A DNA stretch of 38,417 nucleotides, from the IMG/VR virus record IMGVR_UViG_3300041409_001224, positions 1 to 38,417 of that record; one strand, given 5' to 3'. The stretch's first letter is position 1. Each line of letters opens with the position of its first letter. Below the pieces are notes generated by a model, which was not told the DNA's origin, made no database searches, and saw only the letters and a program-made list of their open reading frames with translations. The DNA comes from a virus. Shown here piece after piece: positions 1 through 38,417 of the stretch. The position numbers and the translations under genes were made by a program.

Positions 1-531
1 ATGCTACCGAAACCACACACTCTGCTGAAATCTATCTGGCGCACGCCCGTCCTCAAGCGGCGACTGATGAAGTTTTTCGGCTGCAAGAAAACTCACTTCT
101 ATGCGCTCCTCAAAGGGCTTCGGAAATCTCTCATCGAGCGTTACTGCGAGCTGGTTGAAGAGGCGTGGAAAGTTGATCCGACAGGCAAACAGGCGCTGCG
201 TCTGGCTGAATATCCTCGCCGTCACTATCGCCAGCTCGTCAAAGAGCAGGCCGCGCTCGATTCCGAGTGGGACAATCACCTCGCCGCGAACGACCTCCTC
301 AGAGAAGCAGCCGAGGCCATCTCCAAACTCAATTCACTTGACATGCGCTCGCTCGACCGCACGGCGCTCGAAGAGACGCGCACGGAGCTGCTCGACGTGG
401 CTCAGGTCACGCGCATGTATTTATCGCGGATAGATGTTCGCCTGCACGCGCTCGGAGGCGTGAGGCCGAAGCTAACCGCGATGCGGACAGATCTGCGCTT
501 CAGCATCAGCGGAGCAGGAGGTCACAGGTGA
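1..531 (+). CDS. Hypothetical protein, possible regulatory protein
   Basis: A 176-aa protein beginning at the first base of the window, so an upstream start cannot be excluded. The N-terminal 60 residues are strongly basic (KSIWRTPVLKRRLMKFFGCKK) and could bind nucleic acid. The middle is helical and rich in Glu, Arg and Leu. No signal peptide or membrane segment is visible. I do not recognise the family. Its stop overlaps the GTG start of the next gene (GTGA), so the two are probably translationally coupled. The HTH protein that follows suggests an early regulatory block, but that is inference. Confidence 0.6.
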   Translation: MLPKPHTLLKSIWRTPVLKRRLMKFFGCKKTHFYALLKGLRKSLIERYCELVEEAWKVDPTGKQALRLAEYPRRHYRQLVKEQAALDSEWDNHLAANDLLREAAEAISKLNSLDMRSLDRTALEETRTELLDVAQVTRMYLSRIDVRLHALGGVRPKLTAMRTDLRFSISGAGGHR

Positions 532-812
532 GCGTCTTTTTGATTTTTTGCATGCTCCCTACGGAAGAGCAGGACAAACTTGTCGGCCCTGCCTACGTGG
601 CTGAACTGTTCGGGTGCTCTATCGCGAGCGTGCGTCGGCGCAAGTGCGGGACGAAAGATATTCCGCGCCAGTCAAGCCGCCCGCTGAAGTTCCTGCGCTC
701 TGACGTGCATAAAGCCCTGGAGGCGCAAGCGGGGAAAAATAAGACGCCGCAGCAACGCGCAAATGAGATGTGGAACCGCAAAACCAAGTCGCGCAACAGC
801 AAAGCGGCCTGA
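528..812 (+). CDS. Small helix-turn-helix (excisionase/MerR-like) DNA-binding protein
   Basis: A 94-aa protein. The stretch GPAYVAELFGCSIASVRRRK followed by PLKFLRSDVHKALE resembles the helix-turn-helix plus wing of excisionase-type (HTH_17/MerR-like) proteins, including the late 'FLRSDV' strand common in that family. The tail is basic and Asn/Lys-rich. I chose the GTG at 528 because AGGAGG lies about eight bases upstream; the internal ATG at 552 has no ribosome site. It overlaps the previous gene by four bases. It may act as excisionase or transcription regulator, but the integrase is almost 7 kb away, so pairing with it is not shown. Confidence 0.65.
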   Translation: MSVFLIFCMLPTEEQDKLVGPAYVAELFGCSIASVRRRKCGTKDIPRQSSRPLKFLRSDVHKALEAQAGKNKTPQQRANEMWNRKTKSRNSKAA

Positions 813-823
813 ATAAAAATTAA

Positions 824-866
824 GGGCTGACCGGGGCATCCAGCAAAGATTCAACCCGGTCAGCCC
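824..866. terminator. Inverted repeat, possible (minus-strand) terminator or operator
   Basis: GGGCTGACCGGG (824-835) pairs perfectly with CCCGGTCAGCCC (855-866), 12 bp with a 19-base loop. The T-run lies on the left (TTAATTTTT read on the minus strand), so it would terminate minus-strand transcription. It sits between a stop codon and the next start, so an operator role is also possible. Confidence 0.5.
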
Positions 867-867
867 A

Positions 868-1299
868 ATGTCACGCGAGAGGCGGACTTGTCGCATGATA
901 CCAATTTTTCAAATTCCAGACCAGAGTTTTGAGCGGGCGCGCAGACTGCGCCCTCGGATCACTGCGCTCGGCGCATGCAGTTACGAGCTGGTCTCGCCGC
1001 TGTCGGGCAGAACTTACCGGCTCAAGCTCGATGACGAGTGGCAGCCGCGCGCGTTCTCGTGCTCATGCCCGGCGTGCTCCTATTGCTGGCACGCCGCTGC
1101 TGTGCTCGATGAAGTCATGCGCCTCAGCCTCGCTTTCGGCGATCACGTACTGGTCAACGAGCTTTACGGGCAGGTCTGGCACACCGTCCTTTATGCGAGC
1201 GATGAGCCTGCCATTTTCACAGCAGAAATACCGGAAGGGTTTTCGCTCGCATTCGTGGTCGAAGTGGAGCGACTGGTCGCGGCGAGGAGGGCATGCTGA
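868..1299 (+). CDS. SWIM zinc-finger domain protein
   Basis: A 143-aa protein with a SWIM-type zinc finger, CxC...CxH: CSC (Cys65, Cys67) then CWH (Cys73, His75), followed by the typical helix AAAVLDEV. The preceding strand segment (SYELVSPLSGRTYRLKL) matches the usual SWIM context. SWIM domains bind DNA or proteins. The partner is unknown. A shorter start at ATG 895 is possible; neither start has a good ribosome site, and the first one abuts the inverted repeat at 824..866. The stop overlaps the next start (TGATG). Confidence 0.7.
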   Translation: MSRERRTCRMIPIFQIPDQSFERARRLRPRITALGACSYELVSPLSGRTYRLKLDDEWQPRAFSCSCPACSYCWHAAAVLDEVMRLSLAFGDHVLVNELYGQVWHTVLYASDEPAIFTAEIPEGFSLAFVVEVERLVAARRAC

Positions 1300-1637
1300 T
1301 GAGCAACGCAGCTCTGCTCGAAGAATTCGCGCTCCGTTTCGACTCTGCGGAAGTGGCCGGGATGGTTGACACCGATGATCTCGAATCACTTGATGTCGCA
1401 CTCGCCGAAGTGAATCTCCAACTCGCGCGGCTCGCGGTGCAGCGCGCTGCTCTGTGGAAGCGTCACGACGACTTGATCACAGGCAAGCGCTACGTGCGCC
1501 GTCGGCTCGCAAGCAATTACATTGACCAGCATCAACTGCCGATTATTTTCTCCGCGATTCTCTATGACGTTGAATCCTCCCCGCCTTCTAAGAAAGCGGC
1601 GGGGATTCCTCAGAAAGATTCTCGCGCTGTTCTCTGA
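1299..1637 (+). CDS. Small hypothetical protein, 3' end replaced by IS insertion
   Basis: A helical protein of about 112 aa (AEVNLQLARLAVQRAALWKRHDDL could form a short coiled coil). ATG 1299 is preferred because AGGAGG lies eight bases upstream; ATG 1293 is too close. From residue 91 on, the frame reads into the right end of element A and stops at 1635-1637. Removing 1570..2828 restores GAT GAA CTC CCG ... TCA TGA, and the TGA overlaps the ATG of the gene at 2854. So the phage protein originally ended 9 codons past the insertion point, and the present C terminus is encoded by the IS. Function unknown. Confidence 0.65.
   Translation: MSNAALLEEFALRFDSAEVAGMVDTDDLESLDVALAEVNLQLARLAVQRAALWKRHDDLITGKRYVRRRLASNYIDQHQLPIIFSAILYDVESSPPSKKAAGIPQKDSRAVL
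1570..1611 (-). repeat. Right end (RE) hairpin of element A
   Basis: The RE stem CCCCGCC.../...GGCGGGG with flanking GAAT and ATTC is almost identical to the RE of element D (21467-21509). A shorter variant is present at the left edge of element C (5713-5747). It overlaps the coding end of the interrupted host gene. Confidence 0.85.
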
Positions 1638-2019
1638 CGTATTTCTTGATGGCTTCGAGAGTCACGCCGCCAACGGTGCTTGAGAAAGATGACGGCGACC
1701 AGAGATGCCCGCCCCACAATCGCCGTCGAAGTTGGGGAAATTCTTGAAAGATGCGCCTAGCAGATGCGCCTTTGAGTCTATGCAAAACTTGAGAGACAGA
1801 AAGCGAAGGCTTGAGCCTAATCAGCACATGGACGTGGTCTGTGTCCGTTTCGGTCTCAATAATCTCGCATTCTATCTGTGTTGCGATTTCGCGGATTATC
1901 TCTTTAACTCTATCGCCTATTTGACGAGTCAAAAGAGTATGCCTGTATTTCACGCACCAGACGAGATGGTACGTGAGGACGTGCTTGCTATGCGCTCCGC
2001 TGTGATGTTTCAAGCCCAT
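1588..2019 (-). CDS. tnpA: Y1 (HUH) transposase TnpA, IS200/IS605 family
   Basis: A 143-aa protein, the usual length for TnpA. The HUH motif is DHVHVL (His62, His64) and the catalytic tyrosine is Tyr127 in IKKYVREQ; LWGGHLWSPS and STVGG are typical family signatures. It would nick and join single-stranded element ends through a 5'-phosphotyrosine. The start overlaps the stop of the upstream HTH gene (TAATG), with GGAG eight bases upstream, so translation is coupled. It is closely similar to the copy at 21539..21970. All key residues are present, so it is probably active. Confidence 0.95.
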   Translation of the reverse strand: MGLKHHSGAHSKHVLTYHLVWCVKYRHTLLTRQIGDRVKEIIREIATQIECEIIETETDTDHVHVLIRLKPSLSVSQVLHRLKGASARRIFQEFPQLRRRLWGGHLWSPSSFSSTVGGVTLEAIKKYVREQRENLSEESPPLS

Positions 2020-2213
2020 TACTTTTGCTCCGGTTTGGCTGGCCCCCTTGAGGTCTTGCGCGTCTGCATCTTCTTGATGTCTGCGCTCGAAAAAATTAAA
2101 GCTTTGCCTATTTGCTGCGGCTCAAGCCCAAGCTCTCTTGCTATCTGCCGCACGCGCTGGGGGGTGACCCCCAGCATCTCGGCTGCGACTTCGGTTGTGA
2201 TTATCTGCGCCAC
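2019..2213 (-). CDS. Small HTH protein encoded in element A
   Basis: 64 aa from a GTG start at 2213, preceded by a strong AGGAGG nine bases upstream. TEVAAEMLGVTPQRVRQIAR is a clear helix-turn-helix, followed by GKALIFSSADIKKM, the excisionase/MerR-like wing. The tail is basic. It lies two bases after the cargo gene and overlaps tnpA (TAATG), forming a three-gene operon. A small HTH gene occupies the same place in element D, so it may repress or assist transposition. Function not shown. Confidence 0.75.
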   Translation of the reverse strand: MAQIITTEVAAEMLGVTPQRVRQIARELGLEPQQIGKALIFSSADIKKMQTRKTSRGPAKPEQK

Positions 2214-2214
2214 G

Positions 2215-2601
2215 TTAGTAGACCTCCTGACCGTCCGTGCGCTCGACTCTATACACGCGCTCGGTCTGACCGTCCATTTGGTCTTGAAGCAACTCGCTGC
2301 CCGCGATTTCCCGCTCGACTTCTTCAAGCGCATCGGCTTCAAATTCAACTTGTCTGTCGTAAAGCTCAAGCTTGGCTTTCGCATAACTCACTATTTGAAA
2401 CTTAACGACTTCGCTGTAAGACTCGCACCACGTTGCTTTATCAAGATATTGCTCGCACGCATCCGCATATTCATCGTCAACATCTATCGTGACGCTCTCA
2501 ATGCCCGATTCAACTTCCGCGTGTGGGATTTCGGACGCGAAGGACGGCCAATCTTCAACTGGATTGTAGCTGCTGTTTGCCATAATTTCGTAGCGTTTCA
2601 T
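2215..2601 (-). CDS. Cargo protein of element A, unknown function
   Basis: 128 aa, acidic and helical, starting at ATG 2601 with AAGGAG nine bases upstream. Stretches such as DDEYADACEQYLD and YDRQVEFEADALEEVEREI suggest a helical bundle. No membrane segment or recognisable catalytic motif. It is the first gene after the element promoter and is followed directly by the HTH gene. The gene at this position in element D (22184..22441) has no visible similarity, so this slot holds exchangeable cargo. Confidence 0.65.
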   Translation of the reverse strand: MKRYEIMANSSYNPVEDWPSFASEIPHAEVESGIESVTIDVDDEYADACEQYLDKATWCESYSEVVKFQIVSYAKAKLELYDRQVEFEADALEEVEREIAGSELLQDQMDGQTERVYRVERTDGQEVY

Positions 2602-2645
2602 TTTCGTTGTCTCCTTCAAAGTTTCAATTTCTTACTACGAGAGAG

Positions 2646-2674
2646 AGTTTCGCACAGAGAAAGCTACTTGTCAA
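2646..2674 (-). promoter_or_regulatory. Putative sigma-70-type promoter of element A operon
   Basis: On the minus strand a perfect -35 TTGACA (plus-strand 2669-2674) is followed after 17 bases by GAAACT, a weak -10. The region is AT-rich unlike the surrounding phage DNA. The corresponding promoter in element D is stronger, which supports the placement. Confidence 0.5.
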
Positions 2675-2744
2675 TAGTTATTTTCGCTCAAAGCAAATTA
2701 TTTATCATACTATTTCGTGTATTAAAACTAGAAAGGATTGGAGA

Positions 2745-2828
2745 CTTGAAGCGAACATTTGAAAGCATGTTCGCAGAGGACACAATTCCTCTGCGGCATA
2801 AATGCTCGCAGTCTCCTTGTGAGTTCTG
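2745..2828 (-). repeat. Structured left end (LE) of element A
   Basis: Plus-strand reading: stem GCGAACAT/ATGTTCGC (2751-2758, 2767-2774) around loop TTGAAAGC, then AGAGGA/TCCTCT, then a CATAAATG hairpin, then TCTCC...GAG and TTCTG next to the target ATGAA. Nearly identical to the LE at 22585..22668. The same architecture with changed stems occurs at 5154..5238 and 6311..6395. Confidence 0.85.
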
Positions 2829-2853
2829 ATGAACTCCCGGAAGGAGGCGCGTC

Positions 2854-3546
2854 ATGACGGCTGGCAGGCTGGATGATTACGTGACCGTGGCCGAGCGGAT
2901 CGCGGACTTTTACGAAGCATATCCGGCGGGAAGAATCCTCACGGCCATTCTTGAGCACGACCGCGAAGCTGGCTTTGTAGTTGTCCGTGCAGAGGTCTAC
3001 CGCACTGCGGAAGACACGATGCCGAGCGCGACCGGCCATGCCTATGAGATTCGCACCGAATCGCACGTTAACAAAACCTCCTATATCGAGAACGGAGAAA
3101 CTTCGGCTGTCGGACGTAGCCTCAAGCTCTTAGGTCTCGAAACAAAGCGCACGCCGGCATCAAAAGCGGCTTCAATTCCTAAAGGCAAGGCTCTCGAATC
3201 AGCTGTCATTCACGGCCTGCGGCGAGAGATCGAAAGCGTCTGCAAAGAACTCTATGCCAACGAAGAGACGCGGAAGACAGCGATGGCGCGCCTGTCGGGT
3301 AAGAGCGAGCAGGAGATGCAGGAAGCACTCGCCGCGCTCAACACGCAGCTTGCTAAGAAAAAAGAACGCGCCCGGCTGGTCGAGCACATGCAGGCATATT
3401 TCAAATTCCAGAAATGGGATGAGGGAGAGCAGGCGCGCTTTCTCCATAAGAAAAATTTGAGCAGCGAAAAGCTCTCAGAGCTATCGCTCGACGAACTAAT
3501 CGCACTCACTGATGAGTGCCCCATGCAGCAGCGAAAGCGGGCATGA
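2854..3546 (+). CDS. Putative ssDNA-annealing recombination protein (ERF/Rad52-like)
   Basis: 230 aa with AAGGAGG just upstream of ATG 2854. The first 100 residues read YVTVAERIADFYEAYP, RAEVYR, ATGHAYE, VNKTS and ENGETSAVGRSLKLLG. The conserved 'ENxETSAxGRxL' segment is typical of phage ERF/SAK-like and related single-strand-annealing or ssDNA-binding proteins. The C-terminal half is charged and helical, ending in a small three-helix region. The position just upstream of the replication initiator fits DNA recombination. I am confident of the conserved N-terminal family but less of the biochemical role. Confidence 0.6.
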   Translation: MTAGRLDDYVTVAERIADFYEAYPAGRILTAILEHDREAGFVVVRAEVYRTAEDTMPSATGHAYEIRTESHVNKTSYIENGETSAVGRSLKLLGLETKRTPASKAASIPKGKALESAVIHGLRREIESVCKELYANEETRKTAMARLSGKSEQEMQEALAALNTQLAKKKERARLVEHMQAYFKFQKWDEGEQARFLHKKNLSSEKLSELSLDELIALTDECPMQQRKRA

Positions 3547-3551
3547 TGCTG

Positions 3552-3586
3552 CAATGAGCTATCTCTCCTGGAGAGATAGCTCATTG
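3552..3586. promoter_or_regulatory. Perfect 16-bp hairpin between recombination and replication genes
   Basis: CAATGAGCTATCTCTC (3552-3567) and its exact complement (3571-3586) leave a 3-base loop. No T-run follows, so it is not a standard intrinsic terminator. CTCCTGGAGA recurs 18 bases later (3600-3609). It lies in the 83-bp gap before the replication initiator. Likely an operator, RNA processing site or translational control hairpin. Confidence 0.7.
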
Positions 3587-3629
3587 GTGTATTTGGTGGA
3601 CTCCTGGAGAAAGGATTTAAGCAGCAAGC

Positions 3630-4622
3630 GTGTTCAGCGTCTTCAACGGTCGCAGCCGCTCACTGGGTGAGACTTCGCGCAGAGAGGTTCACCTGCAAAT
3701 CTCCGTCGCTTTCAGGCGGTGCTTAAATTTATTCAAAGGGGCAAAGCTAGGCGTCTTCATGGCGATTGCACTTCACACGGATGAGCAGGGCTGGGCGTGG
3801 CCGCGCGTCTCGACGATTCGCAAAGAGACCGGCTACGAAGAGGACACCGTGCATAAGGCGCTCAATAAGCTGTGCGAGGTGAAGATCAAAGGTCGCCGCG
3901 TGCTCCTGCGCGCCAAAGAGCCGCCTGCGCACTACACGCCGGAGCCGCGTGATAAGAATTATGCGCGCAATTTTTACCTGATTTTCCCCTCTGATGCGGA
4001 GGTCGCCAAGTACGAAGGCAACGAAGATGATGAGCCTTCAGACTCAAACCTCCTCCGAAAAACCGTATCCGAAAAAACTGAGTCGGTTTTTTCGGATACG
4101 GAAAATTCGGATACGGTTTTTCGGAGTCAGTCTCTTATTACTAAAGAAGAACCAGTTTTAAAAGAAGAACCAATAAGAGACGAAGCAGAAACACACACAC
4201 ACGAAGTAGAACCAGCGCCGTCGCTCTTCGAGCTGACGGAAACACAAGATCGTGTGTGTGTGTCTGAAGACCTCCGGTTTGAAGACTATCTCGATTATGC
4301 GCGCCACACGCCGGGCTTCACGAATCCGGGCGGCTGGGCGATGAAGCACTATCCCTTGCGTGATGCGGACGTATTGGTGCGCGAGTGGCTCGAAAGCAAA
4401 ACGCCTGAAGCTATCAGCGAAGCTCGCGCGACTCCGGTGAATGAAAATCTGTACTTCGACGAGGCCGCGCATCGCGTGCGGACGTTGATGCAATACGGGC
4501 AAAAGCCGGAAGACATCATCGCCTCGATGCAGCTCGACGATGATGTGCGCCAGAGGTTGATCGAAAAATTTGTGAACGTGGAGGTGAGTGATGCGGAAAG
4601 CAGTCGAAGCAGTGTTGTCTGA
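3630..4622 (+). CDS. Phage replication initiator-like protein (HTH_36 domain)
   Basis: About 330 aa. Residues about 30-90 (LGVFMAIALHTDEQGWAWPR, VSTIRKETGYEEDTVHKALN, KL) form the helix-turn-helix found at the N terminus of many phage replication initiators and lambda O-like proteins. A low-complexity Glu/Ser/Thr-rich linker (about 135-200) is encoded by a repeat-rich DNA stretch (4053-4263). The C-terminal part is helical and acidic. The GTG at 3630 has GAAAGGA about 15 bases upstream, so the start is uncertain; ATG 3760 would cut into the domain. No helicase motif is seen. It overlaps the next gene by 32 bases. Confidence 0.6.
   Translation: MFSVFNGRSRSLGETSRREVHLQISVAFRRCLNLFKGAKLGVFMAIALHTDEQGWAWPRVSTIRKETGYEEDTVHKALNKLCEVKIKGRRVLLRAKEPPAHYTPEPRDKNYARNFYLIFPSDAEVAKYEGNEDDEPSDSNLLRKTVSEKTESVFSDTENSDTVFRSQSLITKEEPVLKEEPIRDEAETHTHEVEPAPSLFELTETQDRVCVSEDLRFEDYLDYARHTPGFTNPGGWAMKHYPLRDADVLVREWLESKTPEAISEARATPVNENLYFDEAAHRVRTLMQYGQKPEDIIASMQLDDDVRQRLIEKFVNVEVSDAESSRSSVV
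4053..4263. other. Candidate replication origin inside the initiator gene
   Basis: A dense repeat cluster within coding sequence. A perfect 21-bp inverted repeat (4053-4073 and 4106-4126) nests a 16-bp one (4063-4078 and 4086-4101), because the unit TTCGGATACGG occurs three times (one inverted). Then come an AT-rich stretch with the direct repeat AAAGAAGAACCA (4143-4154, 4161-4172) enclosed by TCTCTTATT/AATAAGAGA, and a 13-bp inverted repeat of CA/GT dinucleotides (4191-4203, 4251-4263). Iterons next to an AT-rich segment inside the initiator gene match the layout of the lambda origin within gene O. Function is inferred. Confidence 0.55.
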
Positions 4623-4908
4623 AGAGAGTGCGCGATACGCCGATTGGATGCAGGTCTTCGGCACGAATCGCGTCGAGGTTTTGAACGCCAGCGGATTTAT
4701 CACAGACCTGCCGGGCAAACCGCAAACGGAAGTTTATCTCTTGAACCTGAACGCGCTCTCGGAAGAGCAGAGCGAACGTCTCGTGCTCCATCTGGCCGAG
4801 AAATTTGACAGCAACGCGGTGGATGTTGCGGTTGAGCTTGAGTGCAAGGGTCTGCCGATTCTGGCTGAAGATGTCGCCCTGGTAATTGACCCGCGCTTTG
4901 TCGTTTGA
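4591..4908 (+). CDS. Hypothetical protein
   Basis: 105 aa starting at ATG 4591 with GGAGG nine bases upstream, inside the 3' end of the initiator gene (different frame). The composition is acidic; LLNLNALSEEQSERLVLHLA is a probable helix. No known motif. Its TGA (4906-4908) lies at the inferred left edge of element B. If 4905..5238 is removed, the frame becomes GTC GTA TGA, overlapping the ATG of the gene at 5239. Confidence 0.6.
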   Translation: MRKAVEAVLSEESARYADWMQVFGTNRVEVLNASGFITDLPGKPQTEVYLLNLNALSEEQSERLVLHLAEKFDSNAVDVAVELECKGLPILAEDVALVIDPRFVV

Positions 4909-4916
4909 GGAAAGCC

Positions 4917-5150
4917 ATGGTTGACGCAATTTACATGGACTTCGATTGTCCGAACTGCAAAGCGGTTGACGCGATTCATGTTCTCGCTGGCTACGAAGCG
5001 GATGGTGACGAGAACGGCGTGTCTTACTGTTTCGAGTTTGAAGTTGAATCTACCAAATGCGGCTGTGACTTGTACGAACTTGACTTGATTGACGAGATAC
5101 ACGACGAAGTTGCAAACGCATACCGCGAAACCTATCAGCCTATGTACTGA
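4917..5150 (+). CDS. Small Cys-containing protein, probable cargo of insertion B
   Basis: 77 aa, very acidic, with CPNC near the N terminus and KCGC near residue 48, a possible zinc ribbon (CxxC...CxC). ATG 4917 has GAGGAAAG upstream. It ends four bases before the LE of insertion B begins and reads opposite to the element's transposase orientation, as does the cargo of element C. Function unknown. Confidence 0.6.
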   Translation: MVDAIYMDFDCPNCKAVDAIHVLAGYEADGDENGVSYCFEFEVESTKCGCDLYELDLIDEIHDEVANAYRETYQPMY

Positions 5151-5153
5151 TAG

Positions 5154-5238
5154 TTGAGGCGGAATCTTGAAAGCGATTCCGCGATTGCTGCGGCTTCCTC
5201 CCCTGCATAAATGCAGAGGGGTCTCCGCCGAGGTTCTG
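5154..5238 (-). repeat. Structured left end copy, insertion B
   Basis: Same hairpin order and invariant loop TTGAAAGC as the left ends of elements A, C and D, but with different stem bases that still pair. It ends GAGGTTCTG directly before ATG 5239, so GAGG lies five bases from the start codon and can serve as ribosome site for the downstream gene. Confidence 0.8.
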
Positions 5239-5535
5239 ATGAAAGAAGCAACTTTTGAGTCTAAATGCAGGCGTTGCAACAACGTCGTATTGGGTGCAAA
5301 CACCTCCGACACGAACGCTGAAGAGCTTACACAAATCTTGATTTTCAACAAGCCGCGCCTACTCTTGTTTTGTCATACATGCGGAAAACCGTGGGCGAGC
5401 AACGTGCCATTTTGTCAGGAATGTTTACCGGCCACGCGGATGACGCCGCGCGAGATTTTAATCACGCTGGGCGAGCGCGGCGACTTCGACAAATTGGATC
5501 GTGAAATCGCTCGTCGAGCGGAGGCACAGCGATGA
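5239..5535 (+). CDS. Zinc-ribbon protein, unknown function
   Basis: 98 aa from ATG 5239, which is part of the target sequence of insertion B; the GAGG in the element end is the only ribosome site visible. Cysteine pairs CRRC, CHTC and CQEC indicate at least one zinc site. The C-terminal half (TPREILITLGERGDFDKLDR) is helical. It overlaps the next start (ATGA at 5532). Probably nucleic-acid or protein binding. Confidence 0.65.
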   Translation: MKEATFESKCRRCNNVVLGANTSDTNAEELTQILIFNKPRLLLFCHTCGKPWASNVPFCQECLPATRMTPREILITLGERGDFDKLDREIARRAEAQR

Positions 5536-5759
5536 TCTTTAATGGCGAGATTCCTATCGGATGGCCGGATGCTCTCGCGGGACTCGGCAGCACCGGCGAA
5601 CTCGATTTGATGTGCGATGCGATTGAAGCAGGCCGAGAGGATGAGGCGGAGGCGATTGTTGAGCGAGCGTATGAACGCGTTTATGCCAGATATGGCGCGG
5701 AGCTACTTGAGCTTGAAGCCTCCCGCGACCTAAAGGACGGAGATTCTTTTGAGTTATGA
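5532..5759 (+). CDS. Small acidic protein, 3' end altered by insertion C
   Basis: 75 aa, Glu-rich and helical (EAGREDEAEAIVERAYERVY). The last 15 residues are encoded by the right end of element C. Removing 5713..6395 changes the end to CAT GAA TGA, so the phage version would stop two codons past the insertion point, overlapping the gene at 6396. In the present sequence its TGA overlaps the ATG of the cargo gene at 5756 (ATGA). Function unknown. Confidence 0.6.
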   Translation: MIFNGEIPIGWPDALAGLGSTGELDLMCDAIEAGREDEAEAIVERAYERVYARYGAELLELEASRDLKDGDSFEL

Positions 5760-6328
5760 CTATCGCAATTCTTTTTGCTCGTCAAGATTCGATTTATAAG
5801 ACGCTGCCGGATTGTGACGTTTGGGACGCAGAGCGAGACGCACTTAAGTTTCAGGGCGGTTGTCCTGTCGTAGCCCATCCGCCGTGTCGTTTGTGGGGTA
5901 AGCTGTCGCACTTCTCTAGCGCACCCGAAAGCGAGAAGGCGTTGGCGATTTGGGCAGCTGAGCAAGTCAAGATGTGGGGCGGAGTATTGGAGCACCCTTA
6001 CTCGTCTAGGCTGTGGCCTGTTTGTGGGCTACCAGAACCGGGCAAGCGTGATTCTTTCGGCGGCTTTACGCTCGTCGTATCGCAATGGTGGTGGGGTCAC
6101 AAAGCTGACAAGCTCACGCGACTGTATGTCGTCGGGATTGAGCCAAAAGATTTGCCGCCTATCCCTTTTCGCTTAGGTGAGGCCGAGTACGTTGTATCAA
6201 CTACGACTCGACGCTCGAACAAGCGAGAGATCACTAAAGCAGAGCGAGAGCATACGCCTGTTGAGTTTGCCAAGTGGCTTGTTGACGTAGCGCGCAGAGC
6301 GTCAACGAGACTTGAGGCGGTTGCTTGA
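5756..6328 (+). CDS. Conserved phage protein with HPPCR motif, cargo of cassette C
   Basis: 190 aa. Segments SIYKTLPDCDVWDAERDA, PVVAHPPCRLWGKLSHF, GGVLEHPYSSRLWP, SQWWWGHKADK and the C-terminal ITKAEREHTPVEFAKWLVD match a conserved phage hypothetical family known to me from phages of Gram-negative bacteria. HPPCR recalls the PPC loop of cytosine methyltransferases, but no SAM-binding motif is seen, so I assign no activity. The start overlaps the upstream stop (ATGA) and the last codons lie in the first stem of the LE. It is complete, so the cassette carries an intact gene. Confidence 0.75.
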   Translation: MTIAILFARQDSIYKTLPDCDVWDAERDALKFQGGCPVVAHPPCRLWGKLSHFSSAPESEKALAIWAAEQVKMWGGVLEHPYSSRLWPVCGLPEPGKRDSFGGFTLVVSQWWWGHKADKLTRLYVVGIEPKDLPPIPFRLGEAEYVVSTTTRRSNKREITKAEREHTPVEFAKWLVDVARRASTRLEAVA

Positions 6329-6395
6329 AAGCACAACCGCAATGGCTACGCATTCCTCCCCGCGCTAAAGCGGCGGAGTCTCCTGCGAGGATTTG
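6311..6395 (-). repeat. Structured left end copy, cassette C
   Basis: Hairpin with invariant loop TTGAAAGC, a second stem CTCC..GGAG around GCTAAAGC, and TCTCCTGCGAGG before the target. GAGG (6387-6390) is five bases from the ATG at 6396. The 5' part doubles as coding sequence for the end of the cargo gene. Confidence 0.8.
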
Positions 6396-6983
6396 ATGAA
6401 TGAGCAGTCAACAGAGCAGAGCGACTTCCGTCCGCCCGTGTCCCTCGAATTTACTCCTGCGTCGCAGGAGAAGTTTGAGACCGGAGCAGGAGGCTGTCTT
6501 TACGCCACGATCAAGCGCGAAGGCATGCCCGCGACATCGGCAGTCCTCTGCACGGGGCGGCAGCCGCGCAGGCGCTGCGAGTTCTGTCAGGGCTGGTCTG
6601 TCGCTCTATGCGATTACCTCGTCGGAGGAGACTGCCCGAAGTGCAAGGGTAAGGGGCGACGCGGTCGCGGCGAATGTCACGCGTGCAGTGGCAAAGGTCT
6701 GGCCATGTGCAACCGGCGCATCTGTAAATCCTGCGTCGCGCACGTCGAGGGCGAGGACGTTGATTACTGCCCTGAGCATCGCGTGCTGGCAGGCTTCCCG
6801 CCACTCGTGAAGAAAGAGCCGTTCAAGTGGCTCGCAGCGGCGCGGACAGGCGGCGCATGTGTGCATCGCGGCTGTCCGGTCGAAGTCAAAGCGGGAGAGC
6901 GTGCCCTCTATTTCTCGAAACGTCAACGTGTGATGTGCGAAGCATGCGGAGAGGCTTACGAAAAACTACGGAGCGCGCAATGA
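6396..6983 (+). CDS. Multi-zinc-finger protein with DnaJ-type CxxCxGxG repeats
   Basis: 195 aa from ATG 6396 (TTG 6393 is an alternative within the element end). It has a Cys-rich core with CEFC, CPKCKGKG, CHACSGKG, CNRRICKSC and a later CVHRGC...CEAC, so several zinc sites. CxxCxGxG pairs resemble the DnaJ central zinc finger, but no J domain is present. It probably binds nucleic acid or proteins. It overlaps the next gene by four bases (ATGA). Confidence 0.7.
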   Translation: MNEQSTEQSDFRPPVSLEFTPASQEKFETGAGGCLYATIKREGMPATSAVLCTGRQPRRRCEFCQGWSVALCDYLVGGDCPKCKGKGRRGRGECHACSGKGLAMCNRRICKSCVAHVEGEDVDYCPEHRVLAGFPPLVKKEPFKWLAAARTGGACVHRGCPVEVKAGERALYFSKRQRVMCEACGEAYEKLRSAQ

Positions 6984-7180
6984 ACGAGCCGGATGTTTTA
7001 GCTCAAGTAATTATCTGTCCTGACTGTGCTGGCTCAGGTGAGCAGGAGCGGGAATTGCCGGGCTTTTCCTGCGACCTTGAACCCACGTCCGTGACAGAAG
7101 ATTGTGATTGTTGCGGCGGCGCGGGTGAAGTCAGGTTGCGCGACTTGCCGCCACTGAAAACGGCGCTTTCTAGGTGTTGA
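6980..7180 (+). CDS. Small DnaJ-like zinc-finger protein
   Basis: 66 aa with CPDCAGSGE and CDCCGGAGEV, one pair of CxxCxGxG units that would bind one zinc ion. ATG 6980 overlaps the preceding stop. Its own stop codon lies inside the left arm of the inverted repeat at 7168..7205. Probably the last gene of the early operon, because a strong terminator follows. Confidence 0.65.
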   Translation: MNEPDVLAQVIICPDCAGSGEQERELPGFSCDLEPTSVTEDCDCCGGAGEVRLRDLPPLKTALSRC

Positions 7181-7205
7181 GAAAACACATTCACAACACC
7201 TAGAA
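7168..7205. promoter_or_regulatory. 12-bp inverted repeat upstream of the integrase
   Basis: TTCTAGGTGTTG (7168-7179) and CAACACCTAGAA (7194-7205) are perfect complements with a 14-base spacer. With the adjacent terminator it forms the boundary between the early operon and the integrase. It could be a recombinase arm or core site, an operator, or an RNA hairpin preceding the terminator. Confidence 0.6.
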
Positions 7206-7207
7206 CC

Positions 7208-7255
7208 AAAAACGGGCGGGCGGCGGGGGGCGCCGGCGGGGAACCGCCCGTTTTT
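7208..7255. terminator. Strong bidirectional intrinsic terminator
   Basis: AAAAACGGGCGG (7208-7219) pairs with CCGCCCGTTTTT (7244-7255), giving a GC-rich stem with an A-run before and a T-run after it. The loop is G-rich and self-complementary. It separates the zinc-protein operon from the integrase. Confidence 0.85.
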
Positions 7256-7361
7256 ATTGACTCTTCCGGCAATCTCAAAGGGGTAAAGGGTAAGGGGTAA
7301 AAGGGCAAAAATTCGGGTTTTTCACTTGCAGAAATTGGTGCAGTTTTTCGAGAGGGGACGG

Positions 7362-8429
7362 ATGCCGCAAAGAGTCGTCACATTCAGCGTTCAAAGGGAG
7401 TCGGCCATGGGCGCGCTGCGCCTCCTCTCTGAAGCTCCCGGCCACCTCCCGGCTCGCTCCCGGCTCGCTCCCGTCATGCTCTATCTGAACACTCTGGCCG
7501 AGAGTGGCCAGCGCACACAGCGCTCGAATCTGGAACGAGCGGCGCGGCTCTTAGGCGGCGCATCCGGACTCGATTTTGACTGGTCATCTTTGCGCAGCTC
7601 TCATCTGGAATTCCTCAGAGGCGCACTTAAGGGCAAAGCTTCCCTCAAGGGCAAATCTTACGCGCCCTCTTCGATCAACTCGACTTTGAGCGCCGTGCGC
7701 GGGGTCGCGCGCTGGGCGTGGCACCTCCAACAGATGCCGCACGAGGACTACGCGCGCCTCTGCGACGTGCGCCTGGTCAAAGGCACTGACGAGCGCAGGC
7801 GGCCGGCGCGCGCCCTTTCTCTCGCCGAGATCTCCACGCTCTTTGAGTCCTGCGAGCGTGACGGAAGCCTCTGCGCGATGCGCGATGCCGCGCTCCTCGC
7901 TCTGCTCTACGGCGGCGGTCTCAGGCGCGACGAAGCCTGCGGCCTGGAGCTTTCAGCTTACTCTCGCCGCTCGCACAGCTTGATCGTGCGCGGCAAGGGC
8001 GACAAAGCCCGCACCGTTTACTTCGGCGACGGCGGCGCGCGGCGCGCGATCAACGCGTGGCTTCGCGCGCGCGGCGCGGAGCCCGGCGCGCTCCTGTGTC
8101 CGGTAGACCGTCACGGCCATGTGATCATCCGGCATCTTTCGGCCAACGGGCTCTATGTGGCCTTGCGCCGGCGCGCGGCGGGGTGCGGCCTTCTGCACTT
8201 TACGCCGCACGACCTCCGGCGCTCGTTCGGCACGCACCTGGTCGACGAGGGGACGGACATCGACATGGTCAGGCAGCTCTTAGGCCACGTCGAGATCGCG
8301 ACCACGCAGCGGTACCTGATGCGCGACGAGGCCAGGAAGCGAAAGGCGTCGATGAAAGTCCGGGTGCCTTTCAGCACCGGCGGCCGCGGACGGCGGCGGA
8401 AGAAGAAACGACGCGGCAAAAAATCTTAG
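7362..8429 (+). CDS. int: Tyrosine recombinase / phage integrase
   Basis: 355 aa from ATG 7362, chosen because AGAGGGG lies just upstream; TTG 7326 has none. An N-terminal SAM-like core-binding domain (about 30-130) is followed by the catalytic domain. Active-site residues are visible: Arg in LLYGGGLRRDEACGL, Lys in GKGDKAR, His and Arg in TPHDLRRSFGTHL, His in LLGHVEIATTQRY, and the nucleophile Tyr in the same stretch (about 318). The C-terminal tail is extremely basic (GRRRKKKRRGKKS). It would carry out site-specific integration and excision, indicating a temperate phage. The att site was not identified. Confidence 0.92.
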   Translation: MPQRVVTFSVQRESAMGALRLLSEAPGHLPARSRLAPVMLYLNTLAESGQRTQRSNLERAARLLGGASGLDFDWSSLRSSHLEFLRGALKGKASLKGKSYAPSSINSTLSAVRGVARWAWHLQQMPHEDYARLCDVRLVKGTDERRRPARALSLAEISTLFESCERDGSLCAMRDAALLALLYGGGLRRDEACGLELSAYSRRSHSLIVRGKGDKARTVYFGDGGARRAINAWLRARGAEPGALLCPVDRHGHVIIRHLSANGLYVALRRRAAGCGLLHFTPHDLRRSFGTHLVDEGTDIDMVRQLLGHVEIATTQRYLMRDEARKRKASMKVRVPFSTGGRGRRRKKKRRGKKS

Positions 8430-8453
8430 CTCGTGAGCTAGAGAGGGGAATCT

Positions 8454-8765
8454 ATGCAGGCAGAAAACGAAATTCAGGACGAGTGGCCGGATGTGATCGA
8501 AGAGAGCGAGGCCGCGCCGCCGGAGCAGTCAGAGACCGAGGCCGTGCTCGCCTGGATGAGTGAGCATATCCAGCGCAAAGACGAATGGCTGCTTGAGCTC
8601 GGAGACCGGATCGCCGATCTGAGAGTTGAAACTGAAAAGCTGAAAACGGCTCAAGCCGCCGAAGAGAGGCGCGTCCACTTCTGGCGAGAGTGGGCGATGA
8701 TCGCGACCGGCACCGTGATCATCTCTCTCGTCTGGCTCGTCATTCTCATCTGGTGGCAATCATGA
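8454..8765 (+). CDS. Small membrane protein with coiled coil
   Basis: 103 aa. The acidic N terminus is followed by a helical segment (LELGDRIADLRVETEKLKTAQ) and one C-terminal transmembrane helix (MIATGTVIISLVWLVILIWW). GAGAGGGG upstream is a good ribosome site. Tail-anchored topology with the coiled coil in the cytoplasm is likely. It may be a holin-like or superinfection-exclusion protein, but nothing proves it. It overlaps the next start (ATGA). Confidence 0.65.
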   Translation: MQAENEIQDEWPDVIEESEAAPPEQSETEAVLAWMSEHIQRKDEWLLELGDRIADLRVETEKLKTAQAAEERRVHFWREWAMIATGTVIISLVWLVILIWWQS

Positions 8766-8965
8766 TCGAAATCTTGCAGCTCGAAGAGCGCGACCGCAAG
8801 CGCAAAGTTACATGGCAGGTCTCTCCTCATGTGGAGAAGCATTGCATTCTCTTGAGCTGGACCAAGGCCAAGCTTTTGCTCGCCGTGCCGACGGGCAAGA
8901 AAAACAATCCTCACAATATGGAGCTGGTTGATCCGCGTGAGGTGAGTTTCAAGGAGGAGGCATAA
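8762..8965 (+). CDS. Small basic hypothetical protein
   Basis: 67 aa from ATG 8762 overlapping the preceding stop. It is rich in Lys, Arg and Glu with beta-type stretches (HCILLSWTKAKLLLAVPTG). No known motif. Followed three bases later by the nucleotidyltransferase gene, whose ribosome site lies in its 3' end. Confidence 0.55.
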   Translation: MIEILQLEERDRKRKVTWQVSPHVEKHCILLSWTKAKLLLAVPTGKKNNPHNMELVDPREVSFKEEA

Positions 8966-8968
8966 AAG

Positions 8969-9583
8969 ATGTTCATCAAACAGGCGCACGCTCTTGCTTA
9001 CTACTATCGCGAAATGATGCTCCCTTACGTCGAGCGCGTAGAAGTCGCCGGCAGCATTCGCCGCGGCTGCCAGGACGTGAAAGACATTGAGCTGGTAGCC
9101 ATCCCGCGATTTGAAAAGACCGCCTTCGATGGCAGCCTGCTCTTCGACGATGCTCATGAAGAGATCTCGAATCTGCTGCACATGTGGGCGACGTGTGATC
9201 CATCGCATCACATCCGCTGGATCAAGCCCGGCACTCACGAAATCATCGACTGGCAGCCGAAGCCGGACGGCAAGTACTGGCGCGCGCTCCTCAAAGAAAA
9301 TATCAAGCTCGATCTGTTCTTAGCGCGCCCCGATAACTTCGGTTTGATCTATGCCATTCGCACCGGCTCGAAGGATTTCACGGCGGCGCTGGTGACTCAC
9401 GCGCGCGACATCGGCATGCCGTCAAGAGACGGCTATCTGAGGAATGGCGAAGCGAAAATCATAACCCGTGAAGAGCAGGATGTTTTCGACGTTCTTCACC
9501 TCCAGTACATTCCGCCGGCCGAGAGAACAGGTTTTCATTCTCTGAAGCTGAAACCGGCTATGGCAGAGGCAGCCGTTTTATGA
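8969..9583 (+). CDS. DNA polymerase beta-like (Pol X) nucleotidyltransferase
   Basis: 204 aa with AGGAGG upstream. VAGSIRRGCQDVKDIELV contains the GSxR helix start and the first two metal ligands (Asp39, Glu41); IKLDLFLA supplies the third (Asp115). NFGLIYAIRTGSKDF matches the C-terminal part of the catalytic palm in phage Pol X-like proteins. It lacks the 8-kDa lyase and fingers regions of full polymerases, so it may be a minimal gap-filling enzyme or a nucleotidyl transferase. It overlaps the small gene at 9580. Confidence 0.8.
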   Translation: MFIKQAHALAYYYREMMLPYVERVEVAGSIRRGCQDVKDIELVAIPRFEKTAFDGSLLFDDAHEEISNLLHMWATCDPSHHIRWIKPGTHEIIDWQPKPDGKYWRALLKENIKLDLFLARPDNFGLIYAIRTGSKDFTAALVTHARDIGMPSRDGYLRNGEAKIITREEQDVFDVLHLQYIPPAERTGFHSLKLKPAMAEAAVL

Positions 9584-9750
9584 ACCGGACGCACGCCAGA
9601 AGGCTTGAATTTGAATTAGCCGCCAACGCTCTACCGCGCGGCGATCATTGGAGGTTCAAGCTTGAATGCGCTTCGTCTCGCGAGGCGGATGCGTCCGGTT
9701 CACCAACTTTGAAAGGAGCAAATCATGGAATTCAGTTCGTTAGAGGTTGA
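9580..9750 (+). CDS. Small ORF, 56 aa, overlapping both neighbours
   Basis: ATG 9580 overlaps the TGA of the nucleotidyltransferase (ATGA). The frame MNRTHARRLEFELAANALPR continues to TGA 9748-9750, 26 bases into the next gene. The overlap pattern matches other coupled genes here, but there is no homology evidence, and the inverted repeat at 9581..9702 may explain the sequence instead. Confidence 0.4.
   Translation: MNRTHARRLEFELAANALPRGDHWRFKLECASSREADASGSPTLKGANHGIQFVRG
9581..9702. repeat. 13-bp inverted repeat bracketing about 120 bp
   Basis: TGAACCGGACGCA (9581-9593) and its exact complement TGCGTCCGGTTCA (9690-9702). Between them GGCTTGAATTTGAATTAGCC and GGTTCAAGCTTGAATG also contain related TTGAA/TTCAA pairs. 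It could be a cruciform, an operator, or the ends of a small palindromic element. Confidence 0.6.
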
Positions 9751-10444
9751 TAGAGACGAAGCGCGCAAGCGGGTCGAAGCTTTCACCTCGCGCCAGAGGA
9801 AGAATCTCACTGAAATGGATAGAGCTCTCTATCGCGGATATAAGGCGCTGGCTGAAGGTCTGGCTGTGATCGATGTCAATGAAGCTATCAGGCGAGGCGG
9901 CCAGTTCCCGGATAATCACTGCCCGAAGCTAGCACTCGCACGCGCAGACCTTGAGACGATTTTCTTTGAACATACGATGACGTATGCGAGTGTCCCTCAA
10001 GGAGAAATGGAAGGCCGCTTCAAGGCGTGGGAACGTCCGAGCGCTGACAGTAGCGAGATATACAAAGCCCTCCTTGAATCAAACTACGACAAGCAGCTCG
10101 GCAGTCATCAAGCAAGCATCAATCAAGGGTTATTCATTGAACTCGCGCCCGGCGTAATAGAGAAGCCAGACGAGAAAGCTATAGGTCAGCGCCGTTGGTT
10201 CAAGGCGACCTACGCTTCGCCTGTACCCCTCATTCCATTTCACCTGCGACCGAAAGACGACCTCTCAAAGTATTTCATCCTCTGGGATGTAGCCGAGTGG
10301 CGCGAAGTGTATTACCCGCCGCGCGCGCCGCATGATCCGCTTCTACTGGAGCGCATCGCTCATCCGATTTATGTCGTCGTCGCGCAGTGGGATTTGACTG
10401 AGCTAGAGCAAAGAATTCTGGAATCGTTTAGGAGGCGATCATGA
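9725..10444 (+). CDS. Hypothetical protein, 239 aa
   Basis: It starts at ATG 9725 after GAAAGGAG. The N-terminal third is helical and charged; the rest has mixed strands with many aromatic residues (WREVYYPPRAPHDPLLLERI). No signal peptide, membrane segment or known motif is visible. It is the first of a run of tightly coupled genes (overlaps at 10441, 10635 and 10832). Confidence 0.6.
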   Translation: MEFSSLEVDRDEARKRVEAFTSRQRKNLTEMDRALYRGYKALAEGLAVIDVNEAIRRGGQFPDNHCPKLALARADLETIFFEHTMTYASVPQGEMEGRFKAWERPSADSSEIYKALLESNYDKQLGSHQASINQGLFIELAPGVIEKPDEKAIGQRRWFKATYASPVPLIPFHLRPKDDLSKYFILWDVAEWREVYYPPRAPHDPLLLERIAHPIYVVVAQWDLTELEQRILESFRRRS

Positions 10445-10635
10445 GCGTTAGAGACATACGCATCGGCGACACCATCATCGGCAACGATGGCCGCGTTTAT
10501 CGCGCGGAGGATCGTGATGATGATGGAATCATCGCCGAAGACCAATACTCCGGCTATCAGAAAACCTTTACTGATGCCGACGATATTTTCTGCGTTGATC
10601 GGGATGATGGCATCTGGCAGGAGGTCGAAGGCTGA
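10441..10635 (+). CDS. Small acidic protein, unknown
   Basis: 64 aa, Asp-rich, with short beta-like repeats (RIGDTIIGNDGRVYRAEDRD) suggesting an SH3-like or KOW-like small barrel. ATG 10441 overlaps the previous stop, with GGAGGCG upstream. Function unknown. Confidence 0.55.
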   Translation: MSVRDIRIGDTIIGNDGRVYRAEDRDDDGIIAEDQYSGYQKTFTDADDIFCVDRDDGIWQEVEG

Positions 10636-10832
10636 TGAGCGCACCGTTATCACTCGCTCTGTCGATGTACGCCAATGAGCCGTGTCGCATCTGCGGAGAG
10701 TTAATTGAAGCAGAAGAAGTCGGCGATGCCGTATATGCCGGTTACAGTAAAGGCGACAAATCGCGCGCTGCTCATCTGTCTTGCTGGCGCAGCAACAAGC
10801 CTAAAGAGGAGTGGGCATATCCACAGGATTAA
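10635..10832 (+). CDS. Small zinc-binding protein
   Basis: 65 aa with CRIC near residue 20 and HLSC near residue 48, a CxxC...HxxC zinc site of the kind common in small phage and actinobacterial proteins (DUF-type 'C.iCg..I..G'). The start overlaps the upstream stop (TGATG); the stop overlaps the next start (TAATG). Confidence 0.55.
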   Translation: MSAPLSLALSMYANEPCRICGELIEAEEVGDAVYAGYSKGDKSRAAHLSCWRSNKPKEEWAYPQD

Positions 10833-11257
10833 TGAAAGCACGCCTACTCGGCAGCTCTCCTCTCTCCATCCTCATCCGGTGCCCCTGCGGGCGTCGTAAC
10901 AATTTCTCTCGTCAAATATGGCAAGCTAAAGGCTATGTGTGCTGCACATGGTGCGGCTGCCGTATTTCGTATCTCACTTTTCAGACGAGACGAGGTGCAC
11001 AGATGATTGGACAGGCCGAGCTAGACGACTTGCTCAAGATCGAAACCGAGTTGAGGGGCTTCATTGAATACTTCGACCACTGTGCTAAGCAGGCCGAAGA
11101 TCGTGGTACCAGATTCCATCCGTTCGCGCCGGGCACAATCGAGATGGTCGAGAAGCTTCGACCTGTCCTGAAGCAACTGGATGAGACGCGCGCGGAGGCT
11201 TTTGAACAGACCAAAGCCCCGGAGAGCGTACCAAAGCGGCGAACGTTCCGGGGCTGA
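10832..11257 (+). CDS. Zinc-ribbon protein with helical C-terminal domain
   Basis: 141 aa from ATG 10832. CPCG and CCTWCGC form a probable four-Cys ribbon near residues 20-45. The second part (from MIGQAELDDLLKIETELRGF) is helical and could stand alone from ATG 11003, so this may be a fusion of two small proteins. The 3' end overlaps the first of two hairpins at 11215..11295. Confidence 0.55.
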   Translation: MKARLLGSSPLSILIRCPCGRRNNFSRQIWQAKGYVCCTWCGCRISYLTFQTRRGAQMIGQAELDDLLKIETELRGFIEYFDHCAKQAEDRGTRFHPFAPGTIEMVEKLRPVLKQLDETRAEAFEQTKAPESVPKRRTFRG

Positions 11258-11295
11258 TTTTCTCTGGCCAATGTACCAAGCGGCGACCACTGGCC
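11215..11295. promoter_or_regulatory. Two tandem hairpins with the same loop sequence
   Basis: Hairpin 1: AGCCCCGGA/TCCGGGGCT (11215-11223, 11247-11255). Hairpin 2: GGCCA/TGGCC (11266-11270, 11291-11295). Stem sequences differ but the loops share GTACCAA(A)GCGGCGA (11228-11242 and 11273-11286). Just downstream CTCATTCATGT occurs twice (11299-11309, 11336-11346). It lies between two genes and looks like a protein- or RNA-binding regulatory site. Confidence 0.55.
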
Positions 11296-11372
11296 TCTCT
11301 CATTCATGTGTATGAAGCGAGTGTAGGCCGCGAGCCTCATTCATGTCAATCAATCAAACGAGGAGCAAATTC

Positions 11373-11729
11373 ATGGACCCCAAGAAAGCAACCGACGAAT
11401 CTTCATCTCAAACCGCGCCGGCCACCGCACAGGCACCGGCCACGGCAGCCGCCACTGCGCCCGCGACGGAGCAGGCAGAAGTGCAGCGTGCCATTGACCC
11501 GGCGTTTGCGCCGCTCGGCGAGTTCACCGCGAACCATCTTAATCGCCTCATCCGGTCGCACCGTCACCCGACGATCAAGACGGATCTGCGCGAGGTGGAA
11601 GTGCTGGAGGTCATGCCCGACGCGCGCCTGAAGGTCGTGCAGCAGAACGCTTCGGACAACGAAGAGCACTTCTACATCAACCTCGACGCCGCGAGCTTCG
11701 ACATGCTGCTCTCGACGCTCACGAGCTGA
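11373..11729 (+). CDS. Ala/Pro-rich linker protein, unknown
   Basis: 118 aa from ATG 11373, preceded by GAGGAGC. The first 40 residues are low-complexity Ala, Thr, Pro and Gln (ATAQAPATAAATAPATEQAE); the rest is folded and helical with HPTIKTDLREVEVLEVMP. ATG 11343 in frame lacks a ribosome site. Possibly a structural or DNA-associated protein. A 77-bp gap follows. Confidence 0.55.
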   Translation: MDPKKATDESSSQTAPATAQAPATAAATAPATEQAEVQRAIDPAFAPLGEFTANHLNRLIRSHRHPTIKTDLREVEVLEVMPDARLKVVQQNASDNEEHFYINLDAASFDMLLSTLTS

Positions 11730-11806
11730 GAGAGCGCAGGCAGGGCGCGGCTTGTGGGAGAGCTGCGCCCTGTTCCCTTCACGTTACAACGTTACAAAGG
11801 AGAGTT

Positions 11807-12091
11807 ATGCAGATTCCAACAGTCGGCAGAGTTGTTCACTATGTAGCCTATGGCACGCCCGGCGGCGAGTATCCCTCGATCGATAGAGCGGCCATCATCA
11901 CTGAAGTAGACGAGCCGGGTAATGAGAAGAGTGCCGTCGGTCTAGCCGTGCTCAATCCGACTGGTCTCTTCTTCAACCAGCATGTGCTTTATGGCACGGC
12001 GGGCGGACACTGGCATTGGCCGCCGATTCTCAGTCCAATCGCCAAGAATCCAGTCATACATATTGAAGAGCCTGAAAGCACGAAAGCATGA
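11807..12091 (+). CDS. Conserved small phage protein (GGHWHWP type)
   Basis: 94 aa with AAGGAG upstream. The N terminus PTVGRVVHYVAYGTPGG, a central AVGLAVLNPTGLFF and YGTAGGHWHWPP match a conserved phage hypothetical family with 'IGRIVHY...GTWHWP'. The fold is probably a small beta barrel. Function unknown. It overlaps the following small gene (ATGA). Confidence 0.65.
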   Translation: MQIPTVGRVVHYVAYGTPGGEYPSIDRAAIITEVDEPGNEKSAVGLAVLNPTGLFFNQHVLYGTAGGHWHWPPILSPIAKNPVIHIEEPESTKA

Positions 12092-12273
12092 GGCGATGGC
12101 GCACATTACATAGGCGCAGAGACCGAAAACACCGAAAGCGCTTGACCAACGTGATTGCTGTTCACTGGCCAGAGCCGACAGGTGTGCGTCATTACTACCA
12201 GCGCCATCGAGCATGGGTCGTGCTTGAGGCATACGCCAATGAGCGCTGGGGTACACCTATCAGTCCTGATTGA
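12088..12273 (+). CDS. Small basic ORF resembling fragments of the tail-tip protein
   Basis: 61 aa. The start is highly basic. The remainder, NVIAVHWPEPTGVRHYYQ then RAWVVLEAYANERWG, resembles two separate parts of the 842-aa tail-tip protein: VVAVFWPAPTGVRYYAV near its N terminus and RAWCLLEMYRNRRWG near residue 400. It may be a remnant of a second copy with a large internal deletion, or a genuine small gene. Confidence in the similarity is moderate. Confidence 0.45.
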   Translation: MRRWRTLHRRRDRKHRKRLTNVIAVHWPEPTGVRHYYQRHRAWVVLEAYANERWGTPISPD

Positions 12274-12276
12274 AAG

Positions 12277-12296
12277 CCTGTCGAAGACAGGTCTTT
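12277..12296 (+). terminator. Weak terminator-like hairpin
   Basis: CCTGTC GAA GACAGG followed by TCTTTCCCC. A 6-bp stem and an imperfect T-run, directly after a stop codon. The rest of 12297-12417 has no convincing gene; it contains short GC repeats and an AT-rich stretch before the next start. Confidence 0.4.
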
Positions 12297-12417
12297 CCCC
12301 TCTCTGAGCGCATCAAGCGCGGGTCCTTCCCAGCCCGCCCCAAAGTGAGGGTAACGCGCCACCTCAAAGTGTCGTTAGCGTTAGAAATTTATTTCATTTC
12401 ATCAGCAGGACTTTTTT

Positions 12418-12780
12418 ATGGGTGCTCAGTTTGACGATGATGGCTGGAGCGAGCTTGTGTCGAGGCATATCAATGAAACTCTGGTCGAGGCATATGCGAG
12501 CACGGAAGCTGCCGCAGGCGAACCTTTAACTTATGAGAAAATGCTTTCAATTCATAAGAAATTGGAGGTAGACCGGAAGCGGTTTGAGGTTACTCTTGGC
12601 GAGCATACCTTCAATCTTCTGGATTATCAGGAGCGCGCTGTAGAGTTTCCAGAGGGAGGTATCCTGCTCACGGATACTTCGCGCACTGAGATGGAGAAGG
12701 CGCTCGACCCGCGCCCGACTGACCTGATTTTGCTGGATATGAAAGCTGGCTTAGTTTTCTTTCTCGGCTTTCGGTCATAG
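12418..12780 (+). CDS. Hypothetical protein
   Basis: 120 aa starting after GCAGGACTTTTTT. Predominantly helical and acidic in the first half; the second half has strand-like LILLDMKAGLVFFLGF near the end. No known domain recognised. Preceded by 144 bp and followed by 219 bp of non-coding DNA, so it may have its own transcription unit. Confidence 0.55.
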   Translation: MGAQFDDDGWSELVSRHINETLVEAYASTEAAAGEPLTYEKMLSIHKKLEVDRKRFEVTLGEHTFNLLDYQERAVEFPEGGILLTDTSRTEMEKALDPRPTDLILLDMKAGLVFFLGFRS

Positions 12781-12835
12781 GCGCGCAAGCGCCATCCTGT
12801 ACTGCCTGCTTAGTGGAGAGTGCTAAACTTGGGGA

Positions 12836-12967
12836 GATCACCGGCGGCATGGCGAGATGACATGCCGCGGCAAAAATACCGGGCTTTCGGCGTGTCCGTG
12901 TAGACCGCTAATCCAGTGAACGACGAGTGCTTGTAGTGGAAGTCAGGGCAGGACTGGCCCGGTGATC
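12836..12967 (+). ncRNA. Candidate structured non-coding RNA or regulatory leader
   Basis: A 219-bp gap without an ORF contains a closing stem GATCACCGG/CCGGTGATC (12836-12844, 12959-12967) around 132 nt, with an internal perfect hairpin GCGGCATG/CATGCCGC (12844-12851, 12861-12868) and several GC-rich segments. It ends 32 bases before the ATG at 13000. No family recognised; tRNA and tmRNA do not fit. Structure is read by eye only. Confidence 0.4.
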
Positions 12968-12999
12968 ATTCAATCTTATAACAACTGGAGGATTTCAGG

Positions 13000-13248
13000 A
13001 TGAGCTTTAGTCTTTATTGGCGGCCAGTGGTGCCCGTCGAAGAACATCGCCTACCAATAGAATTAAAGTCGCTTCTCGCAAAAAGGTATTGGGAACAGGA
13101 TGGCTCACTTAAGGGCGGGCCAACTACCTTAACGTCGGCGGACATAGCTTACCTTTCGGGCTTAAGTGATGCTGGTATTAAGGGTGCAGATGAGCTAATC
13201 GAAGCCATCAACAAATACGAGGCCGTCGAGATATTTATTGAAGAATAG
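13000..13248 (+). CDS. Hypothetical protein
   Basis: 82 aa with CTGGAGGA upstream of ATG 13000. LTSADIAYLSGLSDAGIKGADELIEAINKYEAVEIFIEE is a helix-rich C-terminal part of a kind often seen in small phage proteins. Function unknown. Its start region follows the candidate structured RNA. Confidence 0.55.
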   Translation: MSFSLYWRPVVPVEEHRLPIELKSLLAKRYWEQDGSLKGGPTTLTSADIAYLSGLSDAGIKGADELIEAINKYEAVEIFIEE

Positions 13249-13258
13249 GAGCTGCGAA

Positions 13259-13807
13259 ATGTCCCAAGAACAGCACAGCAAAGAAGATTGTCCCGGCAAT
13301 TTTGTGAATCACGAGTGCCCGATCTGTGGCAAGAAAAGCCTTGAGCATCCTGATTACAATGTACCCGGCACAAATGTTAAGAACTTTTCTAAGTGGAGCA
13401 AAGAGAATATTCCGAAGCCGCCCCCAAAATTTAAAATCGGCGATAGGGTTATATACTCCATCGCAACTGAAATTATTGAGGTTTATCAGGACTGCGACGG
13501 CTCGACCCTTTATTCCACCATCGATCATGGCAATGGTTATTCTGAAAACTCTTTTGAGCCGCTATTTTCCAAGTGGACAAAAGAACTGCCGCACGAGAAC
13601 GGCTTTTACTGGCTGAAGAACTTCAGGTTTATCAGAGACACTCGCGTCACAGAAAAGCCAGCGGTTGTTTACGTCTACAGCTCGCTTGGCAGTCCTTTTA
13701 GCATAGCATTCGTGGGTACAGATTCAATGTTTGATGTGATTGAACTGGCAGAAGGTGAGTGGCTTGGCCCCCTTCAGCCGCCAATAGGAAATGCCGAAGA
13801 AGGTTGA
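13259..13807 (+). CDS. Hypothetical protein with zinc motif and SH3-like region
   Basis: 182 aa from ATG 13259 with AGGAG upstream. The N terminus has CPICGKKSLEH after an upstream Cys, a likely zinc site. Later FKIGDRVIYSIATEIIEVY and GSTLYSTIDHGNGYSENSFEP look like a small beta-barrel typical of proteins that read nucleic acid or conditions of the cell, and GFYWLKNF with VIELAEGEWLGPL resembles the C terminus of many phage hypothetical proteins. Overlaps the nuclease gene by 17 bases. Confidence 0.55.
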   Translation: MSQEQHSKEDCPGNFVNHECPICGKKSLEHPDYNVPGTNVKNFSKWSKENIPKPPPKFKIGDRVIYSIATEIIEVYQDCDGSTLYSTIDHGNGYSENSFEPLFSKWTKELPHENGFYWLKNFRFIRDTRVTEKPAVVYVYSSLGSPFSIAFVGTDSMFDVIELAEGEWLGPLQPPIGNAEEG

Positions 13808-14096
13808 CGCCAGCCAAACCCAGCTCGTGCAAGTCTTCCGCGCGCTCGGCCTGACGGTCGCGATCACGAGCGGCGTCGGCGATGGCTTCCCTGACATCGT
13901 CGTCGGAGGTCTCATGCCCTGCGTGTGCGGCAGTCAGAGGCGCGTGAAACAGACAAAAATCGTCGAAATTAAGACTCCAAAGGGCATTTTGACGCCCGAT
14001 CAGAAGGAATTTCATGCCATTTGGCGCGGCCAACTCGACGTAATTCGCACGGAAGAGGATGTTTTGCATCTCATAGGAGCGCGAATTAGGAGTTAA
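13791..14096 (+). CDS. PD-(D/E)xK (VRR-NUC / Holliday-resolvase-like) nuclease
   Basis: 101 aa. GDGFPDIVVG supplies Asp35, VEIKTPKG gives Glu59 and Lys61, and TPDQ gives Gln71, the motif set of the PD-(D/E)xK superfamily, VRR-NUC type. A central CVC pair in the loop may be a decoration. It probably cleaves branched or flap DNA during replication or before packaging. Start at ATG 13791, overlapping the upstream gene. The 134 bp downstream hold no gene but one copy of a dispersed repeat. Confidence 0.8.
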   Translation: MPKKVDASQTQLVQVFRALGLTVAITSGVGDGFPDIVVGGLMPCVCGSQRRVKQTKIVEIKTPKGILTPDQKEFHAIWRGQLDVIRTEEDVLHLIGARIRS

Positions 14097-14116
14097 CTTT
14101 TAGATTTACATCCCGT

Positions 14117-14140
14117 CGGGCAGAAACCCTCCCATAAATA
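14117..14140 (+). repeat. Dispersed repeat, copy 1 (CGGGCAGAAACCCTCCC)
   Basis: CGGGCAGAAACCCTCCC followed by ATAAATA. It lies in a non-coding gap inside a larger inverted repeat AGATTT/AAATCT (14103-14108, 14149-14154). Copies 2 and 3 are at 14821-14846 and 22685-22710. Confidence 0.7.
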
Positions 14141-14230
14141 AGCCCGTCAAATCTGTTATTTACTCCCACATTAGCGATGCCGACGCGCGAGACGCCGGGC
14201 ACGCGCACCATGGCGACCTGATTTTCTTCT

Positions 14231-14845
14231 ATGGCTTACCAATTACCCCCAACTCCTTCGACGATTCCTTCGTCCCCTCTTAATAATCTCGCCTCGCTTT
14301 CAGCCATAGAAGAAAAGGTCTGCCCGAAGTGCAAAGAATCGAAGCCGCTCACCGGTTTTCACGCGCGCAAGCGCAAGCTCGGCCCTCCACAGCCACGCTC
14401 TCATTGCAAGCAATGCACGAACAAAGCCCGCGTCGAAAATCTGCATCAAGCCCTCGACGAGAAGCGAAAAGAGGTGCTCGCCTTCGCGCAAAAGCTGATC
14501 TGGATGGCAGACGCAGCTCCTGACGAAGAGTCGGCCAGAGAGCTGTACGCCGCCGCCACTCGCCTGCGCCTGCGCCATTGCCAGAAAGAAGAGAGCAAGC
14601 GCGACGCAGTCTTGAGAATTCTGACGACGTGGGGCAAAGACGGCGTTTCAGTCAGGGAGATCGCAGGCGATACCGGACTCAGGAAAGATGGCGTGCAGGA
14701 GATTCTCGACTTTCTTGAGAGCAATGGGCTGGCCACATGGTTCACCCGCGCCGGAAAGCGCAACTGCGGAAGAGCCGGCACGACACGCTATTATCGCCTC
14801 TCATCTTCTTCTGCTACGCACGGGCAGAAACCCTCCCGGAAATAA
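14231..14845 (+). CDS. Zinc-ribbon and winged-helix protein
   Basis: 204 aa. CPKCKESKPLTGFHARKR ... CKQC forms a zinc ribbon of the kind found in HNH-like and phage-packaging-associated proteins, but the HNH catalytic residues are not visible. Residues about 125-185 (SVREIAGDTGLRKDGVQEIL) are a winged helix DNA-binding domain. The C terminus GQKPSRK is encoded by copy 2 of a dispersed repeat. It may be a transcription factor of late genes; that is inference from its position. Confidence 0.6.
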   Translation: MAYQLPPTPSTIPSSPLNNLASLSAIEEKVCPKCKESKPLTGFHARKRKLGPPQPRSHCKQCTNKARVENLHQALDEKRKEVLAFAQKLIWMADAAPDEESARELYAAATRLRLRHCQKEESKRDAVLRILTTWGKDGVSVREIAGDTGLRKDGVQEILDFLESNGLATWFTRAGKRNCGRAGTTRYYRLSSSSATHGQKPSRK

Positions 14846-14846
14846 A
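14821..14846 (+). repeat. Dispersed repeat, copy 2
   Basis: Identical over 26 bases to 22685-22710. It encodes the C-terminal GQKPSRK and stop of the gene at 14231. CGGG/CCCG can form a short hairpin. Confidence 0.8.
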
Positions 14847-15001
14847 TCTTTCATTTGCCATAGTCTCAGCCTCGACGGGTCGCGCGATTCGAACAGACCA
14901 GCGCCGCGAAGCGTGGTTGCTCCTATGCGCCCTGTGCGCCCTGTGCCGCGCGTGGCCCGTTAACTCTTAGGTAAACGGAGAGGAAAGGACGATAGACTTT
15001 T

Positions 15002-15715
15002 ATGCATCCCCTGAAATCAGTATTTAGAATGGCGCTCGCGCTGGCGCTGACGGCATCGATCATCTTCGGCACTGTGGCCTGTGGCCGCGCGGCTATCCAG
15101 AGAGTGAAGGCAGGCACACACGTCGTTGTCGTGCAGCTTGAACTCAATGCAGGGCTTCCCGATCAGCTTTACGCTCAACATCTCATCTCCGCCGACGTGC
15201 GCGATCACATGAAGCTTGAGATGACCGACCTTCATACCGTCGCGCAGGGCTTCGAGCATGATCTAGGCGTCGCGCTGGACACGATGAACCCGGCTTCCAT
15301 CGCCGCGCTCGCTCCCGTGCTCGCCAATCTGATCACCCGCATCAATGCGCTGAATATAGCTGGAGTCAATCACCCGGGACTCTCGCAGATGCTTCAGCTC
15401 ATCGCGATCGGTTTGAATGTGGTCTCGGTCTGGTACGCGACGCAGCTCAATCGCGCGGTCAGAAAGGTCTCCGCCAATCATTCCGTCACCAGAGACAAAA
15501 TAGAGTTTGCGCTGGCCGGTGTGCCCTATGACGCTGAGCGAATGCGTGCTGCTCGCGCGGCCTTCAAGGCTGGCGGGGAGCACGCTGACCTGCGCGCCGT
15601 CTCTGTTTACACGGGGGTTGATCTGGATGCGGGTGTGGTCTCAACGATTCGAGAATCCGCACGCCGTGCAGTTTCGACTGACGCAGCCTATGTCAACGCA
15701 CAAGCCAGCGAGTAG
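15002..15715 (+). CDS. Predicted lipoprotein
   Basis: 237 aa. A basic N terminus, hydrophobic stretch MALALALTASIIFGTVAC and a lipobox-like TVAC at Cys25 or so indicate lipid attachment after signal peptidase II. A second hydrophobic stretch is LQLIAIGLNVVSVWYATQL. The remainder is Ala-rich and helical. GAGAGGAAAGGA lies upstream, spaced 12 or more bases. In phages, lipoproteins near the packaging genes can be spanins, superinfection-exclusion proteins or host-surface modifiers; this one is larger than usual Rz1-type spanins. Confidence 0.65.
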   Translation: MHPLKSVFRMALALALTASIIFGTVACGRAAIQRVKAGTHVVVVQLELNAGLPDQLYAQHLISADVRDHMKLEMTDLHTVAQGFEHDLGVALDTMNPASIAALAPVLANLITRINALNIAGVNHPGLSQMLQLIAIGLNVVSVWYATQLNRAVRKVSANHSVTRDKIEFALAGVPYDAERMRAARAAFKAGGEHADLRAVSVYTGVDLDAGVVSTIRESARRAVSTDAAYVNAQASE

Positions 15716-15725
15716 GAGCGCGGGC

Positions 15726-16016
15726 ATGTTCGACGACACGCAATCTGTCGCGTCATGGTTTGACAAGCAGCTCGGGACCATCATCGCATTCGCGGTGGTG
15801 GTCGCGGGCATCATCGCGGGTTACGTGCGGCTCGGGATGCGGGTGGACGTGCAGGGCGCAGACATCGTCAAGCTCGAAGGCGACCTGAAAGAACTGCGCG
15901 AAAAGTCGCTGACCCGCGAAGAGTTCAAAGCCTATCTGGATGGTTTGCAGCGCGACCTGATGGAGATAAAGACCGATGTCCGGGAAATCAGAAACAGGAC
16001 AGGGCGATCTCACTGA
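15726..16016 (+). CDS. Small membrane protein, possible holin
   Basis: 96 aa from ATG 15726. One transmembrane helix (IIAFAVVVAGIIAGYVRLGM), then a coiled coil (IVKLEGDLKELREKSLTREE ... LMEIKTDVREIRNR). Topology and size are like phage holin or accessory membrane proteins close to the lysis and packaging genes. It overlaps the 44-aa protein at 15976. No endolysin gene is adjacent; the only peptidoglycan hydrolase seen in the window is the domain in the tape measure. Confidence 0.55.
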   Translation: MFDDTQSVASWFDKQLGTIIAFAVVVAGIIAGYVRLGMRVDVQGADIVKLEGDLKELREKSLTREEFKAYLDGLQRDLMEIKTDVREIRNRTGRSH

Positions 16017-16110
16017 GAATCAGTTGCTGGCGACGTTTGTTTTGATTGCTATTGGCTGCTTTCTCGGCGGCTGCATCCTTCTGTATTCCATTTTCTGGCT
16101 CATGAGCTGA
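15976..16110 (+). CDS. Very small membrane protein (44 aa)
   Basis: ATG 15976 to TGA 16108-16110, overlapping the previous gene in another frame. The protein is a short polar N terminus (MSGKSETGQGDLTENQ) followed by one long hydrophobic helix of about 24 residues with two Cys. The codon overlap and absence of other sequence in this gap make it credible. It may be a holin, antiholin or membrane anchor. Confidence 0.55.
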   Translation: MSGKSETGQGDLTENQLLATFVLIAIGCFLGGCILLYSIFWLMS

Positions 16111-16115
16111 AGAAC

Positions 16116-16706
16116 ATGATCACCGGCAACGTCAAAACCAAATCGAACCAGGCCAGCGTGGAGAAGCAAGTCATGTTTGCGACCGCGCAGGCTTTGACGC
16201 AGACCGCGCAGATGGCGCAGACCGCCGTGATCAGATCAATCGAATCCACCTTCACGGTCAGAAACAACTGGGATAAGCCCTCGAATAAGTTCGGCATCAA
16301 GCTCATTCCGGCGACCAAAGACAAATTGCAGTCCGGAGTGGCCACTGATGCCGACTGGCTCACGCTGCATGAGACCGGTGGCACGAAGACGCCGACGGGA
16401 AATGCCATCGCGATCCCGACTGAGAACGTGCGGCGCACGAAGCGCGACATCATTCAGAAGTCGCAACGGCCCGGCGCGCTGCGCGGCAAGCGCGACATTG
16501 TCTTGATGACCAGAAACGGGCCTGTGCTCTTTCAAAGGCGTGGCCGTAAAGGCAACACGAAGCTTGTGCCGCTCTACCGGCTTGAGCCGCGCGCGAAGAT
16601 CAAAAAGGAATCCACGCTGGTCGAGCCAACCGAGAAGATCGTCCAGACGAAGCTCGGCGATAACTTTTACAAGGCTCTTCAGAACGCCTTGGCGACTGCG
16701 AGGTGA
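16116..16706 (+). CDS. Putative neck/minor tail protein of the gpZ-like type
   Basis: 196 aa. The body (RNNWDKPSNKFGIKLIPATK, DADWLTLHETGGTKTP, AIPTENVRRTKRDI, LFQRRGRKG, LVPLYRLEPRAKIKKESTL) matches a conserved phage family next to terminase genes, of the HK97 gp10/lambda Z minor-tail type. Unusual is its place before the terminase genes rather than in the connector group. Basic, without membrane segments. Family identification is from memory. Confidence 0.6.
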   Translation: MITGNVKTKSNQASVEKQVMFATAQALTQTAQMAQTAVIRSIESTFTVRNNWDKPSNKFGIKLIPATKDKLQSGVATDADWLTLHETGGTKTPTGNAIAIPTENVRRTKRDIIQKSQRPGALRGKRDIVLMTRNGPVLFQRRGRKGNTKLVPLYRLEPRAKIKKESTLVEPTEKIVQTKLGDNFYKALQNALATAR

Positions 16707-16710
16707 CGCC

Positions 16711-16944
16711 ATGAGGACACTTTATAAGCTCTACTGGCATGCCACTTATAACTGCGCGCAGCCGCTCGACATGCGCTCTGGCGAGATGCTGATCCGCGCG
16801 CAAGACTCCATGTCCCTCTGTGGCATCTTCTGGCAACACATCACCAACTATGTCAACACACTCCATCTTGAGTCAGTCAAGATGGAGTGTGTTGAGGTGT
16901 GGCCGGAAAGACTGCTGAGAGTGGACGAGACGGTTTACGAATGA
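16711..16944 (+). CDS. Small hypothetical protein overlapping a 19-bp hairpin
   Basis: 77 aa from ATG 16711 with GAGGTGA upstream. Nothing recognised; contains several aromatic residues and two Cys. The codons for VNTLHLESVKMECVE coincide exactly with a perfect 19-bp inverted repeat (16853..16895). Its stop overlaps the terminase small-subunit start (ATGA). Confidence 0.55.
   Translation: MRTLYKLYWHATYNCAQPLDMRSGEMLIRAQDSMSLCGIFWQHITNYVNTLHLESVKMECVEVWPERLLRVDETVYE
16853..16895. promoter_or_regulatory. Perfect 19-bp hairpin upstream of terminase; candidate packaging or regulatory site
   Basis: TCAACACACTCCATCTTGA (16853-16871) and its exact complement (16877-16895) with loop GTCAG. No T-run, so not an intrinsic terminator. 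It lies within a coding gene 46 bases before the small terminase ATG. Packaging sites (pac/cos) commonly lie at or near terminase small subunit genes, so this is a candidate, as is RNA-level control. Confidence 0.6.
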
Positions 16945-17381
16945 GTTATTCAATCTCAGATCTGGCGAAACTGACAACGCTCGACCGCGCGACGGTGCGC
17001 AAGCGGCTCGAAGGGATCGAGCCTGTGCCCGGCACGAAGGGCGCGAAGATGTACGAACTGGTTGACGCGCTGCCCGCGCTGATCGCCGGAGCTTCAGCCG
17101 AATTCGACGCGGCAAAGCTGCGCCGGGCGCAGGCTGAAGCGGAACTCAAAGAGCTTGAGCTGGCCAGCGAGCGCGGCGAAGTCGTCTCAGTCAAAGAGGT
17201 GCAGGATTACGCCCTGAGATTATTCAAGTCCATGCATAACCGCGTAGGCGTGCGGATGTCACGCGAGATAGCGCAGCAACTTTACAAGGCGGAGTCGGCG
17301 GCGCAGATCACAGAGATTCTGAAGACGGAGACGGGCCGCATTTTTAATGACCTCAGAAGCGATCATACGCGTTTTCTCTGA
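16941..17381 (+). CDS. Terminase small subunit (Nu1/HTH type)
   Basis: 146 aa from ATG 16941. The N-terminal winged HTH (SISDLAKLTTLDRATVRKRL, followed by KMYELVDALPAL) resembles lambda Nu1-type terminase small subunits, which bind packaging sites. A long helix (KLRRAQAEAELKELELASER) follows. It overlaps the large subunit by 35 bases in another frame. Confidence 0.8.
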   Translation: MSYSISDLAKLTTLDRATVRKRLEGIEPVPGTKGAKMYELVDALPALIAGASAEFDAAKLRRAQAEAELKELELASERGEVVSVKEVQDYALRLFKSMHNRVGVRMSREIAQQLYKAESAAQITEILKTETGRIFNDLRSDHTRFL

Positions 17382-19335
17382 TGCGATTGCCATCGCAATC
17401 CCGGAGTCTTCTCTGACCGTTTCCCAGTGGGCGGCCACCTACAGGTTTCTCTCGGCTGAGCGCTCAGCTCGTCCTGGTCGCTGGCGCAATGAACTCGTGC
17501 CGTATCTGGTCGAGATCATGGACACGGTGGGCAAGCCCGGCGTGCGTGAAATTATCTTCGTCAAATCCTCGCAGGTCGCGGGCACTGAATGCGCCAACAA
17601 TATCATCGGCTATTTCATGCACATTGACCCTTCGCCGATTCTTTACTCCTGTGAGACGGAGCCGAAGGCCGACGCCTGGTCGAAAGAATCCTTAGCCCCG
17701 ATGATTCGTGACACGCCCGTGCTCGCCAGTATCGTCTCTGATGCGCGCTCGCGCGATAGCGGCAACACCATCGGAGACAAAAGTTTTCCAGGCGGCCACC
17801 TGGCCATCGGTTACGCCACGTCGGCGGCGACGGCCTCGTCGCGTCCACGTCGCATCGTCATCAACGACGAACGCGACGCCTACAGGCCGACGAGCGAGGG
17901 CGATTATTGCAAGCTCGCCGAGAAGCGCACGACGACCTTTCCCGATGCCATCATCTTCAAGCCTTCCACGCCGCGCGACCGGCTGGAGAATCCGCCCGGC
18001 TCGCCGCCCGAAGCTCCGCGCTTCTCGCCAATCGAGCTGGAATATGAGAACTCCGACAAGCGCAGGTATTACGTTCCCTGCCCGCACTGCGACGAGTATC
18101 AAGCGCTCGTCTGGAAGCGTGACGGAGACTTCACAATCAAATGGGACGACGATGATGTCTTAAATGCCTATTACGTGTGCGTCAACGGCTGTGTCATCGA
18201 GCATGAGCATAAGACGGAGATGCTCGCGCGCGGCGAGTGGAGAGCTGAGAAGCCGTTCACAGGTCGCGCAGGCTTTCATATCTGGGAGGGATATTCGCCC
18301 TTTGTGACGTGGGGTGAGATGGCGAAGAATTTTCTTGAAGCGAAGCAGAGCAAAGAAACCCTAAAAGTGTTCGTCAACACTTCGCTGGCCGAAGGCTGGG
18401 AAGATTTGAGCGCGCAAGCATCGGTCGAAGACTTGGAATCACGGCGCGAGCCTTACGGAGAGCTCTTGCCCGATGGCGTGCTCGTCTTAACTGCCGGCGT
18501 AGACGTGCAGGGTAATCGCTTAGAGGTGGAAATCGTCGGCTGGGGCATTGACGACGAATCCTGGTCAATCGATCACCAGGTGCTCATGGGCGACCCGTCG
18601 CAGAATGAGGTCTGGCAGGAACTCAAAGACCTGCTCCTGCGCGATTACGAATTCGAGATTCCTATCGCTGACGGCAATGAGGATGGAGACGGCGAAGCTG
18701 CTCTCGTGCAGACCATTCGCGTCGCCTGCGCGTGCATAGATACAGGCGGCCATAATACGGAAGATGTCTATCGCTTTGCGCGCAAGCATGCCGGGCGGCG
18801 CTGGTATGCCGTCAAAGGCGCGAACACACCGGGCAAGCCTCTGATTTCAACCCCCTCTCTCGTGGGAAAGCCGAAAGTCAGGCTTTACAACCTCGGCACA
18901 GAGACGGCTAAGGACACGATTGCGGCGCATCTGCTCGTCGCTGAACCGGGGCCGGGCTATTGCCACTTCCCGACGGAATTCGAGCGCGACGGATTTGTCT
19001 ATTACGGCGAGAAATATTTTAAGCAGCTCAGGAGCGAGCACCCTGTTGTGAGACACGAGCGGAGCAAGAGCGTTCGCCGGTGGGAAAAGCTCAGGCCGGG
19101 CGTGCGCAACGAGGCGCTTGACCTTCGCGTCTACGCGATGGCCGCGAAGAGGATTCTGAATCCTGATTTCCGCCGCCTACGCAAGCGCCGCGAATCGCAT
19201 GTGGCTGCCGCGATCCCTGTTTCATCTCCTCCGGAGGCGCAGATCCAAGCCGAAAACGAGGAAGAGCAGGCACAACAAACCGCCCGGCGCAAGCCCCGCG
19301 CGCGCCGCCGCCGCGGATTTGTCAATAGCTGGTAA
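17347..19335 (+). CDS. Terminase large subunit (lambda GpA type)
   Basis: 662 aa, typical for GpA. The ATPase motif FVKSSQVAGTE (residues 71-81) is the GpA-type Walker A replacement; VINDERDAY (171-179) is Walker B. A zinc ribbon begins CPHCDEYQ (about 238) with a later Cys pair. GVDVQGNRLEVEIVGWG starts the nuclease domain, followed by ACIDTGGHNTEDVYRF and EALDLRVYAMAA. It translocates DNA into procapsids and cuts concatemers. The C-terminal tail is Arg-rich. All expected motifs are present. Confidence 0.93.
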   Translation: MTSEAIIRVFSDAIAIAIPESSLTVSQWAATYRFLSAERSARPGRWRNELVPYLVEIMDTVGKPGVREIIFVKSSQVAGTECANNIIGYFMHIDPSPILYSCETEPKADAWSKESLAPMIRDTPVLASIVSDARSRDSGNTIGDKSFPGGHLAIGYATSAATASSRPRRIVINDERDAYRPTSEGDYCKLAEKRTTTFPDAIIFKPSTPRDRLENPPGSPPEAPRFSPIELEYENSDKRRYYVPCPHCDEYQALVWKRDGDFTIKWDDDDVLNAYYVCVNGCVIEHEHKTEMLARGEWRAEKPFTGRAGFHIWEGYSPFVTWGEMAKNFLEAKQSKETLKVFVNTSLAEGWEDLSAQASVEDLESRREPYGELLPDGVLVLTAGVDVQGNRLEVEIVGWGIDDESWSIDHQVLMGDPSQNEVWQELKDLLLRDYEFEIPIADGNEDGDGEAALVQTIRVACACIDTGGHNTEDVYRFARKHAGRRWYAVKGANTPGKPLISTPSLVGKPKVRLYNLGTETAKDTIAAHLLVAEPGPGYCHFPTEFERDGFVYYGEKYFKQLRSEHPVVRHERSKSVRRWEKLRPGVRNEALDLRVYAMAAKRILNPDFRRLRKRRESHVAAAIPVSSPPEAQIQAENEEEQAQQTARRKPRARRRRGFVNSW

Positions 19336-19351
19336 GAGATGGAGAGATGTG

Positions 19352-19930
19352 ATGTCACTTGATGTTGATGAAATTTCTAATGCCGAGCCGCCCGAGATAA
19401 CCGTCGGAGAGACACTTGAATGGACGAAGAGCCTCTCAGATTATCCGGCTTTGACGTGGTCGCTCAGCTATTACTTTCGCGGAGCAGGCAAGGGCTTCAA
19501 CACGACTGCTGCGGCAGAGGGCGACGACTTTCACGTGACGGTGGATAAAAGCGTGACGGCGGAAATGTCCGTTGGTGCCTATTCCTGGGAAGCATGGGTC
19601 TCGGATGGAAGCTCCGAGTTCATGATCGCGCGCGGAGAGACGAAAGTCATTCAGAATTTGAAAACGATGGCCGTCACTTCGACCTTCGACAATCGCTCGC
19701 AGGCGAAAAAGATTCTCGACGCGATAGATACGCTCATTGCAGGGCGCGTTCCCAGGGACGTGCAGCTGTACGTGATCGGCAATCGCCAGCTTCAGCGCAT
19801 CCCGGTCGAGCAGTTAATCAAGCTGCGCGAGACCTACTCGAAACTCTATGCGGCAGAGCTACGCCGCGCGCGCGTACGCAAAGGCAAGACTCTCTTCAAA
19901 ACTATAGATGTGAGGTTTGATAGACCGTAA
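19352..19930 (+). CDS. Head-tail connector with Ig-like N-terminal and gpW-like C-terminal part
   Basis: 192 aa from ATG 19352. The first 95 residues (EITVGETLEWTKSLSDYPAL, LSYYFRG, GAYSWEAWVSDG) are beta-rich and match a phage domain with an Ig-like fold. Then NRSQAKKILDAIDTLIAGR, YVIGNRQLQRIPVEQLI and LKKL-like helices follow the gpW/connector style usual between terminase and portal in lambda-like phages. Fusion of the two domains is seen. Its TAA overlaps the portal ATG (TAATG). Confidence 0.75.
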   Translation: MSLDVDEISNAEPPEITVGETLEWTKSLSDYPALTWSLSYYFRGAGKGFNTTAAAEGDDFHVTVDKSVTAEMSVGAYSWEAWVSDGSSEFMIARGETKVIQNLKTMAVTSTFDNRSQAKKILDAIDTLIAGRVPRDVQLYVIGNRQLQRIPVEQLIKLRETYSKLYAAELRRARVRKGKTLFKTIDVRFDRP

Positions 19931-21510
19931 TGGACTTTTTATCACTGAATCTGGAGTTGCCGACATTCGCGCAGCTTCGCCACGAACAGGCAGCAGCTCG
20001 CGCCAAACTTGAGCGCCGCGAGAAACGACGTGCCCTCAGGCGCTCCTATGACGCCGCGCGCGTCGACCGATTGAGTCGCGACTTCACAGTCGTCAACACC
20101 TCGAATAATTTCGAGCTGCGCCGCTCGCTCAGGTTTCTCCGCGCCCGCTCGCGCGACCTGGCGCGCAATAATGACTACGTCAAAAAGTTTCTCTCGATGG
20201 TCAGAAACAACGTGGCTGGCCCGACGGGCATGAAGTTACAGGTGAGAGCGCGCGATAAAAATGGTGAGCTTGATCAGGTCTTGAATCGCACGATTGAAAC
20301 TGCGTGGAAGCAGTGGTGCCACAAGGAGAACGCCTCCCTGAACGGGAAGCTTTCGTGGACGGCGATTCAGCGCAAGCATATCAATGCGATCGCGCGCGAC
20401 GGTGAAAGCCTCTTACGTATCTGCGACGCCGATAATCCTTTTGGCTTCTCTCTGAAGTTTTACAGTGCCGACTGGCTCGACGAGACTTTCAACGAAAGAC
20501 TCCCGAACGGCAACCGCGTGATCATGTCGGTTGAACTAGACGAGAACGACAGGCCGGTCGCTTATCATTTGACCCCGCCTCCGTCCGATTACCTCTTTCT
20601 CGATAGAGACGCGAAGGCCAACTGGCGCACGCGCGTGCCCGCTGAAGAGATCATTCACAGTTTTCTGATGGATGATGAGAACTCCGACGATGACACGCAG
20701 GTGAGGGGCGTGCCCTGGATACACACGGCCATCAAGCGGCTGAAGATCTTGGGCGCATACGAAGAGGCGGAGTTGGTCGCGGCGCGCGTCGGTGCCTGCA
20801 AGATGGGATTTTTCAAGCAAGAAACGCCCGAAGAGGAAGAATATACGGGCGAAGAGGATGATGAAGAGGACAGGTCTAATCCGAATCTGCCGCATAATGC
20901 CGAGGCCGGACAGTTCGACCTCATCCCAGCGGGATATACTTTCGAATCATACGATCCAACGCACCCGAACACGAGCTATCCGTCTTTTATCAAGGGCGTT
21001 TTGCGCGGCATCGCCGCCGGCATGGACGTAACCTATTTCTCGTTGGCCGAAGACCTCGAAGGCGTCAATTATTCTTCGGCGCGGATCGGCCTGCTTTCAG
21101 AGCGCGACACTTGGCGCGGTCTCCAGCATTTTCAGATCGAGGAACTGCAAAGGCGCGTCTTTCTCGCCTGGCTCCGCTCGGCCATGATGACCGGCGCGGT
21201 AAATATCCGTGTGGCCGATTACAAACGGCTCCAGGAACCTCATTTCCAACCGCGCGGCTGGCGCTGGATTGACCCCTACAAGGAGATTCAGGCGGCCAAG
21301 ATGGCAGTCGAGGAGGGCTTTGATGCCCGCACTGATGTGATCGGTGAGCAGGGCGGCGATTTCGAAGAGAAAATGACCACTCTGGCACACGAGCAAAAGG
21401 TCATCAAAGAGAAGGGCGTTGTGCTCGGCGCGAAGGATTCAAAAGCCTCTGCGCCACCCGCGGCTGTTGAATCCTCCCCGCCTTCTAAGAAAGCGGCGGG
21501 GATTCCTTAG
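19930..21510 (+). CDS. Portal protein, C terminus replaced by element D
   Basis: 526 aa, lambda GpB-type portal: LRRSLRFLRARSRDLARNND, VKKFLSMVRNNVAGPTG, DGESLLRI, YHLTPP, EEIIHSF, VRGVPWIHTAIKRLKILGAY, YSSARIGLLSERDTW and GWRWIDPYKEI are family hallmarks. It forms the 12-fold DNA entry channel. The last 12 residues (VESSPPSKKAAGIP) come from the IS. With 21467..22668 removed, the frame reads DEKEADGQKPSRK and a stop at 22707-22709. So function is likely retained with a changed C-terminal tail. Confidence 0.9.
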   Translation: MDFLSLNLELPTFAQLRHEQAAARAKLERREKRRALRRSYDAARVDRLSRDFTVVNTSNNFELRRSLRFLRARSRDLARNNDYVKKFLSMVRNNVAGPTGMKLQVRARDKNGELDQVLNRTIETAWKQWCHKENASLNGKLSWTAIQRKHINAIARDGESLLRICDADNPFGFSLKFYSADWLDETFNERLPNGNRVIMSVELDENDRPVAYHLTPPPSDYLFLDRDAKANWRTRVPAEEIIHSFLMDDENSDDDTQVRGVPWIHTAIKRLKILGAYEEAELVAARVGACKMGFFKQETPEEEEYTGEEDDEEDRSNPNLPHNAEAGQFDLIPAGYTFESYDPTHPNTSYPSFIKGVLRGIAAGMDVTYFSLAEDLEGVNYSSARIGLLSERDTWRGLQHFQIEELQRRVFLAWLRSAMMTGAVNIRVADYKRLQEPHFQPRGWRWIDPYKEIQAAKMAVEEGFDARTDVIGEQGGDFEEKMTTLAHEQKVIKEKGVVLGAKDSKASAPPAAVESSPPSKKAAGIP

Positions 21511-21538
21511 AAGGCGGTCGGGAGTTGGATTTGAAAAC

Positions 21539-21970
21539 TTACGGTTCGACGCTTGGGAGTTCGGTCATTTCCGCCCGTTGTTCTTCAACGTATTTCTTGA
21601 CCTTATCCAACGTCGTGCCGCCTACGGTGCTTGAAAACTTAGACGGAGACCAGAGATGCCCGCCCCACAAACGGCGACGGAGTGACGGGAACTCTCGAAA
21701 GATTCTATAGGCACTGCCGCCTTTGAATCTGTGAAGCACACTTGAAACTGTGTGCGTTGGCTTTAACCTGCAAAGGACATGGACGTGGTCGGTATCACAC
21801 TCGACGGCAATTATTTCAACGTCAATCGCTACCGCGATTTCGTGCAGGACTGCTTTAACCCTGTCACCAATCTCGCGGGTCAAGAGCGTGTGGCGATACT
21901 TGACGCACCAGCACAGGTGATAGTTCAGAACGTGCTTGCCGTGTGCGCTACTCGCGTGCTTCTGTCTCAC
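21539..21970 (-). CDS. tnpA: Y1 (HUH) transposase TnpA, IS200/IS605 family
   Basis: 143 aa from GTG 21970. HUH residues are His62 and His64 in DHVHVL; Tyr127 in VKKYVEEQ is the nucleophile; LWGGHLWSPS and STVGG are conserved. The sequence is similar to, but clearly diverged from, the copy at 1588..2019, so the two elements are not a recent duplication. It starts seven bases after the HTH gene's stop. Confidence 0.94.
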   Translation of the reverse strand: MRQKHASSAHGKHVLNYHLCWCVKYRHTLLTREIGDRVKAVLHEIAVAIDVEIIAVECDTDHVHVLCRLKPTHTVSSVLHRFKGGSAYRIFREFPSLRRRLWGGHLWSPSKFSSTVGGTTLDKVKKYVEEQRAEMTELPSVEP

Positions 21971-21977
21971 GTTACTT

Positions 21978-22187
21978 CTACCCTTTCTTTGCAGGCCGTC
22001 CGGCCTTTGGACGCTCGCGCATTTTCTCTAAATCTTTCCGCCGAATCGCCCAACCGGAAAGACCTTTTACGATTTCGCCCACAGGTTGAGCCGGAAGTTT
22101 TCCCGACTCAACCATTTTTTGCACCGAACTTTTTGTTAATCCAAGTTCGAGTGCGGCGGCTTGCACGCTCAGAAGTTCGTCTTTCAC
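21978..22187 (-). CDS. Small HTH protein encoded in element D
   Basis: 69 aa from GTG 22187, overlapping the cargo stop (GTGA). LSVQAAALELGLTKSSVQKM and a following GWAIRRKDLEKM are an excisionase-type HTH and wing. Basic Lys/Arg-rich tail. It is only distantly similar to the HTH protein of element A, but holds the same operon position. Confidence 0.72.
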   Translation of the reverse strand: MKDELLSVQAAALELGLTKSSVQKMVESGKLPAQPVGEIVKGLSGWAIRRKDLEKMRERPKAGRPAKKG

Positions 22188-22441
22188 TGTTCGCCCTCCA
22201 TGTGCGATTCGATAATTTCACGTACAACGCGAAGCGTCTCAGCCCTCGCATCAGAAGGCAGCAGTTCGCGCATACTCTCAATCGCGCCTTGCTCGCCAAA
22301 GCCGCTCGTCATTGTTTGAGTGATTGTGTCGCCGTTTTCTCGTTCCCAAGCGAGTTCGTATGTCCGCGCTCCCACCCAGCCCTCAGGAGTTTCAACTGTG
22401 CCGTTTTCAATGTCGTTAAAGAATTTGTCAAGGTCTGTCAT
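22184..22441 (-). CDS. Cargo protein of element D, unknown function
   Basis: 85 aa from ATG 22441 with AAGGAG upstream. Acidic N terminus, a beta-like core (VGARTYELAWERENGDTITQ) and a helical C terminus (AETLRVVREIIESHM). No known motif. No visible similarity to the cargo protein of element A. Confidence 0.65.
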   Translation of the reverse strand: MTDLDKFFNDIENGTVETPEGWVGARTYELAWERENGDTITQTMTSGFGEQGAIESMRELLPSDARAETLRVVREIIESHMEGEQ

Positions 22442-22482
22442 CGTCTTTATCTCCTTCTCAAATTCGTTATTTCTAACGTAAG

Positions 22483-22542
22483 AGAATATTACGCGACTAA
22501 AGAATATTTGTCAACACTTATTTTCTCTAATCAGAGAATATT
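22483..22542 (-). promoter_or_regulatory. Sigma-70 promoter with repeated AGAATATT motifs
   Basis: On the minus strand TTGACA (plus 22509-22514), a 17-base spacer and TAATAT (plus 22486-22491) form a near-consensus promoter for the cargo-HTH-tnpA operon. The plus-strand motif AGAATATT occurs at 22483, 22501 and 22535, flanking and overlapping the -10 and -35, so it is a likely operator for the element's HTH protein. Confidence 0.7.
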
Positions 22543-22584
22543 TCACACACTATTTCGTGTATTCAAACTAGAAAGGATTGGAGG

Positions 22585-22668
22585 CTTGAGGCGAACATTT
22601 GAAAGCATGTTCGCAGAGGACACAATTCCTCTGCGACATAAATGCTCGCAGTCTCCTTGTGAGTTCTG
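22585..22668 (-). repeat. Structured left end (LE) of element D
   Basis: Stem GCGAACAT/ATGTTCGC (22591-22598, 22607-22614) with loop TTGAAAGC, then the same hairpin series as element A, ending TTCTG before ATGAA. Nearly identical to 2745..2828. Confidence 0.85.
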
Positions 22669-22684
22669 ATGAAAAAGAGGCCGA

Positions 22685-22710
22685 CGGGCAGAAACCCTCC
22701 CGGAAATAAA
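22685..22710 (+). repeat. Dispersed repeat, copy 3 (restored portal C terminus)
   Basis: Identical to 14821-14846 over 26 bases and encodes the same GQKPSRK plus stop, here for the portal gene before element D was inserted. Confidence 0.8.
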
Positions 22711-22724
22711 ATTTTCAACTCGTG

Positions 22725-22777
22725 CATATTCACGTCTGTTGCGAAGGATGCTCCTTTTAGCGACGGACGTGAATATG
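22725..22777 (+). promoter_or_regulatory. Hairpin that contains the capsid start codon
   Basis: CATATTCACGTC (22725-22736) pairs perfectly with GACGTGAATATG (22766-22777), which ends with the ATG at 22775. Inside, GTTGC/GCGAC and AAGGA/TCCTT pair around a three-base loop. The start codon and weak ribosome site of the protease-capsid gene would be hidden in this stem, suggesting translational control. Confidence 0.6.
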
Positions 22778-24823
22778 AAGAAAAAGCTTCTCCAGCGAAA
22801 CGACAAACGCGTCATCGGCAAAAAGCTGAAGCGCGCCTTTGCGCTTGTCCGAGAAAGCCTTCAGATTGACGAGAAGGCACGTACAGTCGAGCCAATCGCT
22901 TTCTCATCCGACACGCCCGTCGAGCACTGGTTCGGCAGGCTCATTCTCGATCATTCCCCTAGTTCAGTTCGCCTCGACCGCCTCCGGCAGAACGGCCCCT
23001 TCCTGACAGACCACGACCGCACAAAGCAAATCGGCGTTCACGAAAACGTGAGCAACGACGGCCATATCTGTCGCGCGAAGATACGGTTCTCGAAACGATC
23101 TTCAGCCGAAGAAGAATTTCAGGACGTGATTGACGGCATCCGCACCGGCATCTCTTCCGGCTTCATCGTGCATGAACTGCATTTGGAGCGCGAAGACGAC
23201 GACGGGCCTATCTATCGCTCGACCGACTGGGAGCCGGTGGAAAACTCTCTGGTTTCCATTCCTGCCGATTTAACCGTTGGCGTCGGGCGCTCGATGGACG
23301 ATGCCGAAGATGTCTGCGAAGCCTGCGAAGGCGAGGGCTGTGAAGAGTGTCAAGAGGAAGAGCGCGCCGGCGATAAAGAGGATTACGACCCGGAAGAGGA
23401 AGAAGACCCGGACGCAGCGGCTGAAGAGGACGAGGAACGAAACAAACAAGGCGGCGCGCGCGCCGCGCATAAACCAACTACCGAAGCGAGGAAAGTAATG
23501 GAAAGAGATGAAGAGCTTTTAGCGCTGGGCGAGATGCTCGGCGAGGTTGAACTGGCGCGCGAATTCATCGCCGACGAGACAATGACGGTCGCGGATTTCC
23601 GCAAGGAAGTGCGCGAGAAGCACAGGGCCGCGAAGGCGAAGACGCCGACGGAAGATCCGGCGACGGTCGCCGCGCGCTCCGGCGGACACGTCCAACTGAC
23701 CACGCGCGCTATCGGCGGCTTGAAAGCCTTCCGCGGCGAAGGCGCAGCGGAAAAGGCATATCGCTTCGGCATGTTCCTGCTCGCTGGCCCTATGGCGCGA
23801 GTTTGCAACGAGCAGTTGCTGTCGCGTGCGCAGACTTTTTGCCGTGAGAACGGCATCGTCATTAAGCGCGCACACAGCGAAAGTGACAACGAGAGTGGTG
23901 GCGTGCTCGTGCCGACCGAGTTCGAAGCGGTGATGATTGACCTGCGCGAGCAGTTCGGCGTCTTCCGCCGCTTCGCTAACGTCGTGCCAATGAGCACCGA
24001 CTCCAAGCAGCGCCCGCGTCGCAAGGGCGGCCTCACGGCCTACCCGATTGGCGCGAAAGGTTCCAGCCGTCGCATTACCGAGTCGAAGAAGAAGTGGGAT
24101 TTGGTCGAACTGTTCGCGCGCAAGTGGGGCGTCCTGGCCAAGTACGAGGACGAGCTGTCGGAAGACTCTGTGATCTCGATGGCCGACGACCTGGCGTATG
24201 AGATCGCCTATGCCATGACCATCGCGGAAGACGATTGCGGCTTCCTCGGCGACGGCACGGGCGACTTTCACGGCATCACGGGCGTCATCAACAAGATCAA
24301 GGGCCTCTCCGGCACCGTCGCGAATGTCGCCGGCCTCGTGCAGGCTTCAGGTAATACCTGGGATTCCATCACGCGCGGCGACCTGCTCAAGCTCGTCGGG
24401 CGTCTTCCCCAGTACGCCGACACCCCGAACGCCCGTTTCTTCTGTCACAAGACCTTCTGGAGCGAAGTGCTCGTGCGCCTCATCCTCGAAGCAGGCGGCA
24501 CAACCGCAGCCGAGGTCGAGGGCGCGCGCGTGAAGATGTTCAATGGCTATCAGGTCGAGATCGCGCAGGTCTTGCCGAAGAGCACGGCGGCGAGCACGAT
24601 TCCGCTCCTGTTCGGCGACCTGGCGAAGGGCACGATGTTCGGCGACCGTCGCGGCGTCACGATCAAGCTCACCGACTCCAACGACACGGATTTCGAAGAG
24701 GATCTGTGGACGATCAAGGGCACGGAGCGCTTCGACATCAACGTGCACGACGTGGGCAATGCCGATGCCACGCCCGCGAAGCGCGAAGCCGGTCCGATTG
24801 TCGCTTTGATCACCGCTCCCTAA
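22775..24823 (+). CDS. Prohead protease fused to HK97-fold major capsid protein
   Basis: About 682 aa from ATG 22775 (in-frame GTG 22769 and ATG 22748 are alternatives). Residues about 30-165 are a phage prohead protease: EPIAFSSDTPVEHWFGR, FLTDHD (catalytic His region) and GISSGFIVHEL (Ser region). A linker (about 180-240) is extremely acidic and has CEACEGEGCEEC. From about 340 on, the HK97-like capsid follows: ESGGVLVPTEFEAVMIDL, FANVVPMST, LAKYEDELSEDSV, FLGDGTGDFHGITGVIN, NARFFCHKTFWSEVL and FGDLAKGTMFGDRRG. The protease would release itself and the scaffold-like linker. Confidence 0.9.
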   Translation: MKKKLLQRNDKRVIGKKLKRAFALVRESLQIDEKARTVEPIAFSSDTPVEHWFGRLILDHSPSSVRLDRLRQNGPFLTDHDRTKQIGVHENVSNDGHICRAKIRFSKRSSAEEEFQDVIDGIRTGISSGFIVHELHLEREDDDGPIYRSTDWEPVENSLVSIPADLTVGVGRSMDDAEDVCEACEGEGCEECQEEERAGDKEDYDPEEEEDPDAAAEEDEERNKQGGARAAHKPTTEARKVMERDEELLALGEMLGEVELAREFIADETMTVADFRKEVREKHRAAKAKTPTEDPATVAARSGGHVQLTTRAIGGLKAFRGEGAAEKAYRFGMFLLAGPMARVCNEQLLSRAQTFCRENGIVIKRAHSESDNESGGVLVPTEFEAVMIDLREQFGVFRRFANVVPMSTDSKQRPRRKGGLTAYPIGAKGSSRRITESKKKWDLVELFARKWGVLAKYEDELSEDSVISMADDLAYEIAYAMTIAEDDCGFLGDGTGDFHGITGVINKIKGLSGTVANVAGLVQASGNTWDSITRGDLLKLVGRLPQYADTPNARFFCHKTFWSEVLVRLILEAGGTTAAEVEGARVKMFNGYQVEIAQVLPKSTAASTIPLLFGDLAKGTMFGDRRGVTIKLTDSNDTDFEEDLWTIKGTERFDINVHDVGNADATPAKREAGPIVALITAP

Positions 24824-24843
24824 TTGAGAAGTGATGAGTTATC

Positions 24844-24869
24844 AGGGCGGGTGCTCCGGCGCTCGCCCT
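24844..24869 (+). terminator. Hairpin after capsid gene, possible terminator
   Basis: AGGGCGGGTGC (24844-24854) pairs with GCGCTCGCCCT (24859-24869, with G-T pairs) around TCCG. A T-run (24882-24887) comes 12 bases later, so it is a weak intrinsic terminator or an mRNA stabilising hairpin. The rest of 24824-24925 is non-coding. Confidence 0.5.
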
Positions 24870-24925
24870 CTCCCTTAACAGTTTTTTGATTCTTGCTTGG
24901 AAGATTTTTCTGACGGAGAGAAGAA

Positions 24926-25366
24926 ATGATCAACAGTCTCGCACAGAAAGTTGTGGCCGTGACGAATCCCGCTGCGATCGTCGATAACGCCGCGTTCCCG
25001 ACCACTACGATTGACACGCTCGGCTTTCGCTACGTGACGATCATCATCCTGCTCGGCGCGCTCGACATCGCGCTCGCCGCGCTCAAGCTTCAGGAGTCGG
25101 ATGCCTCGAACATGGCGGGCGCGACCGACGTGCCCGGCGCGGATTTCAGCGTTGCGCCGGCGACGCTTCCGGCAGCGACCGACGACAACAAGCTTTACGC
25201 CATTCACGTCAACCTGAATGGCCGCAAGCGTTACCTCGACCTCTCGATGACGGGCGGAGACGGCACCGCGGGCAGCTATGCGGTAGCAGTCGCTGTTCTC
25301 TCGCGCGCAGCGGAAACCCCGAGCGATGCGACCGGACGAGGTTACGCGCAAGAGCTGATTGCCTAA
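24926..25366 (+). CDS. Head decoration or minor structural protein
   Basis: 146 aa after GGAGAGAAGA. TLGFRYVTIIILLGALDIAL, AALKLQESDAS, LPAATDDNKLYA, NGRKRYLDLSMTGGDGTAG and VLSRAAETP match a conserved phage structural family found directly after the capsid gene. It may be a capsid-stabilising decoration protein. Coupled to the next gene by TAATG. Confidence 0.7.
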   Translation: MINSLAQKVVAVTNPAAIVDNAAFPTTTIDTLGFRYVTIIILLGALDIALAALKLQESDASNMAGATDVPGADFSVAPATLPAATDDNKLYAIHVNLNGRKRYLDLSMTGGDGTAGSYAVAVAVLSRAAETPSDATGRGYAQELIA

Positions 25367-25662
25367 TGGCGTTCACTGAAGATTTAACTCTGTTCTTTGA
25401 CCCGGACGGCTTCGCTATAGAAGCCGTCTTCAATCTCAGCCCGACGCCGCGCACAGCGTCTGTGATCTTCAACACACCGTCACAGGCGGTTGACATCTAT
25501 GACGCGCAGGTCGAGGCCGACGCGCCGAATCTGCTCGCAAAGACTTCTGATCTCTCCGGAGTAAAGCGCGGCACGACAGTCACCGTGAACAGCGTGGCTT
25601 ACAAGGTCGAGCGCATCGCTGATGACGGCACTGGAGTCTCGACCGTTTACCTGAGCAAGTGA
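25366..25662 (+). CDS. Head-tail joining protein (gpFII-like)
   Basis: 98 aa. MAFTEDLTLFFDPDGFAIEA followed by IFNTPSQAVDIYDAQVEA and VNSVAYKVERIADDGTGVST is the beta-barrel family of head-tail joining proteins of lambda-like phages. Small, with no membrane segment. One base separates it from the next gene. Confidence 0.75.
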   Translation: MAFTEDLTLFFDPDGFAIEAVFNLSPTPRTASVIFNTPSQAVDIYDAQVEADAPNLLAKTSDLSGVKRGTTVTVNSVAYKVERIADDGTGVSTVYLSK

Positions 25663-25663
25663 G

Positions 25664-26107
25664 ATGGCAGACACGCTTCGTCAAAAGCTGGTCGATAAGG
25701 TCGTCGCGCGCATGCGGACGATTCTGATCTCTAACGGCTATCAGACCGATCTCGGCGGGAAGGTCGAAGAGTGGCTGACGCACTGCGATGAGGGCGAAGG
25801 GGCGCAGCTCGGCGTCTGCGATCTGAACAACGATCCGGAGCTGAGCGAGAAATACGCGCTCGATCAGACCAACAAGCTGAAGATTCAGCTGAGGGTCATG
25901 GGCGCGCAGAATCCGGCCGAGCTGAGAAAGATGATCGGCGACTGCCAGACAGCGGTGAAGAAAGACCCGCGCTGGGACGGCATGGCTCTTCAGACCATAC
26001 CGGGACAGGACGGCTTCATGATCCCGAGCGAGTCATTTCAGGTGGCGGGAGCCGCCATTGAATTTACGATTGAATATTTGTCGAACACGTTCGATGCATA
26101 CGAGTGA
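25664..26107 (+). CDS. Tail terminator/completion protein (gpU-like)
   Basis: 147 aa. IRQ-type N terminus is helical (LRQKLVDKVVARMRTIL), followed by strands and a C-terminal ESFQVAGAAIEFTIEYLSN, as in minor tail proteins capping the tail tube. Position directly before the tube gene supports this. Identity is inferred from context more than sequence. Confidence 0.6.
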   Translation: MADTLRQKLVDKVVARMRTILISNGYQTDLGGKVEEWLTHCDEGEGAQLGVCDLNNDPELSEKYALDQTNKLKIQLRVMGAQNPAELRKMIGDCQTAVKKDPRWDGMALQTIPGQDGFMIPSESFQVAGAAIEFTIEYLSNTFDAYE

Positions 26108-26119
26108 GGAGAGTGAGTA

Positions 26120-26884
26120 ATGTCTAAGCGCGCATATTTTATCGGTCGAGGTTCCATTCTGGTTGCCTCGCGCAACGCGGACGGCAGCCCCGGAACGCTG
26201 CGTGATGTGGGCGAAGCGCCGACGATCGAGGTTAATGTCCAGGTAGACTTTGCGGAGAACTTCGACACGAGCGAGGCCATCTCGACGCAGGACCTGCACG
26301 TCGCGATCAAGCAGACGGGCAAGCTTCGCCTCGTCCTGAAGGAAGCCACCGCAGAAAATCTCGCGCTCGCTCTCTTCGGCAAGTCCGTAGACGAGACTAC
26401 CGGCACCTTCACTGCTGTCGCTTTCCCGACGGGCATCATCGCCGGCGAGACTTATCAGATTCCGGGCGCGCGCGCCAAGGTCTCCAGCATAGTGATCGTT
26501 GACAGCGCGGTAACACCTGCGACCGTGACATCCACCAAGTATGAAGTCGACGCCGATTTCGGCACGGTGAAATTCCTCGATGTGTCCAGCTACACGCAGC
26601 CCTTCAAGATTTCCGGCACGGAAGCCGCAGGGAAGAAGAGCATTGCTCTTCTGACCAAGCGCTCGCAGGAACTCTTCATCATGGCGAAGCTCACCAACGT
26701 CGCCAACGATGACAAGAAAGAGCTGTGGGAGTTCTACCGCGTCGCACTCAGCCCGGCCACGAAGATAGACGGCAAGGGTGATGAGGTCGTGATGTACGAG
26801 ATGGAAGGCAATCTCTTGAAAGATCGCGAGAAGGGCAGCGACCCGACGTTCGGATATTTCGGTCGCAGACGCCTGCTCGAATAG
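26120..26884 (+). CDS. Major tail tube protein
   Basis: 254 aa with GAGGAGAG upstream. FIGRGSILVASRNADGSPG, VGEAPTIEVNVQ, and a C-terminal KKELWEFYRVALSPATK...VVMYEMEGNLLKDREKG follow the tube-protein beta sandwich with C-terminal helix. It would polymerise around the tape measure. An intrinsic terminator 45 bases downstream is expected for a highly expressed gene. Confidence 0.75.
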   Translation: MSKRAYFIGRGSILVASRNADGSPGTLRDVGEAPTIEVNVQVDFAENFDTSEAISTQDLHVAIKQTGKLRLVLKEATAENLALALFGKSVDETTGTFTAVAFPTGIIAGETYQIPGARAKVSSIVIVDSAVTPATVTSTKYEVDADFGTVKFLDVSSYTQPFKISGTEAAGKKSIALLTKRSQELFIMAKLTNVANDDKKELWEFYRVALSPATKIDGKGDEVVMYEMEGNLLKDREKGSDPTFGYFGRRRLLE

Positions 26885-26928
26885 GCAAGCGCGTGTCGCA
26901 GAGCGGCGGCGCACGTCAATCCACAACT

Positions 26929-26962
26929 GCCGCAGGCTCTAGTCCAAGAGCCTGCGGCTTTT
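26929..26962 (+). terminator. Intrinsic terminator after the tail tube gene
   Basis: GCCGCAGGCTCT (26929-26940) pairs perfectly with AGAGCCTGCGGC (26947-26958), loop AGTCCA, then TTTT. A classic intrinsic terminator; read-through would reach the chaperone and later tail genes. Confidence 0.85.
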
Positions 26963-26983
26963 ACATAGGAGCAACAGAAAGTA

Positions 26984-27382
26984 ATGAGACACATCAGTAA
27001 ATTCGCCAACGCGACGCGCACCTGCGTAGCAAAGCTAACCTTTGAGGAAGGCGGCGTGCGTCAAACCGAAGACCACCGCGTCGTTTATCACTCCTTCTCT
27101 CCTAAAGTCGAAAAGGAGATAGCTGAAATCGTTGCGGAGGGAAATAAAGCAAAGGAAGCAGGTGAGGAAGTCTCGACGCTCGCGCTGGCCCGGCAACTCG
27201 CGACGATCGTCAGCGACTTGCCGGACATGTGCGAAGGCACGCCTGAGTCGCCGCAGCCGGTCAAAATCACGGTTGAGCTATTGGCGGTCTTCAGCGGAGA
27301 CAACCTGGCATCTATTTTCGAGGCGATTCAGGAAGACATTAACCCGTCAAAAAAGTCCTCTACGGAACAGCCCGTTTCCTAG
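26984..27382 (+). CDS. Tail assembly chaperone, short form (gpG-like)
   Basis: 132 aa. It binds tape measure in lambda-like phages during tail assembly. It contains ILAS-type helices and an acidic Lys-rich body. The zero-frame stop is at 27380-27382. The slippery sequence at 27349..27355 near its end makes the longer product (see separate entry). Ribosome site: AGGAGC at 26968. Confidence 0.75.
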   Translation: MRHISKFANATRTCVAKLTFEEGGVRQTEDHRVVYHSFSPKVEKEIAEIVAEGNKAKEAGEEVSTLALARQLATIVSDLPDMCEGTPESPQPVKITVELLAVFSGDNLASIFEAIQEDINPSKKSSTEQPVS

Positions 27383-27552
27383 GTTGCGGCGAAGGCAAGC
27401 CGATCGAGGATCTTCCCATTCTCCAGCTCGCGCTTGCCCTCGGCATCAATCCGCAGGAGATCGCAGAAGAGTGGTCGGCCTATTACGTGAACAGGATGCT
27501 GCTGCTGCTTGAGGCAAATGCTCTCTCGCATAAGTTTCGAACAACGGACTAA
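26984..27552 (+). CDS. Tail assembly chaperone, frameshift product (gpGT-like)
   Basis: Join of 26984-27355 and, after slippage by -1 at A AAA AAG, 27355-27552. The -1 frame continues without a stop for 65 codons (VLYGTARFLGCGEGKPIEDL ... EEWSAYYVNRMLLLLEANAL), giving about 189 aa. The YVNRM-type helix and place before the tape measure match the gpGT product known in most long-tailed phages. There is no independent start codon for the second part. Confidence 0.85.
27349..27355 (+). promoter_or_regulatory. Programmed -1 frameshift site AAAAAAG
   Basis: The heptamer A AAA AAG is positioned exactly in the zero frame (TCA AAA AAG), the most efficient bacterial -1 slippery sequence. The stop 27380-27382 of the zero frame lies 25 bases downstream, and the -1 frame is open. 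Confidence 0.88.
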
Positions 27553-27557
27553 CAGCC

Positions 27558-30500
27558 ATGCGCAACGTCGAATCTTTCAAGCTGGGCATTGTGATTGCCG
27601 CCGACGGCAAACAGGCGAAGTCTGAGCTAAAGGCCGTAGACGATGCGACGACGAAAACCACGTCATCTTTCCAGAAGCTAAATTCAGAGATGAAGAAGGG
27701 CGGAGGACTCACCGCCGGCTTCTCTGCCGGCTTCAAATCTGCCGCGAAGGATTTCAATAAACAGTTAGAGGGCTTTTCCAAATCCTCGCGCCTGAATGCT
27801 ATCGGCAACATCGCCGGGCAGACCGTCGGCAACGCGATGCAGGACGGCATCGGCAGCGTGCTCTCAAGTCTCGGCTCGACCGTCGGCTCTTTGATCGGCA
27901 CGGCCATCGCGCCCGGCATCGGCACGGCAGTCGGCTCGACGATCGGTGGCGCGGTCGATGCTGCCATGGCGAAAGTCGCGGGCATCATTGGCCCGAAGAT
28001 AGCGCAAGGGCTAGAATTAAATAAACAGATCGAGCGCGCGACGGTTCACTTCACTTCGTTCAGCGGCTCGATTGAAGAAGCCAACCAGCACATCACAGAC
28101 CTCAAAACTCTTTCGCTCGATTCGGGTCTAGATTTGCCGTTTCTGCTCCAGTCCTCGCAACGGTTAGAAGAGTTCAATTCCGATCTCAAATTAACCTCGC
28201 TTGAGCTGCGCGCCGCGGCGGATCAGTCTGCCGCGTTCGGCGGCGGAGCAGAGACCTTCAGCTCGCTGGCCAACGCTCTCGGCCTCGTCGCGGAAAAGGG
28301 AGAGCTGAGCGGCAAAACTCTCACGAAGCTTTACAAGCTCGGCGTGGACGCGCCGAAGCTGCTCTCCGAAGCGACCGGTCTCTCTGTCAAAGAGATCAAG
28401 GGGATGATCAAGCGCAACGAGATCGACGGCGATATAGCCGCGCGCCTGATCGCCGAAGGCATCGAGCGCCACAAAGGGGGCTTCGCCAAAAAGATCTCGG
28501 AAACCACTCTCTACGGCAGAGAGGAGCGATACAACCAGTCGCAGGCATTACTGGCCCAGCAGGGCACAGAGAACCTCGCGAAAGGATTGTCGGATTACTA
28601 CGCGACCGCTAACCGGATACTGGAGAGTCCGGAGGCGAAGAAGATCGTCCAGTTCATCAACGACACTGCCGGACAATTCATCGGCGTGATCGAGAAGGGC
28701 GTGTCCGTCGGCGCAGGAGTCGCGCAGGGAGCGGTGCAAGGAATCCAGAGCGGCGAAGCAGTCAATAGTCTCAAGTCTGCGATCTCAACCCTGGGCGGCG
28801 TCGGCGTGGAAGCGCTCAAAACTGCGTGGCAGATCAATTCGCCTTCAAAAGTTTTTGCTGACATTGCCGGTGGCGCCGTTGAAGGACTCGCTGACGGTTA
28901 CGGCGGGCAAGGCGGCTTTAGAAGCGAGGGAAGTAAAGCATATCTGAAAGGCGCGATAGCCGAACTGCTCACAGGCGCAGATGGCCAGGTTAGAACATGG
29001 GCTAATAGTAAGGGCGGGCAATCCTTATCAGCTCCAGACCTGCGCAAGCGATACGAAGATGCGCTCCAAAATCCCGCAGTCCGCGCGCTACTGGAAGCCA
29101 TCAGACGCGCCGAGGGCGGGCAGCCTGATGTGATGGCTGGCGGCCGCCATGTCACCGATATGAGCCAGCATCCGGGCTACATCGTGCCGCAGAGTCAGTG
29201 GTTTAAAGGTCCCAAGGGCCGATCGAGCGCTGGTGGCAACTGGCAGGTGACGCTCACTAACTGGAAGCGTATCTTGCCGATGCTCGGCATGGATCCGCGC
29301 ACAACTCCTTTCACAGTTGGCAATCAAGCGATGGTTACGCTCAGACTCCTCGACGAGTCGGGCGGCCTCGCTCCTCTTCTGCGCGGCGATTTAATGGGCG
29401 GACTCAGAGGGACGCAGCCCTGGGCGTCTTCGCCTTTCTCCAGCTTGCCCGGACGCAAGCAAAATCTGACCGGCATCTTCAATTCGATTCTGAGCGGCGG
29501 CGGAGCCTCAGCCATTCCCGTCACGATCGTGGGCAACAGTGCGCCTGCGCTCACGAACCAGCAGAGATTTTTCAACAAGTCTATCGCCGAGCTGAAGTCG
29601 AACATGCCGAATGGCACTCGACCCTGGTATGCCACGACGGACATCCTCGGCGGGGCCGGTGACGGCCCCGCTGCCGCACCTCTTCGTCTCGCGCAAGAGA
29701 TTCCGCCCGCGTTTGCGAAGCTCAATACCAATCTCGCTGAGGTCAATCTCACTTTTCCAGCGACTGAAGATTTCTTTAAGCGAATGAACCAGGAGGGCGT
29801 GCTCGCCGTGCAGATGTTCGGCGATATGGGCATCGGCGTGCCGCCGGTCATGAAAGCCTTCGAGGGTTTGAAGGACGCGACGGTGCAGTTAACGGCAGCC
29901 GAGCAGAAGAAGACCCTGGCAGAAATAAGGGCGCGGCAGAAACTGGCACGTGAGAAGGAGGGCGAAGAGGGCGTCTTTAACCATCAGACATTCGCGACGA
30001 GAGACGAAGACGGCAAAAAGATTGGCGGCGTCAAACAGGCCGTCGCCGGTCTCAAGTCGGCTTACAAAGAGATCAAAGCCCTGGGTAAAGGCGCATTCGA
30101 CCAGTTTGCTCAAGGCATCGGCTCGACGGTCGAGAACTTCGTGCTGCTCGGCCAGACAGGCCCCGACGCGCTCCGCAAGCTCGCCGCGCAGGCCGTCGCG
30201 TCTCTGGCCGCACAGGCTACCGTCAACGCCGTGTTCTGGACCGCGCAGGGCATCGTCGATCTCTTCTTCAATCCTGCCCGTGCTGCGGCAGACTTCGCCG
30301 GTGCTGCCCTTTTCGCGAGCATTGCAGGCGTCAGCATCCTCGGCGGCAGAGCGCTGGCTGGAAACCGCTTCCGGGACAACAACCAGCAGCAGGCTGACCC
30401 GAACGCGCAGTTCGGCGAATCGACCTATGCCGGAAACAACTTCACCCGGCGCGCGACGGGCGCCCCTGTCTATCGCGGACGCTCATACATTGTCGGCGAC

Positions 30501-30791
30501 GGTGGCCGCTCTGAAGTCTTCGAGGCGAAAGAAGACGGTTACATACACCCGAGCATTTCGGCGTACGCCCGCTCGCAAGGTGGCGGCGGCAGCGGCAGCC
30601 ACCATGCTGAATCCGCAGCCATGCTTGCGCAGGTCAAAGACATTCTTGACCGCATCGAGCCGGTTTCTGCTGAACAGTTTTTCCGCTGGGGCGCGAAGAA
30701 AGCTCCGGATGCCGTGGGCGCAGCAAACGTCACGGCGCTCAGAAAGAATCCGGACCTGGTCCAACAGCACGCGAGGGCATTAAACCTGTAA
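27558..30791 (+). CDS. Tail tape measure protein with embedded muramidase domain
   Basis: 1077 aa, determining tail length. The N terminus is coiled and hydrophobic (GNIAGQTVGNAM ... GSTVGSLIGTAIAPGIGTAV). Residues about 501-614 form a lysozyme-like domain of the GH104/P21-lysozyme style: IRRAEGG (probable catalytic Glu near 519), VMAGGRHVTDMSQHP, RSSAGGNWQVTLTNW and LLDESGGLAPLL. A C-terminal region with long hydrophobic helices and YRGRSYIVGDGGRSE is typical of tape measure ends. The embedded hydrolase likely opens peptidoglycan during injection. Confidence 0.88.
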   Translation: MRNVESFKLGIVIAADGKQAKSELKAVDDATTKTTSSFQKLNSEMKKGGGLTAGFSAGFKSAAKDFNKQLEGFSKSSRLNAIGNIAGQTVGNAMQDGIGSVLSSLGSTVGSLIGTAIAPGIGTAVGSTIGGAVDAAMAKVAGIIGPKIAQGLELNKQIERATVHFTSFSGSIEEANQHITDLKTLSLDSGLDLPFLLQSSQRLEEFNSDLKLTSLELRAAADQSAAFGGGAETFSSLANALGLVAEKGELSGKTLTKLYKLGVDAPKLLSEATGLSVKEIKGMIKRNEIDGDIAARLIAEGIERHKGGFAKKISETTLYGREERYNQSQALLAQQGTENLAKGLSDYYATANRILESPEAKKIVQFINDTAGQFIGVIEKGVSVGAGVAQGAVQGIQSGEAVNSLKSAISTLGGVGVEALKTAWQINSPSKVFADIAGGAVEGLADGYGGQGGFRSEGSKAYLKGAIAELLTGADGQVRTWANSKGGQSLSAPDLRKRYEDALQNPAVRALLEAIRRAEGGQPDVMAGGRHVTDMSQHPGYIVPQSQWFKGPKGRSSAGGNWQVTLTNWKRILPMLGMDPRTTPFTVGNQAMVTLRLLDESGGLAPLLRGDLMGGLRGTQPWASSPFSSLPGRKQNLTGIFNSILSGGGASAIPVTIVGNSAPALTNQQRFFNKSIAELKSNMPNGTRPWYATTDILGGAGDGPAAAPLRLAQEIPPAFAKLNTNLAEVNLTFPATEDFFKRMNQEGVLAVQMFGDMGIGVPPVMKAFEGLKDATVQLTAAEQKKTLAEIRARQKLAREKEGEEGVFNHQTFATRDEDGKKIGGVKQAVAGLKSAYKEIKALGKGAFDQFAQGIGSTVENFVLLGQTGPDALRKLAAQAVASLAAQATVNAVFWTAQGIVDLFFNPARAAADFAGAALFASIAGVSILGGRALAGNRFRDNNQQQADPNAQFGESTYAGNNFTRRATGAPVYRGRSYIVGDGGRSEVFEAKEDGYIHPSISAYARSQGGGGSGSHHAESAAMLAQVKDILDRIEPVSAEQFFRWGAKKAPDAVGAANVTALRKNPDLVQQHARALNL

Positions 30792-31234
30792 TGGATTACG
30801 AGCTTTTAGACACGACCGGCTTTCACTTCGCGGAGATGAGCGTCTCCGTGGCCGTGCTGACCGCCAACTATGGTGACGGCTACGGCGACGGCGCGCTCGT
30901 CGGCTCTCCGGAGGGGCTGCACAAGTGGTCGATCGAAATCTCGCTCCTGCCCGATCTTGAGGAATACAGCATTTATTCATTCGACCCGTCGGGCGAGACG
31001 AGAGCCCGTTATCTGTACAACCTGTTCCTGCGCTCGAAGGCTGCCGGAAATCGCCCCTTTCGCTTCGTCGAGCCGGGCACGGGCAAAGAGTATTTCGCCG
31101 AGTTCGTCGAGCACACGCTGACCTGGAGCCAGTTCACGGCCAAAGCCTTCTCCGCCCAGCTGGAGATCCGTCAAAGGCGCGTGCGTGACTATGAATCGCC
31201 CACGGACACGACTGGCAACCCGGACACGATCTGA
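30791..31234 (+). CDS. Minor tail protein (gpM-like/DUF2460-like)
   Basis: 147 aa. Start overlaps the tape measure stop (TAATG). SVAVLTANYGDGYGDGALVG, HKWSIEISLLP, and FRFVEPGTGKEYFAEFVEHT resemble distal tail proteins that connect tube and tip. Position after the tape measure is that of gpM in lambda-like phages. Confidence 0.65.
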   Translation: MDYELLDTTGFHFAEMSVSVAVLTANYGDGYGDGALVGSPEGLHKWSIEISLLPDLEEYSIYSFDPSGETRARYLYNLFLRSKAAGNRPFRFVEPGTGKEYFAEFVEHTLTWSQFTAKAFSAQLEIRQRRVRDYESPTDTTGNPDTI

Positions 31235-33762
31235 TGATCACACTGGACGCGACAACACAGGCCAAGCTCGATGCTTTCGCCGCGCTGCCAAATAAGCAGG
31301 TGGCGGAAGTGGTTGCCGTCTTCTGGCCCGCTCCGACCGGCGTCAGGTACTACGCCGTCACGCAGCTCGATCTGATCACGCCCGGCATCCCTGTCTCGCC
31401 GATCGAGGCGCGAATAATCCCTGAAGACCTCCAAAGCGCGGCACTGTTTCAAACAATCACGTCTGATTCTGCGCTCAGTGATGAAGAGATCGAGCTGAAC
31501 TTCTTTGACGCCGACGGGCAGATCGCGGACCTCGCATATCTGCATGGTGAAGGCGTGCGGGTCGAAGTCTTTTACTGGTTTCCGCAAGTGGAATTATTGA
31601 TGTCTAACTGGTGGGGCCATCTCCGCACTCCTGACAACGCCGACAGCGAGACGTTTCGCTGTAAGGCTGCCATCGGGTTTCGCTCGCCGCTCTTGCCGAT
31701 GCCGCGTCGCGCCTTCTTCGATACTTGCCTAGCCATCTACGGCGGCCTGCTGACGACGCTCGCAGCGATCGCGGATAACGATTGCCCTGTCAACATTCAC
31801 CTGCCCGGCGGAACCATCGGCGTCCTCGTCGGAGGTCTGCCCCAGCTGACGTGCTCGCGTAAAAGTCGCGCTGTCTGCACCGCGCACGTCGGAGACGACC
31901 TTTCATATCTCGGCATGGAGACGCCCACGCAGACCGTCCAGATCGGGCAGTCCGGAGGAGGCGCGACCAGCTATTCAAGCCGCGGCAACGCGAGCAATCT
32001 GAAGCGTCCTTTGCGCGTCGTCTTCGGCCGCCGCGTCGTGCGCGATATGGACCTCCTCGCTTTCATCCCGACGCCTAACACGAGCCATCCAGACCAGGGC
32101 TTTGTGCAGGTCCTCTTTGCTGCCTGCGAAGGCCGCATCAAGAGCATGACGTTTTGCGCAGTCAATAACCTCACGATCGCAGCCGAGCACTTGAACACCC
32201 GTCTCGGCGCACGCCGACAGTCGCGCACATCTTTCGGCTCAAGTCCGAACCCGACTGGCCAGGCCGCGAACTATTCAGGCACAGCGCTCTTCTATGCCAA
32301 CTATGGCCAAGTCAACGCCGGCGCGTACGGGCCGCAGAACCTCGCCGGGCAGGCGATCATCGAAGGCTTAGACGAGATTCGCGTGTATACGACTCCGGAA
32401 TCATATACCAGGAAATATACGACGAACCGGGCCTGGTGCCTGCTGGAGATGTATCGCAACCGTCGCTGGGGACACGGCCTCGACGATTCGCGATTCGTCA
32501 TTCAGGACTGGATCGATCTGGCCGCCTGGTGCGATGACAACTGGAGCTACACGGACCCTTCGGGGACGGTCTACTCGGGCACGCGCTCGACGCTCAATGT
32601 TGACCTTCAGGACCGCACGACGCAGCAGGTCATCAATGACACCTGCCTCTTCGGTCGCTTCTCGAAGCCCTTCTACTGGCAGGGGAAGATCCGGATCGTG
32701 CCCCTCAAGAAAGAATCTCTTGACGGCGTTAAAGAGTTTACTGACGAGGGGAATGCACGAAACATCTGCGTTGACGATAACGGCAAAGCGCTGCTGACGC
32801 GCTCGCAGATAGATGACATAGATCTGCCGAACCAGCTCTCGATCACCTTCGAAGACGCGGCGCACCAGAATATCGAGCGGCCTCTGTCGTTCGACGATAA
32901 GCCGGCGCAGCTCAAAGCGGGGCGCGCGCTCGGCGACGAGTCTATCCGCATCGTCGAGAAGAAATATTCGGCCTTCGGCGTCACTGCCTACAATGAATCA
33001 GTGCGCCTTGGCAATCTGCTGTTAGATTTGGGAGAGTTCGATTCGGGCGGTCTGAAGAACAATCTCCGCGTCACTTTCACAACCTTCTATGCGGAGACCC
33101 TTGACCTTCATCCCTACAAAGTGATTCGCGTCCTCTCACGTCAGCTCACGCGCTACGGCTTTGAATATTTCCGCATCATGTCGCTGAAGCGCAAACCGGA
33201 TCTGAAGGTCGAGATCGTCGCGCAGGCTTATCCCAGGGATTACTACGACGGCATCGAGACTGTGCTGCCGCCCGCCTCGGATGAGTACGAAGCGGAAGAC
33301 CCGGGCAACACGAGAACAGGTGCGGCAGTCGTCGCGCTCGATGCTCAGTGCAGCGGCGGCGCGAAAGTCGTCGGGATAGGCCACGGCTCAATCCTTCGCT
33401 TCAATGGCATCACGGTGGCGACGAGCAGGCCATTTGAAGTGACGGTCGTTTACAAGTCAACGAGCGACCTGACGGCTTATGTCAATCTCAATACGCGCGC
33501 CGCCGAGCCGGTGCTGTTCCCCGATAGCGGCGGCGCGATTGCTTCGCTGGTCATTCTGGTCGGCACACTCCAAGTCGGCCAGACCTATACGCTCACTTTT
33601 GCGAATCCGGATGCGGCCTGTCCCGAGCTGGACAAGATCACGCTCGCGCCGCACGTCATCGACCCGCACGATCCGCCGGGCGGCGGCGTGTGCCGCGCGC
33701 AAATTGGAGAAATAACCTACGAGAACGGGCAGCTCAGAATTCCGGTGCTGCCGTGTGAATAG
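31234..33762 (+). CDS. Tail tip (gpJ-like) protein with C-terminal carbohydrate-binding module
   Basis: 842 aa. The N-terminal 150 residues (VVAVFWPAPTGVRYYAVTQ, ALSDEEIELNFFDADG, RVEVFYWFPQ) resemble gpL/DUF2163-type baseplate-hub proteins. A central region (NLKRPLRVVFGRRVVRDMDL, RAWCLLEMYRNRRWGHGL, QVINDTCLFGRFSKPFYWQG) is gpJ-like. Residues about 690-770 (YEAEDPGNTRTGAAVVALDA, CSGGAKVVGIG, FEVTVVYKSTSDLTAYV) are a CBM6/35-like beta sandwich, so receptor or capsule polysaccharide binding is likely. Start ATG 31234 overlaps the previous stop. Confidence 0.78.
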   Translation: MITLDATTQAKLDAFAALPNKQVAEVVAVFWPAPTGVRYYAVTQLDLITPGIPVSPIEARIIPEDLQSAALFQTITSDSALSDEEIELNFFDADGQIADLAYLHGEGVRVEVFYWFPQVELLMSNWWGHLRTPDNADSETFRCKAAIGFRSPLLPMPRRAFFDTCLAIYGGLLTTLAAIADNDCPVNIHLPGGTIGVLVGGLPQLTCSRKSRAVCTAHVGDDLSYLGMETPTQTVQIGQSGGGATSYSSRGNASNLKRPLRVVFGRRVVRDMDLLAFIPTPNTSHPDQGFVQVLFAACEGRIKSMTFCAVNNLTIAAEHLNTRLGARRQSRTSFGSSPNPTGQAANYSGTALFYANYGQVNAGAYGPQNLAGQAIIEGLDEIRVYTTPESYTRKYTTNRAWCLLEMYRNRRWGHGLDDSRFVIQDWIDLAAWCDDNWSYTDPSGTVYSGTRSTLNVDLQDRTTQQVINDTCLFGRFSKPFYWQGKIRIVPLKKESLDGVKEFTDEGNARNICVDDNGKALLTRSQIDDIDLPNQLSITFEDAAHQNIERPLSFDDKPAQLKAGRALGDESIRIVEKKYSAFGVTAYNESVRLGNLLLDLGEFDSGGLKNNLRVTFTTFYAETLDLHPYKVIRVLSRQLTRYGFEYFRIMSLKRKPDLKVEIVAQAYPRDYYDGIETVLPPASDEYEAEDPGNTRTGAAVVALDAQCSGGAKVVGIGHGSILRFNGITVATSRPFEVTVVYKSTSDLTAYVNLNTRAAEPVLFPDSGGAIASLVILVGTLQVGQTYTLTFANPDAACPELDKITLAPHVIDPHDPPGGGVCRAQIGEITYENGQLRIPVLPCE

Positions 33763-33765
33763 CTT

Positions 33766-34011
33766 ATGGCAAGTAACTTTCAACAATTCGATTTGAGCTA
33801 TCGAGGCAGCGCCGGCGCGCTGACCCCGCTGGCGAACACGACGGTCAAGGTCTTCGATGCGACGAACCTCGCTGACCTGGATGATGTGACGAGCAACGAC
33901 GAAGGCGTCGTCGAAGGCGGCACGCTGCCGGTGGACGCAGGCATAGTCGTGCGCTTCCGGGTCGAGAACTATCTTGGCCTCGCCATGTCTCTTGAACAGG
34001 TGACTACCTGA
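33766..34011 (+). CDS. Small beta-rich tail-associated protein
   Basis: 81 aa, beta-rich (TTVKVFDATNLADLDDVTSN, DAGIVVRFRVENYLG). It could be a tail-tip decoration or trimeric adaptor. No recognised family. Located between the tail-tip protein and a second tail protein. Confidence 0.55.
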   Translation: MASNFQQFDLSYRGSAGALTPLANTTVKVFDATNLADLDDVTSNDEGVVEGGTLPVDAGIVVRFRVENYLGLAMSLEQVTT

Positions 34012-34026
34012 TAAGTGACAAGCTAA

Positions 34027-34713
34027 ATGGCTGACGCTCTCATACTCGAATCCATTCGCGGCGTGCATCTCGTGCTGGGCGCTGCGCCTCAGCGTGAGGT
34101 CACGCAGGAGCCTGCGCTGGCAGAGGTATGGGTGGGCGGCGGAGGGGCTTCTGACCTGTACGGCACAGGTCAGAAGCTCGGCCTGTCCCAAATCGGCCAA
34201 ACCTTCGCGGCGCAATATCCGCTTGAGCTGGATCGAGACCTGAGAGTCTATCTCCGCTCACTCGGCGCGGACGGCGCGGCGGACTGCTCGCAGCTCCGCG
34301 ATGCCGTCTCCAAGCTCGTCCCGATCCAGCGCGAGACTGAAGCTCCCGTCATCGGGCAGGCGACCAACGCGCAGAATCTGCTCGTCGAAGTCGGCGTGGA
34401 CGGCTTCACGCGCTTTGCTCGTTTCCGGAAAGTGGAGATAGCTGATAACGCCGGGATGACAACTAACCTGCGCACGACGATCTATGACAGCGCGGATTTT
34501 GTGAACAAGGAACTGCCGCGCTTCATCAACGTCACGCGCGCGAGTGGCAGCTCTGCCTTGACGCAATACGTGCGCGTTTCCCATTCCAGCGGCGGAGCTT
34601 ATGGCGCTCCATCAGACGTGCTGGCAATCACCTTTGCCGATGCGGGCGGCGCAGGCGGCTCATCAGGCGGCTTTGACCCTGTGCCGCACGGCCATCAACC
34701 CATTGAACCTTGA
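34027..34713 (+). CDS. Putative tail-fibre-associated protein
   Basis: 228 aa, beta-rich and Gly/Ser/Ala-rich, with LYGTGQKLGLSQIGQTF and a Gly-rich C terminus (AGGAGGSSGGFDPVPHGHQP). Position before the tailspike suggests a fibre connector or tip component. No domain recognised. It has no signal peptide or membrane segment. Confidence 0.55.
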   Translation: MADALILESIRGVHLVLGAAPQREVTQEPALAEVWVGGGGASDLYGTGQKLGLSQIGQTFAAQYPLELDRDLRVYLRSLGADGAADCSQLRDAVSKLVPIQRETEAPVIGQATNAQNLLVEVGVDGFTRFARFRKVEIADNAGMTTNLRTTIYDSADFVNKELPRFINVTRASGSSALTQYVRVSHSSGGAYGAPSDVLAITFADAGGAGGSSGGFDPVPHGHQPIEP

Positions 34714-34727
34714 ACGGAGTAATTACT

Positions 34728-37700
34728 ATGACTCGAACAATCAAAAATCTTTTTCACGCGCTGGTCATCATCGCGTGTCTCTTTGTCGCGGCAGGCTCGG
34801 CGCGCGCGACCGCGCCGACCGCCACAACTTTCACGGCTAACGTCTCGACGGTGGGCGCGACCTTGATCCAGCTGCAAGGCAACGACCCTGATGGCACGGC
34901 GCTGGTCTTCGCTTTCCAGTCCTCGCCACTGCACGGCACGATCACGGCTTTTAACTCAGCGACCGGGTATTTTGTCTACACGCCCAATAGCGGCTACACC
35001 GGCACTGACGGCGTGTTCTTCGCAGTGACGAGCGGCGGGCAGACCAGCAGCTCGGCGACGTGTTCGATCGTGGTGACGAACGCGAAGACGCGAATCATTG
35101 ACACGCTGGTAGACGCGAGCGGCAACGCGCGGCAGGGAAGCGTCACTTTTATTCTGACGATGCCGGTGACCTCACCGGCGGGCGTGATGCCGACCGGCTC
35201 GACCGTCTCATCTGCGTTGAATAGCTCCGGGCAGTTCGATGTCTCGGTCTATCCGTCGCGCGCTCTTTCCCCGCAGAGCTTTTACCAAGTTTGGTACGCA
35301 GACAGCGCGAGCCTCAAGCGTGAGCTGATCGGCGTCTATGACATTCCGGCGAGCGTAACGAGCATCACTCTCGCCGGTCGCAGAGTCATCGATACCAATC
35401 TTGCCAAGCAATACGTTTTCGTCAGTGTCGCCGAGTTGGAAGCTCACACGTCTGCCGTAGCCACACGCACGCTCTCAGAGCTGCTCGGGCCGAACCTAAC
35501 CATCGGCGGCACGATGACAGCTCAAAAGTTTGAAGGCAATTGTGGTGACTGTACTGGCATCACTGGTCAGGTGGGCGGAAACTCTGCTCTCAATACATTA
35601 ACCCAGGGCGGTGACACAGACGCTGACGGCACCGGCAAAGTCGCGTTTCAAACTCGAAACATAGATCGCCTCGTCATCAACAACGATGGCGGGATTGACC
35701 TCAAGGGAGGCTTTCCGACTTCGACGCTCGCGGGGCTGCCTGCGGTTGGTAATGTCGGGCGTATCTACAGACTGACTGACGGCAATAAAGGTCTCGTGAT
35801 AGATACGGGCGTGACGTGGAAGTCTTTGAACGGAGGCGATTACAACATTGATGATTGGGGCGCGAAGCCGAACGACGCAACCTTTGACAGCCAGCCTGCT
35901 ATCCAGGCAGCCGTTGATGCAGTCGAGGCGTTGGCTACAGCGTCAGGGCGCACGAAGAGCGCGCGTGTGTATGTGCCCATCGGCACTTATTATCTGAGTA
36001 AGCCAGTGCGCTTCAAGATAGATGGCACTATCTTCACCGGTGCAGGAAAGTCGCTCTCAATTCTTAAAGCGAAGTCTGGTCTTGGCGGTGGTAATTTGCT
36101 GGTCGTTGGCCCAGGCACGAATGCGAATCCCAGCCTCTCTTATGACGACGTGCCGACGACGACAGCTCTCGCCACTGGCACCGGCGCGGCCTACTCGATG
36201 CCTGCCGGCAACAGTATTTATTTCAACTTCAGAGACTCTGCTGCGTGGGATATTGACGGGCGCACGGCGATGTCGCTGGAGTTTATCTTCAAGCCGACTG
36301 TGCTCGATGGCACTTACCGCACGATCCTCGTCGGAGGCGGAAACGAATCACCGAACCAGGCCGGGAACAATTACACGCTGGTTGTGGCCGTCACAACGAA
36401 CAACGCGCTTGAGACTTCGATTCGATTGGGAGACACGCTCTACACGCTGACCTCCGCGAACAACTCTCTCGTTGCCGGCTCCAGTTATGTTGTGCAATTC
36501 AATTTCAGCCCTAACGCTGATCCGACCAAAGCGGATGTGCGCCAGTTTCTCAACGGCACGCTCACGGCTTCCACGACGACCGCGACCGGAAAATACGCAG
36601 TCACCCAGCATGAATATGAAGACGTGATCTTAGGACAATATTTTCAGACGTGGCCGGAATATAATGCTGTCCTCAACTCGATAAGCTGCGTGGTGGATTC
36701 GATCAGGCTCTCTTCGGTTGCGCGCAACACTGCCGGCTACAGTGCTCCCCTGACGAAGCTTGTCTCAGACGGCAACACGCTCTGGCTGACGAACTGGCTG
36801 ATTGACGGCATGCAGATGGTTGCGACAAGCTCCTATGGCACGGAGTATCTGCCACTTCGTCGGCCGACGTTTATCAATCTCGCAAACTATGTCGAGATCA
36901 GCAACATGCGCCTTGAGCCGGATGGAGGCTCTGGTCGCGTCGGTGGCATCTATGCCTATCTCTCCCCGCGCGCAAACTTCCACGATCTCTATATTGATTT
37001 CAGCCGCGTTGGAATCCGGTTCTTTGACAACTCATTTCTTTCGAGTGTGAGAGATGTGGAGATTTACGGCGACACCAATTCGCGCGGCAACATTTTCAAT
37101 CTCAGCTCATCGGGCGTCAATTATTTCGACAACCTGCAACTGTTCGGGCCTAACTACAATATCGTTGGCATCAATGGCGGTGGGCAAATCAATCACTCAT
37201 TCCTGCATGGCGGAGTTCGCTATAACCTCGTGCTCGGCAATGCTGATTCGACTTCGACCGGCACCTGGACGCTCAACGATGTGAGCGTCTCTGATGAGGA
37301 TGCTTCATTTTCTCCTGAAGCGCACTACCAAGGGCCGGCGATGCTCTTTAACATGCGAGGCTTCCAGATGCTCGGCGGAACCTTGGAGTCTGTCTACTAT
37401 ACGAGCAAGTATCCGCGGATCTCAGGCGGCGACAAATACACCTTCGTCGGCACCGTCTTCAATACCAACTCCGCCAATGACAGGCAGATCGATTTCCCGG
37501 AAGCGGGCAATCTTCCTTTGTCTCCTGTCATGCTCGTCAACGCCAAGAACTGCGGGGCGACGTATCCGCCGACGAGCTGCACAGAGATTCCGTGGACGAC
37601 CAGCGCGCGCGCGGCGAACGTGGTTGTCGTTGGAGCCAGCATAGCGATTAACCCGACGAACGGCATAGTGCCTTATCGGTCAACAGCACTAGCATTTCTT

Positions 37701-38417
37701 GACTCGCCAATAGCAGTGTCCGTGCCTGGTTCGATGGTCAACAAGCTCACCGTGACTGGCGGAGCCACAGGCACTAATCCTGAAATCGCCGCGACCGGCA
37801 GCGACTCTACTCTTGATGCTGTGATTAAGGGTACGGGCGACAGTACGGGAATTATTGTTAAGAGTGGCTCCGGCATAAATCCCAGCATTCACTTTGGTAG
37901 CACTAGCGGCGGGATTGTTCTCGGCTCGACCGATGGTCAGAGTGTTTACATAGGAGGAGCCAACGGCCCGATCATGGGCGTGGGAACGGCCACCGTCGGC
38001 ATCAAGGCTTCTTCAGTTTTTGGCTTCACGCAGGGACAGTTCTACGAGGCGATAGATACTGGCTTAGCGAGAAACGCTGCCGGACGATGGGAAGCCAACA
38101 ATGGCACGCCAGGAGTGTTCAGGGACTTCAAGCTTCGCCAGCTCTATTTAGACCCGACAATGACGACTGCCGGCACGACCGGCGCGCAGACCATTAACAA
38201 AGCGGCTGGGAGTGTGAACTTTGCTGCTGCTGCAACGTCGCTTGTGGTGACTGATAGTTTGGTGACTGCGGCCAGCATCGTCGTCTGCACAGTGCAGACC
38301 AACGACTCGACTTTGAAGAGCGTGCAGTGTGTGCCTACTTCGGGAAGCTTTACGATCTATGCGAACGCTGCGGCCACAGCTGAGACGAAGATCGCATTTG
38401 TTGTGATCAATCAATAG
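34728..38417 (+). CDS. Tailspike-like protein: signal peptide-like start, beta-helix, inserted LamG-like domain
   Basis: 1229 aa from ATG 34728 with GGAGTAATT upstream. Residues 1-29 look like a Sec signal peptide (TRTIKNLFHALVIIACLFVA, then ARA). About 30-130 is a cadherin-like/Big fold (GNDPDGTALVFAFQ, GYFVYTPNSGYTGTDG). From about 370 a pectate-lyase-3 type beta-helix begins (DDWGAKPNDA, FDSQPAIQAAVDAV, YVPIGTYYLSKPV). It is split by a LamG/concanavalin-like insertion (about 486-680: SLEFIFKPTVLDGTYRTIL, FLNGTL, DSIRLSSVARN), then resumes. A Gly-rich C terminus resembles tail-fibre tips. It probably degrades or binds surface polysaccharide. The last codon is the end of the window. Confidence 0.75.
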   Translation: MTRTIKNLFHALVIIACLFVAAGSARATAPTATTFTANVSTVGATLIQLQGNDPDGTALVFAFQSSPLHGTITAFNSATGYFVYTPNSGYTGTDGVFFAVTSGGQTSSSATCSIVVTNAKTRIIDTLVDASGNARQGSVTFILTMPVTSPAGVMPTGSTVSSALNSSGQFDVSVYPSRALSPQSFYQVWYADSASLKRELIGVYDIPASVTSITLAGRRVIDTNLAKQYVFVSVAELEAHTSAVATRTLSELLGPNLTIGGTMTAQKFEGNCGDCTGITGQVGGNSALNTLTQGGDTDADGTGKVAFQTRNIDRLVINNDGGIDLKGGFPTSTLAGLPAVGNVGRIYRLTDGNKGLVIDTGVTWKSLNGGDYNIDDWGAKPNDATFDSQPAIQAAVDAVEALATASGRTKSARVYVPIGTYYLSKPVRFKIDGTIFTGAGKSLSILKAKSGLGGGNLLVVGPGTNANPSLSYDDVPTTTALATGTGAAYSMPAGNSIYFNFRDSAAWDIDGRTAMSLEFIFKPTVLDGTYRTILVGGGNESPNQAGNNYTLVVAVTTNNALETSIRLGDTLYTLTSANNSLVAGSSYVVQFNFSPNADPTKADVRQFLNGTLTASTTTATGKYAVTQHEYEDVILGQYFQTWPEYNAVLNSISCVVDSIRLSSVARNTAGYSAPLTKLVSDGNTLWLTNWLIDGMQMVATSSYGTEYLPLRRPTFINLANYVEISNMRLEPDGGSGRVGGIYAYLSPRANFHDLYIDFSRVGIRFFDNSFLSSVRDVEIYGDTNSRGNIFNLSSSGVNYFDNLQLFGPNYNIVGINGGGQINHSFLHGGVRYNLVLGNADSTSTGTWTLNDVSVSDEDASFSPEAHYQGPAMLFNMRGFQMLGGTLESVYYTSKYPRISGGDKYTFVGTVFNTNSANDRQIDFPEAGNLPLSPVMLVNAKNCGATYPPTSCTEIPWTTSARAANVVVVGASIAINPTNGIVPYRSTALAFLDSPIAVSVPGSMVNKLTVTGGATGTNPEIAATGSDSTLDAVIKGTGDSTGIIVKSGSGINPSIHFGSTSGGIVLGSTDGQSVYIGGANGPIMGVGTATVGIKASSVFGFTQGQFYEAIDTGLARNAAGRWEANNGTPGVFRDFKLRQLYLDPTMTTAGTTGAQTINKAAGSVNFAAAATSLVVTDSLVTAASIVVCTVQTNDSTLKSVQCVPTSGSFTIYANAAATAETKIAFVVINQ

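Follow-up and report, generated by a model that had tools for sequence, protein, structure and literature searches.

A probable IS200/IS605-type mobile insertion cassette carrying a single phage gene

Mobile insertion cassettes (MICs), such as MIC231 of Bacillus cereus and mic-qnrD, consist of transposon ends around a non-transposase gene, with no transposase inside and movement in trans expected (PMC3913671). Cassette C, a segment of the 38,417-bp virus record that we call the window, has the same arrangement and meets the MIC criterion that the ends of one IS type surround a non-transposase gene. However, MIC231 and mic-qnrD have inverted repeats and usually target duplications (PMC3913671), whereas C lies in phage DNA and has the folded, asymmetric single-strand ends of Y1-type elements. 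Y1 elements are not known to make a target duplication; thus, this feature of MICs is inapplicable to C. With IS608 and ISDra2 (PMC5934647), C shares a Y1 TnpA in its lineage, subterminal hairpins, a right-end guide GAAT with cleavage site TCAA, and an insertion, inferred for C, 3' of a short target that is retained at the left. It differs from them in its target (TTCAT, not TTAC or TTGAT), in its two-hairpin left end, and in the single phage gene that replaces tnpA/tnpB. Y1 enzymes acting in trans are known or presumed to move the Y1-related REP and REPIN sequences, as is inferred for C, but REP and REPIN sequences are gene-less (PMC8266576, PMC3116915). Integron gene cassettes are promoterless single genes whose 3' end bears a recombination site formed by a folded single strand, and C is alike in principle. 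The integron system is one of IntI and attC (PMC8876359), whereas C has two IS200/IS605 ends, for which TnpA-type chemistry is inferred.

Table 1. Features of the C locus, related elements of the window, and sister cassettes from other records
Feature	Position in window	Strand	Size	Details
Autonomous element A	1570-2828	-	1259 bp	tnpA 1588-2019 (Y1_Tnp E=5e-44), HTH gene, small ORF
Small Cys-rich gene	4917-5150	+		stop abuts left end B; cassette-like layout
Left end B	5155-5238	-		at ATGAA start codon 5239
Upstream gene of C	5532-5759	+		final codons come from C right end; stop overlaps HPPCR start (ATGA)
Cassette C	5713-6395	- (orientation of ends; passenger on opposite strand)	683 bp	between two inferred TnpA cleavage points
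C right end	5713-5746	-		guide GAAT (5743-5746), imperfect hairpin, cleavage site TTCAA (5713-5717)
Passenger gene HPPCR	5756-6328	+	190 aa	PHROG 12600, function unknown in PHROG
C left end	6313-6395	-		outer stem CGCA/TGCG, stem 1, stem 2 with loop GCTTTCAA; with target TTCAT, 6313-6400
Shine-Dalgarno-like GAGG from C left end	6387-6390	+		5 nt ahead of ATG 6396; basis: sequence
Target/left cleavage site TTCAT of C	6396-6400	-		plus strand ATGAA, start codon of downstream gene
Downstream gene of C	6396-6983	+		its ATGAA start is the target of C
Autonomous element D	21467-22668	-	1202 bp	tnpA 21539-21970 (Y1_Tnp E=6e-38), HTH gene, small ORF
Sister cassette G001/L059			401 bp	both ends, no tnpA; inside C5-methylase (Dcm-type) gene
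Sister cassette L088 (record G168)			311 bp	both ends, no tnpA
Sister cassette L025			486 bp	two small genes; both ends, no tnpA
Sister cassette L055			501 bp	two small genes; both ends, no tnpA
Sister cassette L090			643 bp	both ends, no tnpA; found independently in Acidobacteria genome

Neither tnpA nor tnpB was seen inside C, where HPPCR is the sole gene between the ends. The criterion for an autonomous IS200/IS605 element, a Y1 TnpA, is unmet; because C has no TnpA of its own, we filed it as a non-autonomous IS200/IS605 derivative. The reading frame of the upstream gene continues across the right end to a stop in the ATGA (5756-5759) that also holds the HPPCR start; this frame differs from that at the sister cassettes L055, L088, and L090. 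The HPPCR stop lies inside the left end. The flanks joined in silico read ...CTT GAG C/AT GAA TGA (the slash marks the join), over the ATG at 6396. A preliminary description, made from the sequence alone, had placed the cassette at 5713-6395, with a lone HPPCR gene on the opposite strand, its start overlapping the upstream stop (ATGA 5756) and its stop within the left end, and all of this held, the gene lying opposite to the tnpA genes of A and D. Its claim that excision rebuilds CAT GAA TGA overlapping the ATG at 6396 held for the computed flank junction, a natural empty site not having been found, and its claim that both ends match those of the tnpA elements held strongly for the left end and less so, as a motif, for the right. 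The comparison that it proposed, of phages with and without the cassette, yielded no syntenic phage when we searched with the downstream gene or the recombination gene at 2854-3546, and no empty site among relatives when we searched with these genes or the terminase. The closest relative by terminase search (75% identity, 14.9 kb) begins downstream of the C locus, and C was seen in one copy only in everything searched.

The left end was assessed with a covariance model (R1) made from 10 other left ends, B and C excluded. On the window, R1 identified exactly four left ends, those of A, D, B, and C, with the next match at E=0.9; C scored 87.1 bits (E=9e-21) and B 92.2 bits (E=4e-22), both for the whole window. 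Across 18 left ends, 15 of the 16 stem pairs show a compensatory change and 93% of the cells are paired, values that none of 500 shuffles reached in either case. C therefore ends, at the left, in a genuine IS200/IS605-type structure common to tnpA-bearing elements. The sequences of its ends are not close to those of A or D.

The right end (5746 to 5713, GAATCTCCGTCCTTTAGGTCGCGGGAGGCTTCAA) is weak as a motif: its score of 19.5 bits is not significant over the whole window, where the mean null maximum is 20.3. A window-wide scan for the right-end motif did not single out C, which stood out only by the test restricted to the interior, by its guide pairing, and by its match to L090. Approximately 0.011 chance matches to the motif are expected in the 700-nt interior, and the right ends of C and L090 are of equal length and identical at 26 of 34 positions. 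The guide GAAT pairs with the TCAA of the cleavage site TTCAA, a combination that is also the right guide/cleavage pair of IS608 (PMC5934647), and guide base 4 forms a Watson-Crick pair (T-A, G-C, or A-T) with the last cleavage base in all 15 elements, C included. The right end lies 9 nt ahead of the passenger start, and its hairpin (-5.9 kcal/mol) is the least stable of the set. The assignment is strengthened by the L090 match, the guide/cleavage pair, and the position near the passenger start.

Pattern scans of viral contigs and genomes, the matches of which were then read individually, produced five further cassettes that have both ends, no tnpA between them, and differing small genes on the strand opposite the ends. 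Three of the sequences that carry them are viral records and two are Acidobacteriota (Blastocatellia) genomes; the set is small, and all of it comes from environmental sequence. Each is laid out as in C, with the right end shortly ahead of a start codon and the left end over or beside a stop. G001 and L088 carry different genes but have the same 34-base sequence at their right ends. The G001 cassette is one clean insertion: it splits the Dcm-type gene into a preceding piece covering PF00145 positions 1-36 and a following piece covering 40-169, and joining the flanks restores a single frame exactly (...DTDARRVL-D-KNFPRAAKLADVREAG...). Such exact restoration after insertion 3' of a fixed target, seen for G001, is consistent with the data for A, D, C, L055, L088, and L090. 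No tnpA was found in the records of G001 and G168/L088, which may be incomplete, and tnpA is present in records G002 and G003. G001 carries a homolog (48%) of the window gene at 4588-4908 and is therefore probably a distant relative of the window's phage. For the passenger proteins, no functional family was found beyond zinc-ribbon-like matches.

Most exact left-end pattern matches in the genome collection (L039-L050, L052-L054, L057, and L058) were rejected as chance, as were the viral-contig candidates L023 and L026. The G001 phage has a weaker second left end (L064 869-933, E=1.5e-8) that is apparently decayed. At L025 (around 1685-1770) and L114, a truncated second left end in the opposite orientation directly abuts the cassette target, an arrangement suggestive of one element inserted into another. 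Gene-less or decayed copies of 300-370 bp occur in Blastocatellia genomes; copies of this size with both ends and the target TTTAT were seen at L099, L105, L106, and L107 (genomes G006 and G056), where the left-end guide region reads GAAGAC in place of GGAGAC, consistent with target pairing there.

A fold model of the HPPCR protein (pLDDT 75, moderate confidence) resembles C5-cytosine methyltransferases, with a best Foldseek E of 0.01 and a best Z of 7.6, to M.HhaI, which is middling. The HPPC motif is conserved among homologs and fits this resemblance; C5-cytosine methyltransferases have a Rossmann methyltransferase fold with a motif IV Pro-Cys. No Pfam match was found. A relationship to DNA methyltransferases is possible on this model-based prediction, and that the protein acts as a small methyltransferase is conjecture. 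Homologs with 50-71% identity occur in five viral contigs, in which neither a left end nor tnpA was found, and weaker ones occur in phages including ssDNA microviruses. Because homologs occur without such ends, the HPPCR gene is not tied to the cassette. The preliminary description had suggested surveying HPPCR homologs for nearby IS200/605 ends, and none carry them in other phages; it would have been refuted by most homologs lying in the same gene order without ends, an outcome neither met nor excluded, as the searches returned no homolog with these neighbors. A search of 162 Blastocatellia genomes, which had no positive control there, gave no HPPCR gene. Distant homologs in small phage records (MK765587, PP754850, MH572337; two named microviruses) suggest a widely travelling gene.

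The tnpA genes of A and D look intact. In both elements the left end lies near TTCAT, the right end has the arrangement GAATCCCC-hairpin-GGGGAGGATTCAA, and joining the flanks in silico gives uninterrupted upstream reading frames. Element A, and likewise D, could be the source of TnpA for C, with activity in trans being inferred. For B no right end was found, the best candidate scoring 11.9 bits, and B is therefore a relic or half element. Upstream of tnpA, and on the same strand, A and D (1588-2619 and 21539-22441), L008, and L011 have two extra genes, a variable small ORF and a DNA-binding HTH-like gene, an addition that is unusual for IS200/IS605.

We read C as a non-autonomous gene cassette on the strength of the statistical support for its left end, the pairing of guide and cleavage site at its right end, and the five tnpA-less sisters, one of them a clean insertion. 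It is likely an IS200/IS605-type MIC on which a TnpA such as that of A or D probably acts in trans, although movement of C is inferred. The earlier proposal of a non-autonomous, gene-mobilizing cassette is thus supported, with mobilization by the TnpA of A or D remaining an inference. In the mechanism we propose, a TnpA supplied in trans (by A, D, or the host) would bind the folded ends in single-stranded DNA, and the cassette would be excised as a circle, the donor being resealed at C/ATGAATGA. The circle would reinsert 3' of a TTCAT, often at the start codon of the next gene in phage operons, leaving the cassette between two genes, the upstream one of which would still stop. The passenger, which has no obvious promoter of its own, would be expressed as part of the operon transcript, with GAGG from the left end serving as a new Shine-Dalgarno sequence before the next ATG.

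Three alternatives were considered. The first is that C is a relic, its ends deriving from a former tnpA element or from two old insertions, with the gene having arrived by recombination and the unit never moving whole. The low stability of the C right-end hairpin, the occurrence of B as a left end without a right end, and the gene-less or decayed copies in Blastocatellia genomes favor this idea, but the same tight layout recurs in five other cassettes, guide/cleavage pairing is kept in C, and the G001 cassette is a single clean insertion; we regard it as unlikely. The second, that the right end is coincidental and the left end a solo relic beside a native phage gene, draws on the fact that chance matches elsewhere in the window also attain 19.5 bits; however, the low chance expectation in the interior, even before counting the guide pairing, the L090 match, and the proximity to the start codon, makes this very improbable. 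The third, in which the left ends would be not transposon ends but structures that regulate phage operons at the RNA level, as attenuators or ribosome-binding regions, is suggested by the many left ends that directly precede start codons and carry GAGG, but is all but ruled out by the same structure beginning the tnpA elements A, D, L008, and L011, by the G001 copy within a methylase gene, and by gene-free copies in genomes.

The target TTCAT is ATGAA on the plus strand. Of 13 independent left ends, 7 (B, C, L008, L055, L056, L088, and L067) have a target that serves as a gene's start codon, whereas the share among all ATGAA sites is 8.6% by a strict count or 16.7% by a lenient one (P=4e-5 or 0.002). 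This statistic is post hoc and rests on a small set, and is a lead only. The joined flanks of L055, L088, and L090 are ATGA stop/start overlaps, and the plus-strand tip of the element is TTGAA, GTGAA, or ATGAA, so that the upstream TGA stop survives insertion at these overlaps. By sequence, GAGG from the left end lies ca. 5 nt ahead of the next ATG in most cases. Docking might be favored by selection or targeting, an inference limited by the set described. In phage contigs, further IS200/IS605-like left ends with TCAT as their target (L069, L073/L084, L077, L081, L089, L068/L070/L078, L065, and L074) also directly precede ATGA... starts, and docking may extend beyond C-type elements.

A bolder reading, which we do not hold to be the more probable one, is that phages of Blastocatellia-type hosts share a Y1-transposase gene-cassette system, in which promoterless cassettes of one or two genes would dock at ATGAA starts, best at ATGA overlaps, the right-end tip (N)TGAA keeping the upstream stop and the left end giving the next gene its Shine-Dalgarno sequence. 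If true, phages would have their own equivalent of integron cassettes, built from folded single-strand ends. How small accessory genes move singly between packed phage operons, with neighbors unbroken, is an open question, and a folding cassette, recognized by a phage-borne TnpA, that lands at stop/start junctions with both neighbors translated would be a concrete route. Genes other than tnpB join the known cargo of IS200/IS605 ends, and the same packaging of other small genes in related phages suggests single-gene trade among phages. No description of IS200/IS605-type gene cassettes was found in the full-text literature searched, which is weak evidence of novelty since most subscription papers lay outside that search.

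By record titles, genome-borne left ends are confined to one class of Acidobacteriota, Blastocatellia; this class is likely to be the host range. Within the window, the gene at 3630-4622 contains an inverted repeat at 4053-4126 (CTCCGAAAAACCGTATCCGAA), with perfect 21-bp arms separated by a 32-nt spacer. The 353-kb viral record IMGVR_UViG_3300028735_000003 (L071, L075, L079, L083, L085, and L087) has at least seven near-identical left ends, several of which are followed by remnants of an apparent TnpB-type gene.
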